A stretch of 64,000 bases of DNA from Lacticaseibacillus kribbianus. Lineage in GTDB: Bacteria > Bacillota > Bacilli > Lactobacillales > Lactobacillaceae. A program made the translations under genes and the position numbers. This document shows positions 1-64,000 of this stretch, in pieces. The stretch lies in contig NZ_JAIPUL010000002.1 of the NCBI RefSeq assembly GCF_020180945.1, positions 186,001 to 250,000 on the forward strand. Reading direction: 5' to 3'. Every line of letters starts with the position of its first letter. Position 1 is the stretch's first letter. The notes under the pieces were generated by a model. The model worked only from the letters and a program-made list of their open reading frames with translations, searched no databases and was not told where the DNA came from.

Positions 1-1
1 C

Positions 2-3000
2 CGCACCATCCAGTTCAAGGGCGTCAAGACTTGGGACACCCCACCTGCGGATGTGGTCCAGGAGGCGACCTGGAACGTGGTGACCAACCTCGCCACGAAC
101 ACCGCCACCTACACGCTGAAGATCCCGTACGCCGCGATCACCGTACCGGAGGTGGAAGGGTACCTGCTGGCCGCCGACAATCCGGATCTGACCCCAGACG
201 CGGCCGGCACCGTCACGACGACCGCCCCGACCGACTCGACGCTGACCATCAATTACGTGGTGAACTACCAGGTGGTCGGCGTGACCTTCTGGGACGACGT
301 GCAGGATTTGGCAGTCGACAATCGCCAATCAATTAAGGGCACCATCGGGACTCCCTTCGAATGGCGCGCCGACGGTAAGGGGATGCCGGGATCCTGGATG
401 CCTTGGGCAACGCTCGACTACGTGTTGTCACCGGGCCAGCCCGCAACCGGCACCTACACCTTCACGGACGTCAACGCTCACGACACGATCGTGATTCACC
501 TGACGCACAAAATCACGTACGGGACGGCGACCACGAAGCGGACCATCAATTTCGTTGGCGCGGGCGCTAAGACGCCGGCGGCCGTGACTCAGGCCATTGA
601 CTGGGCAACCACCAAGGACATCTATAACAGCAAGTGGGAGCCGCTCGACGTCACCTATGCGACGCCTCACGGGGCCTATGCGCCGGTGACGGTGCCCACA
701 ATCGCCGGTTACACGGCCAACTTTGTGACCGTCGACATGCTGGCGCCGGGCGCAACCACCCTCGAGCAGCTGACGAACCCGATCGTGACCGTGACCTACA
801 CCGCAGATTCGCAGACCGTCAACCTCAAGTACGTTGACGATGCGGATGGCGGCAAGCAGGTCGGCGAGCTGACGCCGCTGACCGGGGTCACCGATCAGAC
901 GGTCAGCTGGACGGCGGCAGTGCCCGACGGATACGCCTTGGCTGACGGCCAGGCCGCAAACGGCAGCGTGACGCTGGCCCCGGACGGCGCGGAGGTAGTG
1001 GTCCACTTAGTGCACACCACCACGACCACGACGGTTGAGACCACGCGGACCATCACCTTCACCGGCACCGGCGACACGACGCTGGCTCCGGTGGTTCAGC
1101 GCGAGACCTGGACCGCGGAGACGAATCAGGCGACCGACGTGACCACCTACACGCTGACGGAACCGTACGCGGCTTACACCGCGCCAGAGGTGCCGGGCTA
1201 CCGGGTCGTCGGCGATTCGACGCTTGCGGCCGGCGAGCCGGTTGTGGCCACGACCACCGCGCCGGGCAACACCGGGTTTGAGTTCACCTACGAGCCGATT
1301 GAACAACATGTCGCCATTCACTTCATCGACGACATCACCGGCGAGGCCGTCAAGCTGGCAGGTTCCACCCTGCCGATGCTCGATCCACTGCTTTTTGGCA
1401 AAACGGGTGAGACCATCACCTGGACGGCATACGGCATCGGGCACGAGGACCAGTGGCCGGACCTCAAGGCGATGGGCTATGAGCTGGCGGACGGCCAGAA
1501 GCCCGACGGCAGCTACACCTTCACGGCCGACGACTTCCAGCAGATTGACGTGCACCTGACCCACTACGCCAAATACGAGGAGCTGACGGCCACGCGCACC
1601 ATTCAGTACCGCGGCGCCGGCGCGCAGACGCCGAAGACCGTGGTGCAAAACGTCACCTGGAAGATGACCGGTGACGCGGTCACCGGCTACTGGGTGGGGA
1701 CGCCGCAGGGCAACTACGCCCGCGTCGAGAGCCCGACCATCGCCGGTTACGACGTCAGTCAGGACGCCATCGAGGCGACCAACTTCGGCCCTGTGACCGT
1801 CCGGCTTGCGCTGCTGAGCGCCAAGGCCGACGCCATGCCGGGGGACATCACCCTTTACCTGGCCGCCGTGAACCCGGGGATGCTGAATCTGACGGAAATG
1901 GTGACCTACACGCCGCAGCCGCAAAGCGTCGCCGTCAACTTCATCGACGACGTGACCGGACAGACCATCGCCACCGACGTTCCGGTGACACTCAACCGTG
2001 TCACCGACGGTAGTGTGGACTGGACCGCCGACGGTACGGGGATGGCGGACAAGGCGACCGGCTGGCTCGACTGGCAGCTTCTGGGCTACCAGCTGGCGGA
2101 AGGCCAGGCGGCCAGCGACACTTACACCTTCGCCGATTCCGGCAACCAGCCGCTTGAAATCCACCTGACCCACGCCACGACCGTCGTGCCGGCCGCCGTG
2201 ACGACGACCTACACCGTCAACTTCGCGGCGGACAACGGCCAGGACCTCGGTCTCGCGCCGAAGACCCAGACCGTGACCTGGACCGCCACCACCGACAACG
2301 TGACCAAGGTCGTCACCTACACGCCGGAGCGCCCGGCGCTTGACCTGGTGACCAGCCCAACCGTCACCGGCTACACGCCGAGGGTCGCCACGAGCTTCGG
2401 CACGCCGCTGGCGGCGACGACCACCAAGCCGACGGACGTCACCACGACGGTGACGTACTCCGGCACCCAGCAGAGCGTGCAGTTCTACTACATCGATGAC
2501 ACGGACACCGTGGACGGGCGCCTGGCGCTGGTCGGCACCGATTCGCGCAGCGACACCACCGCGGCGACCGGCACCTACCACGTGACCGTCCCGACCGGCT
2601 ACGTTTTGGCCACCGGTCAGGCCGACACCGTGGCCTACACCATTCCGGCCGACGGCGTCACCATCTACCAGATTCACCTCGTGCACAAGCTGACGCAGAG
2701 CACAACGACGACGACGCGCACTATCACCTACACGGGCGCGGGCACCGCGACTCCGGCGCCGGTGGTTCAGACCATCGACTGGGACGTGACCACGGATGAG
2801 GCGACGCACACCACCACGCAGACCGCGAAAAACGGCTACGCGGCGGCAACGACGCCGGCCATCACCGGCTACACCCCGGATCAGGCGACGGTGGCCGCAG
2901 TTGCGGCCGACGCTGCCGAGTTCAGGGACGTGACCACGACCGTGACCTACGCGGCGGACAATCAGACCGTGGCGCTGCGCTACGTCGACGACGCCGAGGG

Positions 3001-5443
3001 CGAAAAGCAGGTTGGCGAGACCAAGACCCTGACCGGCGTGACCGACGCCACGGCGGACTGGACGGCAGAAGTGCCGGAAGGCTACGTTTTGACGGGCGGC
3101 CAGGCCGCGAACGGCACCGTGACCTTCGCACCGGGTGAACACGAGGTTGTCATTCACCTGACCCACGGGGTGACCCACGGAACGGCGACGACGACTCGCA
3201 CCATCACGTACGCGGGCGCCGGCACCAAGACGCCGGCACCGGTGGTTCAGACCATCGACTGGCTGACCACCACCGACCTGGTGACGGGCGCGACGATGGC
3301 GACGGCGCATGGCGCCTACGCTGCGGCGGACAGCCCGGTTGTGGCCGGCTACGGTGCCGACCGGGCGACGGTTGCCCAGCTGGCACCTGCACCGACGGCA
3401 ACGCCGGCGAACTCGGCGGAGTTTGTGACGTACACCGCGGGCAATCAGTCCGTGGCGCTGCGCTACGTCGACGACGCCGAAAACGGCGCGCAAGTCGGCG
3501 ACACCAAGACCCTGACCGGCGTCACCGACGCCACGGCGGACTGGACGGCAGAGGTGCCGGAAGGCTACGTTTTGGCGGACCGCCAGGCCGCGAGTGGCAC
3601 CGTGACCTTCGCGCCGGGTGAACACGAGGTCGTGATTCACCTGACCCACGGGACGGCGACGACGACTCGCACCATCACCTACACGGGCGCCGGCACCAAG
3701 ACGCCGGCACCGGTGGTTCAGACCATCGACTGGAGCACCTCGACCGATAACGTGACGGGCCAAACCGTTGCGACGGCCCAGGACGGCTACGCGGCGGTCG
3801 GCACTTCGACCATCGCCGGCTACACGGCGGACTTGGCCAACGTTGACGCGGCCACGCTTGCGCCGACGACGCTTGATGGCCTGACCGACACCGCGGTGAC
3901 GGTGACCTACAAGGCCGACGCCCAGACGGTCACCATCAAGTACGTCGACGACGCCAAAAACGGCGCCCAGGTCGGGGACACCACGTCGCTGACCGGTGTC
4001 ACCGACGCCACGGCGGACTGGACGGCAGAAGTGCCAACCGGCTACGTTTTAGCTGACGGCCAGGCCGAGAGTGGCACCGTGACCTTCGCGCCGGGTGAAC
4101 ACGAGGTTGTGATTCACCTGACCCACGCGGTGACCCACGGGACGGCGACGACGACCCGGACCATCACCTACGTGGTGAATGGCGCGGCGACCGCCCCGGC
4201 ACCGGTGACTCAGACGGTTGACTGGCTGACCACGACCGATGTTGTGACGGGCCAAACCGTTGCGACGGCGCAAGGCGCCTACACCGGTGTCACCAGCCCG
4301 ACGATTGAGGGTTACACCCCGGATCAGACGGTTGTGGCCCAGCTGGCCCCGGCGCCGACCGCAACGCCGGGCGACACCGCGGTCACGGTGACCTACACCG
4401 GTGATCAGCAGACGGCCAAAATCATTTTCACCACGCCAAGCGTTGTGATGCTCGCGGAGACCACGGCGACGGGGGCTTCCGACACCGCGGTGCCGGCGTC
4501 CAGCTACGAAACGCTGCTTGCGGCGTTCATCGCCGATGGCTACCAGGTTCAAAAGAACGAGGCGGCCGGCGCGGTCTTCGACCACGACGACGCGGTCGAG
4601 CAGCGCTTCGAGATCGTCCTAATCCGGCCGGACATCACCAACCCGGGCGGTGGCGAAACGAACCCAGGTGGCGAGACGAACCCAGGCGGCGAAACGAAGC
4701 CAGGCGGTGAGACGAACCCAGGCGGCGAAACGAACCCAGGTGGTGAGACGAACCCAGGCGGCGAAACGAACCCAGGTGGTGAGACGAACCCAGGCGGCGA
4801 AACGAACCCAGGCGGTGAGACGAACCCAGGTGGCGAGACGAACCCAGGCGGTGAAACGAACCCAGGCGGCGAGACGAACCCAGGCGGCGAAACGAACCCA
4901 GGCGGTGAGACGAACCCAGGTGGCGAGACGAACCCAGGCGGTGAGACGAACCCAGGCGGTGAGACGAACCCAGGCGGTGAGACGAACCCAGGTGGCGAGA
5001 CGAACCCAGGTGGTGAGACGAACCCAGGCGGTGAGACGAACCCAGGCGGCGAGACGAACCCAGGTGGCGAGACGAACCTAGGCGGTGAGACGAACCCAGG
5101 CGGCGAGACGAACCCAGATGGTGAGACGAACCCAGGCGGTGAGACGAACCCAGGCGGTGGCGATACGACGAACCCGAATGAAGGAACGCCGACAACGCCA
5201 ACAACCGATGTCACGGCGCCGCACCTGCCGATCACTGGCGGAAGCGGCGACGACACGCCGACCGCGCCGCTGACCACCGCGGCGACGAGCAAGACCGACA
5301 CGGCGACTGCAACACCGGCGACTGCGACGGGCAAAAACCTGCCGCAAACCGGCGAGCAGCGTAACACCGGGCTGGTCGCACTCGGCCTGACCATGATCGG
5401 CGCCCTGATGGCACTGGCCGGCAAGCGTCGCAAGGAGGACTAG
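2..5443 (+). CDS. LPXTG-anchored mucin-binding-type surface protein (5' truncated by window edge)
   Basis: The reading frame is open from the first bases, so the start lies upstream of the window; about 1,800 residues are visible. The protein is built from about nine alternating units. Each has a segment with an (T)TRTI-(T/N/Q)-(Y/F)-x-G-x-G core and TPAPVVQTIDW-like end, resembling Mub B2-type domains, followed by a segment with (K/R)YVDDA and LTGVTD-x-T-x-x-WTA motifs and ending IHLTH, resembling MucBP domains. A tandem NPGGET spacer follows (4640-5160). The C-terminus has an LPQTG sortase motif (codons from 5339), a hydrophobic stretch and a KRRKED tail. It is therefore a cell-wall-anchored adhesin; mucus or host-glycan binding is inferred from the family. 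The last five repeat pairs are much more alike than the first four, suggesting recent internal duplication. A terminator follows at 5537. Confidence 0.93.
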   Translation, partial: RTIQFKGVKTWDTPPADVVQEATWNVVTNLATNTATYTLKIPYAAITVPEVEGYLLAADNPDLTPDAAGTVTTTAPTDSTLTINYVVNYQVVGVTFWDDVQDLAVDNRQSIKGTIGTPFEWRADGKGMPGSWMPWATLDYVLSPGQPATGTYTFTDVNAHDTIVIHLTHKITYGTATTKRTINFVGAGAKTPAAVTQAIDWATTKDIYNSKWEPLDVTYATPHGAYAPVTVPTIAGYTANFVTVDMLAPGATTLEQLTNPIVTVTYTADSQTVNLKYVDDADGGKQVGELTPLTGVTDQTVSWTAAVPDGYALADGQAANGSVTLAPDGAEVVVHLVHTTTTTTVETTRTITFTGTGDTTLAPVVQRETWTAETNQATDVTTYTLTEPYAAYTAPEVPGYRVVGDSTLAAGEPVVATTTAPGNTGFEFTYEPIEQHVAIHFIDDITGEAVKLAGSTLPMLDPLLFGKTGETITWTAYGIGHEDQWPDLKAMGYELADGQKPDGSYTFTADDFQQIDVHLTHYAKYEELTATRTIQYRGAGAQTPKTVVQNVTWKMTGDAVTGYWVGTPQGNYARVESPTIAGYDVSQDAIEATNFGPVTVRLALLSAKADAMPGDITLYLAAVNPGMLNLTEMVTYTPQPQSVAVNFIDDVTGQTIATDVPVTLNRVTDGSVDWTADGTGMADKATGWLDWQLLGYQLAEGQAASDTYTFADSGNQPLEIHLTHATTVVPAAVTTTYTVNFAADNGQDLGLAPKTQTVTWTATTDNVTKVVTYTPERPALDLVTSPTVTGYTPRVATSFGTPLAATTTKPTDVTTTVTYSGTQQSVQFYYIDDTDTVDGRLALVGTDSRSDTTAATGTYHVTVPTGYVLATGQADTVAYTIPADGVTIYQIHLVHKLTQSTTTTTRTITYTGAGTATPAPVVQTIDWDVTTDEATHTTTQTAKNGYAAATTPAITGYTPDQATVAAVAADAAEFRDVTTTVTYAADNQTVALRYVDDAEGEKQVGETKTLTGVTDATADWTAEVPEGYVLTGGQAANGTVTFAPGEHEVVIHLTHGVTHGTATTTRTITYAGAGTKTPAPVVQTIDWLTTTDLVTGATMATAHGAYAAADSPVVAGYGADRATVAQLAPAPTATPANSAEFVTYTAGNQSVALRYVDDAENGAQVGDTKTLTGVTDATADWTAEVPEGYVLADRQAASGTVTFAPGEHEVVIHLTHGTATTTRTITYTGAGTKTPAPVVQTIDWSTSTDNVTGQTVATAQDGYAAVGTSTIAGYTADLANVDAATLAPTTLDGLTDTAVTVTYKADAQTVTIKYVDDAKNGAQVGDTTSLTGVTDATADWTAEVPTGYVLADGQAESGTVTFAPGEHEVVIHLTHAVTHGTATTTRTITYVVNGAATAPAPVTQTVDWLTTTDVVTGQTVATAQGAYTGVTSPTIEGYTPDQTVVAQLAPAPTATPGDTAVTVTYTGDQQTAKIIFTTPSVVMLAETTATGASDTAVPASSYETLLAAFIADGYQVQKNEAAGAVFDHDDAVEQRFEIVLIRPDITNPGGGETNPGGETNPGGETKPGGETNPGGETNPGGETNPGGETNPGGETNPGGETNPGGETNPGGETNPGGETNPGGETNPGGETNPGGETNPGGETNPGGETNPGGETNPGGETNPGGETNPGGETNPGGETNPGGETNPGGETNLGGETNPGGETNPDGETNPGGETNPGGGDTTNPNEGTPTTPTTDVTAPHLPITGGSGDDTPTAPLTTAATSKTDTATATPATATGKNLPQTGEQRNTGLVALGLTMIGALMALAGKRRKED
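4640..5160 (+). repeat. 18-bp tandem repeat coding for NPGGET hexapeptide
   Basis: About 28 in-frame copies of an 18-bp unit encode NPGGET with few variants (KPGGET, NLGGET, NPDGET). Copies differ mainly at synonymous third positions of Gly and Glu codons (ggt/ggc, gaa/gag). It forms a Pro/Gly-rich wall-spanning stalk between the binding domains and the sorting signal, and should be prone to copy-number change. Confidence 0.95.
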
Positions 5444-5536
5444 CCCACCCGAAGCAGGGCTGGCCCACGCCTTAGCAACCCGACGCTTCGTCCTTCCGCC
5501 GCCAAGGGTGGGGGATGAAGCGAGCACGCAGCACAA

Positions 5537-5572
5537 AGAACCGGTTGCAGATTATCTGCAATCGGTTTTTTT
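5537..5572 (+). terminator. Rho-independent terminator of the surface protein gene
   Basis: A CCGGTTGCAGA / TCTGCAATCGG stem (5541-5565) is followed by seven T residues. Confidence 0.9.
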
Positions 5573-5597
5573 GGTGTGCGCGGCAATTGAGGGCAAA

Positions 5598-5630
5598 CAA
5601 AAAGCCGGTCGCAATTGCGATCGGCTTTTT
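5598..5630 (-). terminator. Terminator of fba, bidirectional
   Basis: The sequence AAAAAGCCGGTCGCA / TGCGATCGGCTTTTT forms a near-perfect hairpin flanked by A and T runs. It can terminate fba on the minus strand and back up the preceding plus-strand terminator. Confidence 0.88.
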
Positions 5631-5645
5631 GAGGCAGAGGTCTGA

Positions 5646-6527
5646 TTAGATCTCGGCCGGAACCAGCTTAACGGACTTGGTGCCCATCCAGCCGCAGATT
5701 TCCTCGAAGGTATCCGTGATGGCCTGGGTGCCAGGTGCCAGCAGCTTGCGAGGGTCGTAGCCCTTGCCCTGCTTGTCCTTGCCGGCTTCGATGTATTCGC
5801 GGGTAGCCTTGGCGAAGGCAAGCTGGCATTCGGTGTTGATGTTCAGCTTAGCGATCCCCATGGAGATGGCCTTTTCAACCTGGTCCTGAGGAATGCCGGA
5901 GCCACCGTGCAGAACCAGAGGCTGCTTAACGGCGTCCGCAATTTCCTGCAGACGGTCGAAGTGCAGACCCTTCCAGTTGTCAGGGTATGGGCCGTGGATG
6001 TTGCCGATGCCGGCAGCCAGGAAGTCGATGCCGGTTGCGGCAAGCTGCTTAGCTTCTTCAACGGAAGCCAGTTCGCCTTCACCGACAACGCCGTCTTCTT
6101 CACCACCGATGGAGCCAACTTCGGCTTCGACGGAGATGCCCTTGCTGTGAGCCAAGGCAACGATTTCCTTGGTCTTTTCAAGGTTTTCATCGAAAGGCAG
6201 GTCGTGGCCGTCGAACATTACGGAGTTGTAGCCAGCCGCGATGGCTTCCTTAGCAGCTTCGTAGTTACCGTGGTCCAGGTGGATAACAACGGGAACGGTG
6301 ATGTCCATGGACTTGACCGTTGCTTCGATCAGGCCCTTGCACAGTTCGTAGCCGCCCATGTACTTGGCAGCGCCCATGGAAGTCTGGATCAGAACTGGAA
6401 CGTTCAGTTCTTGCGCACCCTTAAGGATGGCGCGGGTCCATTCCAGGTTGTTGGTGTTGAACGCACCAATGGCGTAGTGACCTGCACGAGCAGCTTTGAA
6501 CAATTCGGTGCCGTTAACTAAAGGCAT
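5646..6527 (-). CDS. fba: Class II fructose-bisphosphate aldolase
   Basis: This 293-residue protein cleaves fructose 1,6-bisphosphate to glyceraldehyde 3-phosphate and dihydroxyacetone phosphate, the metal-dependent aldolase step of glycolysis in the cytosol. Length and sequence fit the Gram-positive class II family. The HLDHG motif (metal ligand near His86), the EAEVGSIGGEEDG loop (about 134-146), NIHGPY (His178) and LHGGSG (His207) are all present. An AGGAGG site lies nine bases upstream of ATG 6527. Codons favour GAA, GTT and AAG over the genome's usual GC-ending set, as in the str operon, which suggests high expression. It is monocistronic, with its own promoter and terminator. Confidence 0.97.
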   Translation of the reverse strand: MPLVNGTELFKAARAGHYAIGAFNTNNLEWTRAILKGAQELNVPVLIQTSMGAAKYMGGYELCKGLIEATVKSMDITVPVVIHLDHGNYEAAKEAIAAGYNSVMFDGHDLPFDENLEKTKEIVALAHSKGISVEAEVGSIGGEEDGVVGEGELASVEEAKQLAATGIDFLAAGIGNIHGPYPDNWKGLHFDRLQEIADAVKQPLVLHGGSGIPQDQVEKAISMGIAKLNINTECQLAFAKATREYIEAGKDKQGKGYDPRKLLAPGTQAITDTFEEICGWMGTKSVKLVPAEI

Positions 6528-6574
6528 AAGTGTTTTTCCTCCTAAAAGATGAAAACAAATTTTTTTACTCCTTC

Positions 6575-6583
6575 ATTCTAGCA
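6575..6583 (-). promoter_or_regulatory. Extended -10 promoter of fba
   Basis: On the minus strand the sequence reads TGCTAGAAT, an extended -10 about 50 bases before the fba start. No good -35 hexamer is seen. Confidence 0.6.
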
Positions 6584-6854
6584 TACATTTTCAGAATTTG
6601 CCGCCTAAATTTACCGGCGCCAAACGCCGCCGCGCTGGGCCTTGATGCGCCGGCGTTGGTAGCGGTTACGCCGGAATGCCAGCCGCGTTTGCACAAAAAT
6701 CCACGGCCGCGCCGCACGGTTTGCGCGCGACACTTCGGCGCCGGTGCGACGCGGCTGGCCGGCCCGAAAATTATAACCTTGATTACCAATCATGCTTAGA
6801 TTTGTGGCGGCAAAACGTGTCTTGATACGATGAAATCATGGAGGTGAGTTCGCA
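6584..6854 (+). promoter_or_regulatory. Divergent intergenic region with candidate promoter for the exported-protein cassette
   Basis: No gene is visible here. A candidate promoter TTGTGG (6802-6807), 18 bases, TACGAT (6826-6831) lies just upstream of the next gene's GGAGGTGA ribosome-binding site. The GC-rich part (6620-6760) has several short inverted repeats of CCGGCG type but no clear element. Confidence 0.4.
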
Positions 6855-7310
6855 ATGACACCGAACCACAAGAGGCGATGGGGAATCGTCGCACTGCTTT
6901 TGCTGCTGCTGGTGCCGGTCGGAATCTGGCTGGCGCGTGAACCCCCGGCCCAAAAAGAGGAGGCCAAGGTGGAGGACGTCGACGTCGGCGCCGACCCGGT
7001 GATGAAGCAGGAGCCGGGCATGATGCGCCTGGAGCAGTCCCGGCGGCTGATCATCGACACGACCACGAAGAAGGCGACTGCGCTGCGCAACCTGGCCAGC
7101 AACAAGTACCACCTGCGCTATGAGCTGTGGCGCAACGAGAAGCGGCTCTACCACAGCAAGGCGGTGCGCCCGGGGGGTGCGATCACCGACTACAAGGTGG
7201 CGCTGAAGAAGGGCAGCCACGAGGTGGACGTGCGCGCCGTGGTGGTCAACCCCGAGACCAAAGAAGACATGAACACGATGACGATTCCCGTGACGCTGAT
7301 CATTCAGTAA
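6855..7310 (+). CDS. Small membrane-anchored protein of an exported-protein cassette
   Basis: This 151-residue protein has a basic N-terminus, one hydrophobic segment (about 10-26) and an acidic linker (about 30-50). The C-terminal half is predicted beta-rich, with the pattern RRLIIDTTTKKATALRNLAS and a final alternating beta strand (TMTIPVTLIIQ). It is likely anchored by the uncleaved N-terminal helix and faces outside. A GGAGGTGA site precedes ATG 6855. Only 12 bases separate it from the next gene, so the two are co-transcribed. I do not recognise the family. The beta-rich tail could be a small Ig-like or chaperone-like domain serving the three secreted proteins downstream, but that is inference. 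Confidence 0.75.
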   Translation: MTPNHKRRWGIVALLLLLLVPVGIWLAREPPAQKEEAKVEDVDVGADPVMKQEPGMMRLEQSRRLIIDTTTKKATALRNLASNKYHLRYELWRNEKRLYHSKAVRPGGAITDYKVALKKGSHEVDVRAVVVNPETKEDMNTMTIPVTLIIQ

Positions 7311-7322
7311 AAGGAGCACACC

Positions 7323-7862
7323 ATGAAAAGCAAGTTACTCGCGACAGTTTTGGCGACCGCCGGCCTAGCGCTGGCCGCGGCCCCGGCTGGCGGCGCGCTG
7401 GCCGGCAGAAAGGAAGTGCAGGGTACCCTGCAGGCCGAACAGGCCGAAATGCTGACCGTTGTTTTTGCGGCCGGTGATACGGTTGAGGCGGAGTTGACGA
7501 CCCGACAATCGTCAACGGACCCGAATCGGTACGAGGCGACCTTTCGCGCCGACCAGACGCTTCGGGTGCTGTCCAATTTCGTCACTCCGCTGTTTCACGT
7601 AACCGCCACGCCCAGCGAGCTTGCCACGCCATGGGGCTTGGGGGTGATGATGCGGACGGGCGAGAAGAACGGCGGCACGCTGTATCCCAATGGGTTGACG
7701 CTGATGAAGCTCGGGGTCAGCAACCAGTTTTCGGACTTTGGCTTCACGTTCGAAAGCGCTTCGATGACGTACACCGGCAAGGATGCGACGGCCCCGATTG
7801 CCGGGAAGTACCGGGCGACGGTTGACTACCAGGTGATCTCACAGCCAAGAGATCCTGCCTGA
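7323..7862 (+). CDS. Secreted beta-sandwich-like protein, cassette paralogue 1
   Basis: This 179-residue protein has a typical signal peptide (MKSKLL, hydrophobic core, cleavage probably near GGALAG). The mature part starts with the pattern shared by the three cassette paralogues: G-T/H-L-(K/Q)-(A/T)-E/T-x-x-E-x-L-T/D. It ends IAGKYRATVDYQV, also shared. This (I)AG-x-Y-(S/R)-(A/T)-T-(V/I)-DY ending resembles terminal strands of WxL-type or fimbrial-type beta-sandwich domains, but the WxL motifs themselves are absent. AAGGAG precedes ATG 7323. A non-covalent wall or surface location is plausible; no LPXTG is present. Confidence 0.8.
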   Translation: MKSKLLATVLATAGLALAAAPAGGALAGRKEVQGTLQAEQAEMLTVVFAAGDTVEAELTTRQSSTDPNRYEATFRADQTLRVLSNFVTPLFHVTATPSELATPWGLGVMMRTGEKNGGTLYPNGLTLMKLGVSNQFSDFGFTFESASMTYTGKDATAPIAGKYRATVDYQVISQPRDPA

Positions 7863-7937
7863 TTGGTGAGTAACGGCGCCAATCCCGCATGCTAACGATG
7901 CGCCGGTCACACGCGTTGGCTGGCGAGAAGGAGACTT

Positions 7938-8465
7938 ATGCGACTCACGACACGACTCACCACCATTCTGGCCGCCGCAACGCTTGCGACGGCAGCCGCC
8001 CCGGTTGCGGGCGCGCTTGCGGGCGAGCAGGCCGCCACCGGGCATCTGAAGGCCACTGTGCCTGAGACCCTGACGATTCTGCTGCCGGTTAATCCGGGCG
8101 AGCTGTTTGCGGATCCCTACTTTGACGGCAACATTGATGCAACGCTTTTTAGCGGGAGTCAAAGCCTTAAGGTGGCGACGAACGCAGCGGGGCAAAAGAT
8201 GACCCTGACGGCGACCACTACCACCCTGAACCGACCTGAAGGCGCCGGTGGGCCGGTGCCGATGTACGTCTACAACCCCGCCACCGGGATCAAGTGGAAC
8301 GACCAGGAGGCGGAGGCCACATGGGAACCGGCGCCTGGGGAGCTTCTCGATGCGACCTTCAGGTTCTTGAGTCAACACATTCCGTGGCCCGGCAGTGGCC
8401 CCGGCACCATCGCCGGTGACTACAGCACCACCATCGACTACAAGCTGACCACCAAGCCACTGTGA
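7938..8465 (+). CDS. Secreted beta-sandwich-like protein, cassette paralogue 2
   Basis: The 175-residue product has a signal peptide (about 1-28, ending near AGALAG) and the same architecture as its neighbours: N-terminal GHLKATVPETLTI strand, middle variable region, C-terminal IAGDYSTTIDYKL. AGAAGGAG precedes ATG 7938. The 75-base gap before it shows no terminator, so it probably shares a transcript with the upstream gene. Function is unknown; paralogy with the flanking genes is visible from the shared ends and signal peptide. Confidence 0.8.
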   Translation: MRLTTRLTTILAAATLATAAAPVAGALAGEQAATGHLKATVPETLTILLPVNPGELFADPYFDGNIDATLFSGSQSLKVATNAAGQKMTLTATTTTLNRPEGAGGPVPMYVYNPATGIKWNDQEAEATWEPAPGELLDATFRFLSQHIPWPGSGPGTIAGDYSTTIDYKLTTKPL

Positions 8466-8506
8466 CTGACTGCGCCGCCGCCCACGCGGCGGCGCGAAAG
8501 GAGACC

Positions 8507-9031
8507 ATGATGAAAACCAAACTTTTCACCGCACTACTGGCCGCGAGTACCCTGGGGCTGGCCCCGCTGAACGCGGTTGCCGCCGGTGAAACTAGTGCGC
8601 AAGGCACGCTGAAGACCACCGTTGGCGAAAAGCTTGACATTAATTTTCCTGCGGGTAATACGAGCGGTGGGGTACTGGTCACAGGCCGTGACAACGCCGG
8701 CACGTTCGCAAAATTTTATGCCATCCAGCGGTTGCAGGCCAAGTCCAACTACGCCGCCTCGCGCCTTGAGGTGACAGCCTCAACCAATCCATTGATGACG
8801 CCTGACAAGCAAAGTTATAAACTCTTCGTGAGGAATTTGGATGAGGACACCACCTTGTCCATGACGACGTGGACGATGCATCACAATGGCACACCCAACA
8901 ACTGGTCAACCTTCGCCTTCTACTTCCTGAGCGACAGAATACCTCTGCCGAATGGTGACCAAGATAGTCCAATCGCCGGCGAGTACAGCGCCACCGTCGA
9001 CTACAAAATCACCTCCACCAACCGAAGCTGA
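8507..9031 (+). CDS. Secreted beta-sandwich-like protein, cassette paralogue 3
   Basis: About 174 residues. The start is ATG 8507 or the adjacent ATG 8510; AAAGGAG at 8497-8503 gives better spacing to the second. A signal peptide ends near AVAAG. The mature protein repeats the cassette pattern (GTLKTTVGEKLDI at the N-terminus, IAGEYSATVDYKI at the C-terminus). It is the last gene of the unit and is followed by a terminator. Its middle section is less GC-rich than its neighbours. Function is unknown. Confidence 0.8.
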   Translation: MMKTKLFTALLAASTLGLAPLNAVAAGETSAQGTLKTTVGEKLDINFPAGNTSGGVLVTGRDNAGTFAKFYAIQRLQAKSNYAASRLEVTASTNPLMTPDKQSYKLFVRNLDEDTTLSMTTWTMHHNGTPNNWSTFAFYFLSDRIPLPNGDQDSPIAGEYSATVDYKITSTNRS

Positions 9032-9038
9032 CCGCCCG

Positions 9039-9066
9039 AGACCTCGCCGCCCGCGGGGTCTTTTTG
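9039..9066 (+). terminator. Terminator of the exported-protein cassette
   Basis: AGACCTCGC / GCGGGGTCT stem (one T-G pair) followed by five T residues. Confidence 0.8.
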
Positions 9067-9068
9067 TG

Positions 9069-9097
9069 TTGACGCTGAATATTGGGAAAATTAAAAT
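9069..9097 (+). promoter_or_regulatory. Promoter of the LysR-type regulator gene
   Basis: TTGACG (9069-9074), 17 bases, TAAAAT (9092-9097): a near-consensus vegetative promoter directly after the upstream terminator. Confidence 0.8.
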
Positions 9098-9131
9098 AAG
9101 GGCATGCTAATGAGCGTTGGAGGAAGAGAAC

Positions 9132-10067
9132 GTGGCGATTTCAAGTGAGCATAACGTCAAGGTGCTGCCGGTGCTGCAGGCGGTGGCCGAGCTGGGCAGC
9201 CTGACCGCCGCGGCCAAGCGCCTGCTGGTGTCGCAGCCGTACGTCAGCCACCTGATCGGCGACACCGAGAGGCAGCTTGGGGTACAGCTGGTCGAGCGCA
9301 GCAAGAAGCCCGCGACGCTGACCGCCGCCGGCCGCTACTACTGCGACGGCCTGGCCCGACTGGCGCAGGATGCCGACAAGCTGTCGTGGCAGATGGCCGC
9401 CCTGGCCGCGCACCGCGCCGGCAGCCTGACCGTGGGGTTTGGGGAGACCTCGACCGTGCGCGCGATGGTCGCCCTGATCACCGCGTTCAGTCAGCGCTGC
9501 GCGGGCTACCACCTCGACGTGCACGAGCAGGCCTCCTGGACCGTTTTCCACGAGATGCTGGCGGGCAACGCCGACGCATACCTGGGCGTGGAGCCGGCGC
9601 TGCACTTGCCGGTGTACAGGCACTGCTTCAGCCGCAAAAAGGTGGCGCTGGTCGGCCCTCGCACGGCGGACCTGCCGCCGCGCATCAGCGAGCTGTCGCA
9701 GCTGCGCTTTTTGACCGATCAGCCGGTGATCACCTACGACCCGTCGTCCGTGCTCGACCAGTACATGCGCCGGCTGTTCGAGCAGGCCGAGGTCCCGGTG
9801 CGCGCCCAGGTGCAGCTGTTGAACGTGAACACCGTCCAGCAGCTGGCGGCGCGCGGCGCGGCCTGGGCGCTGGTGCCGGTCGACCGGCCGCTGGCGCTAT
9901 CGCCGCAGGCTGCCATCATTCCGGTGGCGCCCGAGCTGCTGAGCCTGCCGGTGGTGATTGCCTGCAAAAAGGGCCAGGAGACGCGCCCGGAGCTCGACTG
10001 CCTGATCTCGACGGTCGAGGATGTCCACGTCGGCCTGGCGGATCAGTCGGAGGTGCCGAGCTACTAG
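9132..10067 (+). CDS. LysR-family transcriptional regulator
   Basis: A GTG start at 9132 is chosen because GGAGG (9119-9123) sits eight bases upstream; an in-frame TTG at 9117 overlaps that site. The 311-residue protein has an N-terminal winged HTH (about 12-60, AELGSLTAAAKRLLVSQPYVS) and a periplasmic-binding-like effector domain (about 85-300). Such proteins bind T-N11-A operators and respond to a small ligand. The target is unknown; the nearest genes are the exported-protein cassette upstream (terminated) and an acetyltransferase 33 bases downstream. Confidence 0.88.
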   Translation: MAISSEHNVKVLPVLQAVAELGSLTAAAKRLLVSQPYVSHLIGDTERQLGVQLVERSKKPATLTAAGRYYCDGLARLAQDADKLSWQMAALAAHRAGSLTVGFGETSTVRAMVALITAFSQRCAGYHLDVHEQASWTVFHEMLAGNADAYLGVEPALHLPVYRHCFSRKKVALVGPRTADLPPRISELSQLRFLTDQPVITYDPSSVLDQYMRRLFEQAEVPVRAQVQLLNVNTVQQLAARGAAWALVPVDRPLALSPQAAIIPVAPELLSLPVVIACKKGQETRPELDCLISTVEDVHVGLADQSEVPSY

Positions 10068-10100
10068 CGGCCGACCGCAACGCGACAAGGAGGTGGCGCC

Positions 10101-10610
10101 ATGACGCTGACACTGAAGGCCATGAACCGTGCGGATCGTCGCGCGGAGTACGATTTTTTCCAGCAGATGCCGGAACAAAACGGCTTCGAGGTCCCGTACC
10201 GCGGCCTGCCCTACGCCGAATTCGTGGCCACCGCGCTGCCTGCGCGGCTGGCCGCCGCGGCCGGGCGTGACCTTTTGGCCGGGCACGTGCCCGACACCTA
10301 CTTCTTCCTGTGGGATGACGCGCAGCTGGTCGGCCTGTTCAAGGTGCGCCACCACCTCAACGCCCACCTGCGCGCGGGCGGCGGCCACATCGGCTACGGC
10401 ATTTTGCCGCAGTACCGCGGCCACGGCTACGCGACGCGCGGCCTCGCGCTAGCGCTGACCGAGTGCCGCCGCCTGATGCCGGCAGACGAGTCGGAGATCT
10501 ACCTGTCCTGCCTGCGGACCAACGCCGCGTCGCTTGCGGCGATGCTGGCCAACGGCGGGCGCGTGGTGGCCACGGACGACCAAGAGCATTATGTGCGCAT
10601 CGCGCGGTGA
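10101..10610 (+). CDS. GNAT-family N-acetyltransferase
   Basis: 169 residues with a GNAT fold: beta-strand FFLWDDAQLVGLFKVRH, the acetyl-CoA loop Q-Y-R-G-H-G-Y-A-T (motif A, about residues 105-113), and a C-terminal LRTNAASLAAMLANGG helix typical of the family. AAGGAGGTGG precedes ATG 10101. It probably shares the LysR transcript. Substrate unknown. Confidence 0.87.
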   Translation: MTLTLKAMNRADRRAEYDFFQQMPEQNGFEVPYRGLPYAEFVATALPARLAAAAGRDLLAGHVPDTYFFLWDDAQLVGLFKVRHHLNAHLRAGGGHIGYGILPQYRGHGYATRGLALALTECRRLMPADESEIYLSCLRTNAASLAAMLANGGRVVATDDQEHYVRIAR

Positions 10611-10635
10611 GCGTGTAGCTCAGACTCGACAAACG

Positions 10636-10682
10636 AGGCCCGGCACCCGAAGCAGTGAGCTGCTTTCGGGGCCGGGCCTTTG
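10636..10682 (+). terminator. Terminator of the LysR-GNAT unit
   Basis: A long stem AGGCCCGGC-A-CCCGAAGCAG / GCTGCTTTCGGG-G-CCGGGCCT (10636-10679) is followed by a short T tract. Confidence 0.75.
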
Positions 10683-10690
10683 CCTTGCAC

Positions 10691-11430
10691 CTGCCGACCG
10701 GCTAAGTGCGCCTTGCTCCGCTCTGGATCGTCGGGCTACGCAGCGCGACGCGGGAGCGGCTAGCTACGCGCGGCAACTCGAAGCAAAGTGCGCTTCAAGC
10801 TGCCGCGCTAGGCTACCCGTCCCGCTAAGTGCGCCTTGCTCCGCCCTGGTCATCGTCGGGCTCCGCAAGGCAACGCCGGTTCGTCTAGCTAAGGCCAGCA
10901 CACGAAGCAAAGTGCGCTTCATGCGCCAGCCTTACGCTAGCCGACCGGCTAAGTGCGCCTTGCTCCGCCCTGGTCATCGTCGGGCTCCGCAAGGCAACGC
11001 CGGTTCGTCTAGCTAAGGCCAGCACACGAAGCAAAGTGCGCCTTGCTCCGCCCTGGTCATCGTCGGGCTCCGCAAGGCAACGCCGGTTCGTCTAGCTAAG
11101 GCCAGCACACGAAGCAAAGTGCGCTTCATGCGCCAGCCTTATGCTAGCCGACCGGCTAAGTGCGCCTTGCTCCGCCCTAGTCATCGTCGGGCTCCGCAGC
11201 GCGACGCGGGAGCGGCTAGCTACGCTCGGCAGCTCGAAGCAAAGTGCGCTTCAAGCTGTCGAGCTAGGCTACCCGTCCCGCTAAGTGCGCGCTGCTCCGC
11301 CCTGGTCATCGTCGGGCTCCGCAAGGCAACGCCGGTTCGTCTAGCTAAGGCCGGTCACTGGGCCAAAGTGCGGCCCAATGCCCAGCCTTACGCTACCCGA
11401 CCGGCTAAGTGCGCCTTGCTCCGCCCTGGT
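10691..11430 (+). repeat. Tandem array of ~124-bp type-1 hairpin repeat (six units, AAAGTGC strand)
   Basis: No gene is present. The marker CCTTGCTCCGC (or CGCTGCTCCGC) recurs at 10711, 10834, 10958, 11041, 11165, 11290 and 11414, giving units of about 124 bp and one shortened unit of 83 bp. Each full unit contains a long imperfect inverted repeat whose loop is AAAGTGC, with apical stem GAAGC/GCTTC in most units and GGGCC/GGCCC in the last. A second short stem, GCCTTGC/GCAAGGC, brackets a CGTCGGGCTCC loop. The short unit lost the right arm between two AGTGCGC sequences. Confidence 0.9.
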
Positions 11431-11431
11431 C

Positions 11432-11467
11432 AAAAAAACCCAGTCCGGTGGGGCGACCGGGCGGGGT
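11432..11467 (-). terminator. Terminator of the sugar-ABC ATPase gene
   Basis: On the minus strand a CCC-x-GCCCGGT / ACCGG-x-C-x-GGG hairpin is followed by seven T residues (A run at 11432-11438 on the plus strand). Confidence 0.7.
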
Positions 11468-11532
11468 TCAAGGGGGTTGTTTGGATAAGGTTTGGTTCGG
11501 GGGTTTTCACTCAGATGGATACTTGGAACGGG

Positions 11533-12690
11533 TTAGGCCTTGGCCTGTTCAGCGTTCATGGCGTCTTCGGCTTCCTTGGTCACGATCGCGTTGGTCGTTT
11601 CCTTGTCGAAGAAGTGCGCCTTGTTGATGTCAAAGCCCATGTCGATCTTGTCGCCAGGGTTGTGGAAGTCACGGGCATCAACGGTTGCGACGAATTCGGT
11701 GCCGTCCACGCGGGCGTACAGCTGGGAGGTCGCACCCATCAGCTCGGAAACAACAACTTCGCAGTGAACCGTGGCACCAGGCCAGGTTTCGATGAAGGCT
11801 TCCTCGGCGTGGATGTCTTCAGGACGAATCCCGAAGGTAATCTCCTTGCCGTTGTAGCCGCGTTCGTTCAGAACCTTGGCACGGCCTTCAGGAATGGCGA
11901 GCTCGAGGCCTTGGCCATCGGAAATCTTGCCGTCCTTGTAGGTGACGTTGAAGAAGTTCATCGCAGGGGAGCCCATGAACCCGGCAACGAACATGTTGCG
12001 AGGGTTGTCGTAAACTTCGGCAGGGGTCCCGATCTGCTGAACCTTGCCGACGGACATAACGACAACACGGTCCGCCATGGTCATCGCTTCGGTCTGGTCG
12101 TGGGTAACGTAGATCGTGGTGGTGTTCAGACGCTGGTGCAGCTTGGCGATTTCGGCACGCATGGAAACACGCAGCTTGGCATCCAAGTTGGACAGCGGTT
12201 CGTCCATCAGGAAGATTGGGGCATCACGCACGATGGCACGGCCCAGCGCAACACGCTGACGCTGACCACCGGACAGGTCGGCAGGCTTTCTTTCAAGGAA
12301 TTCCTTCAGACCCAGGATGTCGGCGGCTTCGTCGACACGCTTCTTGATGTCAGCCTTGGCGTACTTGCGCAGCTTCAACCCGAAGGCCATGTTATCAAAA
12401 ACGGTCATGTGTGGGTACAGCGCGTAGTTCTGGAAAACCATCGCGATGTCGCGGTCCTTCGGGGCAACGTCGTTCATGACCTTGCCGTCAATCTTCAGGT
12501 CGCCTTGGGTAATGTCTTCAAGGCCGGCGATCATGCGCAGCGTCGTGGACTTACCACAGCCGGAAGGACCAACGAACACGATGAATTCCTTGTCGCGGAC
12601 GTGAAGGTTGAAGTCCATAACGGCGTCCTTCTCGCCTTCCTTAGCATCAGGGTAACGCTTGTAAATGTGGTCCAGTGCGATTTCTACCAT
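11533..12690 (-). CDS. msmK: Multiple-sugar ABC transporter ATP-binding protein (MsmK/UgpC/MalK type)
   Basis: This 385-residue ATPase energises carbohydrate import at the inner face of the membrane. It has Walker A GPSGCGKST (about 41-49), signature LSGGQ (139-143), Walker B IFLMDEP (159-165), H-loop VTHDQTEA, and a C-terminal MalK-like TOBE/regulatory domain from about 240. No permease or binding-protein genes are adjacent, which fits the shared MsmK role of serving several CUT1 importers. The start is ATG 12690, with AGGAG upstream. Codon choice is of the highly expressed type (GAA, GTT, CGT). A cre-like site at the promoter suggests catabolite control. Confidence 0.94.
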   Translation of the reverse strand: MVEIALDHIYKRYPDAKEGEKDAVMDFNLHVRDKEFIVFVGPSGCGKSTTLRMIAGLEDITQGDLKIDGKVMNDVAPKDRDIAMVFQNYALYPHMTVFDNMAFGLKLRKYAKADIKKRVDEAADILGLKEFLERKPADLSGGQRQRVALGRAIVRDAPIFLMDEPLSNLDAKLRVSMRAEIAKLHQRLNTTTIYVTHDQTEAMTMADRVVVMSVGKVQQIGTPAEVYDNPRNMFVAGFMGSPAMNFFNVTYKDGKISDGQGLELAIPEGRAKVLNERGYNGKEITFGIRPEDIHAEEAFIETWPGATVHCEVVVSELMGATSQLYARVDGTEFVATVDARDFHNPGDKIDMGFDINKAHFFDKETTNAIVTKEAEDAMNAEQAKA

Positions 12691-12721
12691 ATTGACACAC
12701 TCCTATCTTGATTACTTCTTT

Positions 12722-12743
12722 AGTATAAATGTAAGCGGTTCAC
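12722..12743 (-). promoter_or_regulatory. -10 element with overlapping cre-like site of msmK
   Basis: On the minus strand, TATACT (12722-12727) is preceded within two bases by GTGAACCGCTTACAT. This matches the right half of the CcpA cre consensus (NCGNTNWCA) but is one base short or mismatched in the left half. Position just upstream of -10 fits CcpA control. Confidence 0.55.
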
Positions 12744-12835
12744 GCGCCTTGGCCAAAGTGACCAAAGTTGCCGGGTGATTTTTGGCGGATTGACCAAAGT
12801 CGTCAATCTGGTAAGCTGAACGTGAGGTGAGGACA

Positions 12836-13309
12836 ATGGTTCAAAAGTTGACGGTCGTGCTGGTGGCAACGCCCACCGGCATCGTGATGATCAATCGGCT
12901 GCGCCCGCCGTACCGCGGCCTGTGGAACGGCCTCGGCGGCAAGGTCGAGCCCGGCGAGACGCCGCTCGACGGCGCGCTGCGCGAGGTGCAAGAGGAAAGT
13001 GGCATTGCCCTAGACCCGGCCGAAGCGGTGCCGGCCGGGCTGGTGCACTGGCACGTCGACGGTGAGCTGCGCGGTGATCTCTACCTATATTATGCGCTCA
13101 CGGCGACGACCATCGCCGCCCGCGACACGCGCGAGGGCCTGCTGGCGCCGCGGCCGCTGGCCTGGCTGCAGGCCCCGGACAACCTGGGTCTGGTCGCCGA
13201 CCTCAAGGCCCTTTTGCCCCACATCCTGGCCGGCGAGGACCTGGCCTACAACGCCTGGTTCGAGGGCAACGACTTCAAGTGGCTGGAGCTCCTGGGGCCG
13301 CGCGCATGA
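12836..13309 (+). CDS. Nudix hydrolase, MutT/8-oxo-dGTP diphosphatase-like
   Basis: 157 residues. The Nudix box G-x5-E-x7-R-E-V-x-E-E-S-G is complete (Gly35, Glu41, Arg49-Glu50, Glu53-Glu54, Gly56). The protein probably hydrolyses damaged nucleoside triphosphates (8-oxo-dGTP class), but the exact substrate is not set by the sequence. ATG 12836 is preferred over GTG 12827 because AGGTGAGG lies immediately upstream. Its stop overlaps the next start (ATGA), so the genes are translationally coupled. Confidence 0.9.
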   Translation: MVQKLTVVLVATPTGIVMINRLRPPYRGLWNGLGGKVEPGETPLDGALREVQEESGIALDPAEAVPAGLVHWHVDGELRGDLYLYYALTATTIAARDTREGLLAPRPLAWLQAPDNLGLVADLKALLPHILAGEDLAYNAWFEGNDFKWLELLGPRA

Positions 13310-14229
13310 GCGGGGCGGACACGCCGCGGCGTGATTCAAACGGGGTCACGGCGCCGCAGCCGGCCATTCCCGCCGCCGCGTCGGATCGCGGCGACACCGC
13401 GGCACAGCCGCCACGCCCCGAGATTCTTGTCGGCCTGACCGCCGTCGCCGACCACCCGAGCCTGGCCAGCGGCCGCGCGTCCACGCTGGCGGACCTGGCC
13501 GGCCACTTTCCCGTCGTTGAGATTGACTCGGGGTTTTACGCCGTGCCAAGCGAGGCGGTGGTGCGCGGCTGGCAGGCGCAGGTGCCGGCGGGTTTTTCCT
13601 TCATCGTCAAGGCGACGCAGTACATGACGCGGCACAGAGACGACCCGGCCCACGAGCTGGTCGCCGAGTTCACCGCGCTGCGCCGGGCGCTCGCGCCGCT
13701 GGTTGAAAAGGGCCAGCTGACCGCCGTGCTGTTTCAGCTGCCGCCGTACTTCGGGGTGACGCTGGAAAACGTGCGCTACCTGCGCCGCATCCGCCAGCTG
13801 TACCCGGACCTGCCGGTGGCGCTGGAGTTTCGCAACAACGGCTGGTACGCCGCCGACTACCGCGCCCAGACCCTGGACCTGATGCGCGAGCTTGGCTTCG
13901 TTCACGTGGTGGTGGACGAGCCGCAGACGGCAACGGGCAGCGTGCCGCTGGTGCCGGTCGCCACCAGCGACGACCTGACCATCATGCGCCTGCACGGGCG
14001 CAACACCGCCGGCTGGCTGGAGCGGCGGCCCGAGTGGCGCCACCTGCGCACCGACTACGACTATTCGGCAGAGGAGCTGGCGGCGCTCGGCCGCGTCGCT
14101 TGGGGGCTTTGCTCCCGGCGCGTGGTGGTGATCTTCAACAACAACGGCGGCCACGCCGCGGCCGGCAACGCGCAGGCCTTTTGCACGCAGCTGGGCTGGA
14201 CTTCACCGGCCTGGCGCCCAGCCAGCTGA
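13306..14229 (+). CDS. DUF72 family protein (YecE-like)
   Basis: About 307 residues, start ATG 13306 overlapping the Nudix stop. After a Pro/Ala-rich, probably disordered N-terminal extension of about 40 residues comes a DUF72 TIM-barrel-like core: EIDSGFYAVPS, GFSFIVKATQYMTRH, FQLPPYF, VALEFRNNGWY, RLHGRNTAGW, and VIFNNNGGHAAAGNAQ at the end. The family's biochemical role is unresolved. The extension is not usual for the family. It sits in a Nudix-DUF72-MazG-like run of housecleaning-type genes. Confidence 0.88.
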   Translation: MSGADTPRRDSNGVTAPQPAIPAAASDRGDTAAQPPRPEILVGLTAVADHPSLASGRASTLADLAGHFPVVEIDSGFYAVPSEAVVRGWQAQVPAGFSFIVKATQYMTRHRDDPAHELVAEFTALRRALAPLVEKGQLTAVLFQLPPYFGVTLENVRYLRRIRQLYPDLPVALEFRNNGWYAADYRAQTLDLMRELGFVHVVVDEPQTATGSVPLVPVATSDDLTIMRLHGRNTAGWLERRPEWRHLRTDYDYSAEELAALGRVAWGLCSRRVVVIFNNNGGHAAAGNAQAFCTQLGWTSPAWRPAS

Positions 14230-14257
14230 GCCTTTTTGACTGACGGAGGACACAACG

Positions 14258-14632
14258 ATGAGCAAGGACTTTCACGAGCTGGACGCCGCGCACCACGGGG
14301 CCAAGCTGCACCTGGACGAAGATTCGGCGCCGGCCATCCGCGAGACGGTGGCGGCGCTGGTCGCCGACCGCGATGAGCGCGGCTGGACCCACCACCTGAA
14401 GAACCTGGCGACGGCCCTGAACGTCGAGGCCGCCGAGGTGCTGGAGATTTTCACCTGGAAGGACGTCGGCGAGCCGCTGAGCGAGGCCGAGACCGCCCAC
14501 GTCGCCGAGGAGCTGGCCGACGTGCTGATCTACGTTTTCGACATGTGCGCGAAGCTCGACTTGGACCCGCTGAAGTTGATTGCGGCCAAGCAGGTGATCA
14601 ACGCGCCGCGCCACCGCGGCCAGCGAAGCTGA
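14258..14632 (+). CDS. MazG-like nucleotide pyrophosphohydrolase
   Basis: 124 residues with an all-helical MazG/dCTP-pyrophosphatase pattern: NLATALNVEAAEVLEIFTW (metal-binding Glu residues) and EELADVLIYVFDMC, then a C-terminal K-x-x-I-N-A-P-R. It resembles the short RS21-C6-like type acting on non-canonical dNTPs. GGAGG precedes ATG 14258. With the Nudix gene upstream this suggests a nucleotide-pool sanitation unit. Confidence 0.85.
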   Translation: MSKDFHELDAAHHGAKLHLDEDSAPAIRETVAALVADRDERGWTHHLKNLATALNVEAAEVLEIFTWKDVGEPLSEAETAHVAEELADVLIYVFDMCAKLDLDPLKLIAAKQVINAPRHRGQRS

Positions 14633-14654
14633 GGCAGGAGGCACGAAAACGGTC

Positions 14655-14745
14655 GCCGCAAGCGCAACGCGGGCGCGGCTAGCTACGCCCAACCGCTCGG
14701 GCCAAAGTGCGGCCCAAGTGGTTGCGCTAGGCTATCCGGACCGAG
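14655..14745 (+). repeat. Single type-1 hairpin repeat unit
   Basis: One partial unit with arms CCCAACCGCTCGGGCC and GGCCCAAGTGGTTGCG around the loop AAAGTGC, flanked by the family's CTAGCTACG and CTAGGCTA. Apical stem of the GGGCC/GGCCC class. Confidence 0.8.
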
Positions 14746-14823
14746 GGGTTGTATCTGATACGCTCAGATTTCCAATGCGGACGCCGCCAACGACATTAAC
14801 AGCGTGTCAGTGAGTACCCGCTG

Positions 14824-15060
14824 TGTAGGGCGGAGGCGCGGACGCGCCACTGCCGGAGGTGGAGGGCCGGGGCGAGCCAGCGTGAAATTGCTGTTAGCAG
14901 GCGCTTTTTGCCTGCTTACAGCAAGGGCGGGTCGCAAGACCGGGCTTTGGGCTTGCGAGAGCCCCACGCGTTCCGCCGCCCCGGCCCGGAACCGGAGGTA
15001 GTCGCGCGTCCGCGCCGGAGCCCGGCTCTTCAACATCAATTCGCCGCGCTCCGCCCTCTG
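14824..15060 (+). ncRNA. Type-2 multi-branched structured element, copy 1 (upstream of metG)
   Basis: A 237-bp non-coding stretch forms nested stems. P0: GTAGGGCGGAG (14825-14835) with CTCCGCCCTC (about 15049-15058). P1: GGCGCGGACGCGC (14835-14847) with GCGCGTCCGCGCC (15004-15016). P2: GGGCCGGGGCG with CGCCCCGGCCC. P3: GCGTG with CACGC. P4: hairpin TTGCTGT-TA-GCAGGC / GCCTGC-TT-ACAGCAA. P5: hairpin CGCAAG / CTTGCG with loop ACCGGGCTTTGGG. A second copy on the minus strand at 56960-57174 keeps the same stems with different bases. Whether it is a stable RNA, a leader or a DNA element is unknown. It ends a few bases before the metG -10. No T-box signature is present. Confidence 0.7.
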
Positions 15061-15062
15061 TA

Positions 15063-15071
15063 TGGTATACT
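15063..15071 (+). promoter_or_regulatory. Extended -10 promoter of metG
   Basis: TGGTATACT gives an extended -10, 86 bases before the metG start. No clear -35; the -35 region falls inside the end of the structured element. Confidence 0.55.
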
Positions 15072-15084
15072 GATACCAGTTTAG

Positions 15085-17136
<2,052 letters not shown>

Positions 17137-17144
17137 ACTAAAAC

Positions 17145-17173
17145 AGCCACCGCAGATTGCGGTGGCTTTTTTT
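17145..17173 (+). terminator. Terminator of metG
   Basis: AGCCACCGCA-GAT-TGCGGTGGCT perfect hairpin followed by seven T residues. Confidence 0.95.
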
Positions 17174-17183
17174 GCATTGTAGT

Positions 17184-17310
17184 GTCAATATATTGACCGG
17201 AATGAATCAAAAATACCGCGAATAAACAGAGCATCGAATAAATTAGATCAGATACCGAAACTAAACTTTACGAAATACGACTCTTGACGGTGGCGGCCGC
17301 GTGCTAAACT
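17184..17310 (+). promoter_or_regulatory. AT-rich promoter region of the second surface protein, with palindrome
   Basis: A perfect 14-bp palindrome GTCAATATATTGAC lies at 17184-17197 in an AT-rich stretch that stands out from the GC-rich surroundings. Further down TTGACG (17284-17289) and TGCTAAACT (17302-17310) form a likely extended -10 promoter with a short 15-base spacer. Confidence 0.5.
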
Positions 17311-17377
17311 CTTTCCCGTATAGGTCATGACATTAATCGTTCAGACGGGCAACGATGACGACTTGGGAGGAAGACGA

Positions 17378-20300
17378 ATGGCAAAATACGAGCAGGACAG
17401 GGCACGGATGATGGCGGCGACGGCGCAGCGGCGGCTGCGCTTCAAGCTGTACAAGGCGGGCGGCCAGTGGGTGATCGCCGGCATCGCGGCGGTCACGCTG
17501 GGGCTTGCAGTCGGCGGCCAGCCGGTCTCGGCCGCGACCACGGCCGATACCGCCGGAACCGTGGCTGCACCGGCGGCGGCCGGTGGCACGACTGCGCCAG
17601 CCAAGACGACCGCAGCCACCGCGGTCAGCATGGTGACGACCACCGACGAGGGCAACAGTGGGGAGGCACAGGACGCTGAGGCCGCGACCGGCGCTGCAGC
17701 GACCGAAACCGCAGATGTGGTCGCACCGAGTGCAGTCGGCGCCGCGACCGGCGCTGCAGCTACCGCGACCGGCACGACCCCGACCAGTGAGGCGGCCGAG
17801 ACGCCGACCACCGATACCGATTCCTACCACGTCGAGTACGTGAACGTGACCGAGTATACCGGCAACAACCGCGTCGAGGCGACCGTCGAGGGCAATGCAG
17901 CGGACGGCCCCTACCAGGTCGACCTCGCGGCGGCCGGGCTGGACCCGGCGAAGTACGAGCTGGCCGATCCGCAGCAGACCAGCCTGCAAGTCGAGGCCGA
18001 TGGCACGTACCAGATTGAGGTGAAGGACAAGACCAAGGTGCTCGACGAACCCCTGGTGGTCAAAACCACGATTCACTACGTTGCGGCCGAGGCGGACGAT
18101 CCCGATTGGACGACTTATCCGGCAGGGGACAAGACCAATCGCCTGGCCGACAACCAGGTTTTGGCCGCTCCGGTGACCGTGGAACAGCGCTTCACGGTCA
18201 CCTGGGATCTGGCGCGCGACGAAGGGGTGTGGTACGAGCCGACGGCGCTCTTTTCGGCCGTCACCTCGCCGACGGTTGACGGCATGGTGCCGACGATGGC
18301 AACCTTCCCGAACGGCGATCTGCGAATGGGCGGAACCAACATCGCGTCCAACGACACGGACGTCTACGTCACCTATCACCCGGCCGGGGTGGAACCGGCG
18401 GCGACCTATGCCGCACCGACCTTCGATGAGGACGACGCGGCGGCCGGTGTCGTGACGTACCGCTTCGTTGACCTGGACAACGGTGGCAATATGGTTGCCA
18501 CCTACACGACCCATGCGACGGCCTTTAACAGTCGGCCGGAAATGTTGACCTTTGGCGCCGATGGGGTTGGGACGCACGGTGTAGTTGCGGAGCTGGCGGC
18601 GCTTTACGACTACGATCCGGCCGGCTTTGCGGCGGAAGGCGGCCGGGCCGACGGGCGAAGCGACGAGACGAGCGCGCAGGGGGAGGTGATCGATTCGGTG
18701 GCCGCCGGCAGCCATATCACCATCGAGCTGCGGCACCGGCACAAAATCGTCCCGGTCTTATTTACGCAGTTGGTCCATTTTCAAAATGCGGACGGGGAAA
18801 CAGTCGCGGACGACCAGAAATGGAACCTGGGCTGGGAAGTGGACACCGACTTGGTGCGTGACTTCGGGTTCCAGCGCCACGGCGGGGATTACGCGCCGAC
18901 CTACACGCCGATTGACGGGACGGGTCAGCCGGAACGCCCCATCCAACAGATCGACGGCACAATCTCGACCATCGACGGCGTTGCGACGACCAAGCTGGCG
19001 GCCGTTTCGTACCTCGGAGCGGACGGCACCCCGCACGATGCGCCGGAGGTCACGGTGGTGTACGACAACCACCCCTACACGATTGAATTCTTCACCACCA
19101 CCGACCGCGGCCACCAGGTGACCGTGGGCAAGCCGTATTTGGGTCAGGCCAAGGACGGCAGCTACCAGATCGACCTGGCGGATGCCGGCCTGGACCCGGC
19201 GAAGTACGAGCTGAGCGACCCGACCACCACCAGCCTCACGGTGGCGCCGGACCAGACCTACCGGATCGAGGTCAAGCACCGGACGCAGATTCTGACGGAT
19301 GAGCCGGTGGTGATCCACCGACCGGTTCGCTATGTCTGGGCCGACGACGAAACCGTTGAGGTCGCGGCCGGCATCGTAATCGACCAGACCTACCTCAAGG
19401 AGGTCGACCTGGTGACCGGCAACCCGGTGATGTACCACCTGCAAAACCTCATCCCGGACCTGCCGAATCCGGAGGTCGCCGGCATGGTGGCGGAGCGGCC
19501 GACGCTTTTGGCAAGTCCCATTCAGGAGACGGACTCGAGCTGGGAGTATTCCGTGAATCAAACGCCGATTGTCATCCGCTACGACGCGCAGCCCTACACC
19601 GTCAACTTTTTCTACACGGATGCGGCGGGGCAGACCACCACGGTGGGGACGCACCTCGGCTCCGCCACCTTCGACCAGGGGACCTACAAGATTGACCTGG
19701 CCGCCGCCGGCCTGGACACCAGCGTCTACCAGCTGGCCGACCCGGAGACCACCAGCATTGCCGTTGCCCCGGGTCAGACCTATCAGATCGAGGTCAAGCA
19801 CCCCACCGCGCTTCAGCCGGGCAAGGCGATCATCACGCACCGGGTGATTCACTACCAGCGCGCAAGCGACCACGCGACGCTTCACGACGACTGGGTGATG
19901 ACCCTCGCCTACACCCCGGAAGTCGATCTGATCACCGGGCGGATTCTGCGGTGGCACCGGCAGTCTGAAATGCCGGACGTGACCTCGCCGACGATTCCGG
20001 GCTATGTGCCGGATCAGCCGGTGCTCAACCTGACGGAGCTGCACATCGACCACTCCAACGGAACGCCCGTGGATCAGCTCCCGCTGACGGTTTACTACAC
20101 CCCCGACGTGCAAAAAGCGTCCGTCTACTTCGTCGGCGAGGGCGGGTTGCCGCTGGTGCCGGCCATGCAGATTGAGGGGCCAAGCGGCAGTGCAATTGCG
20201 CACACCAGGTTCGTCGATACCATTCAAAAGCTGATCAGTGGCGGCTACAACTTGGTCGCCGACGGCACGGTCGGCGCGACCTTCGATCAGGACGCCGGCG

Positions 20301-21373
20301 TCGACCAGTACTTCGTCATCAAGTTCGAGGCCGTGGCGCCGATGGCCGGCATTCCGGGCGGTGGCGTTCACGTCTACCAGAAGGCGCAGGTGCCAGACGT
20401 TGCCCCGAGCGTGACGGATGAAGGCTACTACAACAACCTGACACCGGGTACGCCGGGTGAGGGCATCCACGTCTACCAGAAGACCCAAGTGCCGGACACA
20501 GCCCCGAGCGTGACTGAGACAGACTACTACAACAACCTGACGCCGGGCACGCCGGGTGAGGGCATCCACGTCTACCAGAAGACCCAGGTGCCAGACGTTG
20601 CCCCGAGCGTGACGGATGAAGGCTACTACAACAACCTGACACCGGGCACGCCGGGTGATGGCATTCACGTCTACCAGAAGACGCAGGTGCCAGACGTTGC
20701 CCCGAGCGTGACGGATGAAGGCTACTACAACAACCTGATTCCGGGCGAGCTGGACGACGGCGTGCGGGTTCGCAGCCAGGTGCCGGACGACGCGCCGACG
20801 GTGACCGAGGACGATTACTACAACAACCTGATTCCGGGCGAACTCGATGCCGGCGTGCGGGTTCGCAGCCAGGTGCCGGATGTCGCACCGAGCGTGACGG
20901 ATGAAGGCTACTACAACAACCTGATTCCGGGTGAGCTGGACGACGGCGTGCGGGTTCGCAGCCAGGTGCCGGATGTGGCGCCGACGGTGACCGAGGACGT
21001 TTACTATAACAACCAGCTCCCGGGTGAGCTGGACGACGGCGTGCGGGTTCGCAGCCAGGTGCCAGACGTTGCGCCGAGCGTGACGAAGGCCGCCTACTAC
21101 GATCACCGCACCGCTACGCCGACGGTGACCCCGCTGGCCGACACCAAGCGGCCGACCACGGGCACCCCGAAGAGCCTGCCGGTAACCGGGCCGCAGCGGC
21201 CGGCGGCCACCGCAACCGCGGCCACCGCAACCGCGCCGGCCACCAAGGCGGGGACGCTGCCGCAAACCGGCGAAGCCACCCGCGGCGCGCTGGCGCTGGC
21301 CGGCGTCGGGCTTTTGAGCCTGCTTGGCCTGGCCGCACTGGCCGAACGCAAGCGGCTGGCCGGCAAGCGGTAG
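17378..21373 (+). CDS. LPXTG-anchored surface protein with KxYKxGKxW-type signal peptide
   Basis: About 1,331 residues. ATG 17378 is chosen for its GGGAGG seven bases upstream. The N-terminus has the KLYKAGGQWV motif and a hydrophobic core (to about residue 55), a KxYKxGKxW-type signal directed to accessory or septal secretion in lactobacilli. An Ala/Thr-rich low-complexity segment follows (about 55-145). Next come three related domains of about 240 residues marked by (V/I)DLA-x-AGLD and ADPxxTSxxVxxxxTYxIEVKHxT, interleaved with MucBP-like strands. Eight VPDVAPSVTDEGYYNNL repeats (20365-21100) come next, then SLPVTG, and the sorting signal LPQTG with hydrophobic segment and KRLAGKR tail. Likely adhesin; ligand unknown. 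It has its own promoter and terminator. Confidence 0.92.
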   Translation: MAKYEQDRARMMAATAQRRLRFKLYKAGGQWVIAGIAAVTLGLAVGGQPVSAATTADTAGTVAAPAAAGGTTAPAKTTAATAVSMVTTTDEGNSGEAQDAEAATGAAATETADVVAPSAVGAATGAAATATGTTPTSEAAETPTTDTDSYHVEYVNVTEYTGNNRVEATVEGNAADGPYQVDLAAAGLDPAKYELADPQQTSLQVEADGTYQIEVKDKTKVLDEPLVVKTTIHYVAAEADDPDWTTYPAGDKTNRLADNQVLAAPVTVEQRFTVTWDLARDEGVWYEPTALFSAVTSPTVDGMVPTMATFPNGDLRMGGTNIASNDTDVYVTYHPAGVEPAATYAAPTFDEDDAAAGVVTYRFVDLDNGGNMVATYTTHATAFNSRPEMLTFGADGVGTHGVVAELAALYDYDPAGFAAEGGRADGRSDETSAQGEVIDSVAAGSHITIELRHRHKIVPVLFTQLVHFQNADGETVADDQKWNLGWEVDTDLVRDFGFQRHGGDYAPTYTPIDGTGQPERPIQQIDGTISTIDGVATTKLAAVSYLGADGTPHDAPEVTVVYDNHPYTIEFFTTTDRGHQVTVGKPYLGQAKDGSYQIDLADAGLDPAKYELSDPTTTSLTVAPDQTYRIEVKHRTQILTDEPVVIHRPVRYVWADDETVEVAAGIVIDQTYLKEVDLVTGNPVMYHLQNLIPDLPNPEVAGMVAERPTLLASPIQETDSSWEYSVNQTPIVIRYDAQPYTVNFFYTDAAGQTTTVGTHLGSATFDQGTYKIDLAAAGLDTSVYQLADPETTSIAVAPGQTYQIEVKHPTALQPGKAIITHRVIHYQRASDHATLHDDWVMTLAYTPEVDLITGRILRWHRQSEMPDVTSPTIPGYVPDQPVLNLTELHIDHSNGTPVDQLPLTVYYTPDVQKASVYFVGEGGLPLVPAMQIEGPSGSAIAHTRFVDTIQKLISGGYNLVADGTVGATFDQDAGVDQYFVIKFEAVAPMAGIPGGGVHVYQKAQVPDVAPSVTDEGYYNNLTPGTPGEGIHVYQKTQVPDTAPSVTETDYYNNLTPGTPGEGIHVYQKTQVPDVAPSVTDEGYYNNLTPGTPGDGIHVYQKTQVPDVAPSVTDEGYYNNLIPGELDDGVRVRSQVPDDAPTVTEDDYYNNLIPGELDAGVRVRSQVPDVAPSVTDEGYYNNLIPGELDDGVRVRSQVPDVAPTVTEDVYYNNQLPGELDDGVRVRSQVPDVAPSVTKAAYYDHRTATPTVTPLADTKRPTTGTPKSLPVTGPQRPAATATAATATAPATKAGTLPQTGEATRGALALAGVGLLSLLGLAALAERKRLAGKR
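20365..21103 (+). repeat. Eight tandem VPDxAPSVTxxxYYNN protein repeats
   Basis: Eight in-frame units of about 31-33 codons. The first four carry TPGTPGEGIHVYQKTQ linkers and the last four IPGELDDGVRVRSQ linkers, so two sub-families were duplicated blockwise. DNA identity between units is high, including synonymous positions. Confidence 0.92.
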
Positions 21374-21446
21374 ACGCGCCTGACCACCGCAGTTTTGGGC
21401 GCCCGGCGTGCGCATCGCCGCACCGTGGCAACCCGACCCTGCAATG

Positions 21447-21482
21447 AAAAAAGCGATGCGCAGCGTGCGCATCGCTTTTTTG
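21447..21482 (+). terminator. Bidirectional terminator after the second surface protein
   Basis: AAAAAAGCGATGCGCA-GCG-TGCGCATCGCTTTTTT is a perfect hairpin with A and T runs on both sides; it also serves the convergent small gene. Confidence 0.93.
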
Positions 21483-21528
21483 TATCGGGTCAGGCAATAA
21501 GCCGCTGCTGGCCGCTATTGCGCGTGGC

Positions 21529-21762
21529 TCAGGGCATGTCGCCGGGTGCCGCCTCGAACATCGGGTAGGTGGCAAGCGTCGTCAGGTCGGTGTTCAGCGG
21601 CACGGTGTAGGCCGCGTAGTGAATGCGCGGCGCGGCCTCGGCCCGAAGCGCCTGGAGCTTGGTCTGCGCCTGCGCGTGGTCGGCGGTCGCGTAGATCACC
21701 TCGATGACGCTGCGCCGGTCGAGATCGGTGTACGCCCGGACAATCAGATCAACAGTTGGCAT
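21529..21762 (-). CDS. Conserved small hypothetical protein
   Basis: 77 residues from ATG 21762; GAGGAA about seven bases upstream favours this over the adjacent TTG 21765. The protein starts with a beta strand (PTVDLIVRAYT) and contains RRSVIEVIYATADHAQAQTKLQAL, suggesting a small alpha/beta fold. No signal peptide or membrane segment. It has a good extended -10 promoter, and codon use is like the neighbours, so it is probably real. Function unknown. Confidence 0.7.
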   Translation of the reverse strand: MPTVDLIVRAYTDLDRRSVIEVIYATADHAQAQTKLQALRAEAAPRIHYAAYTVPLNTDLTTLATYPMFEAAPGDMP

Positions 21763-21794
21763 CAATATTCCTCAGCATCGATATCTTCAGGCCC

Positions 21795-21803
21795 ATTATA
21801 GCA
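21795..21803 (-). promoter_or_regulatory. Extended -10 promoter of the small hypothetical gene
   Basis: The minus strand reads TGCTATAAT (21795-21803), a perfect extended -10, about 33 bases before the start. No -35 match. Confidence 0.65.
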
Positions 21804-21899
21804 GACGGTGCAAGAGGCGGCGAAAAAAATGTGCGGTGGCCGCGCGGCCCGTTGCCGCGTATACTGGATAGGAACAATCAGAAAGCGGGGCCGCATGAG

Positions 21900-22670
21900 A
21901 TGGAGATTTTTGATTCGCACACGCACTTGAATGACACGCCTTACGCCGGCGAAGAGGCCGCGTATGTGGCCAACGCCGCGGCGCTGGGCGTCACCGAGAT
22001 GGCGATCGTCGGCTCGGACACCGAGCTGAACGCCGGCGCGATGGCGCTGGCCGCGCGGTTCTCGAACCTCTACGCCATCGTCGGCTGGCACCCAGAGTCG
22101 AGCAAGGACTACACTAAGGCGGCCGAGGACCTGCTGATCACGCAGCTGGCGGACGCCAAAACGGTCGCGCTGGGCGAGATCGGTCTGGACTACCACTGGG
22201 ACACCAGCCCGCGCGAGATTCAGCGTCGCGTGTTTCGCCGGCAGCTCGCGATCGCCCGCGACCTGCACATTCCGGTGTCGATCCACTCGCGCGACGCCTT
22301 CGAGGACACCTACGACATCCTGAAGGCCGCGCACCTGGAGGACTTCGGCGGCATCATGCACAGCTTCACCGGCGACGGCGAGTGGGCGCAAAAGTTCCTG
22401 GACCTGGGGATGTACGTGTCGTTCTCCGGCATCGTCAGCTTCAAGAACGCGCCGGAGGAACACGAAAGCGTGCGGCTGATCCCCGAAGACCGGCTGCTGG
22501 TCGAAACCGATGCGCCGTACCTGACGCCGGTGCCGTACCGCGGCAAGCCCAACCAGCCGGCCTACACCCGCTACGTGGTTGAGGCGGTCGCCAAGTGGCG
22601 CGAGGACACGCCCGAGCACATCGCGGCCATCACGCGGGCCAACGCGCACCGGATTTTCAACCTGTTGTGA
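21900..22670 (+). CDS. tatD: TatD-family metal-dependent DNase/hydrolase
   Basis: 256 residues from ATG 21900, the length usual for the family. Metal-binding motifs are intact: DSHTHLN at the N-terminus, GEIGLDYH (about 91-98), SIHSRDA, MHSFTGD, and VETDAPYLTP near the end. Family members act as 3'-5' exonucleases or deoxyribonucleases. The ribosome-binding site is weak. TATACT at 21860 is a candidate -10. The gene order tatD-rnmV-rsmA is the classic Firmicutes arrangement. Confidence 0.93.
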   Translation: MEIFDSHTHLNDTPYAGEEAAYVANAAALGVTEMAIVGSDTELNAGAMALAARFSNLYAIVGWHPESSKDYTKAAEDLLITQLADAKTVALGEIGLDYHWDTSPREIQRRVFRRQLAIARDLHIPVSIHSRDAFEDTYDILKAAHLEDFGGIMHSFTGDGEWAQKFLDLGMYVSFSGIVSFKNAPEEHESVRLIPEDRLLVETDAPYLTPVPYRGKPNQPAYTRYVVEAVAKWREDTPEHIAAITRANAHRIFNLL

Positions 22671-22704
22671 CACGCGCGGCTGACCGCGCCGGAAAGGACA
22701 AGCA

Positions 22705-23271
22705 GTGACAGCATTCAAGCAAGTAATCGTGGTCGAGGGCCGCGACGACACCAAGCGCCTGTTCGAGGCGTTCGGCCCGATCGACACCATCGAGACCCGC
22801 GGCAGCGCGATCTCTGAGGAGACCCTGGCCCTGATCGCCAAGGCGCAGGCCACCCGCGGGGTGATCGTGCTGACCGACCCCGATTTTCCCGGGGAGAAAA
22901 TTCGCAAGACCATCAGCCGCGCGGTGCCGGGCGTGACGCACGCCTTCCTGCCGCGCGGCGAGGCCGTGCCGGACGGCCAGGGCTCCCTGGGCGTCGAGCA
23001 CGCGACGCCGGCTTCCCTGAAAAAGGCGCTGGCCCACCTGGTCACCGAGCAGACCGACGCGCCGGAGCTGATTCCCCAGGCCGACCTGATAACGGCCGGC
23101 CTGATCGGCGGCGCCGGCTCCCGTCACCGCCGCGAGCGGCTCGGCGAGCTCTTGCACATCGGCTACACCAACGGCAAGCAGCTGCAAAAGCGCCTGGCGC
23201 AGTTTCAAATCACACCGGCCGCGTTCGCCGCGGCCCTGACCCAGCTTCACGCGGAGGATAATCATGCCTGA
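22705..23271 (+). CDS. rnmV: Ribonuclease M5 (5S rRNA maturation)
   Basis: 188 residues with an N-terminal Toprim domain (VVEGRDD and LTDPDFPGEKIR motifs carrying the acidic catalytic residues). The enzyme trims both ends of 5S rRNA precursor bound to L18. It starts at GTG 22705 with GGAAAGGA upstream. It overlaps rsmA by eight bases, indicating coupled translation. Confidence 0.95.
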   Translation: MTAFKQVIVVEGRDDTKRLFEAFGPIDTIETRGSAISEETLALIAKAQATRGVIVLTDPDFPGEKIRKTISRAVPGVTHAFLPRGEAVPDGQGSLGVEHATPASLKKALAHLVTEQTDAPELIPQADLITAGLIGGAGSRHRRERLGELLHIGYTNGKQLQKRLAQFQITPAAFAAALTQLHAEDNHA

Positions 23272-24142
23272 ACACATTGCCACACCAGCCCGCACCAACG
23301 AGATTCTGCGCCGCCACGGCTTTCGCCTCAAGAAGAGCCTCGGCCAGAACTTCCTGACCAACCCGAAGATCCTCGCCAACATCGTGGCCGCCGGTGAGGT
23401 CAGCCAAGACGACGATGTGATCGAGATCGGCCCCGGCATCGGCGCCTTGACCGAGTTTTTGGCCGAGTCCGCCCACCAGGTGCTGGCGCTTGAGATCGAC
23501 GCGCGCCTGCTGCCGGTCCTGGCCGAGACCCTCGCGCCGTACGACAACGTCGCCGTGGTCGAGGCCGACGTCCTGAAGGCGGACCTGGCGACCTTGATCG
23601 CCGACCATTTTGACGGCCAGCACCGCATCAAGGTGGTCGCCAACCTGCCGTACTACATCACGACACCGATCCTGATGCACCTGATCGACACGCCGATCGA
23701 CTTCGCCAGCATCACCGTCATGATGCAAAAGGAGGTCGCCGCGCGCCTCACCGCGCAGCTGAACAGCAAGGACTACGGCAGCCTGTCGATCGGCGTCCAG
23801 CAGAACATGGACGTCGCCGTCGCCTTCACGGTCAGCCGCACCGCCTTCGTGCCGGCGCCGAACGTCGACTCCGCCATCGTGACCCTGCGCCGGCGTGAAA
23901 AGCCGCTCGTGACCGTGTCCGACCAGGCCGCGTTCGACCGCCTGGTGCGCGGCAGCTTCGTCGCGCGGCGCAAGACGCTGTGGAACAACCTGACCAACCT
24001 GTTCGGCAAGGACGAGGCGACCAAGGCCAAGCTGACCGCGGCACTTGCCGCCGTTTCGGTGCTGCCGAGCGCCCGTGCGGAGCAGCTGAGCATCGCCCAG
24101 TTCGCCGCCTTAACCGACGCGCTGGCGGAAGCTGGGTTTTAG
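23264..24142 (+). CDS. rsmA: 16S rRNA (adenine(1518)-N6/adenine(1519)-N6)-dimethyltransferase
   Basis: 292 residues. SAM-binding motif EIGPGIGALTEFL (about 56-68), ALEID (motif II) and catalytic NLPYYI (motif IV) are present, with the N-terminal KKSLGQNFL signature. It dimethylates two adjacent adenines in the 3' hairpin of 16S rRNA during 30S assembly (KsgA). The start lies within the end of rnmV. Confidence 0.97.
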   Translation: MPEHIATPARTNEILRRHGFRLKKSLGQNFLTNPKILANIVAAGEVSQDDDVIEIGPGIGALTEFLAESAHQVLALEIDARLLPVLAETLAPYDNVAVVEADVLKADLATLIADHFDGQHRIKVVANLPYYITTPILMHLIDTPIDFASITVMMQKEVAARLTAQLNSKDYGSLSIGVQQNMDVAVAFTVSRTAFVPAPNVDSAIVTLRRREKPLVTVSDQAAFDRLVRGSFVARRKTLWNNLTNLFGKDEATKAKLTAALAAVSVLPSARAEQLSIAQFAALTDALAEAGF

Positions 24143-24196
24143 TTCGGATTTTGATGAGAAATCGGTTAAAAGTGCATAACGGCGCGCTTTTAAGAG

Positions 24197-24253
24197 TTGC
24201 GATGAAGAAGTTGTAATGGTATAATTGCAAATTTCTTGCCCGTGTGCTATAAT
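24197..24253 (+). promoter_or_regulatory. Tandem promoters of veg
   Basis: Two near-consensus promoters follow each other: TTGCGA (24197-24202), 17 bases, TATAAT (24220-24225); and TTGCAA (24225-24230), 17 bases, TATAAT (24248-24253) with an extended TGC. This fits the known very strong transcription of veg. Confidence 0.85.
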
Positions 24254-24274
24254 CTTTTGTAAGAGGTGAAGTGC

Positions 24275-24526
24275 ATGCCCATTACATTAGCGAGCATCAA
24301 GCAGCAACTCGATTCCAAAATCGGGGAGAATTTGACCGTCGTTGCCCAGGCAGGCCGCAAGAAAGTGACCCGCCGCAAGGGAACCCTCAAAGAAACTTAC
24401 CCAGCTATTTTCGTGGTCGACCTTGATCAAGACGAGAATGCTTTCGAGCGGGTATCCTACAGTTATGCAGACCTCCTCACCAAATCGATTCAGATCAAGT
24501 TTGATGACGAAGAAAAGGCTTCTTAG
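24275..24526 (+). CDS. veg: Veg family protein
   Basis: 83 residues from ATG 24275, with AAGAGGTGA upstream. The family hallmark AGRKKVTRRKGTL, then ETYPAIFVVDLDQDENAFERVSYSY (positions about 29-65), is clear. Veg is a small, highly transcribed Firmicutes protein found after rsmA and linked in Bacillus to biofilm regulation; its molecular role is unsettled. Confidence 0.95.
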   Translation: MPITLASIKQQLDSKIGENLTVVAQAGRKKVTRRKGTLKETYPAIFVVDLDQDENAFERVSYSYADLLTKSIQIKFDDEEKAS

Positions 24527-24555
24527 AAAGACGAACTGGGTGTCGTCTTTTTTTG
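24527..24555 (+). terminator. Terminator of veg
   Basis: AAAGACGA / TCGTCTTT stem directly after the stop codon, followed by a T run. Confidence 0.85.
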
Positions 24556-24556
24556 T

Positions 24557-24712
24557 GCCCAGGGCGAAGAAGCGCGCACTTAGCGGGACGGGTTGCCTAG
24601 CTAGGGTGCTTGGGCCGCTCTTTGGCCCGAACAGTCTAGCGTAGCAAGCCGCTCCCGCGCTGCGCTTCGTAGCCCGACGATAATCCAGGGCGAAGCAAGG
24701 CGCACTTAGGCC
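24557..24712 (-). repeat. Type-1 hairpin repeat, one unit plus part (GCACTT strand on plus)
   Basis: Inverse orientation to the 10.7-kb array. Apical hairpin CTTGGGCC-GCTCTT-TGGCCCGA, with flanks GCGCACTTAGCGGGACGGG and the CGTAGCCCGACGAT marker. The unit is bracketed by the veg terminator and another terminator at 24753. Confidence 0.85.
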
Positions 24713-24752
24713 GCCTGCCAACCCGGCGGCCATTGCCCAAGCCCGCACCAGC

Positions 24753-24786
24753 ACGCGCAGTCGCGACGACTGCGCGTCTTTTTTTA
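24753..24786 (+). terminator. Terminator downstream of a type-1 repeat
   Basis: ACGCGCAGTCG-CGA-CGACTGCGCGT perfect hairpin followed by eight or more T residues. No coding sequence ends here, so it would stop only transcripts crossing the repeat. Confidence 0.9.
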
Positions 24787-24795
24787 CCCAGCCCC

Positions 24796-24830
24796 TTGCA
24801 CAATCGAGTGTACTAGGTATAATAGTACAC
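24796..24830 (+). promoter_or_regulatory. Promoter and GntR/YtrA operator of the ABC operon
   Basis: TTGCAC (24796-24801), 16 bases, TATAAT (24818-24823). A perfect inverted repeat GTGTACTA-N7-TAGTACAC (24808-24830) covers the -10, the layout expected for autorepression by the GntR protein encoded next. Confidence 0.85.
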
Positions 24831-24862
24831 GTAGTACAAAACAAGTCAGGGAGGGACCGCTC

Positions 24863-25231
24863 ATGGACGATGCGCGCTTCACCCACCTCGCGTATTATCA
24901 GCGCCTGGTGTTGCAGATCAAGCAGCAGGTCACCGCGGGTATTCTGGCGCCCGGCGAGAAGCTGCCGTCGGTGCGGGACATGGCCAAGCGCAGCCAGCTC
25001 AACCCGAATACGGTGGCCAAGGCCTACAAGCAGCTGGAGGCCGACCGCGTGATCGAGGTGCGGCCGGGGCTCGGCTCGTTCATCGCGACGAGCCAGCCGG
25101 CGCCGCAGCAGGCGGAGCTGGCTGCGCTGCGCCAGCGCTTTGCGGCCTTGACCGTCGCCATCAAGGCGGCGGGGGTCGACCCCGCCACGGTGCGGCAATG
25201 GCTGGATGAGGAAATGGGGGACGGACAATGA
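24863..25231 (+). CDS. GntR-family repressor, YtrA subfamily
   Basis: 122 residues. N-terminal winged HTH (about 10-75: IKQQVTAGILAPGEKLPSVRDMA, then NTVAKAYKQLEADRVIEVRPG) followed by only about 45 residues with no large effector domain, typical of the YtrA type that controls ABC exporters answering cell-wall stress or antibiotics. It overlaps the ATPase gene by four bases (ATGA). The palindrome over its own promoter is its likely site. Confidence 0.92.
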   Translation: MDDARFTHLAYYQRLVLQIKQQVTAGILAPGEKLPSVRDMAKRSQLNPNTVAKAYKQLEADRVIEVRPGLGSFIATSQPAPQQAELAALRQRFAALTVAIKAAGVDPATVRQWLDEEMGDGQ

Positions 25232-26121
25232 AACTAACGGTATCGGGTTTGGACAAACGCATCGCGGGGCGCGCGGTGCTGCAGGACGTTGCGCTTGACT
25301 GGCAGCCGGGCGAGATTATCGGTCTGGTGGGCGAGAACGGCGCGGGCAAAACCACGCTGATGCGCACCCTGGTCAACCAGTACCTGCCGGACGGCGGCCA
25401 CGTCGCCGTTGACGGCCACGACTTGGCCACGGCACCGGACTGGCGGGTCAACCTCTGCTACGTCGATCCCAGCCAGGTGTTTTTCACCGGCAACACGCTG
25501 CGCGCGATTGTCGATGACTACGCGGTGGCTTACCCGGGCTTTGACCGGCAGCGCTTCTTCGCCGCGGCGGCGGATTACGACCTGGCGCCGAACCGCCGCT
25601 TCCGCGAGCTGTCCAAGGGCTACCAGGCGGTGGTCGTGGTGCTGTTGAGCCTGTGCAGCAACGCGCCGTTCGTCATGCTGGACGAGCCGTTCGACGGGCT
25701 GGACCTCTTCATCCGCGAGGCCATCGTTTCCCTGACGGTCGACGCCGTGGCGGATGGTAAGCGCGGCCTGTTGATCGCGTCGCACAACCTGCTGGAGCTC
25801 GACGGCATCGCCGACCGCATCCTTTTTCTCAAGCGCCACACCATCAGCCACGACTATCGGCTGGAGGACCTGCGGGAAAAGGCGGTCAAGCTGCAGCTGG
25901 TGTTCAAAACGGCCAAGCTGCCGGACCTGGTCCGCGAGGCCGGCCGCATCCTGAACGTTCAGGGCCGCGTGGTGACGGTGCTGTTCAAGGACTACACCGA
26001 CGAGCTGGATGCAAAGCTGCGGGCGCTGGAGCCGGTGCTGATCGAGCAACTGCCGCTTGACCTGACCGACCTGTTCCGAAGCGAGTACGACCACACCGAA
26101 GGAGGCGTGCATCATGCGTGA
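25228..26121 (+). CDS. ABC transporter ATP-binding protein (YtrB-like)
   Basis: 297 residues. Walker A GENGAGKT (35-42), Walker B VMLDEPFDGLD (149-159) and H-loop ASHN are intact. The signature motif is divergent, LSKGY (128-132) instead of LSGGQ, as is common in this GntR-linked subfamily. A C-terminal domain of about 80 residues follows. Overlapping starts on both sides mark a tight GntR-ATPase-permease operon. Confidence 0.92.
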   Translation: MKLTVSGLDKRIAGRAVLQDVALDWQPGEIIGLVGENGAGKTTLMRTLVNQYLPDGGHVAVDGHDLATAPDWRVNLCYVDPSQVFFTGNTLRAIVDDYAVAYPGFDRQRFFAAAADYDLAPNRRFRELSKGYQAVVVVLLSLCSNAPFVMLDEPFDGLDLFIREAIVSLTVDAVADGKRGLLIASHNLLELDGIADRILFLKRHTISHDYRLEDLREKAVKLQLVFKTAKLPDLVREAGRILNVQGRVVTVLFKDYTDELDAKLRALEPVLIEQLPLDLTDLFRSEYDHTEGGVHHA

Positions 26122-27199
26122 CATCTTGAAGCTTTACTGGCGCCGCTACCGGGTGGCGATTCTGGCGCTTTTGGCCGTTGTGGCGCTGAACGCCGGGTAC
26201 GTCGCCACGCAGCAGGTGGCCGAGTTCCACGGGGCACAGGCCGGCGCGATTTCGCGCAAGGCCTACGACAAGGAAGCCGCCAAGGCCAAGGCCAAGGCCA
26301 AGCACGACAAGTACGTCTCGTACGACCGGTTCATGACCGACACCCTGAGCGTGTACCAAGACGAGCTGGCGCCGAGCGCGCACACGCCGATGCTGCCGTC
26401 GGTTGGCGACGGTAGTCTCGGGGTCAACGTGATATACGCCATGACCGCCTTTGTGTTCGGGCTGATCATCGCCGGCTGGGATCACTTCGGCCGTTTTGAC
26501 CGCTTCGTGCTCGGCACCCGCTTCGCGCGTCGGCGCGTGTACTGGACCCGGCTTGGGCTCGGTGGCGCCGCGGTGGTCGCAAGCATTTTGCTGAGCCAGG
26601 TGGTCTTGGTCGGCGGCCTGTACCTCGGCATTCCGGCCAAGTACATCAACGTCAGCGGCCTGCAAACCTTCGGCATTATTCTGTACACCTCGGCGCTGGC
26701 GCTGGCCGCCTTCGTCATCGCCTTCACCCTGGCGATGTTCGCCGGGCGGCTCTGGCAGGTCGGCCTGGTGAGCGTCGCGCTGCTGTGGACCTTCGACGGC
26801 GTGATCTGCAACTACCAGGGGCTGTACGCCCAGGTGATGCACCACGTCAGCTACAACAGCTTTGCCGGGGCGCTCGCCACGCCGGGGCCGACGTACTGGC
26901 CGACGCTGGTCGTGATGCTGGGGCTTGCGGCGCTGATCGCCTGCGCCGGGGCCTGGGGCTTCGCCCGCCTGTCGCTTGAGTACGACGCGGCGGTGCTGGT
27001 GCGGCCGCTTCAGGCGGTGTTCATCGCCCTGGTGCTGCTGTACGCGTTCGGGATAGACATCTCCTGGTCGCACTACGGGTACTTCGAGTTCGCCAACAGC
27101 CTGCACCTGTCGCTGATTACGGCGGTCCTGTGTCTGCTGTGGTGGTTCTGGCCGCGGCTCGTGGCGCACTTCCGCCGGCTGCGGTTGGCCCGCGGCTAG
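26114..27199 (+). CDS. ABC transporter permease of the GntR operon
   Basis: 361 residues. One N-terminal membrane helix (about 14-32), a Lys/Ala-rich outer loop (AKAKAKAKHDK, about 52-66), then five or six further hydrophobic segments from about residue 110 to 350. It overlaps the ATPase by eight bases. It probably forms the membrane half of the exporter; substrate unknown. Confidence 0.85.
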   Translation: MRDILKLYWRRYRVAILALLAVVALNAGYVATQQVAEFHGAQAGAISRKAYDKEAAKAKAKAKHDKYVSYDRFMTDTLSVYQDELAPSAHTPMLPSVGDGSLGVNVIYAMTAFVFGLIIAGWDHFGRFDRFVLGTRFARRRVYWTRLGLGGAAVVASILLSQVVLVGGLYLGIPAKYINVSGLQTFGIILYTSALALAAFVIAFTLAMFAGRLWQVGLVSVALLWTFDGVICNYQGLYAQVMHHVSYNSFAGALATPGPTYWPTLVVMLGLAALIACAGAWGFARLSLEYDAAVLVRPLQAVFIALVLLYAFGIDISWSHYGYFEFANSLHLSLITAVLCLLWWFWPRLVAHFRRLRLARG

Positions 27200-27224
27200 C
27201 GCGAAAAACTAAAAGCCAAATTTA

Positions 27225-27370
27225 CAAATCTTGAATCCTTTTATTAAGATATTCAAGTTACAATGTAAACATATTAAGGCAATGGTAATCGGCCTTATGC
27301 TTACACATTAACTTACACTCCCAAAAAAGTTCCCCCAAACTTTTCCGCCAGAGATGGCGGTTTTTTTTTT
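27225..27370 (+). ncRNA. AT-rich double-hairpin region ending in a terminator (candidate small RNA or 3' UTR structure)
   Basis: This AT-rich stretch stands out sharply. It holds CTTGAAT / ATTCAAG (27233-27256) and a longer imperfect inverted repeat GTTACAATGTAAACATATT-x / x-TATGCTTACACATTAAC with AAGGC/GCCTT at the tip (27257-27312). It ends in CCGCCA-GAGA-TGGCGG plus nine or more T residues (27345-27370). It could be an independent small RNA, a 3' UTR of the ABC operon, or a mobile-element remnant. No convincing promoter hexamers. Confidence 0.45.
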
Positions 27371-27371
27371 G

Positions 27372-27655
27372 CCCAGGGCGAAGCAAGGCGTACTTAGCCG
27401 GACGGGCAGCGTAGGTTGGGCATTGGGCCGGGCTTGGGCCCAGTGACCGACCTACGCTGCACGCTCCGGCGTTGCCTTGCGTAGCCCGACGATAGGACCA
27501 GGGCGGAGAAGCGCGCACTTAGGCGACCGGCCAGCGTAAGCACGGCGCTTGGGCTGCACTTTGGCCCGAGTGCTGTGCTTAACTGGACGAGTTGCCGTTG
27601 CGCTTCGTAGCCCGACGATTAAAGCCAGGGGCGAAGCGCGGCGCACTTAGCCGGA
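27372..27655 (-). repeat. Type-1 hairpin repeat block, two units
   Basis: Two units with apical hairpins TTGGGCC-GGGCTT-GGGCCCA (about 27421-27443) and TTGGGCT-GCACTTT-GGCCCGA (about 27549-27571), flanked by TACTTAGCCGGACGGGC and GTAGCCCGACGAT markers. No gene seen. Confidence 0.85.
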
Positions 27656-27751
27656 CGCCCCTCCAAGCCTGTCCGCTTGCGTCGCCACCCCGGGGCCAGT
27701 AGACTGAGGGGGAGGGGGCGTGCCGTGCCCCGCGAAAGGAGTTCATCCACT

Positions 27752-28408
27752 ATGTCTAAGCTGCTGAAGGGCCTTTACATCCTGAACGTCGTCGGGGCGC
27801 TTGGGTACCTCGCCGTCTGCGTGCCGGCGTACCTGGCCGGCCACCCGATCTACCCCGGCCAGGCGATGCTGTTCGGCCAGGTGGTCGCCGGCATCGTGCT
27901 TGCGCTTTTGCCGCTGGGGCTTGAGCGCCTGTTTCACTTCGGCTTCCCCAGCCTGCTCAAGGTGATCTACGAGTGCTTCATCCTCGCGTCCGTGCTGCTG
28001 GGCACCGGCATGCAGTTTTACAGCATCCCGTACTGGGACAAGTTCCTGCACCTGTTCTCCGCGGCGCTGCTCGGTGGCCTGGGCCTGGCCATCTTCATGG
28101 CGCTGACCCCTAAGGACCAGCGGACAAAAATAGACCCGCGCCTGCTGGCCATTTTTGCGGTCAGCTTCGGGGTCCTGCTCGGGGTCTTCTGGGAGTTCTA
28201 CGAGTTCACCGGCGACGGGCTGTTCGGCCTGAACATGCAGCGCTACGCAAGCGGCCACACGCTGCTCGCCGGCCGTGCGGCGCTGATGGACACGATGGGC
28301 GACCTGTTCGCCGACGTGTTCGGCGCGGCGCTGCTCGGGCTCGCCACGTACTTCGGTGTGCGGCGCGACCCGAAGTGGCTTGAGACGTTCATGTTCACCA
28401 AGCGCTGA
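27752..28408 (+). CDS. Integral membrane protein, DUF2238/YjdF-like
   Basis: 218 residues from ATG 27752 (AAAGGAG ten bases upstream). About six membrane helices. The central motif YWDKFLHLFSAALLG (about 89-103) and the later VFWEFYEFTGD and DTMGDLFADVFGAALLG resemble the DUF2238 (YjdF) family. Function unknown. It overlaps the convergent gene by 14 bases at the stops. Confidence 0.8.
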   Translation: MSKLLKGLYILNVVGALGYLAVCVPAYLAGHPIYPGQAMLFGQVVAGIVLALLPLGLERLFHFGFPSLLKVIYECFILASVLLGTGMQFYSIPYWDKFLHLFSAALLGGLGLAIFMALTPKDQRTKIDPRLLAIFAVSFGVLLGVFWEFYEFTGDGLFGLNMQRYASGHTLLAGRAALMDTMGDLFADVFGAALLGLATYFGVRRDPKWLETFMFTKR

Positions 28409-28985
28409 GGCGGATGCGCTGCGCCGGCGTCAGCGGCAGGAAGTCCAGCGCAAAGGCCGCCTCGGTCCGCGCGGCGGGGCCGCCGAGCACCGGCAGCCAG
28501 TCGAGGTAGGGCAGGTCGTGCTCGCGGGCAAAATCGCACAGCGCAGGCAGGGTCTCATCGGTCGCCGTCATCAGCGCGTGGGCGAAGGCCTGATTCGAGA
28601 TCGGGGTGACCGGCGCGTTTTTTTCCCCCGTCAGGCCGGCGACGAAGGCCTCAAAGCTCGGCGCGACGGTCAGCCACTGGTCGACGTCGGTATCGACGAA
28701 GCGGATGCCGCCGGCGGCGAAGTCGAAGCAAAACGACTGCGTGCCGTCCTGTGCAAACGGGACGAGGTCGGCGGTCAGCGGTGCCAGCGGCCGCGACCCC
28801 GGCGCCAGGAAGGCGTGGACGGACACGCCGGTCAGGCTTTCCGACGTCGGCTCGGCGGTGGGCACGAAGTAGCGCGCTGGCCACTGACCCTGCGCAATCA
28901 AGTCGAAGTAGGCCTGCGGAATGCGCGGGTCGGCCGGCAGGTTCGGCAGCGGTAGTGCTGGAATTGTGGTGGGCCAAGTGAGCAT
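28395..28985 (-). CDS. SUKH/SMI1-KNR4-like protein
   Basis: 196 residues from ATG 28985, GGAGGAA upstream. The central LVPFAQDGTQSFCFDFAAGG and the later APSFEAFVAGLTG match the pattern of SMI1/KNR4 (SUKH) domains, which in bacteria often act as immunity proteins to polymorphic toxins. No toxin gene is adjacent, so an immunity role is only a possibility. A type-1 repeat lies upstream. Confidence 0.65.
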   Translation of the reverse strand: MLTWPTTIPALPLPNLPADPRIPQAYFDLIAQGQWPARYFVPTAEPTSESLTGVSVHAFLAPGSRPLAPLTADLVPFAQDGTQSFCFDFAAGGIRFVDTDVDQWLTVAPSFEAFVAGLTGEKNAPVTPISNQAFAHALMTATDETLPALCDFAREHDLPYLDWLPVLGGPAARTEAAFALDFLPLTPAQRIRLSAW

Positions 28986-29154
28986 GGGATTCCTCCAGTG
29001 AATGAGCTTCAGCGCCATGATAGCGAAGTGGCGGCGGGGATGCAAGCTGGGCAATGGCTGTGTTGGCAAGGCTGGGATCATGCGCGAGCGTGCCACTGCT
29101 TCGGGGCCTCTGCCCTACGTTGTGGTTGAGGCGAGTGGCGCCATGCGCATAGCT

Positions 29155-29412
29155 CGGGCCAGAGTGCACATGATTGCGGGTAATTCCGGGGCTACCCGTC
29201 CCGCTAGACCCGCGCGGCGCCGCCCTCTAAACGGGCTCCCCAAGGCAACGCCGGTTCGTCCAGCTAGGGTCGGCGCTTGAAGCCAAGTGCGCTTCAAGCA
29301 CCAACCCTACGCTGGCCGACCGGCTAAGCCCGCCTTGGGTCGCCCTCTAATTCTCAGCACGCCCCTTCTTTTTGCGATATAATCACGATAGAACGGATAA
29401 GGAGTCTAAGCG
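29155..29412 (+). repeat. Type-1 hairpin repeat unit and downstream promoter of the next gene
   Basis: One full unit (29155-29350) and part of another: TTGAAGC-CAAGT-GCGCTTCAA hairpin (about 29277-29300), with CCGGTTCGTCCAGCTAGGG and GCTGGCCGACCGG arms. A TATAAT (29378-29383) after it is the likely -10 of the following gene; the -35 is poor. Confidence 0.8.
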
Positions 29413-30156
29413 TTGCGCAATACAGTGATCTACGTGCACTACGAACCTTTGGCGCACCTTTTTTTAACCGCGGGAATCTCCGCCAGCGATATTCTGGAGG
29501 CGACGCCGACGCCTTTTCGCCATCTGCTGCTGCTGCCGCCGGTCGACCCCGACGAGTTCATCGACCCGCACACCGGGTTCAACGAGGTCAGCGGGGCCGA
29601 GGCCGTGACGGCATTTTTGCGCAGTAAAAAGGCGCGGGATCGCTGCTGGTTGGATTACAAGCACGGCAGCTACCTGCGCGAGCTGTTGCCGACCGAGATT
29701 GCGGAGCTCCTGTACCTGGGCCACGCGAAGACGCACATCCAGCCGCCGTACTACTACAAGCTGCAAAATCAGCTGGTGTACCTGCCGCTGAACAACGAGA
29801 TGGTCACCATGTACTTCCGCCGGCGCGACCAGTTCTCGGCGACGCTGTCGGCCGCCCTGGTGCGGCACCTGCGCCTGGCCGCCAATGACCAGCCGTTCTG
29901 GCTGCGGCTGGGGGCCCAGCACTTCGCGGCGGCGCCCAAGGCGGTCATCGACCTGCTTTACGGCGCCTTCGAGGAGGGCGTTTTGATGGACTTTTCGCGG
30001 GGCATTTTCTCGCGCGACCAGGTCATCATTCCGCTGGCGCGCCCCAAAACGCGCTTCCTGCCGGATCAGGCGATGACGCCCGACCAGGTGGTGCGGCTGG
30101 GCGACCTGATCCTGGCCCGCTCCACGGACCAGTGGCACGTCGAGTGGCGAAGGTGA
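29413..30156 (+). CDS. Hypothetical protein, soluble
   Basis: 247 residues from TTG 29413; AAGGAG lies seven bases upstream and no ATG fits better. No signal peptide or membrane helix. It begins NTVIYVHYEPLAHLF; acidic and aromatic residues are scattered, with a basic patch MYFRRRDQF in the middle. I do not recognise a family. It is monocistronic, with a type-1 repeat block starting right after the stop. Confidence 0.8.
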   Translation: MRNTVIYVHYEPLAHLFLTAGISASDILEATPTPFRHLLLLPPVDPDEFIDPHTGFNEVSGAEAVTAFLRSKKARDRCWLDYKHGSYLRELLPTEIAELLYLGHAKTHIQPPYYYKLQNQLVYLPLNNEMVTMYFRRRDQFSATLSAALVRHLRLAANDQPFWLRLGAQHFAAAPKAVIDLLYGAFEEGVLMDFSRGIFSRDQVIIPLARPKTRFLPDQAMTPDQVVRLGDLILARSTDQWHVEWRR

Positions 30157-30159
30157 CAG

Positions 30160-30590
30160 AGCGCGGAGAAGCGCGTACTTAGCGGGACGGATAGCCTAGC
30201 TCGGACACTTGGGCCGGGCTTTGGCCCGAGTGACCGGGCGTAGCTAGCCGCGCCCGCGGTGCGCTTCGGAGCGCGTTTAGACAGAGCGCGACGCCACGCG
30301 TACTTAGCGGGACGGCTAGCGTAGCGCTGGTGCTCTGGCCGCACTTCGGCCAGGGCGCCGGTGCAAGCTGGACGCTCCCGCGTTGCGTGGCGGAGCGCAT
30401 TTAGACAGAGCGCGGAGAAGCGCGGGGTTAGCGGGACGGGTAGCGTAGCTCGGACACTTGGGCCGGGCTTTGGCCCGAGTGACCGAGCGTAGCTAGCCGC
30501 GCCCGCGGTGCGCTTCGGAGCGCGTTTAGACAGAGCGCGGAGAAGCGCGTACTTAGCGGGACGGATAGCGTAGCGCATGCGTTGAGATGT
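30160..30590 (-). repeat. Type-1 hairpin repeat block, three units plus part
   Basis: Apical hairpins at about 30206-30230 (TTGGGCC-GGGCTT-TGGCCCGA), 30331-30352 (CTGGCC-GCACTT-CGGCCAG) and 30458-30480 (as the first). The last unit is cut off at about 30590. The first and third units are nearly identical. The block starts within four bases of the upstream stop codon. Confidence 0.88.
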
Positions 30591-30662
30591 TTTGAACAAC
30601 CGGGGCAAGCGGGGCACGCCGGGCGACCGGCGATGGATAGATAAACGAGGGGTGTTAGAGCA

Positions 30663-32051
30663 ATGAAGATGAAGCTAGACGAGATCGCGCGGGTGGTGGG
30701 GGCCACCTGTCCACTGCCTGCAGTGAGCTGCCCGACCATCACGGGGGTGGCGTTCGACACGCGCGACCTGGTGCCGGGGGATATGTTCGTCCCGCTGGTG
30801 GACGTCCGCGACGGGCATGATTTCATCGCCGACGCGGTGAAAAAAGGCGCGGCCGCGACCTTCGTGGCGGCGGACCACGCGCCGCTTGCGACCGGGGTGC
30901 CGCAGCTGGTGGTTCAAGACCCGCTGACCGCGCTTCAGGACCTGGCGCGCTACTACCTGATGATGAAGGTCAACCCGAAGGTGGTCGCGATCACCGGCAG
31001 CAACGGCAAGACCACGACCAAGGACATGACCGCCGCCGTTTTGGCCACCCAGTACCACGTCTGGAAGACCAAGGACAACTTCAACAACGAGATCGGCGTG
31101 CCGATGACCATCCTTGCGATGGACACGAACACCGAGGTCCTCGTGGTCGAGATGGGCATGGACCGGCCCGGCCAGCTGCATGACAAAAGCGTGCTGGTCG
31201 AGCCCGACGTGTCCGTGATCACGATGATCGGCGAGGCGCACATCGAGTTCTTCAAGACCCGCGACAAGATCGCCGACGCGAAGATGGAGGTGGTCGACGG
31301 CCTCAAGGAGGACGGCCTTTTCATCTACAACGGCGACGAGCCGCTGCTGCGCGAGCGCGCAACCAGCGTGCCGCAGGAGCAAAAGACGTTCGGCCTCGAC
31401 CCCGACAACCAGCTGTTCGCCCGCGACATCGAAACCTTCGAGACGCACACCGATTTTTCCCTGTCGCGCTGGCCTGACCTGCGCTTCACGATTCCGGTGA
31501 TGGGCGAGTACAACGTGACCAACGCGCTGGCCGCGATCCTGGTCGGCCGCCGCTTCCACGTCAAGCCCGAGGCGATCCAGCAGGCGCTCGCCAGCTTCAA
31601 GATCACCAAGAACCGCACGCAATGGGTGACCGGCGACGACGGCGAGCAGATTCTGAGCGACGTCTACAACGCCAACCCGACGGCGATGAAGGCCGTGCTG
31701 CGCGACTTCGGCGAGTTCCCAGTCACCGGCCGGCGCATCGCCGTGCTCGGCGACATGCTGGAGCTCGGCGCCGCCAGCCCCGAGCTGCACGCCAGCGTCG
31801 CCGAGGCGCTGGACCCGGCCAAGATTCAGGACGTGTACCTCTACGGCGACGAGATTCGCCCGCTGGCCGACGCGCTGGCGGCCAAGTACCCGGCGGGCCA
31901 GCTGCACTACTACCCCAAGGACCAGCAGCCCCGCCTGATCACCGGCTTGATGGACGACGTCGGCCACGACGACATGGTGCTCCTCAAGGCCAGCCACGGC
32001 CTGCACCTGGAGAAGGTGCTCGACGCGCTGATCGAAGGGGACCGCGGGTAA
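30663..32051 (+). CDS. murF: UDP-N-acetylmuramoyl-tripeptide--D-alanyl-D-alanine ligase
   Basis: 462 residues. It adds D-Ala-D-Ala to the UDP-MurNAc tripeptide, the last cytosolic step of peptidoglycan precursor synthesis. ATP loop TGSNGKTTT (111-119), the Mur ligase signature EMGMDRPGQLH, and central NATNALAAI-like (VTNALAAILVG) and C-terminal SDVYNANPTAMKA motifs are present. It starts at ATG 30663 with GAGGGG upstream. The murF-cshA order is typical of lactobacilli. Confidence 0.97.
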   Translation: MKMKLDEIARVVGATCPLPAVSCPTITGVAFDTRDLVPGDMFVPLVDVRDGHDFIADAVKKGAAATFVAADHAPLATGVPQLVVQDPLTALQDLARYYLMMKVNPKVVAITGSNGKTTTKDMTAAVLATQYHVWKTKDNFNNEIGVPMTILAMDTNTEVLVVEMGMDRPGQLHDKSVLVEPDVSVITMIGEAHIEFFKTRDKIADAKMEVVDGLKEDGLFIYNGDEPLLRERATSVPQEQKTFGLDPDNQLFARDIETFETHTDFSLSRWPDLRFTIPVMGEYNVTNALAAILVGRRFHVKPEAIQQALASFKITKNRTQWVTGDDGEQILSDVYNANPTAMKAVLRDFGEFPVTGRRIAVLGDMLELGAASPELHASVAEALDPAKIQDVYLYGDEIRPLADALAAKYPAGQLHYYPKDQQPRLITGLMDDVGHDDMVLLKASHGLHLEKVLDALIEGDRG

Positions 32052-32066
32052 CAACTAGACAACTAG

Positions 32067-32097
32067 CAGGCATTGCACGCGGTGCGATGCCTGTTTT
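32067..32097 (+). terminator. Terminator of murF
   Basis: CAGGCAT-T-GCAC-GCG-GTGC-G-ATGCCTG followed by TTTT. Confidence 0.75.
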
Positions 32098-32111
32098 GGT
32101 GTGGGCGGGAC

Positions 32112-32656
32112 CAGGCCGAATAAGGTGGACTTGGCGGCTCGACCCGCTAAAACCGCCGGCTTCTGCCCTGGTAAACGAGTTCCAAAGCGCAACGCGGGTG
32201 CGGCCTGCTACGGCCAGCCACTCGGGCCAAAGAGCGGCCCAAGCGGCTGACCTAGGCAGTCCGACCCGCTAAGCCCGCGCTTTTCCACCCTCTGTCGTCG
32301 GGCGCCAGCCGGCAACGCGGGTGCGCACAGCTACGGCCGGACACCGGGCAAAGAGCGCCCGATGCCCAACCGTACGCTGTGCGACCCGCTAAAACCGCCG
32401 GCTTCTGCCCTGGTAAACGGGTTCCAAAGCGCAACGCGGGTGCGGCCTGCTACGGCCAGCCACTCGGGCCAAAGAGCGGCCCAAGCGGCTGACCTAGGCA
32501 GTCCGACCCGCTAAGCCCGCGCTTTTCCACCCTCTAAACGAGTTCCGCAAGGCAACGCGGGTGCGAGCTGCTACGCACTAGCGCTCGAAGCAAGGACCGC
32601 TTCAAGCGCTAGCGCTAGGCATCTCGACCCGCTAAGTTCGCCTTGCTCCACCCTCT
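32112..32656 (+). repeat. Type-1 hairpin repeat block, four units
   Basis: Loops AAAGAGC or AAGGACC at about 32229, 32353, 32472 and 32595, a spacing of 119-124 bp. Apical stems differ: GGGCC/GGCCC, CGGGC/GCCCG, GGGCC/GGCCC and GAAGC/GCTTC. Units 1 and 3 (32140-32270 and 32385-32515) are nearly identical, a sign of a two-unit duplication. No gene present. Confidence 0.88.
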
Positions 32657-32658
32657 GT

Positions 32659-32687
32659 TTGTGTTCCCCTGCAAACAATGGTAAGAT
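32659..32687 (+). promoter_or_regulatory. Promoter of cshA
   Basis: TTGTGT (32659-32664), 17 bases, TAAGAT (32682-32687). This leaves a leader of about 85 bases before the TTG start, as is common for cold-responsive helicase genes. Confidence 0.6.
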
Positions 32688-32777
32688 AATCAGGACACTT
32701 TTTCTGAAAATTGCCGTCATTGACCCGGGGAGGCCTTGGTTGAACGCGGCTTTTCGCACAATCAAGGAGGAACCTAT

Positions 32778-34325
32778 TTGAAGTTTAATGAACTCGGTTT
32801 AGCACCGGAACTGCTGTCGACGATCGAACGCGCGGGCTTCGAGGAAGCCACGCCGATCCAGGCAGAGACCATCCCGTTGATGCTGCAAGGCAAGGACGTT
32901 ATCGGCCAAGCGCAGACCGGTACCGGTAAAACCGCCGCGTTCGGGCTGCCGATCCTGCAAGCGATCGACACCACGGACCGCAGTGTTCAGGCGCTGGTCA
33001 TTTCGCCGACGCGTGAGCTCGCCGTCCAGACGCAAGAAGAGCTGTACAAGCTCGGTGTCGATAAGCACGTCAAGGTTCAGGCCGTTTACGGCGGCGCGGA
33101 CATCCGCCGCCAGATTCGCGGCCTGGCCGATCACCCGCAGATCGTTGTCGGCACGCCCGGCCGTCTGCTCGACCACCTGAACCGCCACACCCTGAAGCTC
33201 GGCAACCTGCGCACCCTCGTCCTGGACGAGGCCGACGAGATGCTCGACATGGGCTTCATCGAAGACATCGAAAGCATCGTCAAAACGGCACCGGAGACGC
33301 GCCAGACGCTGCTTTTCTCCGCCACCATGCCGGCGCCGATCATGCGCCTGACCGACACCTTCATGCACGAGCCGGTCACCGTCAAGATCAAGTCCAAGGA
33401 GCTGACGGCCGACACCGTCGACCAGTACTATGTCCGCGCCAAGGATTTTGAAAAGTTCGACATCATGACCCGCCTGTTCGACGTTCAGTCGCCGGAGCTG
33501 ACCCTGATTTTCGGCCGCACCAAGCGCCGCGTCGACGAGCTGACCCGCGGCTTGAAGGCCCGCGGCTACCGCGCCGAGGGCATTCACGGCGACCTCACGC
33601 AGCAAAAGCGCATGAGCGTCCTGAAGCAGTTCAAGGGCGGCGAGCTTGACTTCCTGGTCGCCACCGACGTTGCGGCCCGCGGCCTCGACATCACCGGCGT
33701 CACCCACGTCTACAACTACGACGTGCCGCAGGATCCGGATTCCTACGTTCACCGCATCGGCCGGACCGGCCGTGCCGGCAAGTCCGGGATGTCCGTGACC
33801 TTCGTGACCCCCAACGAGGTCGGCTACCTGCGCACCATCGAGGACCTGACCAAGAAGCGGATGATGCCGCTTCAGCCGCCGACAGCCAAGGAAGCCTTCC
33901 TCGGCCAAGTCTCCACCGGGATTGAGACCATCAAGGCCCAGGTGGCAGCCGACGACTACGACAAGTACGAGCCGATGGCCGAGGGCCTGCTCGAGGAGTA
34001 CACGCCGCTTCAGCTGGCGGCGGCCTACCTCAAGGCGGTCAGCCCGGACGACGCCTCGAGCGTGCCGGTCAAAATCACGCCGGAGCGCCCGCTGCCTCAC
34101 CGCGGCGGCTACTCCCGCAGCAACGGCAACTACAAGGGTCGCGGCAACGGTAACTCCCGCGGCGGTAACGGCTACAAGGGCCGCAGCAACGGCGATCACC
34201 GCGAGGGTGACCACCGCGGCGGCCACAGCAACCGCGACAGCCAGCGCCCGTACGACAAGAGTCGGCGCTACTCCGAGAAGCGCTCCGAGCGCCAAAGCGC
34301 CAAGGGCGGCTTCAAGAAGCACTAA
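32778..34325 (+). CDS. cshA: DEAD-box ATP-dependent RNA helicase CshA
   Basis: 515 residues from TTG 32778, chosen because AAGGAGG lies eight bases upstream and the protein then begins MKFNELGL as in the family. Q motif FEEATPIQ, motif I AQTGTGKT (45-52), motif II DEAD (150-153), SAT, and motif [10 protein letters not shown] are present. The C-terminal tail (from about residue 440) is rich in Arg, Gly, Asn and Ser. It unwinds RNA in ribosome assembly and in the RNA degradosome. Confidence 0.96.
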
Positions 34326-34334
34326 GATCATTGC

Positions 34335-34370
34335 AAACCTCGTTCGCCATTCGGCGGACGAGGTTTTTTT
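34335..34370 (+). terminator. Terminator of cshA
   Basis: AACCTCGTTCGCC / GGCGGACGAGGTT hairpin with seven T residues. Confidence 0.93.
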
Positions 34371-34419
34371 GTGCAATGGCGCGTGGCGCCGTGCGCCGGT
34401 GAAAATTAAGGGTGACGCA

Positions 34420-34456
34420 AAGGCCTCGGCCGTCAATTGACGACCGAGGCCTTTTG
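34420..34456 (-). terminator. Terminator of the redox gene pair (bidirectional)
   Basis: AAAGGCCTCGG-x-CGTCAATTGACG-x-CCGAGGCCTTTT hairpin immediately downstream of the minus-strand stop codon at 34462. Confidence 0.85.
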
Positions 34457-34461
34457 GGGAT

Positions 34462-35148
34462 TTACTGAATCTTGCCCCCGCGCGCCGCGATGATGTGGCG
34501 GCCGAACGGGCTGTCGTAGACGTTGGCCAGCGCTTCCTTGAAGGCGGGCACCGGCTCGGCGAGGCCGAACAGCGGGCTGCCCGGCTCCAGCAGCAGGCCG
34601 AAGCGCAGCGGGCCGAGGTCCAGCGGGGCGAAGCCGAGCGCCGTGATCAGTTCGGTGACGGCGGGGCGAATCGCGTCGTGGTCGGTGGCGAAGGCCATCG
34701 CGCTGCGGGCGCTGGGGTGGCGCGTGACCTCGATCTCCAGGTCGTGGTAGCCCATGTGGTTGAAGGCCTTGGCGACCAGGCTCTGGCTTAACAGCCGCTG
34801 GGTGACTTCGGACGACCCCTCGGTGAGGCTGGAGAAGGTGTTGGTGCTGCCGTCGACGTCGGCCCAGTAGTTGGCGGCGTCCAGGACGATTTTGCCGGCA
34901 AAATCAGTCGGGTCGAGCGCCGGGATCTGGCTGAGGGGAATGGCGAGGATGACGATGTCGGCGCGGTCGGTTAGCTCCGCGGCGGTCACGGTCTCGGCGC
35001 CCGGCGCCAGCACGTCGACGACCCACTTGAGGTCGGCCACCGGCTTGCGGCTGCCGATCAGGGTGGGGTAACCGGCGTGCACCGAAAGCCGCGCCAGCGT
35101 GGTCCCGAGCTTGCCGGCGCCCAGGATGCCGATCACCGGCCTAGTCAT
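34462..35148 (-). CDS. NADP-binding reductase, F420-dependent NADP reductase-like
   Basis: 228 residues from ATG 35148, or 231 from GTG 35157. The N-terminal Rossmann motif G-A-G-K-L-G-T and the later GSRKP (NADP phosphate recognition) are clear. The rest matches the coenzyme F420-dependent NADP oxidoreductase-like family, widespread in bacteria without F420. It overlaps the stop of the luciferase-like gene upstream, so the two are co-translated. Substrate unknown. Confidence 0.85.
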   Translation of the reverse strand: MTRPVIGILGAGKLGTTLARLSVHAGYPTLIGSRKPVADLKWVVDVLAPGAETVTAAELTDRADIVILAIPLSQIPALDPTDFAGKIVLDAANYWADVDGSTNTFSSLTEGSSEVTQRLLSQSLVAKAFNHMGYHDLEIEVTRHPSARSAMAFATDHDAIRPAVTELITALGFAPLDLGPLRFGLLLEPGSPLFGLAEPVPAFKEALANVYDSPFGRHIIAARGGKIQ

Positions 35149-36286
35149 TGGCGTCACCCGCCGGGGCCTGGTCGTCGGTCGCCGCTGCGCCGGTGGCCGG
35201 GGTGCCGGCGTCGGTTACGGCGTGGGCGCGCGGCGCCACGTCCTGCGGCTCCGCGCCGGCGAGAATCTCGCGGACGCGCGGGATCACCTTGGTGCCGTAG
35301 TTGTCGATGGTGGCCATGCGGTCGGACACCAGCTGGCCGCCGGTGCCGTAGACCAGGTCGAAGCGCTGCATGTCCAGCGCCTGCATGTTGCGCGCGATTT
35401 TGGCCGCGACGTCCGCCGGCGTGCCGACGTAGTACGCGCCCTGGTCGATCTCGAACTCGAAGCGCTCGCGGGTCATCGGAGCCCAGCCGCGGTCGATGCC
35501 GATGCGGTCCATCTCGGCCTTGATGTACTTCCAGCCGACCTCCGTGGCGCGCGCGGCGTCCTCCAGCACGATGCCGTGGGCGTGCATGCCCAGCGGCAGG
35601 CGCGGCCGCTTGAACTCGGTGGTCGCCTTGTTGTACAGGTCGACGTACGGCCGGAAGCGCTTCGGGTCGCCGCCGATGATGGCGATGACGACCGGGTAGT
35701 TGTAGGTGACGGCGCGCAGGATGGAGTCCGGCGACCCGCCGACGGCCAACGTCGTCGGGATGCTTTCGCCCTTGGGCAGCATCGGGTAGACCTGGACGTT
35801 GTCGAGCGCGGTGGTGAAGTCGCCCTTGTTGGTGACCTTCGCGCCGTGGCGCAGCTTGTCCCACAGCTTGTTTTTCTCCACAAAAAGCGCATCGTAGTCG
35901 GCCAGGTCGTAGCCGAACAGCGGGAAGGACTCGGTGAACGAGCCGCGGCCCAGCATGATCTCCTCGCGCCCGTTGGCCAGGGCGTGGAGAGTGGCGAAGC
36001 GCTCGTACACGCGCACCGGGTCGTCGGAGCTCAGCACGGTGACGGCGGTGCCGAGGCGGATGCGGCTGGTGGCCTGCGCGATGGCACCCAGCACGATCTC
36101 CGGACTTGAGATGGCGAACTCGCTTCGGTGGTGCTCGCCCAGCGCGAACATGTCAATCTTCAGCATGTCGGCGACCTTGGCCTCCTTGACCACCTGCCGC
36201 AGCGTCTCCGCGCCGTTCAGCGGCGTGCCGTCGTCCTGGAAGGCCAAATCCCCGAACGTGTTCAACCCGAATGCGTACTCTGTCAT
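35141..36286 (-). CDS. LLM-class flavin-dependent oxidoreductase
   Basis: 381 residues from ATG 36286 with a perfect AGGAGG upstream. The luciferase-like barrel is recognisable: FALGEHHRSEFA, IRLGTAVTVLSSDDPVRVYE, MLGRGSFTESFPLFGYDL and LAVGGSPDS. The last 40 residues are Ala/Asp/Pro-rich and probably disordered, an extension beyond the usual family end. It likely uses FMN to reduce or oxygenate a small molecule. An HxlR-type palindrome overlaps its -10, suggesting control by electrophile or redox stress. Confidence 0.9.
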   Translation of the reverse strand: MTEYAFGLNTFGDLAFQDDGTPLNGAETLRQVVKEAKVADMLKIDMFALGEHHRSEFAISSPEIVLGAIAQATSRIRLGTAVTVLSSDDPVRVYERFATLHALANGREEIMLGRGSFTESFPLFGYDLADYDALFVEKNKLWDKLRHGAKVTNKGDFTTALDNVQVYPMLPKGESIPTTLAVGGSPDSILRAVTYNYPVVIAIIGGDPKRFRPYVDLYNKATTEFKRPRLPLGMHAHGIVLEDAARATEVGWKYIKAEMDRIGIDRGWAPMTRERFEFEIDQGAYYVGTPADVAAKIARNMQALDMQRFDLVYGTGGQLVSDRMATIDNYGTKVIPRVREILAGAEPQDVAPRAHAVTDAGTPATGAAATDDQAPAGDAND

Positions 36287-36303
36287 GATTAACTCCTCCT
36301 TTT

Positions 36304-36324
36304 TACTTACCAAAAGTAAGTATA
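36304..36324 (-). promoter_or_regulatory. HxlR-type operator over the -10 of the LLM oxidoreductase gene
   Basis: A perfect inverted repeat TACTTAC-CAAAA-GTAAGTA (36304-36322) overlaps a minus-strand TATACT (36319-36324). TACTTAC-N5-GTAAGTA is the layout seen for HxlR/YodB-family regulators; no such regulator gene is in this window. Confidence 0.65.
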
Positions 36325-36418
36325 CGAAGCCCACCAGGAAAATGCAACCCCAAAAGTCGCCTTTCTTGCGTTGCGGCGGGTCGCTGTGGCATCTTGGGGG
36401 GTGACGGGAGGGATGACG

Positions 36419-37207
36419 ATGAGCAAAAAGTTGGCAGGAGTGGGGTTGGGCCGCGAGCTGACCCGCGGCCGGGCGCTGTGCCTGGGCTTTGCGGACGGCA
36501 CGCGGCAGCGGGCGGTGGCGGCGCTGGGCGGCGGCGCCTGGGTCGGGCAGCAGGCCCCCGGCGGCTACGGGCGGGTGCGGCTGCGCCTGGCCGCGACGCC
36601 GGCGCTGCGAACGCGGCTGGCGCGTGGCGACCTGGTCGGCTTCGGCTGCGGCGGGAGCTGGTACCCGCTGGCCTGGTCGCCGCTCGATCCGGCGGTCAAC
36701 GCGGCGCAGACCCTGCAGATGGCGGCCGGCACGCTGACGGTCGCGTTCAGCCTGCCCGCGGCCTACCCGGTGGCCACGGTGGCCGCGGCCGCCCCCAAGT
36801 GGCGGGCCAGGCAGGTGGCGGCGCTGGCCGCCGCGTTTCCCGACTGGCCGCAGGGGCTGATTGCGGCGCTGGTGTTGGACACCGCGGCGCAGGTGGTGGC
36901 GGCAGGCGGGGCGGAAAACGCAGACGAGCCGCTGATCGCCGCCGACCGGCCCGACCGCGAGCCCGCGGTGCGCACCGCCTCAGGAGCCGCCGTTGCGGCG
37001 CGCGGCACCCTGCTGGTGCGGCCGGCGCGGCCGTGGTGGGAGGTGGCGACGCCCAACCAGTTGGCGCTGGCCTGGCTGCCGTACGCGGCCCTGGCCCGGC
37101 TGACCGTGACGGTGGCCGCCGCGGATTTTTGGGCCGGCATCGCCTGGCTGTGGTGGCGGGCGACGCTTTTCGGCGTGGCACCGGAGCAGCGGCGGCGGCC
37201 GCGCTGA
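36419..37207 (+). CDS. Hypothetical protein, Ala/Gly/Arg-rich
   Basis: 262 residues from ATG 36419; GGGAGG six bases upstream favours this over ATG 36413. The composition is extreme (Ala, Arg, Trp, Leu), but the frame shows the local bias to G or C at third positions, and a hydrophobic stretch near the C-terminus (LTVTVAAADFWAGIAWLWW) could be a membrane segment. I do not recognise a family. It is divergent from the redox pair and followed by a terminator. Confidence 0.6.
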   Translation: MSKKLAGVGLGRELTRGRALCLGFADGTRQRAVAALGGGAWVGQQAPGGYGRVRLRLAATPALRTRLARGDLVGFGCGGSWYPLAWSPLDPAVNAAQTLQMAAGTLTVAFSLPAAYPVATVAAAAPKWRARQVAALAAAFPDWPQGLIAALVLDTAAQVVAAGGAENADEPLIAADRPDREPAVRTASGAAVAARGTLLVRPARPWWEVATPNQLALAWLPYAALARLTVTVAAADFWAGIAWLWWRATLFGVAPEQRRRPR

Positions 37208-37302
37208 TTGGCGCCGAGCGAGGGGTCGTACGAGGGGCCGCGAGAGAGGCCGAGCACCGCCCGGGCCGCTCGGGCGCCGACCCGCATCCGGGCACCGAAT
37301 CG

Positions 37303-37332
37303 AACCGCCGCGCGTTCACCCGCGGCGGTTTT
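37303..37332 (+). terminator. Terminator-like hairpin before the EamA gene
   Basis: AACCGCCGCG-N8-CGCGGCGGTT with a short T tract. Confidence 0.6.
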
Positions 37333-37344
37333 GGCGCGCCTGCG

Positions 37345-37373
37345 TTGTAAAGTGGCGCAACAACCGGTAGAGT
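37345..37373 (+). promoter_or_regulatory. Promoter of the EamA transporter gene
   Basis: TTGTAA (37345-37350), 17 bases, TAGAGT (37368-37373). Confidence 0.6.
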
Positions 37374-37401
37374 TAGTGGCAGTAACTCCGGGAGGTGCGA
37401 C

Positions 37402-38301
37402 ATGACGATTACGAAGACGCGGGCCAATGCGATGCTGGGGGTGGCCGCCATCATCTGGGGGTCCGGCTACCTGTTCACGAAGCTTGCGACCAACGCGGGG
37501 ATGCCGGCGGGGCTGATCAACGGCATCCGCGAGCTGATTTTTGCGGCGCTGGCCGGGCTGTTTTTCCACAGGGCGGTGGCGCGCATGACGCGCCAGGACT
37601 TCCTGGTCGGGCTGATCGCCGGGGCGATCAACTTCCTGGGCTTTCAGCTGCAGACCATCGGCCTGGCGTACACGACGCCGGCCAACAACGCCTTTTTGAC
37701 CGCCATCTACGTGATCTTCGTGCCGTTCATCTGCTGGCTGCTGTTCCGCGAGCGGCCCGATCGCAAAAGCTACGTCGCCATCGCCATCTGCGTGCTCGGC
37801 ATGGCGATTCTGACCGACGTCTTCGGCCACGGGCTGAGCCTGCACCTGGGCGACCTGCTGACGCTGGCGTCCGCGGTGTTCTACGCGCTGCAGATTGTCT
37901 ACTTCGGCACGGCCCCGGCGGAGTCGAGCCCCTGGGCGCTCGCGTTCATGCTCGGCGTCACCCAGGCGGTTTTCGGTCTGGTGTGGTCGGGGTTGTTCGA
38001 GCGCGGCGCCTACTTGGCCATCGACTGGCGGGCCGGGCTGTGGCCGGTGGTGGTGCTGGGCATCCTGTCGTCGTTCGGCGCCCAGACGCTCCAGGTGGTC
38101 GGCCAGCGCTTCACCGACCCGACACCGGCGGGGCTGATCCTGATGACCGAGTCGCTGTTCGGCAGCCTGTTCTCCGTGGCGCTGGGCTTTGAGCCCTTCA
38201 CCCTCAACCTGCTGGTCGGCGGCGCCCTAATCCTGCTGGCGCTCCTGGTGATGCAGCTGGGCTTCAGGCGGCCGCTGCGCCTTTATAATAGAAGCAAGTG
38301 A
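37402..38301 (+). CDS. EamA/DMT-family transporter
   Basis: 299 residues with ten hydrophobic segments in two EamA halves. Hallmarks include IIWGSGYLFTKLAT in helix 1 and TTPANNAFLTAIYVIFVPF near helix 4. It is an inner-membrane exporter or permease of the drug/metabolite superfamily; substrate unknown. GGGAGGTG precedes ATG 37402. It overlaps the convergent peptidase gene by 19 bases. Confidence 0.9.
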   Translation: MTITKTRANAMLGVAAIIWGSGYLFTKLATNAGMPAGLINGIRELIFAALAGLFFHRAVARMTRQDFLVGLIAGAINFLGFQLQTIGLAYTTPANNAFLTAIYVIFVPFICWLLFRERPDRKSYVAIAICVLGMAILTDVFGHGLSLHLGDLLTLASAVFYALQIVYFGTAPAESSPWALAFMLGVTQAVFGLVWSGLFERGAYLAIDWRAGLWPVVVLGILSSFGAQTLQVVGQRFTDPTPAGLILMTESLFGSLFSVALGFEPFTLNLLVGGALILLALLVMQLGFRRPLRLYNRSK

Positions 38302-38687
38302 AGCGCTAACAAAATCGCAAAGCTCACGCCGAGCCAGCTGAGCAGCGGCAGCGTGGCCGGGTGGGCGAGCCGGTGGTGCAGCCCGGTCGCGGTGCAGGCG
38401 AGTAGCACCCACCACAGGCCCCACTCGGGCGGGTGCAGCGCGGCGATCGCCGCAATCGCCAGCACGTCGGCGGATCCAAGCCCGCGCGTGGCCAGCGCAA
38501 GGGCGGCCAGGCCCGCCAGCCACGCCGCACCGAGCCTCCAGCAAGGCGGCCGACCGGTCAAGGCGGCGAGCACCCAGAGGCCGACCAGCCACAGGTCGAA
38601 GGGCCAAGCGGGGACGCTGCGGCGGCGCCAGTCGCTGACCCCGAAGGCTGCGAGGCCGAGCAGGATCCAGGCGGTTGTCGGGGTCAT
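38283..38687 (-). CDS. Minimal A24-type prepilin peptidase-like protein
   Basis: 134 residues from ATG 38687 (TGGAGGTGATG upstream). It holds only the membrane protease part of type IV prepilin peptidases. The first conserved Asp occurs in SDWRRRSVP (about residue 19), and the second in RGLGSADVLAIA, the equivalent of the GxGD motif, with Ser-Ala before Asp instead of Gly. The N-terminal methyltransferase half of ComC/PilD is absent. It may process competence pseudopilins. No pilin genes are nearby, and the divergent GxGD leaves activity uncertain. Confidence 0.7.
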   Translation of the reverse strand: MTPTTAWILLGLAAFGVSDWRRRSVPAWPFDLWLVGLWVLAALTGRPPCWRLGAAWLAGLAALALATRGLGSADVLAIAAIAALHPPEWGLWWVLLACTATGLHHRLAHPATLPLLSWLGVSFAILLALHLLLL

Positions 38688-38820
38688 CACATCACCTCCA
38701 GTCTTCTGGCGCGCCATCTGTAAGAGATTACGCCAGATGGTGCCGCCTTGTCCTCCCGGGCGCAGCGGGGAGGCCGGCAACGTTCGCCGCGAATTTCTCC
38801 GCGCTTTTTGCAACCGGTCC

Positions 38821-38950
38821 TTGACACCCTGCGCCGAAAGATAGTACACTATCAAAGGTGCTTTTTTCCAGTGTGTTCGGGTTTGCCCCGGGTGCGGTCT
38901 GGTGAATTGCCACTCCGCGCCCGGGTCGGCCATTTTTTTATGAAGAAAAA
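38821..38950 (+). promoter_or_regulatory. str operon promoter and structured leader
   Basis: TTGACA (38821-38826), 18 bases, TACACT (38845-38850). The leader then has a GC-rich hairpin CCCGGG-T-GCGG / CCGC-G-CCCGGG (about 38889-38926), seven bases, and a T7 run at about 38934-38940, which looks attenuator-like. A TATAAT at 38986-38991 just before the start may be a second -10, but it lacks a -35. Confidence 0.65.
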
Positions 38951-39010
38951 TGAACCGCCTGGATGTGTGGACTTGAAAAGATACCTATAATCAGGAAGGA
39001 GGAACTTTGA

Positions 39011-39433
39011 ATGCCTACCATTAACCAATTGGTGCGTCAAGGTCGTAAATCTCAGGTAACGAAGTCGGACTCTCCAGCCCTGAACTTCGGTTACAACAGC
39101 AAAAAGAAGTCTCTTACCAATAACCCTGCTCCTCAAAAGCGTGGGGTCGCTACTCGTGTGGGGACGATGACGCCGAAGAAGCCTAACTCCGCTCTGCGGA
39201 AGTACGCGCGTGTTCGTCTGTCCAACTTGATCGAAGTCACCGCCTACATCCCAGGTGTTGGCCACAACCTGCAGGAACACAGTGTTGTCTTGATCCGTGG
39301 CGGCCGTGTTAAGGACTTGCCAGGGGTTCGTTACCACATCATCCGTGGTGCGCTCGATACCGCTGGTGTTGACGGCCGGATGCAGAGCCGTTCCAAGTAC
39401 GGTGCTAAGCGCCCTAAGGCTGCTAAGAAGTAA
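39011..39433 (+). CDS. rpsL: 30S ribosomal protein S12
   Basis: 140 residues. Decoding-centre protein of the small subunit. The conserved [11 protein letters not shown] loop carries the Lys that is mutated in streptomycin-resistant strains, here wild type. It also has the second conserved loop [17 protein letters not shown] precedes ATG 39011. First gene of rpsL-rpsG-fusA. Confidence 0.98.
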
Positions 39434-39481
39434 ACGATCAGCCGCTTTGGCGGTTAAACTACCCATAAGGAGGCTATCAGC

Positions 39482-39952
39482 ATGCCACGTAAAGGCAATG
39501 TTTCAAAACGCGACGTTTTACCCGATCCAGTGTACAATTCCAAGCTGGTCACTCGTCTGATCAACCACTTGATGATCGACGGCAAGCGCGGTAAGGCGCA
39601 AACCATTCTGTACGACGCATTCGATATCATCAAGAAGGAAACCGGCAACGAACCTTTGGATGTCTTCGAACAGGCCATGAAGAACGTTATGCCTGTCCTT
39701 GAAGTCAAGGCTCGTCGTATCGGGGGTTCCAACTACCAGGTCCCGATCGAAGTTCGGCCGGACCGGCGCACGACCCTGGGTCTGCGCTGGATCGTACAAT
39801 ACTCACGTGCCCGCGGCGAGCACACCATGGACGACCGTCTTGCACGGGAAATCATGGACGCCGCGAACAACACCGGTGCCGCAGTCAAGAAGCGTGAAGA
39901 CACGCACAAGATGGCTGACGCTAACCGCGCGTTCGCACACTATCGTTGGTAA
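39482..39952 (+). CDS. rpsG: 30S ribosomal protein S7
   Basis: 156 residues, full length. It binds the 3' domain of 16S rRNA and nucleates assembly of the head. The signature [18 protein letters not shown] is at the N-terminus, with KRED[16 protein letters not shown] at the end. AAGGAGG precedes ATG 39482. It lies 48 bases after rpsL. Confidence 0.98.
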
Positions 39953-40045
39953 GACTGACTTGGCTATTATATCCGAATGCTGGCATATAATAGCCAATTC
40001 TTTTAACCGAAAATACAACAAAATTGAGAGGAGCAACACATTCAC

Positions 40046-42133
40046 ATGGCCAACAAGCGTGAATTTCCGTTAGACCGGACCCGTAACATCGGGATCATGG
40101 CCCACATCGATGCTGGTAAGACCACGACGACTGAACGGATTCTGTACTACACCGGTAAGATCCACAAGATCGGCGAAACCCACGAAGGGGCTTCCCAGAT
40201 GGACTGGATGGCTCAGGAACAAGAGCGTGGGATCACGATCACGTCCGCTGCCACCACCGCGTTCTGGAAGAACAACCGAATCAACATCATCGACACCCCA
40301 GGGCACGTGGACTTCACCATCGAAGTTGAGCGTTCCCTGCGTGTCCTTGACGGTGCGGTAACGGTTCTGGACGCCCAGGCCGGCGTTGAGCCGCAGACCG
40401 AAAACGTGTGGCGTCAGGCCACCACGTACTCCGTTCCTCGCCTGGTTTTCGTCAACAAGATGGACAAGATCGGCGCGGACTTCCAGTTCTCCGTGAACAG
40501 CCTGCACGACCGTCTGGGCGCTAACGCTCACGCCGTTCAGCTGCCAATCGGTGCCGAGGACAACTTCGAAGGCGTCATCGACCTGCTCGAGATGAAGGCC
40601 GACCTGTACGACGAAGACGAACTGGGTTCCGAATGGGACGTTGTCGACATCCCGGACGACTACAAGGACGCCGCTGAAAAGGCGCACAACGAGCTGATCG
40701 AAGCCGTTGCCGACGTCGATGACGGCATCATGGACAAGTACCTCGAAGGGGAAGAAATCTCCATCGACGAATTGAAGGCTGCCATCCGTAAGGCCACCCT
40801 GGCCCTTGAATTCTACCCGGTTTTCGCCGGCTCTGCCTTCAAGAACAAGGGTGTTCAGATGATGCTCGACGGCGTGGTGGACTACCTGCCATCCCCGCTG
40901 GACGTCAAGCCTTACAACGCGACGGATCCGGAAACCGGTGAGTCCGTTGAACTGACCGCCGGCGACGACAAGCCGTTCGCCGCCTTGGCCTTCAAGATCG
41001 CCACCGACCCGTTCGTTGGCCGTCTGACCTTCATCCGTGTCTACAGCGGCACGCTGCAGGCCGGGTCTTACGTGCTGAACGCAACCAAGGACAACCGCGA
41101 ACGTGTCGGTCGTCTGCTGCAGATGCACAGTAACACCCGGATGGAAATCCCAGAAGTCTTCTCCGGTGACATCGCTGCGGCGATCGGCCTGAAGAACACG
41201 ACGACCGGGGACTCCCTGACCGACGTTGACCACCCGCTGATCCTCGAATCACTTGAAGTGCCGGAACCGGTTATCCAGGTTTCCATCGAGCCTAACTCCA
41301 AGGAAGACCGTGACAAGCTGGACGTTGCGCTTCAAAAGCTTTCCGAAGAGGACCCGACCTTCCGCGCCGAGACCAACCCGGAAACCGGTGAAACGCTGAT
41401 CGCCGGCATGGGCGAGCTGCACCTGGACATCATGGTTGACCGCATGAAGCGCGAATTCAAGGTTGAAGCCAAGGTCGGCGAGCCTCAGGTTGCCTACCGT
41501 GAAACCTTCACCAAGACCGCGAGCGCCCAAGGTAAGTTCGTTCGTCAGTCCGGTGGTAAGGGTCAATACGGTGATGTTTGGGTTGAATTCACCCCGAACG
41601 AAGAAGGCAAGGGCTTCGAATTCGAAGACGCCATTGTCGGTGGTGTGGTTCCGCGTGAATACATCCCAGCCGTTGAAGCAGGGCTGAAGGACGCGATGGC
41701 CAACGGTGTGCTTGCCGGCTACCCGCTGATCGACGTCAAGGCCAAGCTTTACGATGGTTCCTACCACGAAGTCGATTCTAACGAAACGGCGTTCAAGGTT
41801 GCGGCCTCCATGTCCCTGAAGGCTGCCGCCGCCAAGGCCGGTGCCGTCATCCTCGAGCCGATCATGCACGTCGAAGTTGTTGCCCCAGAGGCCTACCTCG
41901 GCGACATCATGGGTCAGGTGACCGCTCGTCGCGGCCGCGTTGAAGCCATGGAAGCCCGCGGTAACGCCCAAGTTGTCAACGCGATGGTACCGCTGGCCGA
42001 GATGTTCGGTTACGCGACCACCCTGCGTTCCGCGACCCAGGGCCGTGGGACCTTCACGATGACCTTCGACCACTACGAAGCAACGCCGAAGTCCATCCAA
42101 GAAGAAATCATCAAGAAGAACGGCGGCCAGTAA
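40046..42133 (+). CDS. fusA: Elongation factor G
   Basis: 695 residues. This GTPase drives translocation and, with RRF, ribosome recycling. G1 [10 protein letters not shown] (near residue 18), the switch I RGITITS element, G3 DTPGHVDF and G4 NKMDK are present, followed by EF-G domains II-V. GAGAGGAGC precedes ATG 40046. Codon use is strongly biased to GAA, CGT, GTT and AAG, the highly expressed set of this genome. Its terminator is interrupted by the ISL3 insertion. Confidence 0.98.
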
Positions 42134-42153
42134 GCCACCGCTCCTCACAAGCT

Positions 42154-42190
42154 CAGCCCCCGCGAGTTTCGGCTCGCGGGGGCTGTTTTG
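42154..42190 (+). terminator. Terminator of fusA
   Basis: CAGCCCCCGCGAG / CTCGCGGGGGCTG perfect 13-bp stem followed by TTTT. The T tract is part of the ISL3 target duplication. Confidence 0.92.
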
Positions 42191-42192
42191 TG

Positions 42193-42246
42193 GGTCTACA
42201 CTTTCTGGTGTTGGAGAATTCCAACGCCGAGAGTGTAGACCTTTTT
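42193..42246 (+). terminator. Nested hairpin-terminator inside the left end of the ISL3 element
   Basis: GGTCTACACT / AGTGTAGACC encloses GTTGGA-GAAT-TCCAAC and is followed by six T residues. It would block transcription entering from fusA, a common way for IS elements to limit transposase expression. Confidence 0.8.
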
Positions 42247-42334
42247 TCAATAACAGCGCAAAATAAAAGGGCACCATCTAGCACCCGTTCTTCGCTCCAA
42301 GCGACCAAACCTAAAACAAAGCGAGGTATTAGTG

Positions 42335-43576
42335 ATGTCCAACCTTGATTCTACGCTCTCTGTCCTGGGATTGCCATACGAGAACATTCATGTAACCGCA
42401 GTTTACGACGGCTACCGAGGCCGGGGCAAGCGGCGCCTTCAGTACCACGTCATTGCGTGTGATCTCACTTACCACCGCGATACTTGTCCTCACTGTGGTG
42501 AAGACGCGTTGCGACCTAACGGTCATAAGGCGACACACATCCGCATTCAATCACTCAGTCAACTTCCAACGCTTCTTGAGCTTTCCAAACAGCGCTGGCT
42601 CTGCTCGGCCTGCCATCGTACCTGTTCCGCAGAGACACCGCTTGTGGCCTACAATGACACGATTGCCCACTCAATCAAGCAAACAGTCCTACAGCTTGCC
42701 AGGCAGTCCCTCCCCGAAGCAGTGATTGCCAAAAATACGGGTATCTCTGCAGCGACAGTTCGACGAGAACTCAAGTCCCATCTCCACCATCGCAGTCGCC
42801 CGGAGTTGCCGACCAACCTATGTTTTGACGAGTTTCGATCAACTCAGAATATGATGTCCTTCATCTGTATTGATGGCGATACCCATCGATTGGTGAAGCT
42901 TCTTGGCGACCGTCTGAATAAGACTATCAAGGACTTCTTTCTTGCCAACTACTCCACGGCAGAACGCGCCGCCGTTCAGACCATCACAATGGACATGAAC
43001 GCCTCCTACCAAGCTTTTATCCACCAAGTTTTCCCCAATGCCCAGCTCATCATCGATCGCTTCCATATCGTTCAGTTGCTCGGTCACGCGGTGGACACTG
43101 TGCGCGTCGCAACGCTTAAGCAGCTCGACGACAAAACGAGCCGAGTCTACCGTATTCTTAAACATCAGTGGCGGCTCTTCCACAAGGCCGCACCGGACGC
43201 GATACACACCAAATACATGCGTGGGCTGAACGAGCATATCACGGAACAGGGCGCCCTAGATGTGGCGTTCACCGCCAACCCTCGGTTGGCCACAGTATGC
43301 GAAACCTACCAAGCGCTTCACGATGCCTTGATGGGCCACAATCCGCGGCGGTTGTGGCAGTTACTTGAACACTACGAGTCAACCGGAACCGAAATGGACA
43401 CCGCAATCCGCACGCTCAAATCGAACCAGGCTGGAATTCTGGCGGCAGCGGACAGTTGGCGTTCCAACGGTCCACTTGAAGGGATTAATCGCAAGATCAA
43501 AGCGCTCAAGCGATCGTGCTATGGATTCAGAGACCAAGCTCACTTCTTCGAGCGGATCTACCAGATTATCGCATAA
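42335..43576 (+). CDS. ISL3-family transposase
   Basis: 413 residues from ATG 42335. N-terminal zinc-finger segment (CPHCGEDAL, then WLCSACHRTC), an HTH (AKNTGISAATVRREL), and the DDE catalytic core with FDEFR, TMDMNASYQAF-x-FPNAQLIIDRFHI and a C-terminal SNGPLEGINRKIKALKR containing the Glu. Full length for ISL3. Codons are less GC-biased than the neighbours. Confidence 0.95.
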   Translation: MSNLDSTLSVLGLPYENIHVTAVYDGYRGRGKRRLQYHVIACDLTYHRDTCPHCGEDALRPNGHKATHIRIQSLSQLPTLLELSKQRWLCSACHRTCSAETPLVAYNDTIAHSIKQTVLQLARQSLPEAVIAKNTGISAATVRRELKSHLHHRSRPELPTNLCFDEFRSTQNMMSFICIDGDTHRLVKLLGDRLNKTIKDFFLANYSTAERAAVQTITMDMNASYQAFIHQVFPNAQLIIDRFHIVQLLGHAVDTVRVATLKQLDDKTSRVYRILKHQWRLFHKAAPDAIHTKYMRGLNEHITEQGALDVAFTANPRLATVCETYQALHDALMGHNPRRLWQLLEHYESTGTEMDTAIRTLKSNQAGILAAADSWRSNGPLEGINRKIKALKRSCYGFRDQAHFFERIYQIIA

Positions 43577-43800
43577 ATAACAAAAGAGCCCCTCCAAAGA
43601 GGAACTCCCAGAAAATATCAAATTATTCTTCAACACCAGTTGACGCAGAGCCTGTTTTGTGTGGTCGGCTTCAGACCGCGGTGGCATTGGGGCGCCGGGC
43701 TATTCGACCGGTGGCGGACAAGTGCCGCGGCAGGCGCACCCGAATTTTGCTACAATAGGGGCAACAGGCGCCGCTAGTGTGGCGCCGGAGGGATGGGACA

Positions 43801-44462
43801 ATGGGCTGGATCTGGGTGATGCTCGGGGCGGGGACGCTGGCCGGGCTGGTGCAGGGGGTCACGGGGTTTGGCGCCGGCATCATGATGATGATTTTCCTGC
43901 CGGCGCTGCTGCCGATCGGGGAAAGCGCCGGGGTGTCGGCGCTGACCATGGCGGTCGCCAACCTGATGATGGTGTGGCGCTACCGCCACGCGCTGGACTG
44001 GCGCCGGCTGCCGGTGCCGTTTCTCGTCTACGCGGCGGTGGCGACGTGGTCGGTGCACCTCGGCACCAGGCTGCCGGTGCCGACGCTACGGCGATGCTCG
44101 GGGCGCTGCTGATCGCGATTGCGATTTACTTCACGCTGCGCCAGGACGTCGGCAGCCACCGCTTCGCGACCTGGGTGACCGTCGTGTTCATGGTGGTGTC
44201 CGGTTTTTTCAACGGGCTGTTCGGCATCGGCGGGCCGCTGATGGCGCTGTACTTCCTGACCCTGGCGGACACCAAGGAGGGCTACCTCGCGTCGATTCAG
44301 ACCTTCTTCATGCTCGACACGCTCTACGTGACGTCGCTGCGCGTCGCAACCGGCGTGCTGCACCTGGGCGACCTGCGCCTCGTCTTGTTGGGGCTGGTCT
44401 ACGTGTTCATCGGCCTGAGCGGGGCCTACTACCTGATCTCGTCACTGCTGCAACTCGTGTAA
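43801..44462 (+). pseudogene. TSUP-family (TauE/SafE) permease, frameshifted
   Basis: The frame from ATG 43801 encodes the N-terminal half (GWIWVMLGAGTLAGLVQGVT, GFGAGIMMMIFLPALLP) but stops at about 44112. The C-terminal half continues in the -1 frame (ATAMLGALLIAIAIYF, then GFFNGLFGIGGPLMALYFL) to 44462. The change lies between about 44070 and 44095 and is explained by one missing base. Together the parts give a normal-length sulfite/organosulfonate exporter-type permease with two internal repeats. It sits just after the IS element. A sequencing error cannot be excluded. Confidence 0.8.
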
Positions 44463-44478
44463 CCGCAAGGAGGACGCT

Positions 44479-45288
44479 ATGCACTCACCACAGCTGCTCG
44501 ACCTCGAGCAGGCCTTTTCGAGCTGGATCCTGTACTTTTTCGCCTACGCCTTCGTCGGCTGGGTCTGGGAAAGCGGGTTCGTCAGCGTGCAAAAACGCCG
44601 CTGGGTGAACTCGGGCTTCCTGAACGGCCCGTGGATTCCGGTGTATGGCTTCGCGATGACCGCGGTGCTGGCCGCCATCGCGCCGTTCCAAAACAACATC
44701 GTCGCGCTGTACCTGCTGTCGGCCGTCGTAATCACCGTCATCGAGTACGTGACCAGCTGGCTGATGGAGGCCCTGTTTCACGCGCGGTGGTGGGATTACA
44801 GCAACATCCCGCTGAACCTCAACGGCCGCGTCGCCTTGCCAATCTCGGCCTTCTGGGGGCTTGGGATGGTCGTGATCGTGAAGTACGTCCACCCGCTGGT
44901 CTCGCGGGTGGTCGGGCGCGTCGACACGACGTACGGCATGTTCGCCAGCTTTCTTTTGATCGCGCTGTTCATGTTCGACCTCGGCTTCACGCTGGCCAAC
45001 ATGCTCGCGTTCGGCGCGGCGACCAAGCGCATCGGCGACGCCATCGAGACGCAGAAAAAGGCCCTGGCTACGGCCGCGGCGGCGGCCGGCGACCGGCTGG
45101 AGCAGGAGTACCCGTGGCTTGAGCAGTACCGAAAGGACGCGGCGGCGCGCGCCAAGCTGCCGCGCCTGAGCTACGTTCAGCGCCGCGTCCTCAAGAGCTT
45201 CCCGAACCTGCGCCTGAACGACACGGCCACCTCGGCCAAGGAAATCTCGGCTTTGGCGGAGCTGCTGAAGAAACGAATTAAGAAGTAG
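44479..45288 (+). CDS. CmpB-like membrane protein (PF06541, putative ABC transporter)
   Basis: 269 residues. The family pattern is clear: FAYAFVGWVWESGFVSVQKR, WVNSGFLNGPWIPVYGF, EYVTSWLMEALFHARWWDYS, then NIPLNLNGRVALPISAFWGLG. Five to six membrane helices, then a charged cytosolic tail from about 190. Role unknown despite the ABC-transporter name. AAGGAGG precedes ATG 44479. It is 16 bases after the TSUP stop. Confidence 0.88.
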   Translation: MHSPQLLDLEQAFSSWILYFFAYAFVGWVWESGFVSVQKRRWVNSGFLNGPWIPVYGFAMTAVLAAIAPFQNNIVALYLLSAVVITVIEYVTSWLMEALFHARWWDYSNIPLNLNGRVALPISAFWGLGMVVIVKYVHPLVSRVVGRVDTTYGMFASFLLIALFMFDLGFTLANMLAFGAATKRIGDAIETQKKALATAAAAAGDRLEQEYPWLEQYRKDAAARAKLPRLSYVQRRVLKSFPNLRLNDTATSAKEISALAELLKKRIKK

Positions 45289-45299
45289 CCAAGCGGGCC

Positions 45300-45512
45300 G
45301 CGGCCTCCGGGACCCGGGGCAAGGCGGGCTGTGCGGCCGGTTTCCGCCCGAAACGGGCTCCAACCTAAAAGATGAGCCAACCGTCGCCTTCGGCTCCATT
45401 GGTTGTCTCATCTTTTGCCGGAAGCAGTGGCGCGAATGCCCCGCAAGGACCGCGGGTCATCCGGGCCACTGCTTCTTTCACGGCCCGCCTTGCCCCGGGA
45501 CCCTCCGGCCGC
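45300..45512 (+). other. Large four-way-junction inverted-repeat structure, non-coding
   Basis: Outer arms of 34 bases (45300-45333 and 45479-45512) pair over GCGGCC, then CCCGGGGCAAGGCGGGC and beyond. Inside are three hairpins: GTTTC-CGCCC-GAAAC (about 45340-45354); AAAAGATGAG / CTCATCTTTT (45367-45416) with inner CCAACC/GGTTG and GCCTTCGGC; and GAAGCAGTGGC / GCCACTGCTTC (45421-45475) with inner CCCGC/GCGGG. A perfect GGCAGCG-N7-CGCTGCC hairpin follows at about 45526-45546. No coding potential. It lies between the CmpB gene and the alkD pseudogene; nature unknown. Confidence 0.75.
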
Positions 45513-45657
45513 TACACAGTGGGTGGTGGCAGCGATAATAACGCTGCCCTTGCCAAGCCAGCGCTTGCTTGTTGGTCGGCGGAATTCGTTTACACGCGGC
45601 ATTAAGCGTCAGCAATCAGGGGTTGGCGCAAGCACCGGTCACGCAAGGGGGAACATC

Positions 45658-46325
45658 ATGACAACAATAGATGACAGCATCGACGCCGCGTCGCGGTTCA
45701 CCCTGGTCGGCGACCCGGCCAAGGCGCCGCAGATGGCGGCCTACATGAAAAACCAGTTTCCGTTCCTCGGGGTGCAAAGCGTGCCGCGGCGGGCGCAGAG
45801 CCGGCCGTGGCTGGCGGCGGCCAAGACACGGCCGGTGCCGACCGTTTTGACCCGGGTGCGGAGCTGTACGCCCGGCCGGCGCGCGAGTACCAGTACGTCG
45901 CCATCGACCTCGCGCTGGCCGTCGCGCCGCGGCTGAGCCTAGACGACCTGCTGGCGCTGCGGCCGCTGGTCACCGAGAAGCCGTGGTGGGACACGGTCGA
46001 CGCGTGGCGCGGGGTCTACGGCGCGGCGCTGGCCCACCATCAGGACTGGCGCGGCGCGCTGTACGGGATGTTCGCTGAGCGCCCGGCGATGTGGGAGCGG
46101 CGCATCGCCATCACGCTGCAGCTGATGGAGAAGGCCAACACCGACCGCGGCCTGCTGACGGCGGCGATTCGGTACGATCGGTTGACCGACGAGTTCTTCA
46201 TCCAAAAGGCGATTGGTTGGGCCCTGCGGCAGTACAGCAAGACCGACCCGCAGTGGGTGCGCGACTTCCTCGCTGAACAGCCGCTGAGCCGCCTGGCGAC
46301 GCGAGAGGCTAGCAAATTTCTGTGA
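45658..46325 (+). pseudogene. alkD: DNA alkylation repair protein (AlkD-like), frameshifted
   Basis: ATG 45658 with AAGGGGG upstream begins a protein with the AlkD-type N-terminus (MAAYMKNQFPFLGVQSVPRR). The frame is lost at about 45830-45850. The rest, from GAELYARPAREYQYVAIDLA through KPWWDTVDAWR to the end, continues in the -1 frame to 46325. Combined length (about 220 residues) and motifs fit the HEAT-like AlkC/AlkD glycosylases that excise alkylated bases. One missing base explains it; decay or assembly error are both possible. Confidence 0.82.
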
Positions 46326-46371
46326 TGAAAGTGGGGCCCAGATTCGGTCGCAAAAAACGCGAGTCAGTTGC

Positions 46372-46424
46372 TTGACGTAAAATTGGTCTAGTGTTAAGAT
46401 GCCATCAGATGATTATCTTAGCAC
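46372..46424 (+). promoter_or_regulatory. Strong promoter with overlapping inverted repeat, upstream of the structured RNA
   Basis: TTGACG (46372-46377), 17 bases, TAAGAT (46395-46400). GTGTTAAGAT (46391-46400) can pair with ATCTTAGCAC (46415-46424), an inverted repeat with a 14-base spacer that covers the -10 and start region and could be an operator. Confidence 0.75.
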
Positions 46425-46807
46425 GGGAAGACAGCCACGGCCACGGCTGCGCACCCTTCACCGCGCGGGCCTGAGGTTGCGGTTAGCACCGCGCCGTCAA
46501 GCTGCCCTTGCCAAGCCGCAGTGTTGTGCCACACGGCTTTTAAGCGCAAACGCTTTAGTTGCAACCCCGGAAACTTGCGAGGGGACACCAGGGAGACCCG
46601 CTCCACCCCACCGGCTGCAGGCCGGCAACCGCCACTCCTAAGCGAGCCAGCAGCGCGGTTGCCGGGACCGGTGGGTGCTCCACAGGTACCACCACGGTAA
46701 GACGAAGACAGAAGCCTAGCCGAATCAGACCAGAGCCACCGCACAGTGTGAGCGCGGTGGCTTCGGCGCGCCCGGCACAACCAATCGTGGTTGCGCCGGG
46801 CTTTTTT
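46407..46807 (+). ncRNA. ~400-nt structured transcript of unknown family (leader or independent RNA) before the MFS gene
   Basis: Between a near-consensus promoter and a strong terminator there is no credible gene but many stems: CAGCC-N9-GGCTG (about 46432-46449), GCGCGG/CCGCGC, AAGCCG/CGGCTT (46513-46539), AAGCG-CAAA-CGCTT (46542-46555), CCCC/GGGG, CCCACCGG/CCGGTGGG (46607-46675) enclosing CCGGCAACCGC/GCGGTTGCCGG, and GCCACCGC/GCGGTGGC. RNase P, tmRNA and 4.5S signatures are absent. It could be an attenuating leader of the MFS exporter or a stand-alone RNA. Confidence 0.65.
46769..46807 (+). terminator. Terminator of the structured transcript
   Basis: GCCCGGCACAACCA / TGGTTGCGCCGGGC stem (one mismatch) followed by six T residues, about 80 bases before the MFS start. 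Confidence 0.92.
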
Positions 46808-46888
46808 ACTGTCCCGCCTTGCGCCTGGGGGCTTTGGGGTGTTGAATGGATAGGTACGTCAAATTTCACGCAGAGAGAAGCGAGCATC

Positions 46889-48358
46889 TTGTCCAGACGC
46901 AACATCCTGATTGTCACCATCGCGCTTTTGCTGTCCAACGCCATGAGCGGGCTGGACGGCACCATCGTCACCACCGCGCTGCCGGCCATCATCGCCGACC
47001 TGCACGGGCTCAAGTGGATGGCGTGGATCGTCGCCATCTTCCTGCTCGGCACCGCGGTGTCCACGCTCGTGTGGAGCAAGCTGGGCGAGCGCGTCGGCAA
47101 CAAAAAGGCCTACCAGCTGGCGGCCGCGTTCTTCGTGGTCGGCAGCTTCCTGCAGGGGCTGGCGCCGAACATGCTCTTTTTGATCCTCGCCCGCGCAATC
47201 GCCGGCATCGGCAACGGCGGCATGATCAGCCTGCCTTACATCATCTACGCCAAACTCTACGAGAACCCGCGCAAGCGCATGCAGGTGCTGGGGCTGGTCA
47301 GCGCGTTCTACTCGACGGCCACCATCATCGGCCCGCTGGTCGGCGGCGCCATCGTCGACCTGTTCACCTGGCACTGGGTGTTTTACATCAACGTGCCGAT
47401 TGGGCTGCTGTCGGCGGTGCTGGTCCAGGTCTTCTACACTCACGAAACCGTGACGCCGAGCCGGGCCAAAACGGACTACCTGGGCGCCGGCCTGATGGTG
47501 ATCGGCCTGGTCAGCCTGCTGGGCGCGCTCGAGCTGGTCGGGCTGACCAGCCCGTGGCTGATCCTGCTGCCGCTGGCCGTGGCGGCCATCAGCTTCGCCG
47601 CCCTGGTGCGCGTCGAGCGCGCGGCGGCCGACCCGATCGTGCCGGGGCGCCTGTTCAAAAACGGCCCGCTGGTGATCGACTTCGTGCTGTTCACCATCAT
47701 CTGGGGCGCGTTCATGGGTTTTCTGACCTACAGTCCGATGTGGGCGCAGGTGCTGCTCGGCACCACGGCGCTGATCGGGGGCGCGACGCAGATCCCCAGC
47801 TCGATCACCGACATCATCGGCTCCGAGGCCGTGCCGGCGCTGCGCCGGCGCTTCACGCCGCACCAGGTGCTGACGCTGAACATCGTGCCGCTGACATTGG
47901 CCTTTGTGGTGCTGGTCGCGGCCGGCGTCAAGGCGCCGTACTGGCTGCTGTTGGTCGCCGGGGCGCTTGAGGGTTTTGGCAACGGCGGCTGCTTCAACGA
48001 GCTGCAGGTCAAGGTGCAGCAGGACGTTGCCCCGGCCGACATGCCGGTGGCCACCTCGTTTTCATTTTTGATCCGCATGCTCAGCCAGACCTTCACCACC
48101 GCGATCTTCGGCCTGCTGATGAACCAGGCGCTGTTTGCCGGCGTGCGGCGGTCGCACGGCACCATCACGATGGCGATGCTCAACAAGCTGTCCGACGCCG
48201 CAAGCGTCAAGAGCCTGCCGGCGCGGCTTTTGCCGCAGATGCGCACAATTCTGCACAGCGGCCTGCACCGCATCATGTGGCTGGCGCTGGCCCTGATGCT
48301 GGTCGCCCTGGTGATCAACCTCTGGGCACAGCGGCGCGAGGCGCGCGTGGCGGCCTGA
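46889..48358 (+). CDS. MFS multidrug exporter, DHA2 (14-TM) type
   Basis: 489 residues from TTG 46889 (weak GAGAGAAG upstream); upstream in-frame codons run through the terminator and are not used. The motif SGLDGTIVTTALPAI in helix 1, WSKLGERVGNKKAYQ in loop 2-3, and GPLVGGAIVD (motif C) of drug:H+ antiporters are present, with 14 hydrophobic segments. Expression probably depends on the structured leader and terminator upstream; substrate unknown. Confidence 0.9.
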   Translation: MSRRNILIVTIALLLSNAMSGLDGTIVTTALPAIIADLHGLKWMAWIVAIFLLGTAVSTLVWSKLGERVGNKKAYQLAAAFFVVGSFLQGLAPNMLFLILARAIAGIGNGGMISLPYIIYAKLYENPRKRMQVLGLVSAFYSTATIIGPLVGGAIVDLFTWHWVFYINVPIGLLSAVLVQVFYTHETVTPSRAKTDYLGAGLMVIGLVSLLGALELVGLTSPWLILLPLAVAAISFAALVRVERAAADPIVPGRLFKNGPLVIDFVLFTIIWGAFMGFLTYSPMWAQVLLGTTALIGGATQIPSSITDIIGSEAVPALRRRFTPHQVLTLNIVPLTLAFVVLVAAGVKAPYWLLLVAGALEGFGNGGCFNELQVKVQQDVAPADMPVATSFSFLIRMLSQTFTTAIFGLLMNQALFAGVRRSHGTITMAMLNKLSDAASVKSLPARLLPQMRTILHSGLHRIMWLALALMLVALVINLWAQRREARVAA

Positions 48359-48366
48359 CTAGGCGA

Positions 48367-48413
48367 CGAAAAAATCGGCTCCTCCCAAAAAGTGGGGGAG
48401 CCGATTTTTTTTT
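48367..48413 (+). terminator. Bidirectional terminator between the MFS gene and pepT
   Basis: AAAAAATCGGCTCC / GGAGCCGATTTTTT with a C5/G5 inner pairing, flanked by A and T runs. Confidence 0.9.
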
Positions 48414-48528
48414 GTGTGGTTGCGCGCTGGTCGCGGCGGGTGGCTGCGACCGCTGGTGCCAGGTTCGGCGGCGGGGGTGCGCCGTGCCAGGCGGCCAGAC
48501 GCGAACCTGGCGGCCGGGGCCGTGCGGG

Positions 48529-49761
48529 TCACGCCAGCGTTGGGCTCAGCGTCGCGACGTTGACCAGCACCTCCGCGAGCTTGGCAATCGCCTCGAGCGA
48601 CACGCACTCGTAGGGGCCGTGGAAGTTCAGGCCGCCGTTGAACAGGTTGGGCGTCGGCAGGCCGCGCGCCGTGAGCTTGCTGCCGTCGGTGCCGCCGCGG
48701 AACGGTTCGTAGGTCGGGGTCAGCCCGGCCCGGCGGATCGCCGCCTCGGCCAGGCGCAGCGGCGTGGGGTCGTGGTCCAGCACCGGCTTGGGGTTGTGGT
48801 ACTGGTCGTGCATGGTCAGGGTCAGCCGCGGCTCGTCCAGCTGCGCGTTGAGCGCCGCGACCGCCGTTGCCAGCTGTTTTTTCCTGCCGGCGAACCCGGC
48901 GGTGGCAAAGTCGCGGATCAGGTAGGTCAGCGTGGCGGAGGCGGCGCTGCCGGTGAAACCGTCGAGCATGAAAAAGCCGGAGTGGCCGCGGCTGTGCTCC
49001 GGTCGGTCATCGGCCGGCAGCGCGGCGTCCAGCCGCTCGCCCAGCGTGATTGCGTTGACCAAAAGCCCGTACGCCTCGCCCGGGTGCACGGCGCGGCCGC
49101 GGATGGTGACCACAGCCTCCGCGGCGTTGAAGGTCTCGTCCTCAATCTGGCCCAGCGCCCCGTTGTCCAGGGTGTAGGCGAAATCGGCGCCAATGCCCGC
49201 GACGTCGAAGCGGTCGGCGCCGACGCCGATCTCCTCGTCGGGACCAAAGGCCAGGCGAATCGGGCCGCGCGGCAGGTCTGGGTTGGCCAAAAGCACCCGC
49301 ACGGCGGCCATCGCCCCGGCGATGCCGGCCTTGTCGTCGGCCCCGAGCAGCGTGGTGCCGTCGGTGGTGACCAGCGTCTGGCCGAAGAAGCGCGAGAGCG
49401 CCGGGAACTCGGCGGTGGTCAGGCTCAGCCCGTTGGCCCAGCGAATCGGCGCGCCCCGGTAGTCGGGGTGAAACTGCGGGTGAACGTCGGCCGCGGCGAA
49501 GTCGGCGGTGTCCAGGTGCGCGATCCAGCCGATGACGGGGCCCAGCGCGGTGCCGGGCAGCGTGGCGGTGACGAACCCGTCGGCTGGGTTCAACCGCGCG
49601 TCGGCGAGGCCCATTTCGTGCAGCTGGTCGACCAGCAGCTCGGCCAGCGCCGTCTGGCCCGGGGTGCTCGGCACCTGCGCCGTTTTGCTGGCGTCCGAGC
49701 GGGTGTTGACTGCGACGTAGCGGGTGAAGTCGCGCTGAATGGCGGACAGGTCGTAGGTCAT
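48529..49761 (-). CDS. pepT: Peptidase T (tripeptidase)
   Basis: 410 residues, M20B metallopeptidase releasing the N-terminal residue from tripeptides in the cytosol. Metal ligands and catalytic residues are in place: AHLDTAD (about 84-90), GADDKAG, GPDEEIGVGAD and NFHGPYE near the C-terminus; the FRGGTDGSKLT motif is also present. The stop of the preceding gene lies one base before its ATG, so the two form an operon. Confidence 0.95.
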   Translation of the reverse strand: MTYDLSAIQRDFTRYVAVNTRSDASKTAQVPSTPGQTALAELLVDQLHEMGLADARLNPADGFVTATLPGTALGPVIGWIAHLDTADFAAADVHPQFHPDYRGAPIRWANGLSLTTAEFPALSRFFGQTLVTTDGTTLLGADDKAGIAGAMAAVRVLLANPDLPRGPIRLAFGPDEEIGVGADRFDVAGIGADFAYTLDNGALGQIEDETFNAAEAVVTIRGRAVHPGEAYGLLVNAITLGERLDAALPADDRPEHSRGHSGFFMLDGFTGSAASATLTYLIRDFATAGFAGRKKQLATAVAALNAQLDEPRLTLTMHDQYHNPKPVLDHDPTPLRLAEAAIRRAGLTPTYEPFRGGTDGSKLTARGLPTPNLFNGGLNFHGPYECVSLEAIAKLAEVLVNVATLSPTLA

Positions 49762-49762
49762 G

Positions 49763-50131
49763 TCACGCCTCCCCCTGCTGGATCAGCGACAGCCGCGTCA
49801 GGCCGGCCGCGATGTCGGCGCGTGCGTAGTCGGCGGCCGCAAGCGTGGCGTCGTCCAGCGCGTTGAGTCGGGAGAAAAACCAGGTGCCCAGCGCGACGAA
49901 CTGCGCCTCGGGCACGGCGTAGCGGCGGGCGAACAGGTCGCGGGTGGCGCCGTGCAGGTCGCCGGCGGCAATCGCAGCCTCAAGCTCGGCCTGGTAGGGC
50001 AGCCGCCGCGCGTCCTCCTGGGGAAAAATCACCTCGTGGCCGGGCTCGCCGCCGCTGGCCCCGAGCAGCGCGCCGAGGCCGCGGGCCAGCGCCTTGATCT
50101 GGCGCAGAATCGGATCGGTTTCTTCTTGCAT
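49763..50131 (-). CDS. Conserved hypothetical protein, DUF6483-like
   Basis: 122 residues from ATG 50131; CAGGAG nine bases upstream decides against ATG 50140. Entirely helical pattern: an N-terminal EETDPILRQIKALARGLGALLG, then a region like a small tetratricopeptide fold (LPYQAELEAAIAAGDLHGATRDLF). It resembles short Firmicutes proteins of the DUF6483 type. Role unknown. Probably co-transcribed with pepT. Confidence 0.7.
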   Translation of the reverse strand: MQEETDPILRQIKALARGLGALLGASGGEPGHEVIFPQEDARRLPYQAELEAAIAAGDLHGATRDLFARRYAVPEAQFVALGTWFFSRLNALDDATLAAADYARADIAAGLTRLSLIQQGEA

Positions 50132-50260
50132 GGTCAACATCTCCTGAGGGTGACGCCGCGCGGGACGCACAGCGCGGCACCGGGGATCGCCGTGCGGCCA
50201 CCCATTTCCTTTTGGCTCACAGCGTAAGCCTTTTCACCGCGAATTTCAACCGTGAGACGC

Positions 50261-50310
50261 CAACGCGGCCGGCCGCCGCTCCCGTAATGGGAGGACAGCC
50301 GGCCGCGTTG
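50261..50310 (-). terminator. GC-rich nested hairpin downstream of the aminotransferase gene
   Basis: CAACGCGGCCGGC / GCCGGCCGCGTTG (13 bp) with inner CTCCC-GTAAT-GGGAG. There is no T run on either strand, so it may act as a barrier or mRNA-stabilising structure rather than a classical terminator. Confidence 0.5.
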
Positions 50311-50321
50311 CGGTCGTGGGC

Positions 50322-51509
50322 TCAGCGCGCCGCGGCCCGCGCCGGGCGCTCGGCCTGCGCCAGGGCGGCGCAAAGGCGCGCGCAGCCGCGGTCGATCTCG
50401 TCGAGGCTGGCACCGGTGAAGCTCAGGCGCGCCGCGTTGTGGAAGTGGCCGAAGGGGCTCAGGCCGCTGCCAGGAATCACGGTGACATTGGCCGCGCGCA
50501 GCGGGCCCTGGGCGAAGGCCATCGCGTCAAAGTCCGCGGGCCCCGTCAGCCAGAGGAAGAAGCCACCGTCCGGCCGGGTGACGGCAAACCCTTCCGGCAG
50601 CGCCCGGGTCAGCGCGGTGTGCATGCGTGCGAGCTTGGCGCTGTAAACGGCGCGCAGCCGCGCGATGTGGCGGTCCAGGTCGTGGTTTTGGAGGTAGGCG
50701 GCGACCGCGGCGGTGGTCAGGCCGCTGGTCTCCAGGTCGCAGCCGCCCTTGAGCGCCCGTAGCGGGGCCATCAGGCGGGGACCGGCGACCAGCCAGCCCA
50801 GGCGCAGGCTCGGCGCCAGGATTTTGGAGAAGCTCGAGACGAACACCACGCGGTCCTGGGTGTCGAAGGCCTTGATCGGCGGCAGCTGGACGCCCTGGTA
50901 GCGCAGCTCGCGGTAGGGGGCGTCCTCGACGATCACGACGTCGTAGCGGTTGGCCAGGGCCACGAGGGCGCGGCGCTTGGCCAGAGACATCACGGTGCCG
51001 GTCGGGTTCTGGAAGTCGGGCACGGTGTAGATCAGCTTGACCTTGTGGCTGGCCAGCACCTGCTGCAGCGCGGTCAGGTCCAGGCCGTCAGCCTGCACGG
51101 GCACCTCGTAGTAGGTCGGCTGGTAGGCGTCAAAGGCCGACAGCGCGCCGATGTAGGTCGGACCCTCGACCACCAGGCCGTCGCCGGGATCCAGCAGCAG
51201 CTTGGCGGTGAGGTCCAGCGCCTGCTGGGCCCCCTGGGTGAGCATCACGTCGGCCGGCGTGCAGGGGATGCTGTCTTGGCTCATGCGCTGCGCCAGCTGG
51301 GCGCGCAGGGGCCGGTCGCCGCTTGGCCCGGCGTACTGCAGCGTTGTGGCGCTGGCACTTTGGCTCCACGCGCGGGCCAGGTCGGCCTGGGGGAAAAGCG
51401 CGGGGTCGGGGTACCCGCCGGCAAAAGCGATGGTCTGCGCATCCCGGGCGGCCAAAACGCCGTCCAAGCTGTTGGTCTGGTACGCTGCAAGTCGTGATGC
51501 CAATTTCAT
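50322..51509 (-). CDS. PLP-dependent aminotransferase (fold type I, 2-aminoadipate/aromatic type)
   Basis: 395 residues from ATG 51509, GGAG eight bases upstream. Fold-type I features: QGAQQALDL, PTYIGAL, the Asn-Pro-x-Gly PDFQNPTG, VEDAPYRELRY, the PLP lysine in SSFSKILAPSLRLGW, and a C-terminal Arg in AARLSF. The closest group is the MocR-related LysN/Aro8 class acting on branched, aromatic or aminoadipate substrates. It is divergent from a LysR gene that may control it. Confidence 0.9.
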   Translation of the reverse strand: MKLASRLAAYQTNSLDGVLAARDAQTIAFAGGYPDPALFPQADLARAWSQSASATTLQYAGPSGDRPLRAQLAQRMSQDSIPCTPADVMLTQGAQQALDLTAKLLLDPGDGLVVEGPTYIGALSAFDAYQPTYYEVPVQADGLDLTALQQVLASHKVKLIYTVPDFQNPTGTVMSLAKRRALVALANRYDVVIVEDAPYRELRYQGVQLPPIKAFDTQDRVVFVSSFSKILAPSLRLGWLVAGPRLMAPLRALKGGCDLETSGLTTAAVAAYLQNHDLDRHIARLRAVYSAKLARMHTALTRALPEGFAVTRPDGGFFLWLTGPADFDAMAFAQGPLRAANVTVIPGSGLSPFGHFHNAARLSFTGASLDEIDRGCARLCAALAQAERPARAAAR

Positions 51510-51589
51510 GCCGCTCACTCCGTTTCTATTGGTTGACTTTATCGTAACGCGCTCCTAAGATGAAGTAAAACTCAACTTATTCAGCGGCA

Positions 51590-51606
51590 GGTGAATGTGA
51601 TTCACC
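51590..51606 (+). promoter_or_regulatory. LysR-type operator palindrome between divergent genes
   Basis: GGTGAAT-GTG-ATTCACC is a perfect 17-bp palindrome with the T-N11-A core typical of LysR-type sites, about 40 bases before the LysR start. It is the natural candidate for autoregulation and for control of the divergent aminotransferase gene. Confidence 0.65.
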
Positions 51607-51644
51607 CCAAATGGTGGCCGGGCCACCGCCGCGAAAGGAGCAGC

Positions 51645-52547
51645 ATGAGCAATTTCAGTTACGAGGTCTTTCGCGCCGTGGTCGAGCAGGGGACCTTCAT
51701 CCAGGCGGCCAACAAGCTCAACGTCACGCCGAGCGCCGTCAGCCACAGCGTCAGCCAGCTCGAGGCCGCGCTGGGCTTCCCGCTGTTCATCAGAAACCGC
51801 ACCGGCGTCGAGCTGACGCCGGACGGGGCGCAGATCCTGCCGACGGTGCAGTCGATCCTGAACCTGGAGGACCAGCTGACCCAGATCGCCGACAACATCA
51901 ACGGGCTCAACACCGGCCGGGTGCGGCTCGGCGCCTTTTCCTCCGTGTCCACCAACTGGCTGGCGCCGATCATCCTGGACTTCAAGCGCCGCTACCCGGA
52001 CGTCGACGTCTCGGTGATGCAGGGCAGCTTCAACGACATCGTCGCGCAGGTGCGCACCGGCGCCATCGACATCGGCTTTTCCCTGCTGCCGGCCGATTCG
52101 ACGCTGGTGGTGACGCCCCTGATCAAGGACCCGATCTACTGCCTGACGCCGACGACGTTCACGCCGGCCAACGGGCACGACATGACCGGCGCGGACATGG
52201 ACGGGCACACGTTTATCCTGCAGCGCGGCGATTACGACCGCGACACGAAGGCGGCGCTGGACCGCTACCACGTCGACACCAACTCGCTGAACTACTCCAT
52301 CGACGACCAGTCGATCCTGTCGATGGTCGAGTCCGGCCTGGGCTGGGGCATTCTGCCGCGGCTGGCCCTGACCAAGCTGACCGGTTCGGTCAACGTCTAC
52401 CCGCTGGCGGAGCCCTTCGCGCGGACGCTGTGCCTGGTGATGAACCCGACCACGCAAAAATCGCCGTCCGTGGCGCACATGCTGACGGTGATCAAGGACT
52501 TCCTGCGCCGCGAGTACGGGGATGCGTGCCTGTTTGACGCCAAGTAG
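51645..52547 (+). CDS. LysR-family transcriptional regulator
   Basis: 300 residues from ATG 51645 (GAAAGGAG upstream). N-terminal HTH (about 5-62: VVEQGTFIQAANKLNVTPSA, VSHSVSQLEAALGFPLF) and effector domain (about 90-295). Divergent arrangement with the aminotransferase and the palindrome between them point to that gene as target. Confidence 0.92.
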   Translation: MSNFSYEVFRAVVEQGTFIQAANKLNVTPSAVSHSVSQLEAALGFPLFIRNRTGVELTPDGAQILPTVQSILNLEDQLTQIADNINGLNTGRVRLGAFSSVSTNWLAPIILDFKRRYPDVDVSVMQGSFNDIVAQVRTGAIDIGFSLLPADSTLVVTPLIKDPIYCLTPTTFTPANGHDMTGADMDGHTFILQRGDYDRDTKAALDRYHVDTNSLNYSIDDQSILSMVESGLGWGILPRLALTKLTGSVNVYPLAEPFARTLCLVMNPTTQKSPSVAHMLTVIKDFLRREYGDACLFDAK

Positions 52548-52590
52548 GGCGCAAGCGCCGGTGCGGCCGCCGTGCCGAAGACGGCGTGGC

Positions 52591-52688
52591 CCGGCGCACC
52601 CGGGTCAGCGCCGAGACACGGGTCGGCGCACCGGGTCATCGGTGAGACGCGGGTCTGCGCACCGGGTCAGCGGCCGAGACACGGATCG
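52591..52688 (+). repeat. Three copies of a ~31-bp tandem repeat
   Basis: Units beginning at about 52592, 52625 and 52656 share GCGCACC-GGGTCA-x-CG and GAGAC-x-CGG-x-TC. Non-coding; lies between the LysR and HAD genes. The rest of 52548-52740 shows nothing else. Confidence 0.75.
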
Positions 52689-52728
52689 ACACCACCGCAG
52701 CCGGTGGCGGCGGGCTGCACACCCGGGT

Positions 52729-52757
52729 TTGGGCAAAACCGTTTTTTCTGCTAGAAT
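52729..52757 (+). promoter_or_regulatory. Promoter of the HAD phosphatase gene
   Basis: TTGGGC (52729-52734), 17 bases, TAGAAT (52752-52757) with extended TGC. Confidence 0.7.
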
Positions 52758-52793
52758 TGATTTCAGCAGCCACTAATGAAGGGAAGTCTCGCC

Positions 52794-53603
52794 ATGACGC
52801 GCAAACTGATTGCCTTGGACCTCGACGGCACCACGCTCGACAACGCCGGTCGCCTGGCCCCATCGACCATCAACACCCTGCAGGCCGCGACCACCGCCGG
52901 CCACCTGGTGGTGATTGCCACCGGCCGCCCCGACTCGATCTCGGAGGACCTTTACGACGAGCTCGGCCTGACCGGGCCGATGATCAACTTCAACGGCGCG
53001 CTGATTCACGTGCCGCACCAAGCGTGGCCGGCCGAGCGGGCGGTGACGATGCCGATCGCCACGGCGCTGGCTTTGCGCGAGCTCAAGGCGGATTTTCACA
53101 TCCGCGTGATGGTCGCCGAGGGCAAGCGGCTGCTGCGGGCGGATCACGGCTACGTCAACGTGCCGTTTTTGCCCGACATGCCGCACCCGACGGCCCTTCT
53201 CGACGAGGCGGGGCTGACTCAGCCGCCGATCTCGGTGACGATGTTCATCGACGAAGGCGCGCTGGCACCCCTGACCGCCGCCATCGCCGCGCGCTTCCCG
53301 GAGCTGACGGGCAAAACGTGGGGCGTGTGGAGCGGCGACCACACCGCGCTTGAGGTGACGGCGGGCAACGCGTCCAAGTCCCGCGCTCTGGCCTACGTCG
53401 CCGGCGCGTACGGCATCGATCAAAAGGACATCATCGCGTTCGGCGACGACCTCAACGACTTGGACATGATCGAGTACGCGGGCCTGGGCGTGGCGATGCA
53501 AAACGCCCGCCCGCAGATCCTGGCGGCGGCCGACTCGGTGACGCCGACGGACAACGAGCACCTCGGCGTCGCCAACTTCCTGGTGAAGTATTTGCACCTG
53601 TAG
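52794..53603 (+). CDS. Cof-type HAD-IIB phosphatase
   Basis: 269 residues from ATG 52794 (GAAGGGAAG upstream). Motif I DLDGTT with nucleophile Asp, motif II ATGRP, motif III Lys (NASKSRAL), motif IV FGDDLNDLDMI and the VAMQNA end are typical of Cof/YidA sugar-phosphate phosphatases. Substrate unset; hexose phosphates or FMN are family substrates. Confidence 0.93.
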   Translation: MTRKLIALDLDGTTLDNAGRLAPSTINTLQAATTAGHLVVIATGRPDSISEDLYDELGLTGPMINFNGALIHVPHQAWPAERAVTMPIATALALRELKADFHIRVMVAEGKRLLRADHGYVNVPFLPDMPHPTALLDEAGLTQPPISVTMFIDEGALAPLTAAIAARFPELTGKTWGVWSGDHTALEVTAGNASKSRALAYVAGAYGIDQKDIIAFGDDLNDLDMIEYAGLGVAMQNARPQILAAADSVTPTDNEHLGVANFLVKYLHL

Positions 53604-53862
53604 CCCGCGCGGCTCCACCCTATAAACGGGTTCCACCACGCAACGCCGGGACGTCCAGCTAGGACTGCCGCTCGAAGCAGAGTACGCTTCAAGCGTCAGC
53701 CCTACGCTAGCCGATCCGCTAAGCCCGCGCGGCGCCACCCTATACACGGGTTCCACCGCGCAACGCGGATGCGTCTAGCTACGCCAAGGCACCCGGGCCA
53801 AAGACCGGCCCACGCGCCTTGGCTAGGCTAGCCGATCCGCTAAGCCCGCGCGGCTCCACCCT
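53604..53862 (+). repeat. Type-1 hairpin repeat block, two units plus part
   Basis: Starts directly after the HAD stop codon. Apical hairpins CTCGAAGC-AGAGTAC-GCTTCAAG (about 53671) and CCGGGCC-AAAGACC-GGCCCA (about 53793). Flanking CTAGCCGATCCGCTAAGCCC recurs at about 53705 and 53829. Confidence 0.85.
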
Positions 53863-53880
53863 ATGAACTGGAGGCAACAC

Positions 53881-54687
53881 ATGACAGAAATCTGGCTGGT
53901 CAGGCATGGCCAAACTGAGTACAACGTGCAGGACCGCGTGCAGGGGATGGCCAACTCGGCCCTGACCGCCCGCGGGGTGGCCGACGCCGGGGCGCTCGGG
54001 CGCGGGCTTTCGAAGGCTGCGGTTCACTTCGACGCCGCCTTTGCCAGCGACCTGACGCGCGCCGCCGACACCGCGCGCCACGCGCTGGACGCGGCGGGGC
54101 AGGCGGGGCTTGCCCTGACGCTCGACGCCGGGCTGCGCGAGGAGAACTACGGCAAGTTCGAGGGTCAGCTGACCGACGATTTTGCCCAGGCCGTGTTCGG
54201 CCTGCCGGACTTCACGCAGGCGCTCTTGGACCACCGGCTGAGCCTGGCGCAGATCGCCGACGGCACGTACGCCGCCAACCACGGCGGTCACGGCGCGGAG
54301 GACAACACGATGGTGCAGCAACGCTTCGATAACGCGATGCGCGGCATCGTCGCAGCTGCGCCGGAGCAAAACGTGCTGGTGGTCGCCCACGGCACGGTGG
54401 TCCTGATGTGGCTGGCGCTGCTGGGCTTTGACACCCACGGCCAGGAAATGCTGCACAACTGCAGCGTGACGCGCGTGTCCTGGGACGGCGCGCGCTTTGC
54501 CGTCGGCGCCTTCGACGACCTCGGCTACGTGGTTGCCGGGCGGGCGAGCGCAGACGCGCGCGACGCAGGAGCGACCCAGTCGCGCGGTGGTGCGGCGGTG
54601 TCGAGCGGCGAATCCGCTGCGGCCCACACCGCCGCGGCCCACACCGCCAAGCCGGCCGCCGCGGCGGCGCACCCCGCGCATGGGTGA
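53881..54687 (+). CDS. Histidine phosphatase (phosphoglycerate mutase-like)
   Basis: 268 residues from ATG 53881; GGAGG upstream favours it over the in-frame ATG 53863. RHGQTEYN near the N-terminus carries the catalytic His (about residue 9), SDLTRAADTA is the second conserved motif, Glu of LREENYGKFEG the acid, and VVAHGT the second His. The last 45 residues are Ala/His-rich and unlike the family. It overlaps brnQ by eight bases. Confidence 0.88.
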   Translation: MTEIWLVRHGQTEYNVQDRVQGMANSALTARGVADAGALGRGLSKAAVHFDAAFASDLTRAADTARHALDAAGQAGLALTLDAGLREENYGKFEGQLTDDFAQAVFGLPDFTQALLDHRLSLAQIADGTYAANHGGHGAEDNTMVQQRFDNAMRGIVAAAPEQNVLVVAHGTVVLMWLALLGFDTHGQEMLHNCSVTRVSWDGARFAVGAFDDLGYVVAGRASADARDAGATQSRGGAAVSSGESAAAHTAAAHTAKPAAAAAHPAHG

Positions 54688-56020
54688 GGCGCGACCGACC
54701 CGGCGGCAGCTGTGGGTGATCGGGGCGATGCTGTTCGGGCTGTTCTTTGGCGCGGGCAACCTGATTTTCCCCGTGTTCGTCGGTCAGGAGGCGGGCCAAA
54801 GCCTGCCGTGGGCGATGGGCGGCTTCCTGCTGTCTGGGGTCGGGCTGCCGCTGCTCGGCGTGGCGGCGATCGGCCTGACGGGCAGCGCGGGCGTGTTCGA
54901 CCTCGCGCGGCGCGTGGGGCGGCCTTACGCGTACTTTTTCACCATCGCGCTGTACCTGTGCATCGGCCCGGCGTTTGCGCTCCCGCGGCTTGCGACCATC
55001 TCCTATGAGGTCGGGCTCGCGCGGTTCGTGGCGCCGGTCCAGTCGCCCTGGGCGCTTGCGGGCTACTCGGTGCTGTTCTTCGGCGCGGCGTGGTGGGCTG
55101 CGCGCCGGCCGACGCGCATCATGGATTATGTCGGGCGCATTCTGACGCCGGCCTTCCTGATCCTGCTCGGGGTGCTGCTGGCGGCCGCGGTGCTGCGCCC
55201 GCTGGGGCCGGCCGCGGCGGCCAGCGGGGCCTACCGCGCCCAGCCGGTGCTTGCGGGCTTCACCGACGGCTACGCGACCATGGACGCGCTGGCGGCCCTG
55301 GCCTTTGGCATCATCGTGGTCGACGCGATTCGCGGCCTGGGCGTCACGGCGCCGCGGGCCGTGGCGGGCGCCACGATGCGTGCCGGGGTGCTGGCGGCGG
55401 CCTTGATGGGCGTCGTGTACGTGCTGCTGGCCATCACCGGGCAGACCGCGGTCGGAGCGTTCGGCCGCGCAGCCACCGGCGGGCCGATTCTGGCCAACGT
55501 CGCCCACGCGTACTTCGGCGACTTCGGCAACGCGCTTTTGGCGGTGATCGTGGTGCTGGCCTGCCTCAAGACGGCGATCGGACTGATCACGGCGTTCGGC
55601 GACACGTTCAAAACGCTTTTCCCCAGGCTCCCATATCCGCTGCTGATCGGGGTGGCGACCGTCGTGCCGCTGGTGGCCGCCAACGTCGGGCTCGGCCGGC
55701 TTCTGGCGGTGTCGACGCCGGCGCTGATGACGCTGTACCCGCTGGCCATCGTGCTAATCGGCCTGGCGCTGGCCACGCCTTGGCTTGGCGAGTCGCGCTG
55801 GCTGTTCGGGACGGTCACGCTGGCCACGGCGGTGCCCGCACTTTTGGACGGGCTCAACGCGCTGCCCGCCGCCCTGCACACCGGCGTCGTGGCCGACCTG
55901 CTGGCGCTTGGTGCCTGGCTGCCCGGGTTCGCCTACGGGCTGGGCTGGTGCGTGCCGGCGGCGGTGGGGCTGGTCGTCGGCCTCGTGCTCTCGCAGGTGA
56001 CGCAGCGAAAAGCGCGGTGA
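54680..56020 (+). CDS. brnQ: Branched-chain amino acid:cation symporter (LIVCS)
   Basis: 446 residues from ATG 54680. Twelve hydrophobic segments; the family signature MLFGLFFGAGNLIFPVFVG is in helix 1, and IALYLCIGPAFALPRLATISYEVG follows (helix 3 region). It imports Leu, Ile and Val with Na+ or H+. Its start overlaps the phosphatase stop, so translation is coupled. Confidence 0.95.
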   Translation: MGEARPTRRQLWVIGAMLFGLFFGAGNLIFPVFVGQEAGQSLPWAMGGFLLSGVGLPLLGVAAIGLTGSAGVFDLARRVGRPYAYFFTIALYLCIGPAFALPRLATISYEVGLARFVAPVQSPWALAGYSVLFFGAAWWAARRPTRIMDYVGRILTPAFLILLGVLLAAAVLRPLGPAAAASGAYRAQPVLAGFTDGYATMDALAALAFGIIVVDAIRGLGVTAPRAVAGATMRAGVLAAALMGVVYVLLAITGQTAVGAFGRAATGGPILANVAHAYFGDFGNALLAVIVVLACLKTAIGLITAFGDTFKTLFPRLPYPLLIGVATVVPLVAANVGLGRLLAVSTPALMTLYPLAIVLIGLALATPWLGESRWLFGTVTLATAVPALLDGLNALPAALHTGVVADLLALGAWLPGFAYGLGWCVPAAVGLVVGLVLSQVTQRKAR

Positions 56021-56091
56021 TCGGCCGCTGCGGCAGTCTGCGGCCCACGGTGGCAGACGGGCGCGGTGATGAGAAGCGCCAAGAAGACACG

Positions 56092-56128
56092 AACGGCCCG
56101 AGGGTGCACGCCCCCGGGCCGTTTTTTG
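56092..56128 (+). terminator. Terminator of the brnQ unit
   Basis: ACGGCCCG-x-GGG / CCC-x-CGGGCCGT stem followed by six T residues; it can also act on the convergent gene. Confidence 0.9.
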
Positions 56129-56129
56129 T

Positions 56130-56402
56130 CTAGTCTTCCTTGGTTTCGTCTGTCTCTTCCGGCTCCGGGTTCGGCTTGCCACCGCCGAGGTTCTTCACGA
56201 TCGCCTTGAAGTTGATCACAATCTTGAAGTTCAGCTCCGCGGCGTTTTGACGGTCGGCGGATTCGTAATTGGTGATCGCAAGCAGCGCCGAGTTCTCGTA
56301 GACCTTCTGCACGGTGCCGGTGAATGGTTGCTCCATGTCCTCTTTCACCTTCACGGTTAAGGTGTCGCCGAGGTGGATATCTTCCTTCTTCAACAGAATC
56401 AT
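56130..56402 (-). CDS. DUF2187 (YkvS-like) small protein
   Basis: 90 residues. The core GDTLTVKVKEDMEQ, FTGTVQKVYENSALLAITN and KIVINFKAIVKNL follows the DUF2187 pattern, a small SH3/KOW-like barrel of unknown role. An acidic Pro/Glu tail ends the protein. The ribosome-binding site AAAGGA is only about two bases from ATG 56402, so initiation at the following CTG or TTG codons is possible. Confidence 0.8.
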   Translation of the reverse strand: MILLKKEDIHLGDTLTVKVKEDMEQPFTGTVQKVYENSALLAITNYESADRQNAAELNFKIVINFKAIVKNLGGGKPNPEPEETDETKED

Positions 56403-56444
56403 TTCCTTTCACGACTCTATGGGTCATCGATTGATAGGGAGCAT

Positions 56445-56471
56445 AGTATAACAAGCGATAGGATAAATCAA
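56445..56471 (-). promoter_or_regulatory. Promoter of the DUF2187 gene
   Basis: On the minus strand TTGATT (56466-56471), 15 bases, TATACT (56445-56450) preceded by TGT, giving an extended -10. Confidence 0.55.
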
Positions 56472-56506
56472 GTATTTCGTCAACTTTCTTAACGTTTCGT
56501 TATGAT

Positions 56507-56535
56507 TTGCCATCGGGCCGCCACTGGCCTATGCT
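56507..56535 (+). promoter_or_regulatory. Promoter of the 114-residue hypothetical gene
   Basis: TTGCCA (56507-56512), 17 bases, TATGCT (56530-56535). Its position makes starts upstream of about 56545 impossible and supports ATG 56573. Confidence 0.65.
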
Positions 56536-56572
56536 TAAGGTGAACTTAATGACGAAAGGGTGGCTGTCGACA

Positions 56573-56917
56573 ATGGCAGATGGAACGTTGACCATCAGCG
56601 AATTGACCCCCGACGCACAGCACGCTGCGGTGGAGTCGTTCGCTAAGTTTTACTTGGACAAGTACGAGCACAAGGGCCTCGATGTCTTCGCACAGATTGA
56701 CACAACCGGGCACATCGCGGACATCAACCAGTGGCTGGTTGATAACGTGAACTTCCTGCACGAGGAAAAATTGCAGGGGCTGGTTCAGGCACGCAGCGAT
56801 AATTTTATCGCGCTGCTGCGGGTGTTGAAGTCAACCTTCAACGCCAACGGAATCCCAGACATTCCTTGGCAGACCTGGTTCGACCGCGAGATTGCCGCGG
56901 TTGCGCAGGGCCGCTAA
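56573..56917 (+). CDS. Hypothetical helical protein
   Basis: 114 residues from ATG 56573 (GAAAGGGTGG about 12 bases upstream). Soluble, helical pattern with FAKFYLDKYEHKGLDVFAQI in the first half and IPWQTWFDREIAAVAQ at the end. I do not recognise the family. Codon use is less GC-extreme than neighbours. Own promoter and terminator support a real gene. Confidence 0.75.
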   Translation: MADGTLTISELTPDAQHAAVESFAKFYLDKYEHKGLDVFAQIDTTGHIADINQWLVDNVNFLHEEKLQGLVQARSDNFIALLRVLKSTFNANGIPDIPWQTWFDREIAAVAQGR

Positions 56918-56921
56918 TCCC

Positions 56922-56953
56922 AAGCACCTCGCCGACGCGGGGTGCTTTTTTTT
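56922..56953 (+). terminator. Terminator of the 114-residue hypothetical gene
   Basis: AAGCACC-x-CG / CG-x-GGGTGCTT stem followed by eight T residues. Confidence 0.9.
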
Positions 56954-56959
56954 GATACC

Positions 56960-57174
56960 AGAGCGGAGATGCCCGGGTTCCGGCGCGAGCGGGTCGCGAC
57001 TTCCGGCTCCGGGCCAGGGCGGCGGAACGCGTGGGGCTCTCCTGAGCCCAAAGTGCGGTCTCAGGACCCGCCCTTGCTGTAAGCCAGCAAAAATCGCTGG
57101 CTAACAGCAATTTCACGCTGGCTCGCCCTAGCCCTCCGCCTCCAGTCGCGACCCGCTCGAGCCTCCGCCCTACA
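56960..57174 (-). ncRNA. Type-2 multi-branched structured element, copy 2
   Basis: Read on the minus strand this matches the copy upstream of metG. P1: CGAGCGGGTCGCGACT with AGTCGCGACCCGCTCG. P2: GGGCTAGGGCG with CGCCCTGGCCC. P4: TTGCTGT-TA-GCCAGC / GCTGGC-TT-ACAGCAA. P5: CCTGAG / CTCAGG with loop ACCGCACTTTGGG. Bases in P1, P2, P4 and P5 differ from copy 1 but remain paired. The minus strand after the element runs into the T-rich end of the hypothetical gene's terminator. No gene follows on this strand within 500 bases, which argues against a gene-specific leader. Confidence 0.7.
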
Positions 57175-57179
57175 TCTCA

Positions 57180-57460
57180 GCATTGCTGGTACCGCGGGTG
57201 CTTACGATACTTTCTACACATGAGGCGTAATTAGCAGCGCGCTGAGTTTTGAAGGTTTTATCCATGCAATGATCTCGCTCAGGCATGTCGTTGTGGTCAC
57301 TGCTGCCGTTTTGCGGAGAGCCTAGCGCAAGGCGCACTTGGTTGGACGGATCGCTTGATTGTCACGCTTATGTCTACAGATGGCGTAAGGATTGCCAAGG
57401 GCGTACCCGCAAACACATCAATATTGTGCTCAAACGTGATTAGGTGGTGGACGTCAACCA
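57180..57460 (+). other. Non-coding region with decayed type-1 repeat
   Basis: No gene is seen. Between about 57305 and 57400, GCGCAAGGCGCACTTGGTTGGACGG and nearby GCGTAAGG fragments look like an eroded type-1 unit. A short palindrome TGGTGGACGTCAACCA lies at about 57445-57460. Confidence 0.4.
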
Positions 57461-57463
57461 CTT

Positions 57464-57565
57464 TGTAGGGTGGAGGTTCGGACCGATCACTGCTGGAGCT
57501 GGAAGCAGTGGTCGGTCCGGTCTGGAGCCCGAGCTCCCAGACGCCACTCAGTCGTTTTCGTCGCC
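57464..57565 (+). other. Compact double-hairpin structure related in its start motif to type-2 elements
   Basis: Begins TGTAGGGTGGAGG, like the two type-2 copies (TGTAGGGCGGAGG). It then forms GGACCGATCACTGCT / AGCAGTGGTCGGTCC (about 57479-57517) and GTCTGG-AGC / GCT-CCCAGAC (about 57518-57541). It may be a shortened relative. No coding potential. Confidence 0.5.
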
Positions 57566-57630
57566 CAGGCGGGTTACGCAAGGCGGGGCGCAAGTGGTAG
57601 GCTAGAGGGAGCACACGAAGGAGGCGCACC

Positions 57631-58437
57631 ATGGATCGATACCTAATTGTCAGCGACGTCGACGGCACCCTGGCCTACGACGCCGCCACCATCTCCGCGG
57701 GCACCAGCCAGGCGGTCAACCGACTGCTGGCGGCCGGCCACCTGTTCTACCTGGCGACGGGCCGGATGTACAACCTCGCCAACCTGATGGCGACGCAGAT
57801 CGGGCCCGGCGCCGAGATTATCGCGGCCAACGGCGCCGTGTACGACTTCGGCGCGTCCAAGGTGCGGCACCTGCTCGGTCAAAAAGGCATCGCGGCCATC
57901 GAAAACGCCAGCGCCGCCGCCGGGCTTGCGGCGCTGTACTTCACCGACGACACGGTTTACTACACCACGCCGCCGGCCCAGGCGATTCAGGACATGCTGA
58001 CGCACTTTGCGCCGGACGCCGCCGAGGTGCGCGTGCAGCAGCTGACCGCGTCGGCGCTTGCGGCGCAGGCCGGTACCATCGCCAACGGCATCGTGTTTTC
58101 CCTCGACGATCCGGCCGCGCTGCGGCGGGTGGCCAAGGCGCTTGCGCCGGTCGACGCGCTTGCGGTGTCCGCCAGCGACCCGACCAACCTGGAGCTGATT
58201 CCAAGCGGGGTGGACAAGGCCAACGCAATCGCGGAGCTGCAGGCCAAAACGGGCATCCCGGCGGCGCGCACGATCGCGTTCGGCGACGGGCTCAACGACC
58301 TGGGGATGCTTCAGGCGGCCGGCATCAGCGTCGCGATGGGCAACGCGGTGCCGGAGGTCAAGGCGGCGGCCAAGTACGTCACCAAGACGAACAAGGAGGA
58401 CGGCGTCGCCCAGTTCCTCAATCATTTTTTCGCGTGA
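57631..58437 (+). CDS. Cof-type HAD-IIB phosphatase
   Basis: 268 residues from ATG 57631 (GAAGGAGG upstream). Motif I SDVDGTLAYD with Asp nucleophile, motif II ATGRMY, cap domain, motif III Lys (VDKANAI), motif IV FGDGLNDLGML and VAMGNAVPEVK. Sugar-phosphate phosphatase class, substrate unset. Not closely similar to the HAD protein at 52794. Confidence 0.92.
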   Translation: MDRYLIVSDVDGTLAYDAATISAGTSQAVNRLLAAGHLFYLATGRMYNLANLMATQIGPGAEIIAANGAVYDFGASKVRHLLGQKGIAAIENASAAAGLAALYFTDDTVYYTTPPAQAIQDMLTHFAPDAAEVRVQQLTASALAAQAGTIANGIVFSLDDPAALRRVAKALAPVDALAVSASDPTNLELIPSGVDKANAIAELQAKTGIPAARTIAFGDGLNDLGMLQAAGISVAMGNAVPEVKAAAKYVTKTNKEDGVAQFLNHFFA

Positions 58438-58513
58438 TGGGTTAAAAGTTGCGCGGGCGGCCGGATGGTGCGACGCTTAGAGGGGACCTCGAGTCTCGGA
58501 AAGGATGAGTTCA

Positions 58514-59506
58514 ATGTACAAAGCGAATGACACGCGTTACCAAGGGGCGACGCCGCGGCCGGTCGGCGCTAGCGGCCTGGTGCTGCCGCCGATCGCGCTG
58601 GGGCTGTGGCAGCACTTCGGGTCGGCGGACCCGTACGCGGACCGGCGCCAGGTGATTCTCGATGCGTTCGACCGCGGGGTGTTTCACTTCGATGTCGCCA
58701 ACCACTACGGCGACGGGGACTTCGGCTCAAGCGAAAGCCTGCTCGGGCGAGTTTTGGCGACCGACCTGCGCCCGTACCGCGACGAGCTGGTGATCGCAAC
58801 CAAAATCGGCTACGAGATTCACCCGGGCCCGTTTGGCACCGGCACCAGTCGCAAGGCCGTTTTGCAGGGCATCGACGACTCACTGACGCGGCTGAACCTC
58901 GATTACGTCGACCTGTTTTACGCTCACCGCTTCGATGAGACGGTGCCGGTGGCCGAAACGGTGCGGGCGCTGGACGACGTGGTGCGCGCCGGCAAGGCCC
59001 TGTACATCGGCGTGTCCAACTTCGACACCCCGCAGGCGAGCGAGGCGATCGCGCTGTTCGCCAAGCTCGGCACGCCGTTCGTGGTCGACCAGATGAGCTA
59101 CAACATGTTCAACCGCGACGTTGAAGCGACCGGGCTTTTGGACTGCCTGCGCCGCCACGGCGCCGGGCTGGTCGCGTACGGGCCGCTGTCCGAGGGGCTG
59201 TTGTCCGACCGCTACCTGAACGGCATCCCGGACACGTTCAAGATTCACCCGACCAACGAGACGACCTTCGCGAAGGGCAAGGACCTCGTGGTGGCGCGGC
59301 TCAACCAGCTCAACGAGATGGCGGTCGGCCGCGGCCAGACGCTGGCGCAGATGGCGCTCGCGTGGCTGTTGCGCGACCCGGTCGTCGCCTCGGTCCTGAT
59401 CGGCACCACCAGCACCGCCCACCTGCAGGACAACCTGAAGGCGCTGGACAACCTGAGCTTCACTCAAGACGAGCTGGCGGAGATCGACAAGCTGACGACA
59501 ATCTAA
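58514..59506 (+). CDS. Aldo/keto reductase (YghZ/Kv-beta-like)
   Basis: 330 residues from ATG 58514; GGAAAGG lies nine bases upstream, whereas ATG 58505 abuts it. The AKR barrel is clear: FDVANHYGDG with catalytic Asp and Tyr, TKIGYEIHPGPFG, YVDLFYAHRFDE, GVSNFDTPQ and SVLIGTTS at the NADPH site. The group (AKR14-like) reduces aldehydes such as glyceraldehyde 3-phosphate or methylglyoxal. Confidence 0.93.
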   Translation: MYKANDTRYQGATPRPVGASGLVLPPIALGLWQHFGSADPYADRRQVILDAFDRGVFHFDVANHYGDGDFGSSESLLGRVLATDLRPYRDELVIATKIGYEIHPGPFGTGTSRKAVLQGIDDSLTRLNLDYVDLFYAHRFDETVPVAETVRALDDVVRAGKALYIGVSNFDTPQASEAIALFAKLGTPFVVDQMSYNMFNRDVEATGLLDCLRRHGAGLVAYGPLSEGLLSDRYLNGIPDTFKIHPTNETTFAKGKDLVVARLNQLNEMAVGRGQTLAQMALAWLLRDPVVASVLIGTTSTAHLQDNLKALDNLSFTQDELAEIDKLTTI

Positions 59507-59925
59507 CCAGGGCGGAGCAAGGCGCACTTAGCCGGTCGGCTAGCGTAAGGTTGGCGCTTGGGGCGCACTTGGCCCCAAGTGACGGCCTTAGCTGGACGAA
59601 CCGGCGTTGCCTTGAGGAGCTCGACGAAAACCAGGGCGGCGCAAGGCGCACTTAGCCGGTCGGCTAGCGTAAGGTTGGCGCTTGGGGCGTACTTGGCCCC
59701 AAGTGACGGCCTTAGCTGGGCGAACCGGCGTTGCCTTGAGGAGCCCGACGATAACCAGGGCGGAGCAAGGCGCACTTAGCGGGACACATAGCGTAGCGCT
59801 GGCACTTGGACCCGCACTTAGGTCCAAGTGCCGGTGCAAGCTATGGGCTCCCGCGTTGCCTTGAGGAGCCCGACGATAACCAGGGCGGAGCAAGGCGTAC
59901 TTGGCGTGACACATAAATTAGGTGC
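59507..59925 (-). repeat. Type-1 hairpin repeat block, three units plus part
   Basis: Starts directly after the reductase stop. Apical hairpins CTTGGGGC-GCACTTG-GCCCCAAG (about 59559), CTTGGGGC-GTACTTG-GCCCCAAG (about 59685) and CACTTGGAC-N9-GTCCAAGTG (about 59800). The first two units are almost identical (spacing about 126 bp). A decayed fourth start lies at about 59890. Confidence 0.88.
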
Positions 59926-59953
59926 CCCGGCCCGCTTTCCAACAAAAGATGAC

Positions 59954-59990
59954 AAAAACGTGCCCCCTTCGGTCGAAGGGGGCACGTTTT
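59954..59990 (-). terminator. Bidirectional terminator between the repeat block and the UvrA-like gene
   Basis: AAAAACGTGCCCCCTTCG / CGAAGGGGGCACGTTTT, 16-bp stem with A and T runs on both sides. Confidence 0.92.
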
Positions 59991-60094
59991 GCGTCTGCAA
60001 GGAAAATTTATTTTCAGTCAAATGAGGCACGGTGCAGGCGCGCAATCTATTGCCCGCGGCGGACGAAAGGATAGGGGGCGCCGGCGCCGTAACA

Positions 60095-62614
60095 TTATTT
60101 AACTTCTTTGCCGCCGGTTGGACCGACGAAGTGGGCGAGGTGCGCGCGCAAAAACTGGCCGGTGTGGCCGCTGGACTGCGCGACCTGTTCCGGGGTGCCG
60201 GCAGCGACGACGCGGCCGCCGCGGCTGCCGCCTTCCGGGCCGAGGTCCAGGATGTAGTCGGCGTTGGCGATGACGTCCAGGTCGTGCTCGATGGCCAGGA
60301 CCGTGCCGCCCTGGTCGATCAGGCGCTGGAAGACGCCGAGCAGCGTCTGGATGTCCAGCGGGTGCAGGCCGACGCTGGGCTCGTCGAAGACGAACAGCGT
60401 GCCTTTTTGCGTCCGGCCCATGTGCGCGGAGAGCTTCAGGCGCTGGGCCTCGCCGCCGGACAGGCTCGGCGTGCTTTCGCCCAGGTGCAGGTAGCCCAGC
60501 CCCATGTCGTGCAGGGTGGCCAGCGCCTGCGCGATGGCGGGCTCATCGGCGAGCACCGCCTGGGCCGCGTCGACGTCGAGGTCCAGCAGGTCGGCAATCG
60601 AGTAGCCGTGCCACTTGATCGCCAGGACCGCCGGGTTGTAGCGCTTGCCGCCGCACGTCGGGCAGGTCTGCTGCATGTCCGGCAGGTACTGGATGTCCAA
60701 GTTGATGGTGCCGGTGCCGCCACAGGTGGGGCAGGCGCCGGCGGCAACGTTGTAGGAAAAATTGCTGGCGGTGTAGCCGGCGGCCTGGCTTTCGGGCAGC
60801 GCGGCGAACAGCGTGCGCAGGTGGTCGAGAATCGGGGTGTACGTCGCCACGGTGCTCCGCACGTTTTTGCCCACCGGCGCCGCGTCGATCGCCACCACGC
60901 GCCGCAGCCCGCCGCGGTGCAGGTCGCGCACGAAGGCGGGCGCCGGCTGGCTGCGGGTCGCAGACAAGGCGGGCACCAGCGCATCGAAGACCAGCGTCGA
61001 CTTGCCGGCGCCGGAGAAGCCGGACACCACCGACAGCCGGTTGAGCGGAAAGGCCGCGGTGAGGTCGTGCAGGTTGAAGCGGTCGGTCACCGTCAGCCCG
61101 AACGTCTTGGTCGCGGGCGTCGGCTGCGGCCGCACGCGCAGCGTGGCCGCCCCGGTCAGGAAGGGCCCGATCAGAGAGGTCTTGGCCGCGGCAATCTCGG
61201 CCGGGGTGCCCTGGTTGATCAGGCGGCCGCCGCCGGCCCCGGCGACGGGCCCGATCTCCAGCACGTGGTCGGCGGCGTCGATGATGGCGGTGTCGTGGTC
61301 GACCACCACCACCGAGTTGCCCTGCGCGACCAGGCCGCGCATCACGCCGATCAGCCCGGCGACGTTAGCCGGGTGCAGGCCGATCGACGGCTCGTCGAGG
61401 ACGTACAGCACGCCGGTGGTCTGGGTGCGCAGCGTGCGCGCCAGCTGGATGCGCTGCAGCTCGCCGGTGGACAGGCTCGCGCCGGCGCGGTCGAGGCTCA
61501 GGTAGTTCAGCCCCAGGTCAATCAGGGGCTTCAGGATGCCGGTCAGCTCGCGCAGGATGTCGTGGGCCAGGGGCTGCATGTCCACCGGCAGCGCGGCGTA
61601 GACCTCGGGCACGAAGGCGGCAAGCTCCTGGAGCGTCATCGCCGAGACCTCGGCGATGGTTTTACCGGCCAAAAGCTGGCCCAAAAGCGTCGGGTTGAAG
61701 CGCGTGCCGTGGCAGGTCGGGCACAGGCCGAACACGTAGAAGCGGTTGAGCCGCGCAATCGCGCGCTCGTTGGTCGTGGTGGCCATCGAATCCAGCACCG
61801 CGTTGTACGCGTTCTCGTACACGGCGTTGTCCATGTGGAAAATTTTCCCCGTCTTGGAGGGGATGTTGATCGCGTAGTGGTTGCGCGGGCCGTGGCGCAC
61901 GAAGTCCTGCTGCGCGGCCGGCAGGTCCTGGAATGGCGTGTCGATGTCGATGCCGGCGTACTGGGCGACGATCTGCATGAAGTTGCGCCCCGGCAGCCGC
62001 CAGGAGGCGACGGCGCCGTCGCGAATCGTTTTGGTCGGGTCCGGAATCAGCCTTTCTTCGGCCAGCCGCTTGGCCTGGCCGGTGCCGTCGCAGGTGGGGC
62101 AGGCGCCCACGGAGTTGAAGGCGAAGGATTCGGCGCCGAGCAGGGGAAAAACGGCGCCGCACACCGGGCAGGTCGCCGTCGCGTCCTTGCCAGCGACGTC
62201 CATGGCGTGGGCGATCTCAAGCGTCGCGGGCAGCTGGTGACCGTTGGGGCAGCGCGGCGACCCCAGCCTGGAAAACGCCAGGCGGATCACGTTCAGCGCC
62301 TCGGTGGTCGTGCCGACCGTCGAGCGGATGCCCGGCACCACTGGTCGCTGCCGCAGGGCGATGGCGCTTGGAATGTGGTGGATCGCGTCGACCTGGGCGT
62401 GGCCGACCTGGCCCAGCCGGCGCCTGGTGTAGGTGGACAAAGCGGAGACGTAGCGGCGCATGCCCTCGGCGTACAGGACGCCCATGGCCAGCGACGACTT
62501 GCCGGCGCCGCTTGGGCCGGTGATGGCGACCAGCTGGTGCAGGGGGATGGTGACGTCCAGGTGCTTGAGGTTGTTGACGTGCGCGCCTTGGACGATGATT
62601 GCGGATGGTTCCAT
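60095..62614 (-). CDS. UvrA-like ABC-type ATPase (UvrA2/DrrC class)
   Basis: 839 residues, shorter than canonical UvrA (about 940-950). Two ABC modules: Walker A GPSGAGKSS and GFSGAGKST, signatures LSTGELQR and LSGGEAQR, and two Walker B VLDEPSIGLHP/VFDEPSVGLHP. Zinc CxxC pairs are kept (CPVCG/CPTCDG, CPTCHG, CPTCGG twice). The short first module fits the UvrA2 class lacking the UvrB-binding region, linked to DNA-intercalating drug tolerance or unknown roles rather than standard excision repair. AAGAAGG precedes ATG 62614. Confidence 0.88.
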   Translation of the reverse strand: MEPSAIIVQGAHVNNLKHLDVTIPLHQLVAITGPSGAGKSSLAMGVLYAEGMRRYVSALSTYTRRRLGQVGHAQVDAIHHIPSAIALRQRPVVPGIRSTVGTTTEALNVIRLAFSRLGSPRCPNGHQLPATLEIAHAMDVAGKDATATCPVCGAVFPLLGAESFAFNSVGACPTCDGTGQAKRLAEERLIPDPTKTIRDGAVASWRLPGRNFMQIVAQYAGIDIDTPFQDLPAAQQDFVRHGPRNHYAINIPSKTGKIFHMDNAVYENAYNAVLDSMATTTNERAIARLNRFYVFGLCPTCHGTRFNPTLLGQLLAGKTIAEVSAMTLQELAAFVPEVYAALPVDMQPLAHDILRELTGILKPLIDLGLNYLSLDRAGASLSTGELQRIQLARTLRTQTTGVLYVLDEPSIGLHPANVAGLIGVMRGLVAQGNSVVVVDHDTAIIDAADHVLEIGPVAGAGGGRLINQGTPAEIAAAKTSLIGPFLTGAATLRVRPQPTPATKTFGLTVTDRFNLHDLTAAFPLNRLSVVSGFSGAGKSTLVFDALVPALSATRSQPAPAFVRDLHRGGLRRVVAIDAAPVGKNVRSTVATYTPILDHLRTLFAALPESQAAGYTASNFSYNVAAGACPTCGGTGTINLDIQYLPDMQQTCPTCGGKRYNPAVLAIKWHGYSIADLLDLDVDAAQAVLADEPAIAQALATLHDMGLGYLHLGESTPSLSGGEAQRLKLSAHMGRTQKGTLFVFDEPSVGLHPLDIQTLLGVFQRLIDQGGTVLAIEHDLDVIANADYILDLGPEGGSRGGRVVAAGTPEQVAQSSGHTGQFLRAHLAHFVGPTGGKEVK

Positions 62615-62683
62615 GTGTTGACCTTCTTCGTGGTGGGGCCGCTGGGGCAGCCCGGGATTACCTTTATCCTACCACAACGCAAA

Positions 62684-62707
62684 CAGGACACGCGGTGGCG
62701 TGTCCTG
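62684..62707 (-). terminator. Terminator of the PTS IIB-acetyl esterase unit
   Basis: CAGGACACG-N6-CGTGTCCTG hairpin followed on the minus strand by a short T tract. Confidence 0.6.
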
Positions 62708-62783
62708 GAGGTGAGGCAGCGGGTGGCAAGCGGCGGCCCGCATGTTGGCTCGGGGCCGGCCGGGTTGTGGGCGGTCGCGGCGC

Positions 62784-63734
62784 TCAGTCCATGAAGAACC
62801 CGCGGGTGCGATCGGCGAACTTGGGCAGGAACTCGTGGCCGTACTCCGGTAGCGTGATCAGCTTTTTCTCGCCGGTCAGCTGGTTGTAGCCGGCGAACTG
62901 GGTGGCCAGGGGCACCACCTGGTCGGCAAGCCCCATGCCCCAGATCAAAGGCGTCTGGATGCGCCGCGCGAAGTGGCTGACGTCGATGTACTCGAGCGCG
63001 TCGAAGAACTCGGCTTCGTGCTCGTGCAGCGGGTCGCGGTAGCGGAACCAGTAAGCCAGCTGGTCGTAGCCGTTGGTCTCGGCGCCCAGCGCGTAGGCCT
63101 TGCGGTAGTCGCTCAAAAACGGGTAGTAGACAACGGCGCGGTGGATGGTCGGCACCAGGCCCAGGAGCGCCAGCGTCAGGCCGCCGCCCTGGGAGCCGCC
63201 CATCGCGTACAGCCTTTTTGCATCGACCCCCGGCAGCTCACCCAGCAGCCGTGCGGCCAGCGCGACGTCGAGGAAAACGCGCCGGTAGTAGAGGTTCTCG
63301 GGCCCCTCTTCGATGCCGCGCACGATCAGCCCCTTCAGCGTCCCGCCGCGCGTGGCCGTGACGTCCTCGCTCAGGCCGCCCTGACCGGGGCAGTCCAGCG
63401 CCAGCACGACGAAGCCCTCCGCCGCCCAGCCGAACTTGTCGGTGAAGTCGCCGGCGTCGCAGTGGTAGCCGTGAAACAAAAGCAGTCCCTTGTGCGGAAC
63501 GGCAGGATCGAAGTGCTTGGGCCGAATCAGCTGCGCGTGCAGCCGGGCGCCGTCGATGCCCGTGAACCAAAGGTCGTAGGGCGCCGCGACGTTGCTGGGA
63601 ATCGCCACCGGCGTTTCCTTGGGTGCCGGGTCCAGCGCGGCCACCTGCTGCAGCCCGCGGGCCCAGAAGTCATCGAAGTCGGCCGGACGCACGCCCGAGC
63701 CGCGGTAATCCGCAAACTGGCTCAGGTCGCTCAT
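62784..63734 (-). CDS. Acetyl xylan esterase / cephalosporin-C deacetylase family (AXE1)
   Basis: 316 residues, normal length for the family. Alpha/beta hydrolase with FHGYHCDAGDF (oxyanion region), nucleophile Ser in GGSQGGGL (about 183-190), Asp in GLADQVVP and His in YGHEF. It removes acetyl groups from xylooligosaccharides or other acetylated sugars; no signal peptide, so it acts inside the cell. Its start overlaps the PTS IIB stop (ATGA), so it probably deacetylates the sugar that the PTS brings in. Confidence 0.93.
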   Translation of the reverse strand: MSDLSQFADYRGSGVRPADFDDFWARGLQQVAALDPAPKETPVAIPSNVAAPYDLWFTGIDGARLHAQLIRPKHFDPAVPHKGLLLFHGYHCDAGDFTDKFGWAAEGFVVLALDCPGQGGLSEDVTATRGGTLKGLIVRGIEEGPENLYYRRVFLDVALAARLLGELPGVDAKRLYAMGGSQGGGLTLALLGLVPTIHRAVVYYPFLSDYRKAYALGAETNGYDQLAYWFRYRDPLHEHEAEFFDALEYIDVSHFARRIQTPLIWGMGLADQVVPLATQFAGYNQLTGEKKLITLPEYGHEFLPKFADRTRGFFMD

Positions 63735-64000
63735 GCCGACGCCTTCTCAATCAGGGCGAGGGCGGCGGTCAGCACTTTTTCTCCGTTCATCGTGCCGTAG
63801 TCGCGCATCTCGATCATCGCGACGGGCACGGCGACCTTCTTGCTCAGCGGCGCGAACATGTAGCGAATCTGCGGGCCGAGCATCACGACGTCGGGGTGGA
63901 ATTTCTCGACGTCGGCCGGCACCGCCGACGCGCCGACGGCAAAAATCTCCGCGTCAAGGCCGCGGTCCTTGGCCGCCGCCTGCATCTTCGTCACCAGTAA
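63731..64000 (-). CDS. PTS lactose/cellobiose-family IIB component (5' end outside window)
   Basis: About 90 residues are visible; the frame is open to the window edge, and the N-terminal phospho-Cys loop lies outside. The visible part begins LLVTKMQAAAKDRG and has VVMLGPQIRYMFAPL and VAMIEMRDYGTMNGEKVL, typical of IIB of the cellobiose/chitobiose type. It accepts phosphate from IIA and passes it to the incoming beta-glycoside. Coupled to the esterase gene. Confidence 0.9.
   Translation of the reverse strand, partial: LLVTKMQAAAKDRGLDAEIFAVGASAVPADVEKFHPDVVMLGPQIRYMFAPLSKKVAVPVAMIEMRDYGTMNGEKVLTAALALIEKASA

Follow-up and report, generated by a model that had tools for sequence, protein, structure and literature searches.

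The window, by which we mean the whole 64,000-nucleotide stretch of DNA analyzed here, lies in a genome of 2.79 Mb (G000) and carries two copies of an element that is probably a non-autonomous, non-coding mobile repeat of the Lactobacillaceae. On our best reading the element is similar in kind to the EFAR repeats of enterococci, and the folded single strand is the feature under selection. It reads as non-autonomous and mobile because its copy number jumps between relatives, its sites are filled in one genome and empty in another, copies are found on plasmids, a few copies have terminal inverted repeats, and neighboring copies form head-to-head pairs. The earlier note on this DNA had proposed a structured RNA; taken as a riboswitch or a comparable regulator, this found no support: the high copy number, the lineage-specific expansion, the placement at gene 3′ ends, the head-to-head pairs and the interchangeable hairpins do not look like a riboswitch-type regulator, and we file the element as a structured miniature mobile repeat rather than as a new RNA class. 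Several food and gut lactobacilli carry tens of copies of the repeat, which Rfam 15 does not contain and which matters for transcript ends, terminators and antisense transcription at many genes of bacteria used as starters or probiotics. Its hundreds of copies, together with the comparisons of close species, make a test set for the recognition and spread of folded single strands and for recombination between dispersed repeats.

Two Copies of a Y-Shaped Element in the Window

The alignable core of copy 1 spans positions 14825-15025 on the plus strand (201 nt; 221.8 bits with the covariance model R1) and lies upstream of a metG-like gene at 15157-17136 (plus strand); that of copy 2 spans 56973-57173 on the minus strand (201 nt; 222.8 bits with R1). 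As a single strand the core folds into a Y, in which a long stem, P1, runs into an inner stem, P2, and a junction leads to two hairpins, P3 and P4. In copy 1 the consensus structure and its covariation place the 5′ strand of P1 at 14828-14877 and the 3′ strand at 14975-15023; three symmetric GGA/GGA internal loops interrupt this stem, and the junction consists of AGCCAGCG, GTGAAATT and GTTCC. Hairpin P3 (TTGCTGTTAGC...GCTTACAGCAA) occupies 14888-14924, with 99.8% of cells paired, and P4 (GGGC...CGCAAG...CTTGCG...GCCC) occupies 14925-14964, with 100% of cells paired. By consensus structure and comparison with copy 1, the corresponding hairpins of copy 2 are at 57074-57110 (P3) and 57034-57073 (P4) on the minus strand. 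A terminator-like hairpin followed by a T-run, with approximate bounds of 56921-56954 (plus strand) set by eye, stands between the stop of the gene at 56573-56917 (plus strand) and the 3′ end of copy 2. Across the family as a whole the core measures about 150-210 nt. A different short repeat, CGCAACGCGGGNGCGGCTAGC, is found 10 times in the window at up to 3 mismatches, against 0.12 expected (positions 10744, 11200, 14663, 24644, 30243, 30367, 30492, 32188, 32430 and 53759); sequence like it is also seen in the flanks of several cores, and it may be the first of the elements that the earlier note had numbered.

Without gaps the two cores are identical at 165 of 201 positions. Among the 71 pairs of the consensus, 52 do not differ, 14 have changed on both sides with pairing kept, two carry one-sided changes that still pair, and three differ otherwise, and there are differences at 3 of the 59 unpaired positions. 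All the stems named in the earlier note were found with the partners it had given them, paired despite their differences in sequence, and its claim that the single-stranded parts are conserved was likewise borne out. The fold energy lies far below that of dinucleotide shuffles, with z scores of -7.7 and -9.0 for two window stretches (200 shuffles each).

The Repeat Is Abundant in the Genome of the Window

With copy 1 as query, BLAST returned at least 46 matches in G000, at least 40 of them of good length. The model R1, built from 31 G000 copies (alignment A1), matched 122 places, and 79 of these are full cores scoring at least 133 bits; the 43 weaker rows, which we left out, are mostly opposite-strand mirror hits of the same palindromes, with four elsewhere at 31-65 bits. 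The two copies reported earlier are thus both in place, but the number for the genome is 79. Here and in the other genomes the copy counts are lower bounds, and the E-values of the models are rough.

The element is short, non-coding, multicopy and dispersed, as a miniature inverted-repeat transposable element (MITE) is, and all 79 cores are intergenic save for small overlaps at gene ends. Core length is 199-203 nt in 70 of the 79 copies (range 194-218). Pairwise identity has a mean of 78.5% and a maximum of 89.6%; since no two of the 79 copies are more than 90% identical, no recent insertion is evident in G000. Terminal inverted repeats, sought under loose mismatch limits and without a chance control, flank both ends of three of the 79 copies and the 3′ end alone of four more, and they are also present in one full-length copy of the closest relative, G010.

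Compensatory Change Maintains the Folded Strand

Compensatory change preserves the fold within one genome, within the Lacticaseibacillus casei group and between genera. In A1, double changes are seen at 34 of 71 pairs against a shuffle mean of 20.2, a count that none of 500 shuffles reached, and 97.1% of the cells pair, a value that falls to 35-44% when the partners are slid by one to three columns. Over all 79 copies in G000, 564 cells are doubly changed and paired and 191 are singly broken, against 157 and 715 with shuffled partners. Covariation was found at 42 of 58 pairs in alignment A4, and at 55 of 58 in alignment A5 (131 copies from several genera, mostly Companilactobacillus and Levilactobacillus with some Pediococcus, Schleiferilactobacillus and Lacticaseibacillus), where 96.3% of cells pair; 500 shuffles never reached either value. 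Further copies with broken and uncompensated stems had been named in advance as evidence that would speak against a fold, and the many additional copies mostly keep their stems.

The three internal loops of P1 differ in how often they are closed. Loop b is GGA/GGA in 57 of 76 copies and fully paired in none. For loop a, 52 of 79 copies have GGA/GGA, five are fully paired and four pair at two of three positions. Loop c has GGA/GGA in 26 of 78 copies, and in 20 of the 78 it is closed completely, by seven different triplets; one of three positions pairs in 28 copies and two of three in a single copy. Because loop c is nearly without two-of-three states, it gives a strong hint that selection acts on the folded strand rather than on the double-stranded sequence.

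In the stem cells of the plus strand, GT exceeds AC by 181:85 in G000, by 96:42 in the casei group and by 211:94 in the set from named genomes; no p-value is attached to this bias because the copies are related. As the strand symmetry of mutation would make GT and AC about equal without selection, the plus strand of the element is the likelier folded strand. The earlier proposal of a conserved RNA fold accordingly stands as to the fold and its compensatory changes but not as to RNA, since single-stranded DNA would give the same bias.

A reading at the level of DNA only would see in these copies palindromes at gene ends, kept perfect by template switching or by a DNA-binding role (in supercoiling or recombination), with no selected fold. 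The copies are indeed palindromic on both strands, as the mirror hits of R1 illustrate, and their intergenic placement at gene ends is also that of REP/BIME repeats. The mismatched GGA/GGA loops and the unpaired junction, however, are still there in many copies and in other genera, although template switching would tend to remove them, and a strand bias in wobble pairs would not be expected; we regard this reading as very improbable.

Selection at every G000 locus was also considered and rejected. Among the pair states private to one copy in G000, 65 are singly broken, 12 wobble, 31 doubly compensated and 14 doubly broken; these states look partly like decay and speak against strong constraint on every copy.

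Distribution Across the Lactobacillaceae

R1 matched 18 of 60 genomes, all of one genus. That the element is restricted to this genus was rejected once a pattern scan and a broader model, R3, had shown the poor reach of R1 and the thin sampling. The pattern scan of named genomes returned at least 120 stretches, and the 80 listed are all from Lactobacillaceae: Companilactobacillus, Levilactobacillus, Pediococcus, Schleiferilactobacillus, Secundilactobacillus, Lacticaseibacillus and metagenome-assembled genomes of uncultured Lactobacillus sp. The search of Lactobacillaceae genomes suggested in the earlier note was carried out with R3, built from 131 copies, which matched at least 78 of 251 sampled genomes in at least 14 of 40 genera, with up to 11 candidate places scored in each genome. 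Two loci of one genome (L417 and L418 in G102) hold versions of 207-209 nt with a long extra arm in the P3 region.

In a draw from the whole order, R3 matched 8 of 198 genomes, four of them in one other family of Lactobacillales with best scores of 30.9-39 bits. Seven copies from these four genomes measure 166-176 nt and have CGGAG-like motifs near their ends, a CATG-AAA-like junction and a P4 of the type TTTTGAGAC...GGCTCAAAA; we take them as putative distant relatives.

Two plasmids of L. paracasei and two of Levilactobacillus brevis have partial matches (41-68% of the query), each beside the end of an antisense gene. Plasmids gave no match to window copy 1 or to a distant copy from the other family, and phage records none to the one query tried. 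On the mobilizable L. brevis plasmids (L161 and L162) the element stands at the end of an S8 serine peptidase gene, and on one L. brevis plasmid it overlaps the end of an annotated peptidylprolyl isomerase gene. The element on these plasmids, outside Lacticaseibacillus, may have travelled with the protease genes.

Gain, Loss and Exchange Between Close Relatives

The 79 copies of G000 face five full copies and one weak one in its closest relative, G010, and the element is expanded in the G000 lineage. Five other genomes of the genus have 42 (G005), 51 (L. zeae, G009), 18, 53 (G022) and 14 (G027) matches. Two of the five full copies of G010 are at sites that are occupied in G000, and there the cores look, by eye, more different than the adjoining genes.

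Sites occupied in one relative and empty in another, as is expected of a MITE, are seen at metG and in comparisons of L. zeae with G005 and G028. Alone among 30 genomes of the genus, G000 has a strong copy at the metG site (221.8 bits with R1, 83.9 bits with R3), and the nearest relatives G010 (MetG 97% identical) and G001 gave no match there at E up to 1. Weak R1 matches upstream of metG in G012 (34.3 bits), G027 (24.9) and G006 (18.8) are not repeated by R3, which has a 45-bit copy downstream of metG in G019; from their sequences, diverged older copies at the metG site are possible in up to three relatives. The weak matches in G012 (L138:3554-3732, minus strand) and G006 (L135:3596-3693, minus strand) are possibly old copies or another palindrome with GGAG motifs. 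The metG gene itself is in two pieces in two assemblies: in G018 (L157, C2:287908-289904; assembly 91% complete) an in-frame TGA separates parts whose identity to the window protein is 84% and 63%, and the second case is in G024 (C6:5258-7229, partly L158; 84% complete).

Five L. zeae sites were compared by eye with G005 and G028. At C62:80072 both G005 and G028 carry a native terminator, in whose place L. zeae carries the element and a hairpin belonging to it. At C88:10822 L. zeae holds a full copy and G028 a truncated one, and in G005 the site is empty and has a terminator. At C52:30824 the copy is internally deleted in G028. By eye, two and perhaps three of the five sites have a native terminator in the empty relative that the occupied genome lacks or retains by half, and no target-site duplication was recognized at any of the five.

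G005 and L. zeae have 18 sites in common by both flanks (37 and 43 copies examined, from 42 and 51 found). At nine of these the cores are identical or differ at up to six places, and four of the nine are uninformative because the flanks are nearly identical too. The most telling site has a core matching at 165 of 166 positions between flanks matching at 80 of 101 and 58 of 81; a near-frozen core within diverged flanks suggests a function in place that a purely selfish element would not need. At the other nine sites parts of the core have been replaced, and just two of them have close flanks on both sides: at G005:881994 both inner hairpins are of another type (flanks 99/101 and 76/89), and at G005:2131789 the 3′ junction differs (flanks 99/100 and 79/81). 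For the remaining seven, separate insertion or replacement of a longer segment is possible because one or both intergenic flanks have diverged as well.

The inner hairpins come in a few types that combine almost freely, as expected from recombination between dispersed copies; types were assigned by a simple script to 75 of 93 casei-type cores. Among the typed G005-L. zeae pairs, 5 of 14 differ in the type of P3 or P4 and two more in the junction only. A junction variant in which a longer TCTAGCTTCGC stretch replaces GTTCCAGCC occurs in 25 of the 75 typed cores (L239, L243, L247 and others) with several hairpin types. On L. zeae contig C64 the locus pairs L192/L221, L187/L225 and L258/L245 have flanks 100% identical to those in G005, other common loci being at 89-99%; to judge from this identity, the segment looks as if it had recently been exchanged between the two.

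Copies Form Short-Range Head-to-Head Pairs

Among 61 pairs of cores spaced by less than 700 nt, 56 are head to head, five tandem and none tail to tail; beyond 700 nt the bias is gone (three head to head, nine tail to tail and 12 tandem). This count comes from 115 of 120 fetched stretches and leaves aside 8 of 131 and 4 of 67 match rows that were cut, partial or from four single-copy Pediococcus loci. Six of the seven G000 pairs closer than 1.5 kb are head to head, and the spacing of head-to-head cores can be as small as 18-55 nt. Where genes were called on both sides, 29 of 33 head-to-head pairs have genes of the same strand on either side; the pairing therefore does not come down to one element for each of two convergent genes. 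In one set of loci a single head-to-head pair was 700-7000 nt apart, and the genes between its cores look by eye like ordinary chromosomal ones.

Pairs made of two distinct kinds of end were considered and rejected. In the single-species sets 16 of 18 head-to-head pairs combine cores from two different clusters, as do 18 of 23 with a mixed-species set added; random re-pairings reached the observed mean in 112, 110, 801, 692 and 192 of 2000 trials, and pooled clustering gave no support, leaving heteromeric pairs as a hint only.

Gene Context and Rival Roles

Gene context was read with a simple codon-based gene caller of our own. It is mixed and mostly that of gene 3′ ends, not a 5′-UTR position before one class of gene. 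A T-box or other metG leader was rejected on this account, as the copies adjoin many different genes and no copy stands upstream of metG in G010 or G001, the closest relatives. The gene on the 3′ side of the core is commonly antisense to it (55 of 79 copies in G000, 61 of 92 casei-type copies and 56 of 101 in other genera), and in G000 the stop of that antisense gene is at most 25 nt away in 31 of the 55 cases. Few copies lie between divergent genes (5 of 79, 1 of 90 and 4 of 101, both genes called).

The main rival to a mobile repeat arises from this placement. In it the element would be a structural part of mRNA 3′ ends, its reverse complement following the stop of the antisense gene and preceding the terminator, where it would act as a stabilizer, an RNase III site or an insulator and be kept by selection at each locus. 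Besides the antisense neighbors, a terminator-like hairpin (A-run before, T-run after) about 45 nt upstream of many among the 41 L. zeae cores listed, seen by eye, would suit such a role, as would the near-frozen core described above. The wobble bias, however, favors the other strand in all three sets; both neighboring genes run with the core in 19 of 79, 30 of 93 and 41 of 101 copies, and there the complement of the core is in neither neighbor's 3′ UTR; and head-to-head pairs are mostly between same-strand genes. The strand bias and the same-strand contexts speak against this as the primary role, to which we give a small but real chance.

Alternatively, the copies could be independent small RNA genes, each transcribed from a promoter 5′ of the core into an RNA that folds into the Y and acts in trans. 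At least 50 nt without a called gene lie 5′ of all 79 G000 cores, the wobble bias is on the plus strand and the unpaired letters of the junction are conserved, all of which would fit. Against this, an ungapped profile of the 5′ flanks shows no conserved motif save CCACTgT, on which ground a promoter of the element's own was rejected; the casei group has its terminator-like hairpin on the 5′ side; and head-to-head cores 18-55 nt apart leave little room for two promoters. Small RNA genes are, to our mind, an improbable account. A published small-RNA survey of L. casei BL23 lists 307 small RNAs (PMC8220740).

A bias of the copies relative to replication was rejected as well, there being at most a weak tendency over the two chromosome halves: plus/minus counts for the first and second half are 9/5 and 10/14 in G005 (38 of 42 copies), 9/4 and 14/11 in G022 (38 of 53) and 5/0 and 3/6 in G027 (14 of 14).

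A Possible Mode of Spread

We return to the preferred reading of a non-autonomous mobile repeat. Selection on the fold implies at least one step that depends on a folded single strand, and a trans-acting mobilizing protein would presumably recognize the Y-shaped strand. Terminator stem-loops, or places next to them, would be the sites of insertion, which in the L. casei group would bring a replacement terminator hairpin; insertions would survive best at gene ends, and later recombination between copies would shuffle their hairpins.

The searches for a mobilizing partner found none. G000 yielded no candidate for PF00078 (RVT_1, reverse transcriptase), whereby a retroelement or group II intron was rejected, and none for PF01797 (Y1_Tnp; RAYT), whereby a RAYT/REPIN system was. 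A parent insertion sequence with the same terminal repeat was set aside too, since a terminal-repeat search of G000 gave 18 matches, as many as the reversed control. A more specific and doubtful proposal is that the Y strand, as RNA or single-stranded DNA, serves as a recognition or guide structure for a mobilization system that uses neither a reverse transcriptase nor a Y1 transposase, its inner hairpins being exchangeable specificity modules; if this were true, the two hairpins would be specificity modules shuffled between dispersed copies.

Relation to Known Repeats and RNA Families

EFAR repeats, first described in 2007, are assembled from interchangeable sequence types and insert into stem-loop targets, losing most of the target; Efa-1 is the EFAR of Enterococcus faecalis. 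The Lactobacillaceae element resembles them in being intergenic, multicopy and of similar size, its interchangeable P3 and P4 types fit their modular make-up and its terminator sites would fit their stem-loop targets. The weak R3 matches in four genomes of another Lactobacillales family, with a similar P4, are a further point of likeness. It differs in forming one Y with a long closing stem, in its short-range head-to-head pairs and in its range over at least 14 genera of Lactobacillaceae. Compared by description, the size, the complexity of the fold, the modules and the apparent stem-loop targets make common descent with EFAR plausible. EFAR is counted among the MITEs (PMC3733652), and Efa-1 is given as 163 nt long, with 65 copies and a pair of adjacent stem-loops (PMC2267715).

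Similarity to MRSC-65-2 was likewise judged by description. MRSC-65-2 is a covarying repeat, often with dozens of copies per genome and a repeated CCGG-containing motif; it is a candidate mobile element or repeat that may act as DNA, and is a single long stem found in diverse phyla (PMC11109978). The element described here shares the covariation, the dozens of copies and a CCGG-containing motif, but has two inner hairpins and a conserved junction. REPINs and REP sequences with their RAYT are also palindromic intergenic repeats with inverted pairs, at a size of 20-40 against a core of 150-210 nt here and with a Y1 transposase, of which none was found in G000. Classical MITEs (NEMIS, RUP, BOX, ERIC) are similarly short, non-coding and intergenic, and some copies of our element have terminal inverted repeats as they do, whereas its deep covariation, interchangeable hairpins, few terminal repeats and lack of a detected parent insertion sequence set it apart. 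Omega RNA, bridge RNA and group II intron RNA are likewise large structured sequences carried by mobile elements, and the present element differs from them in having no Rfam hit and no reverse transcriptase in G000.

The earlier note had recognized no known RNA family in the element, and we agree: Rfam 15 gave no match at or above gathering in the window or in nine loci from other genera, and below the threshold no credible weak match at the element. Searches of the published literature, most subscription papers lying outside them, returned no description of this repeat family. Near one core in G001 (L101:1543-1908, minus strand) there is a match resembling the cspA thermoregulator, at 70.6 bits against a gathering threshold of 78 (E 2e-16).
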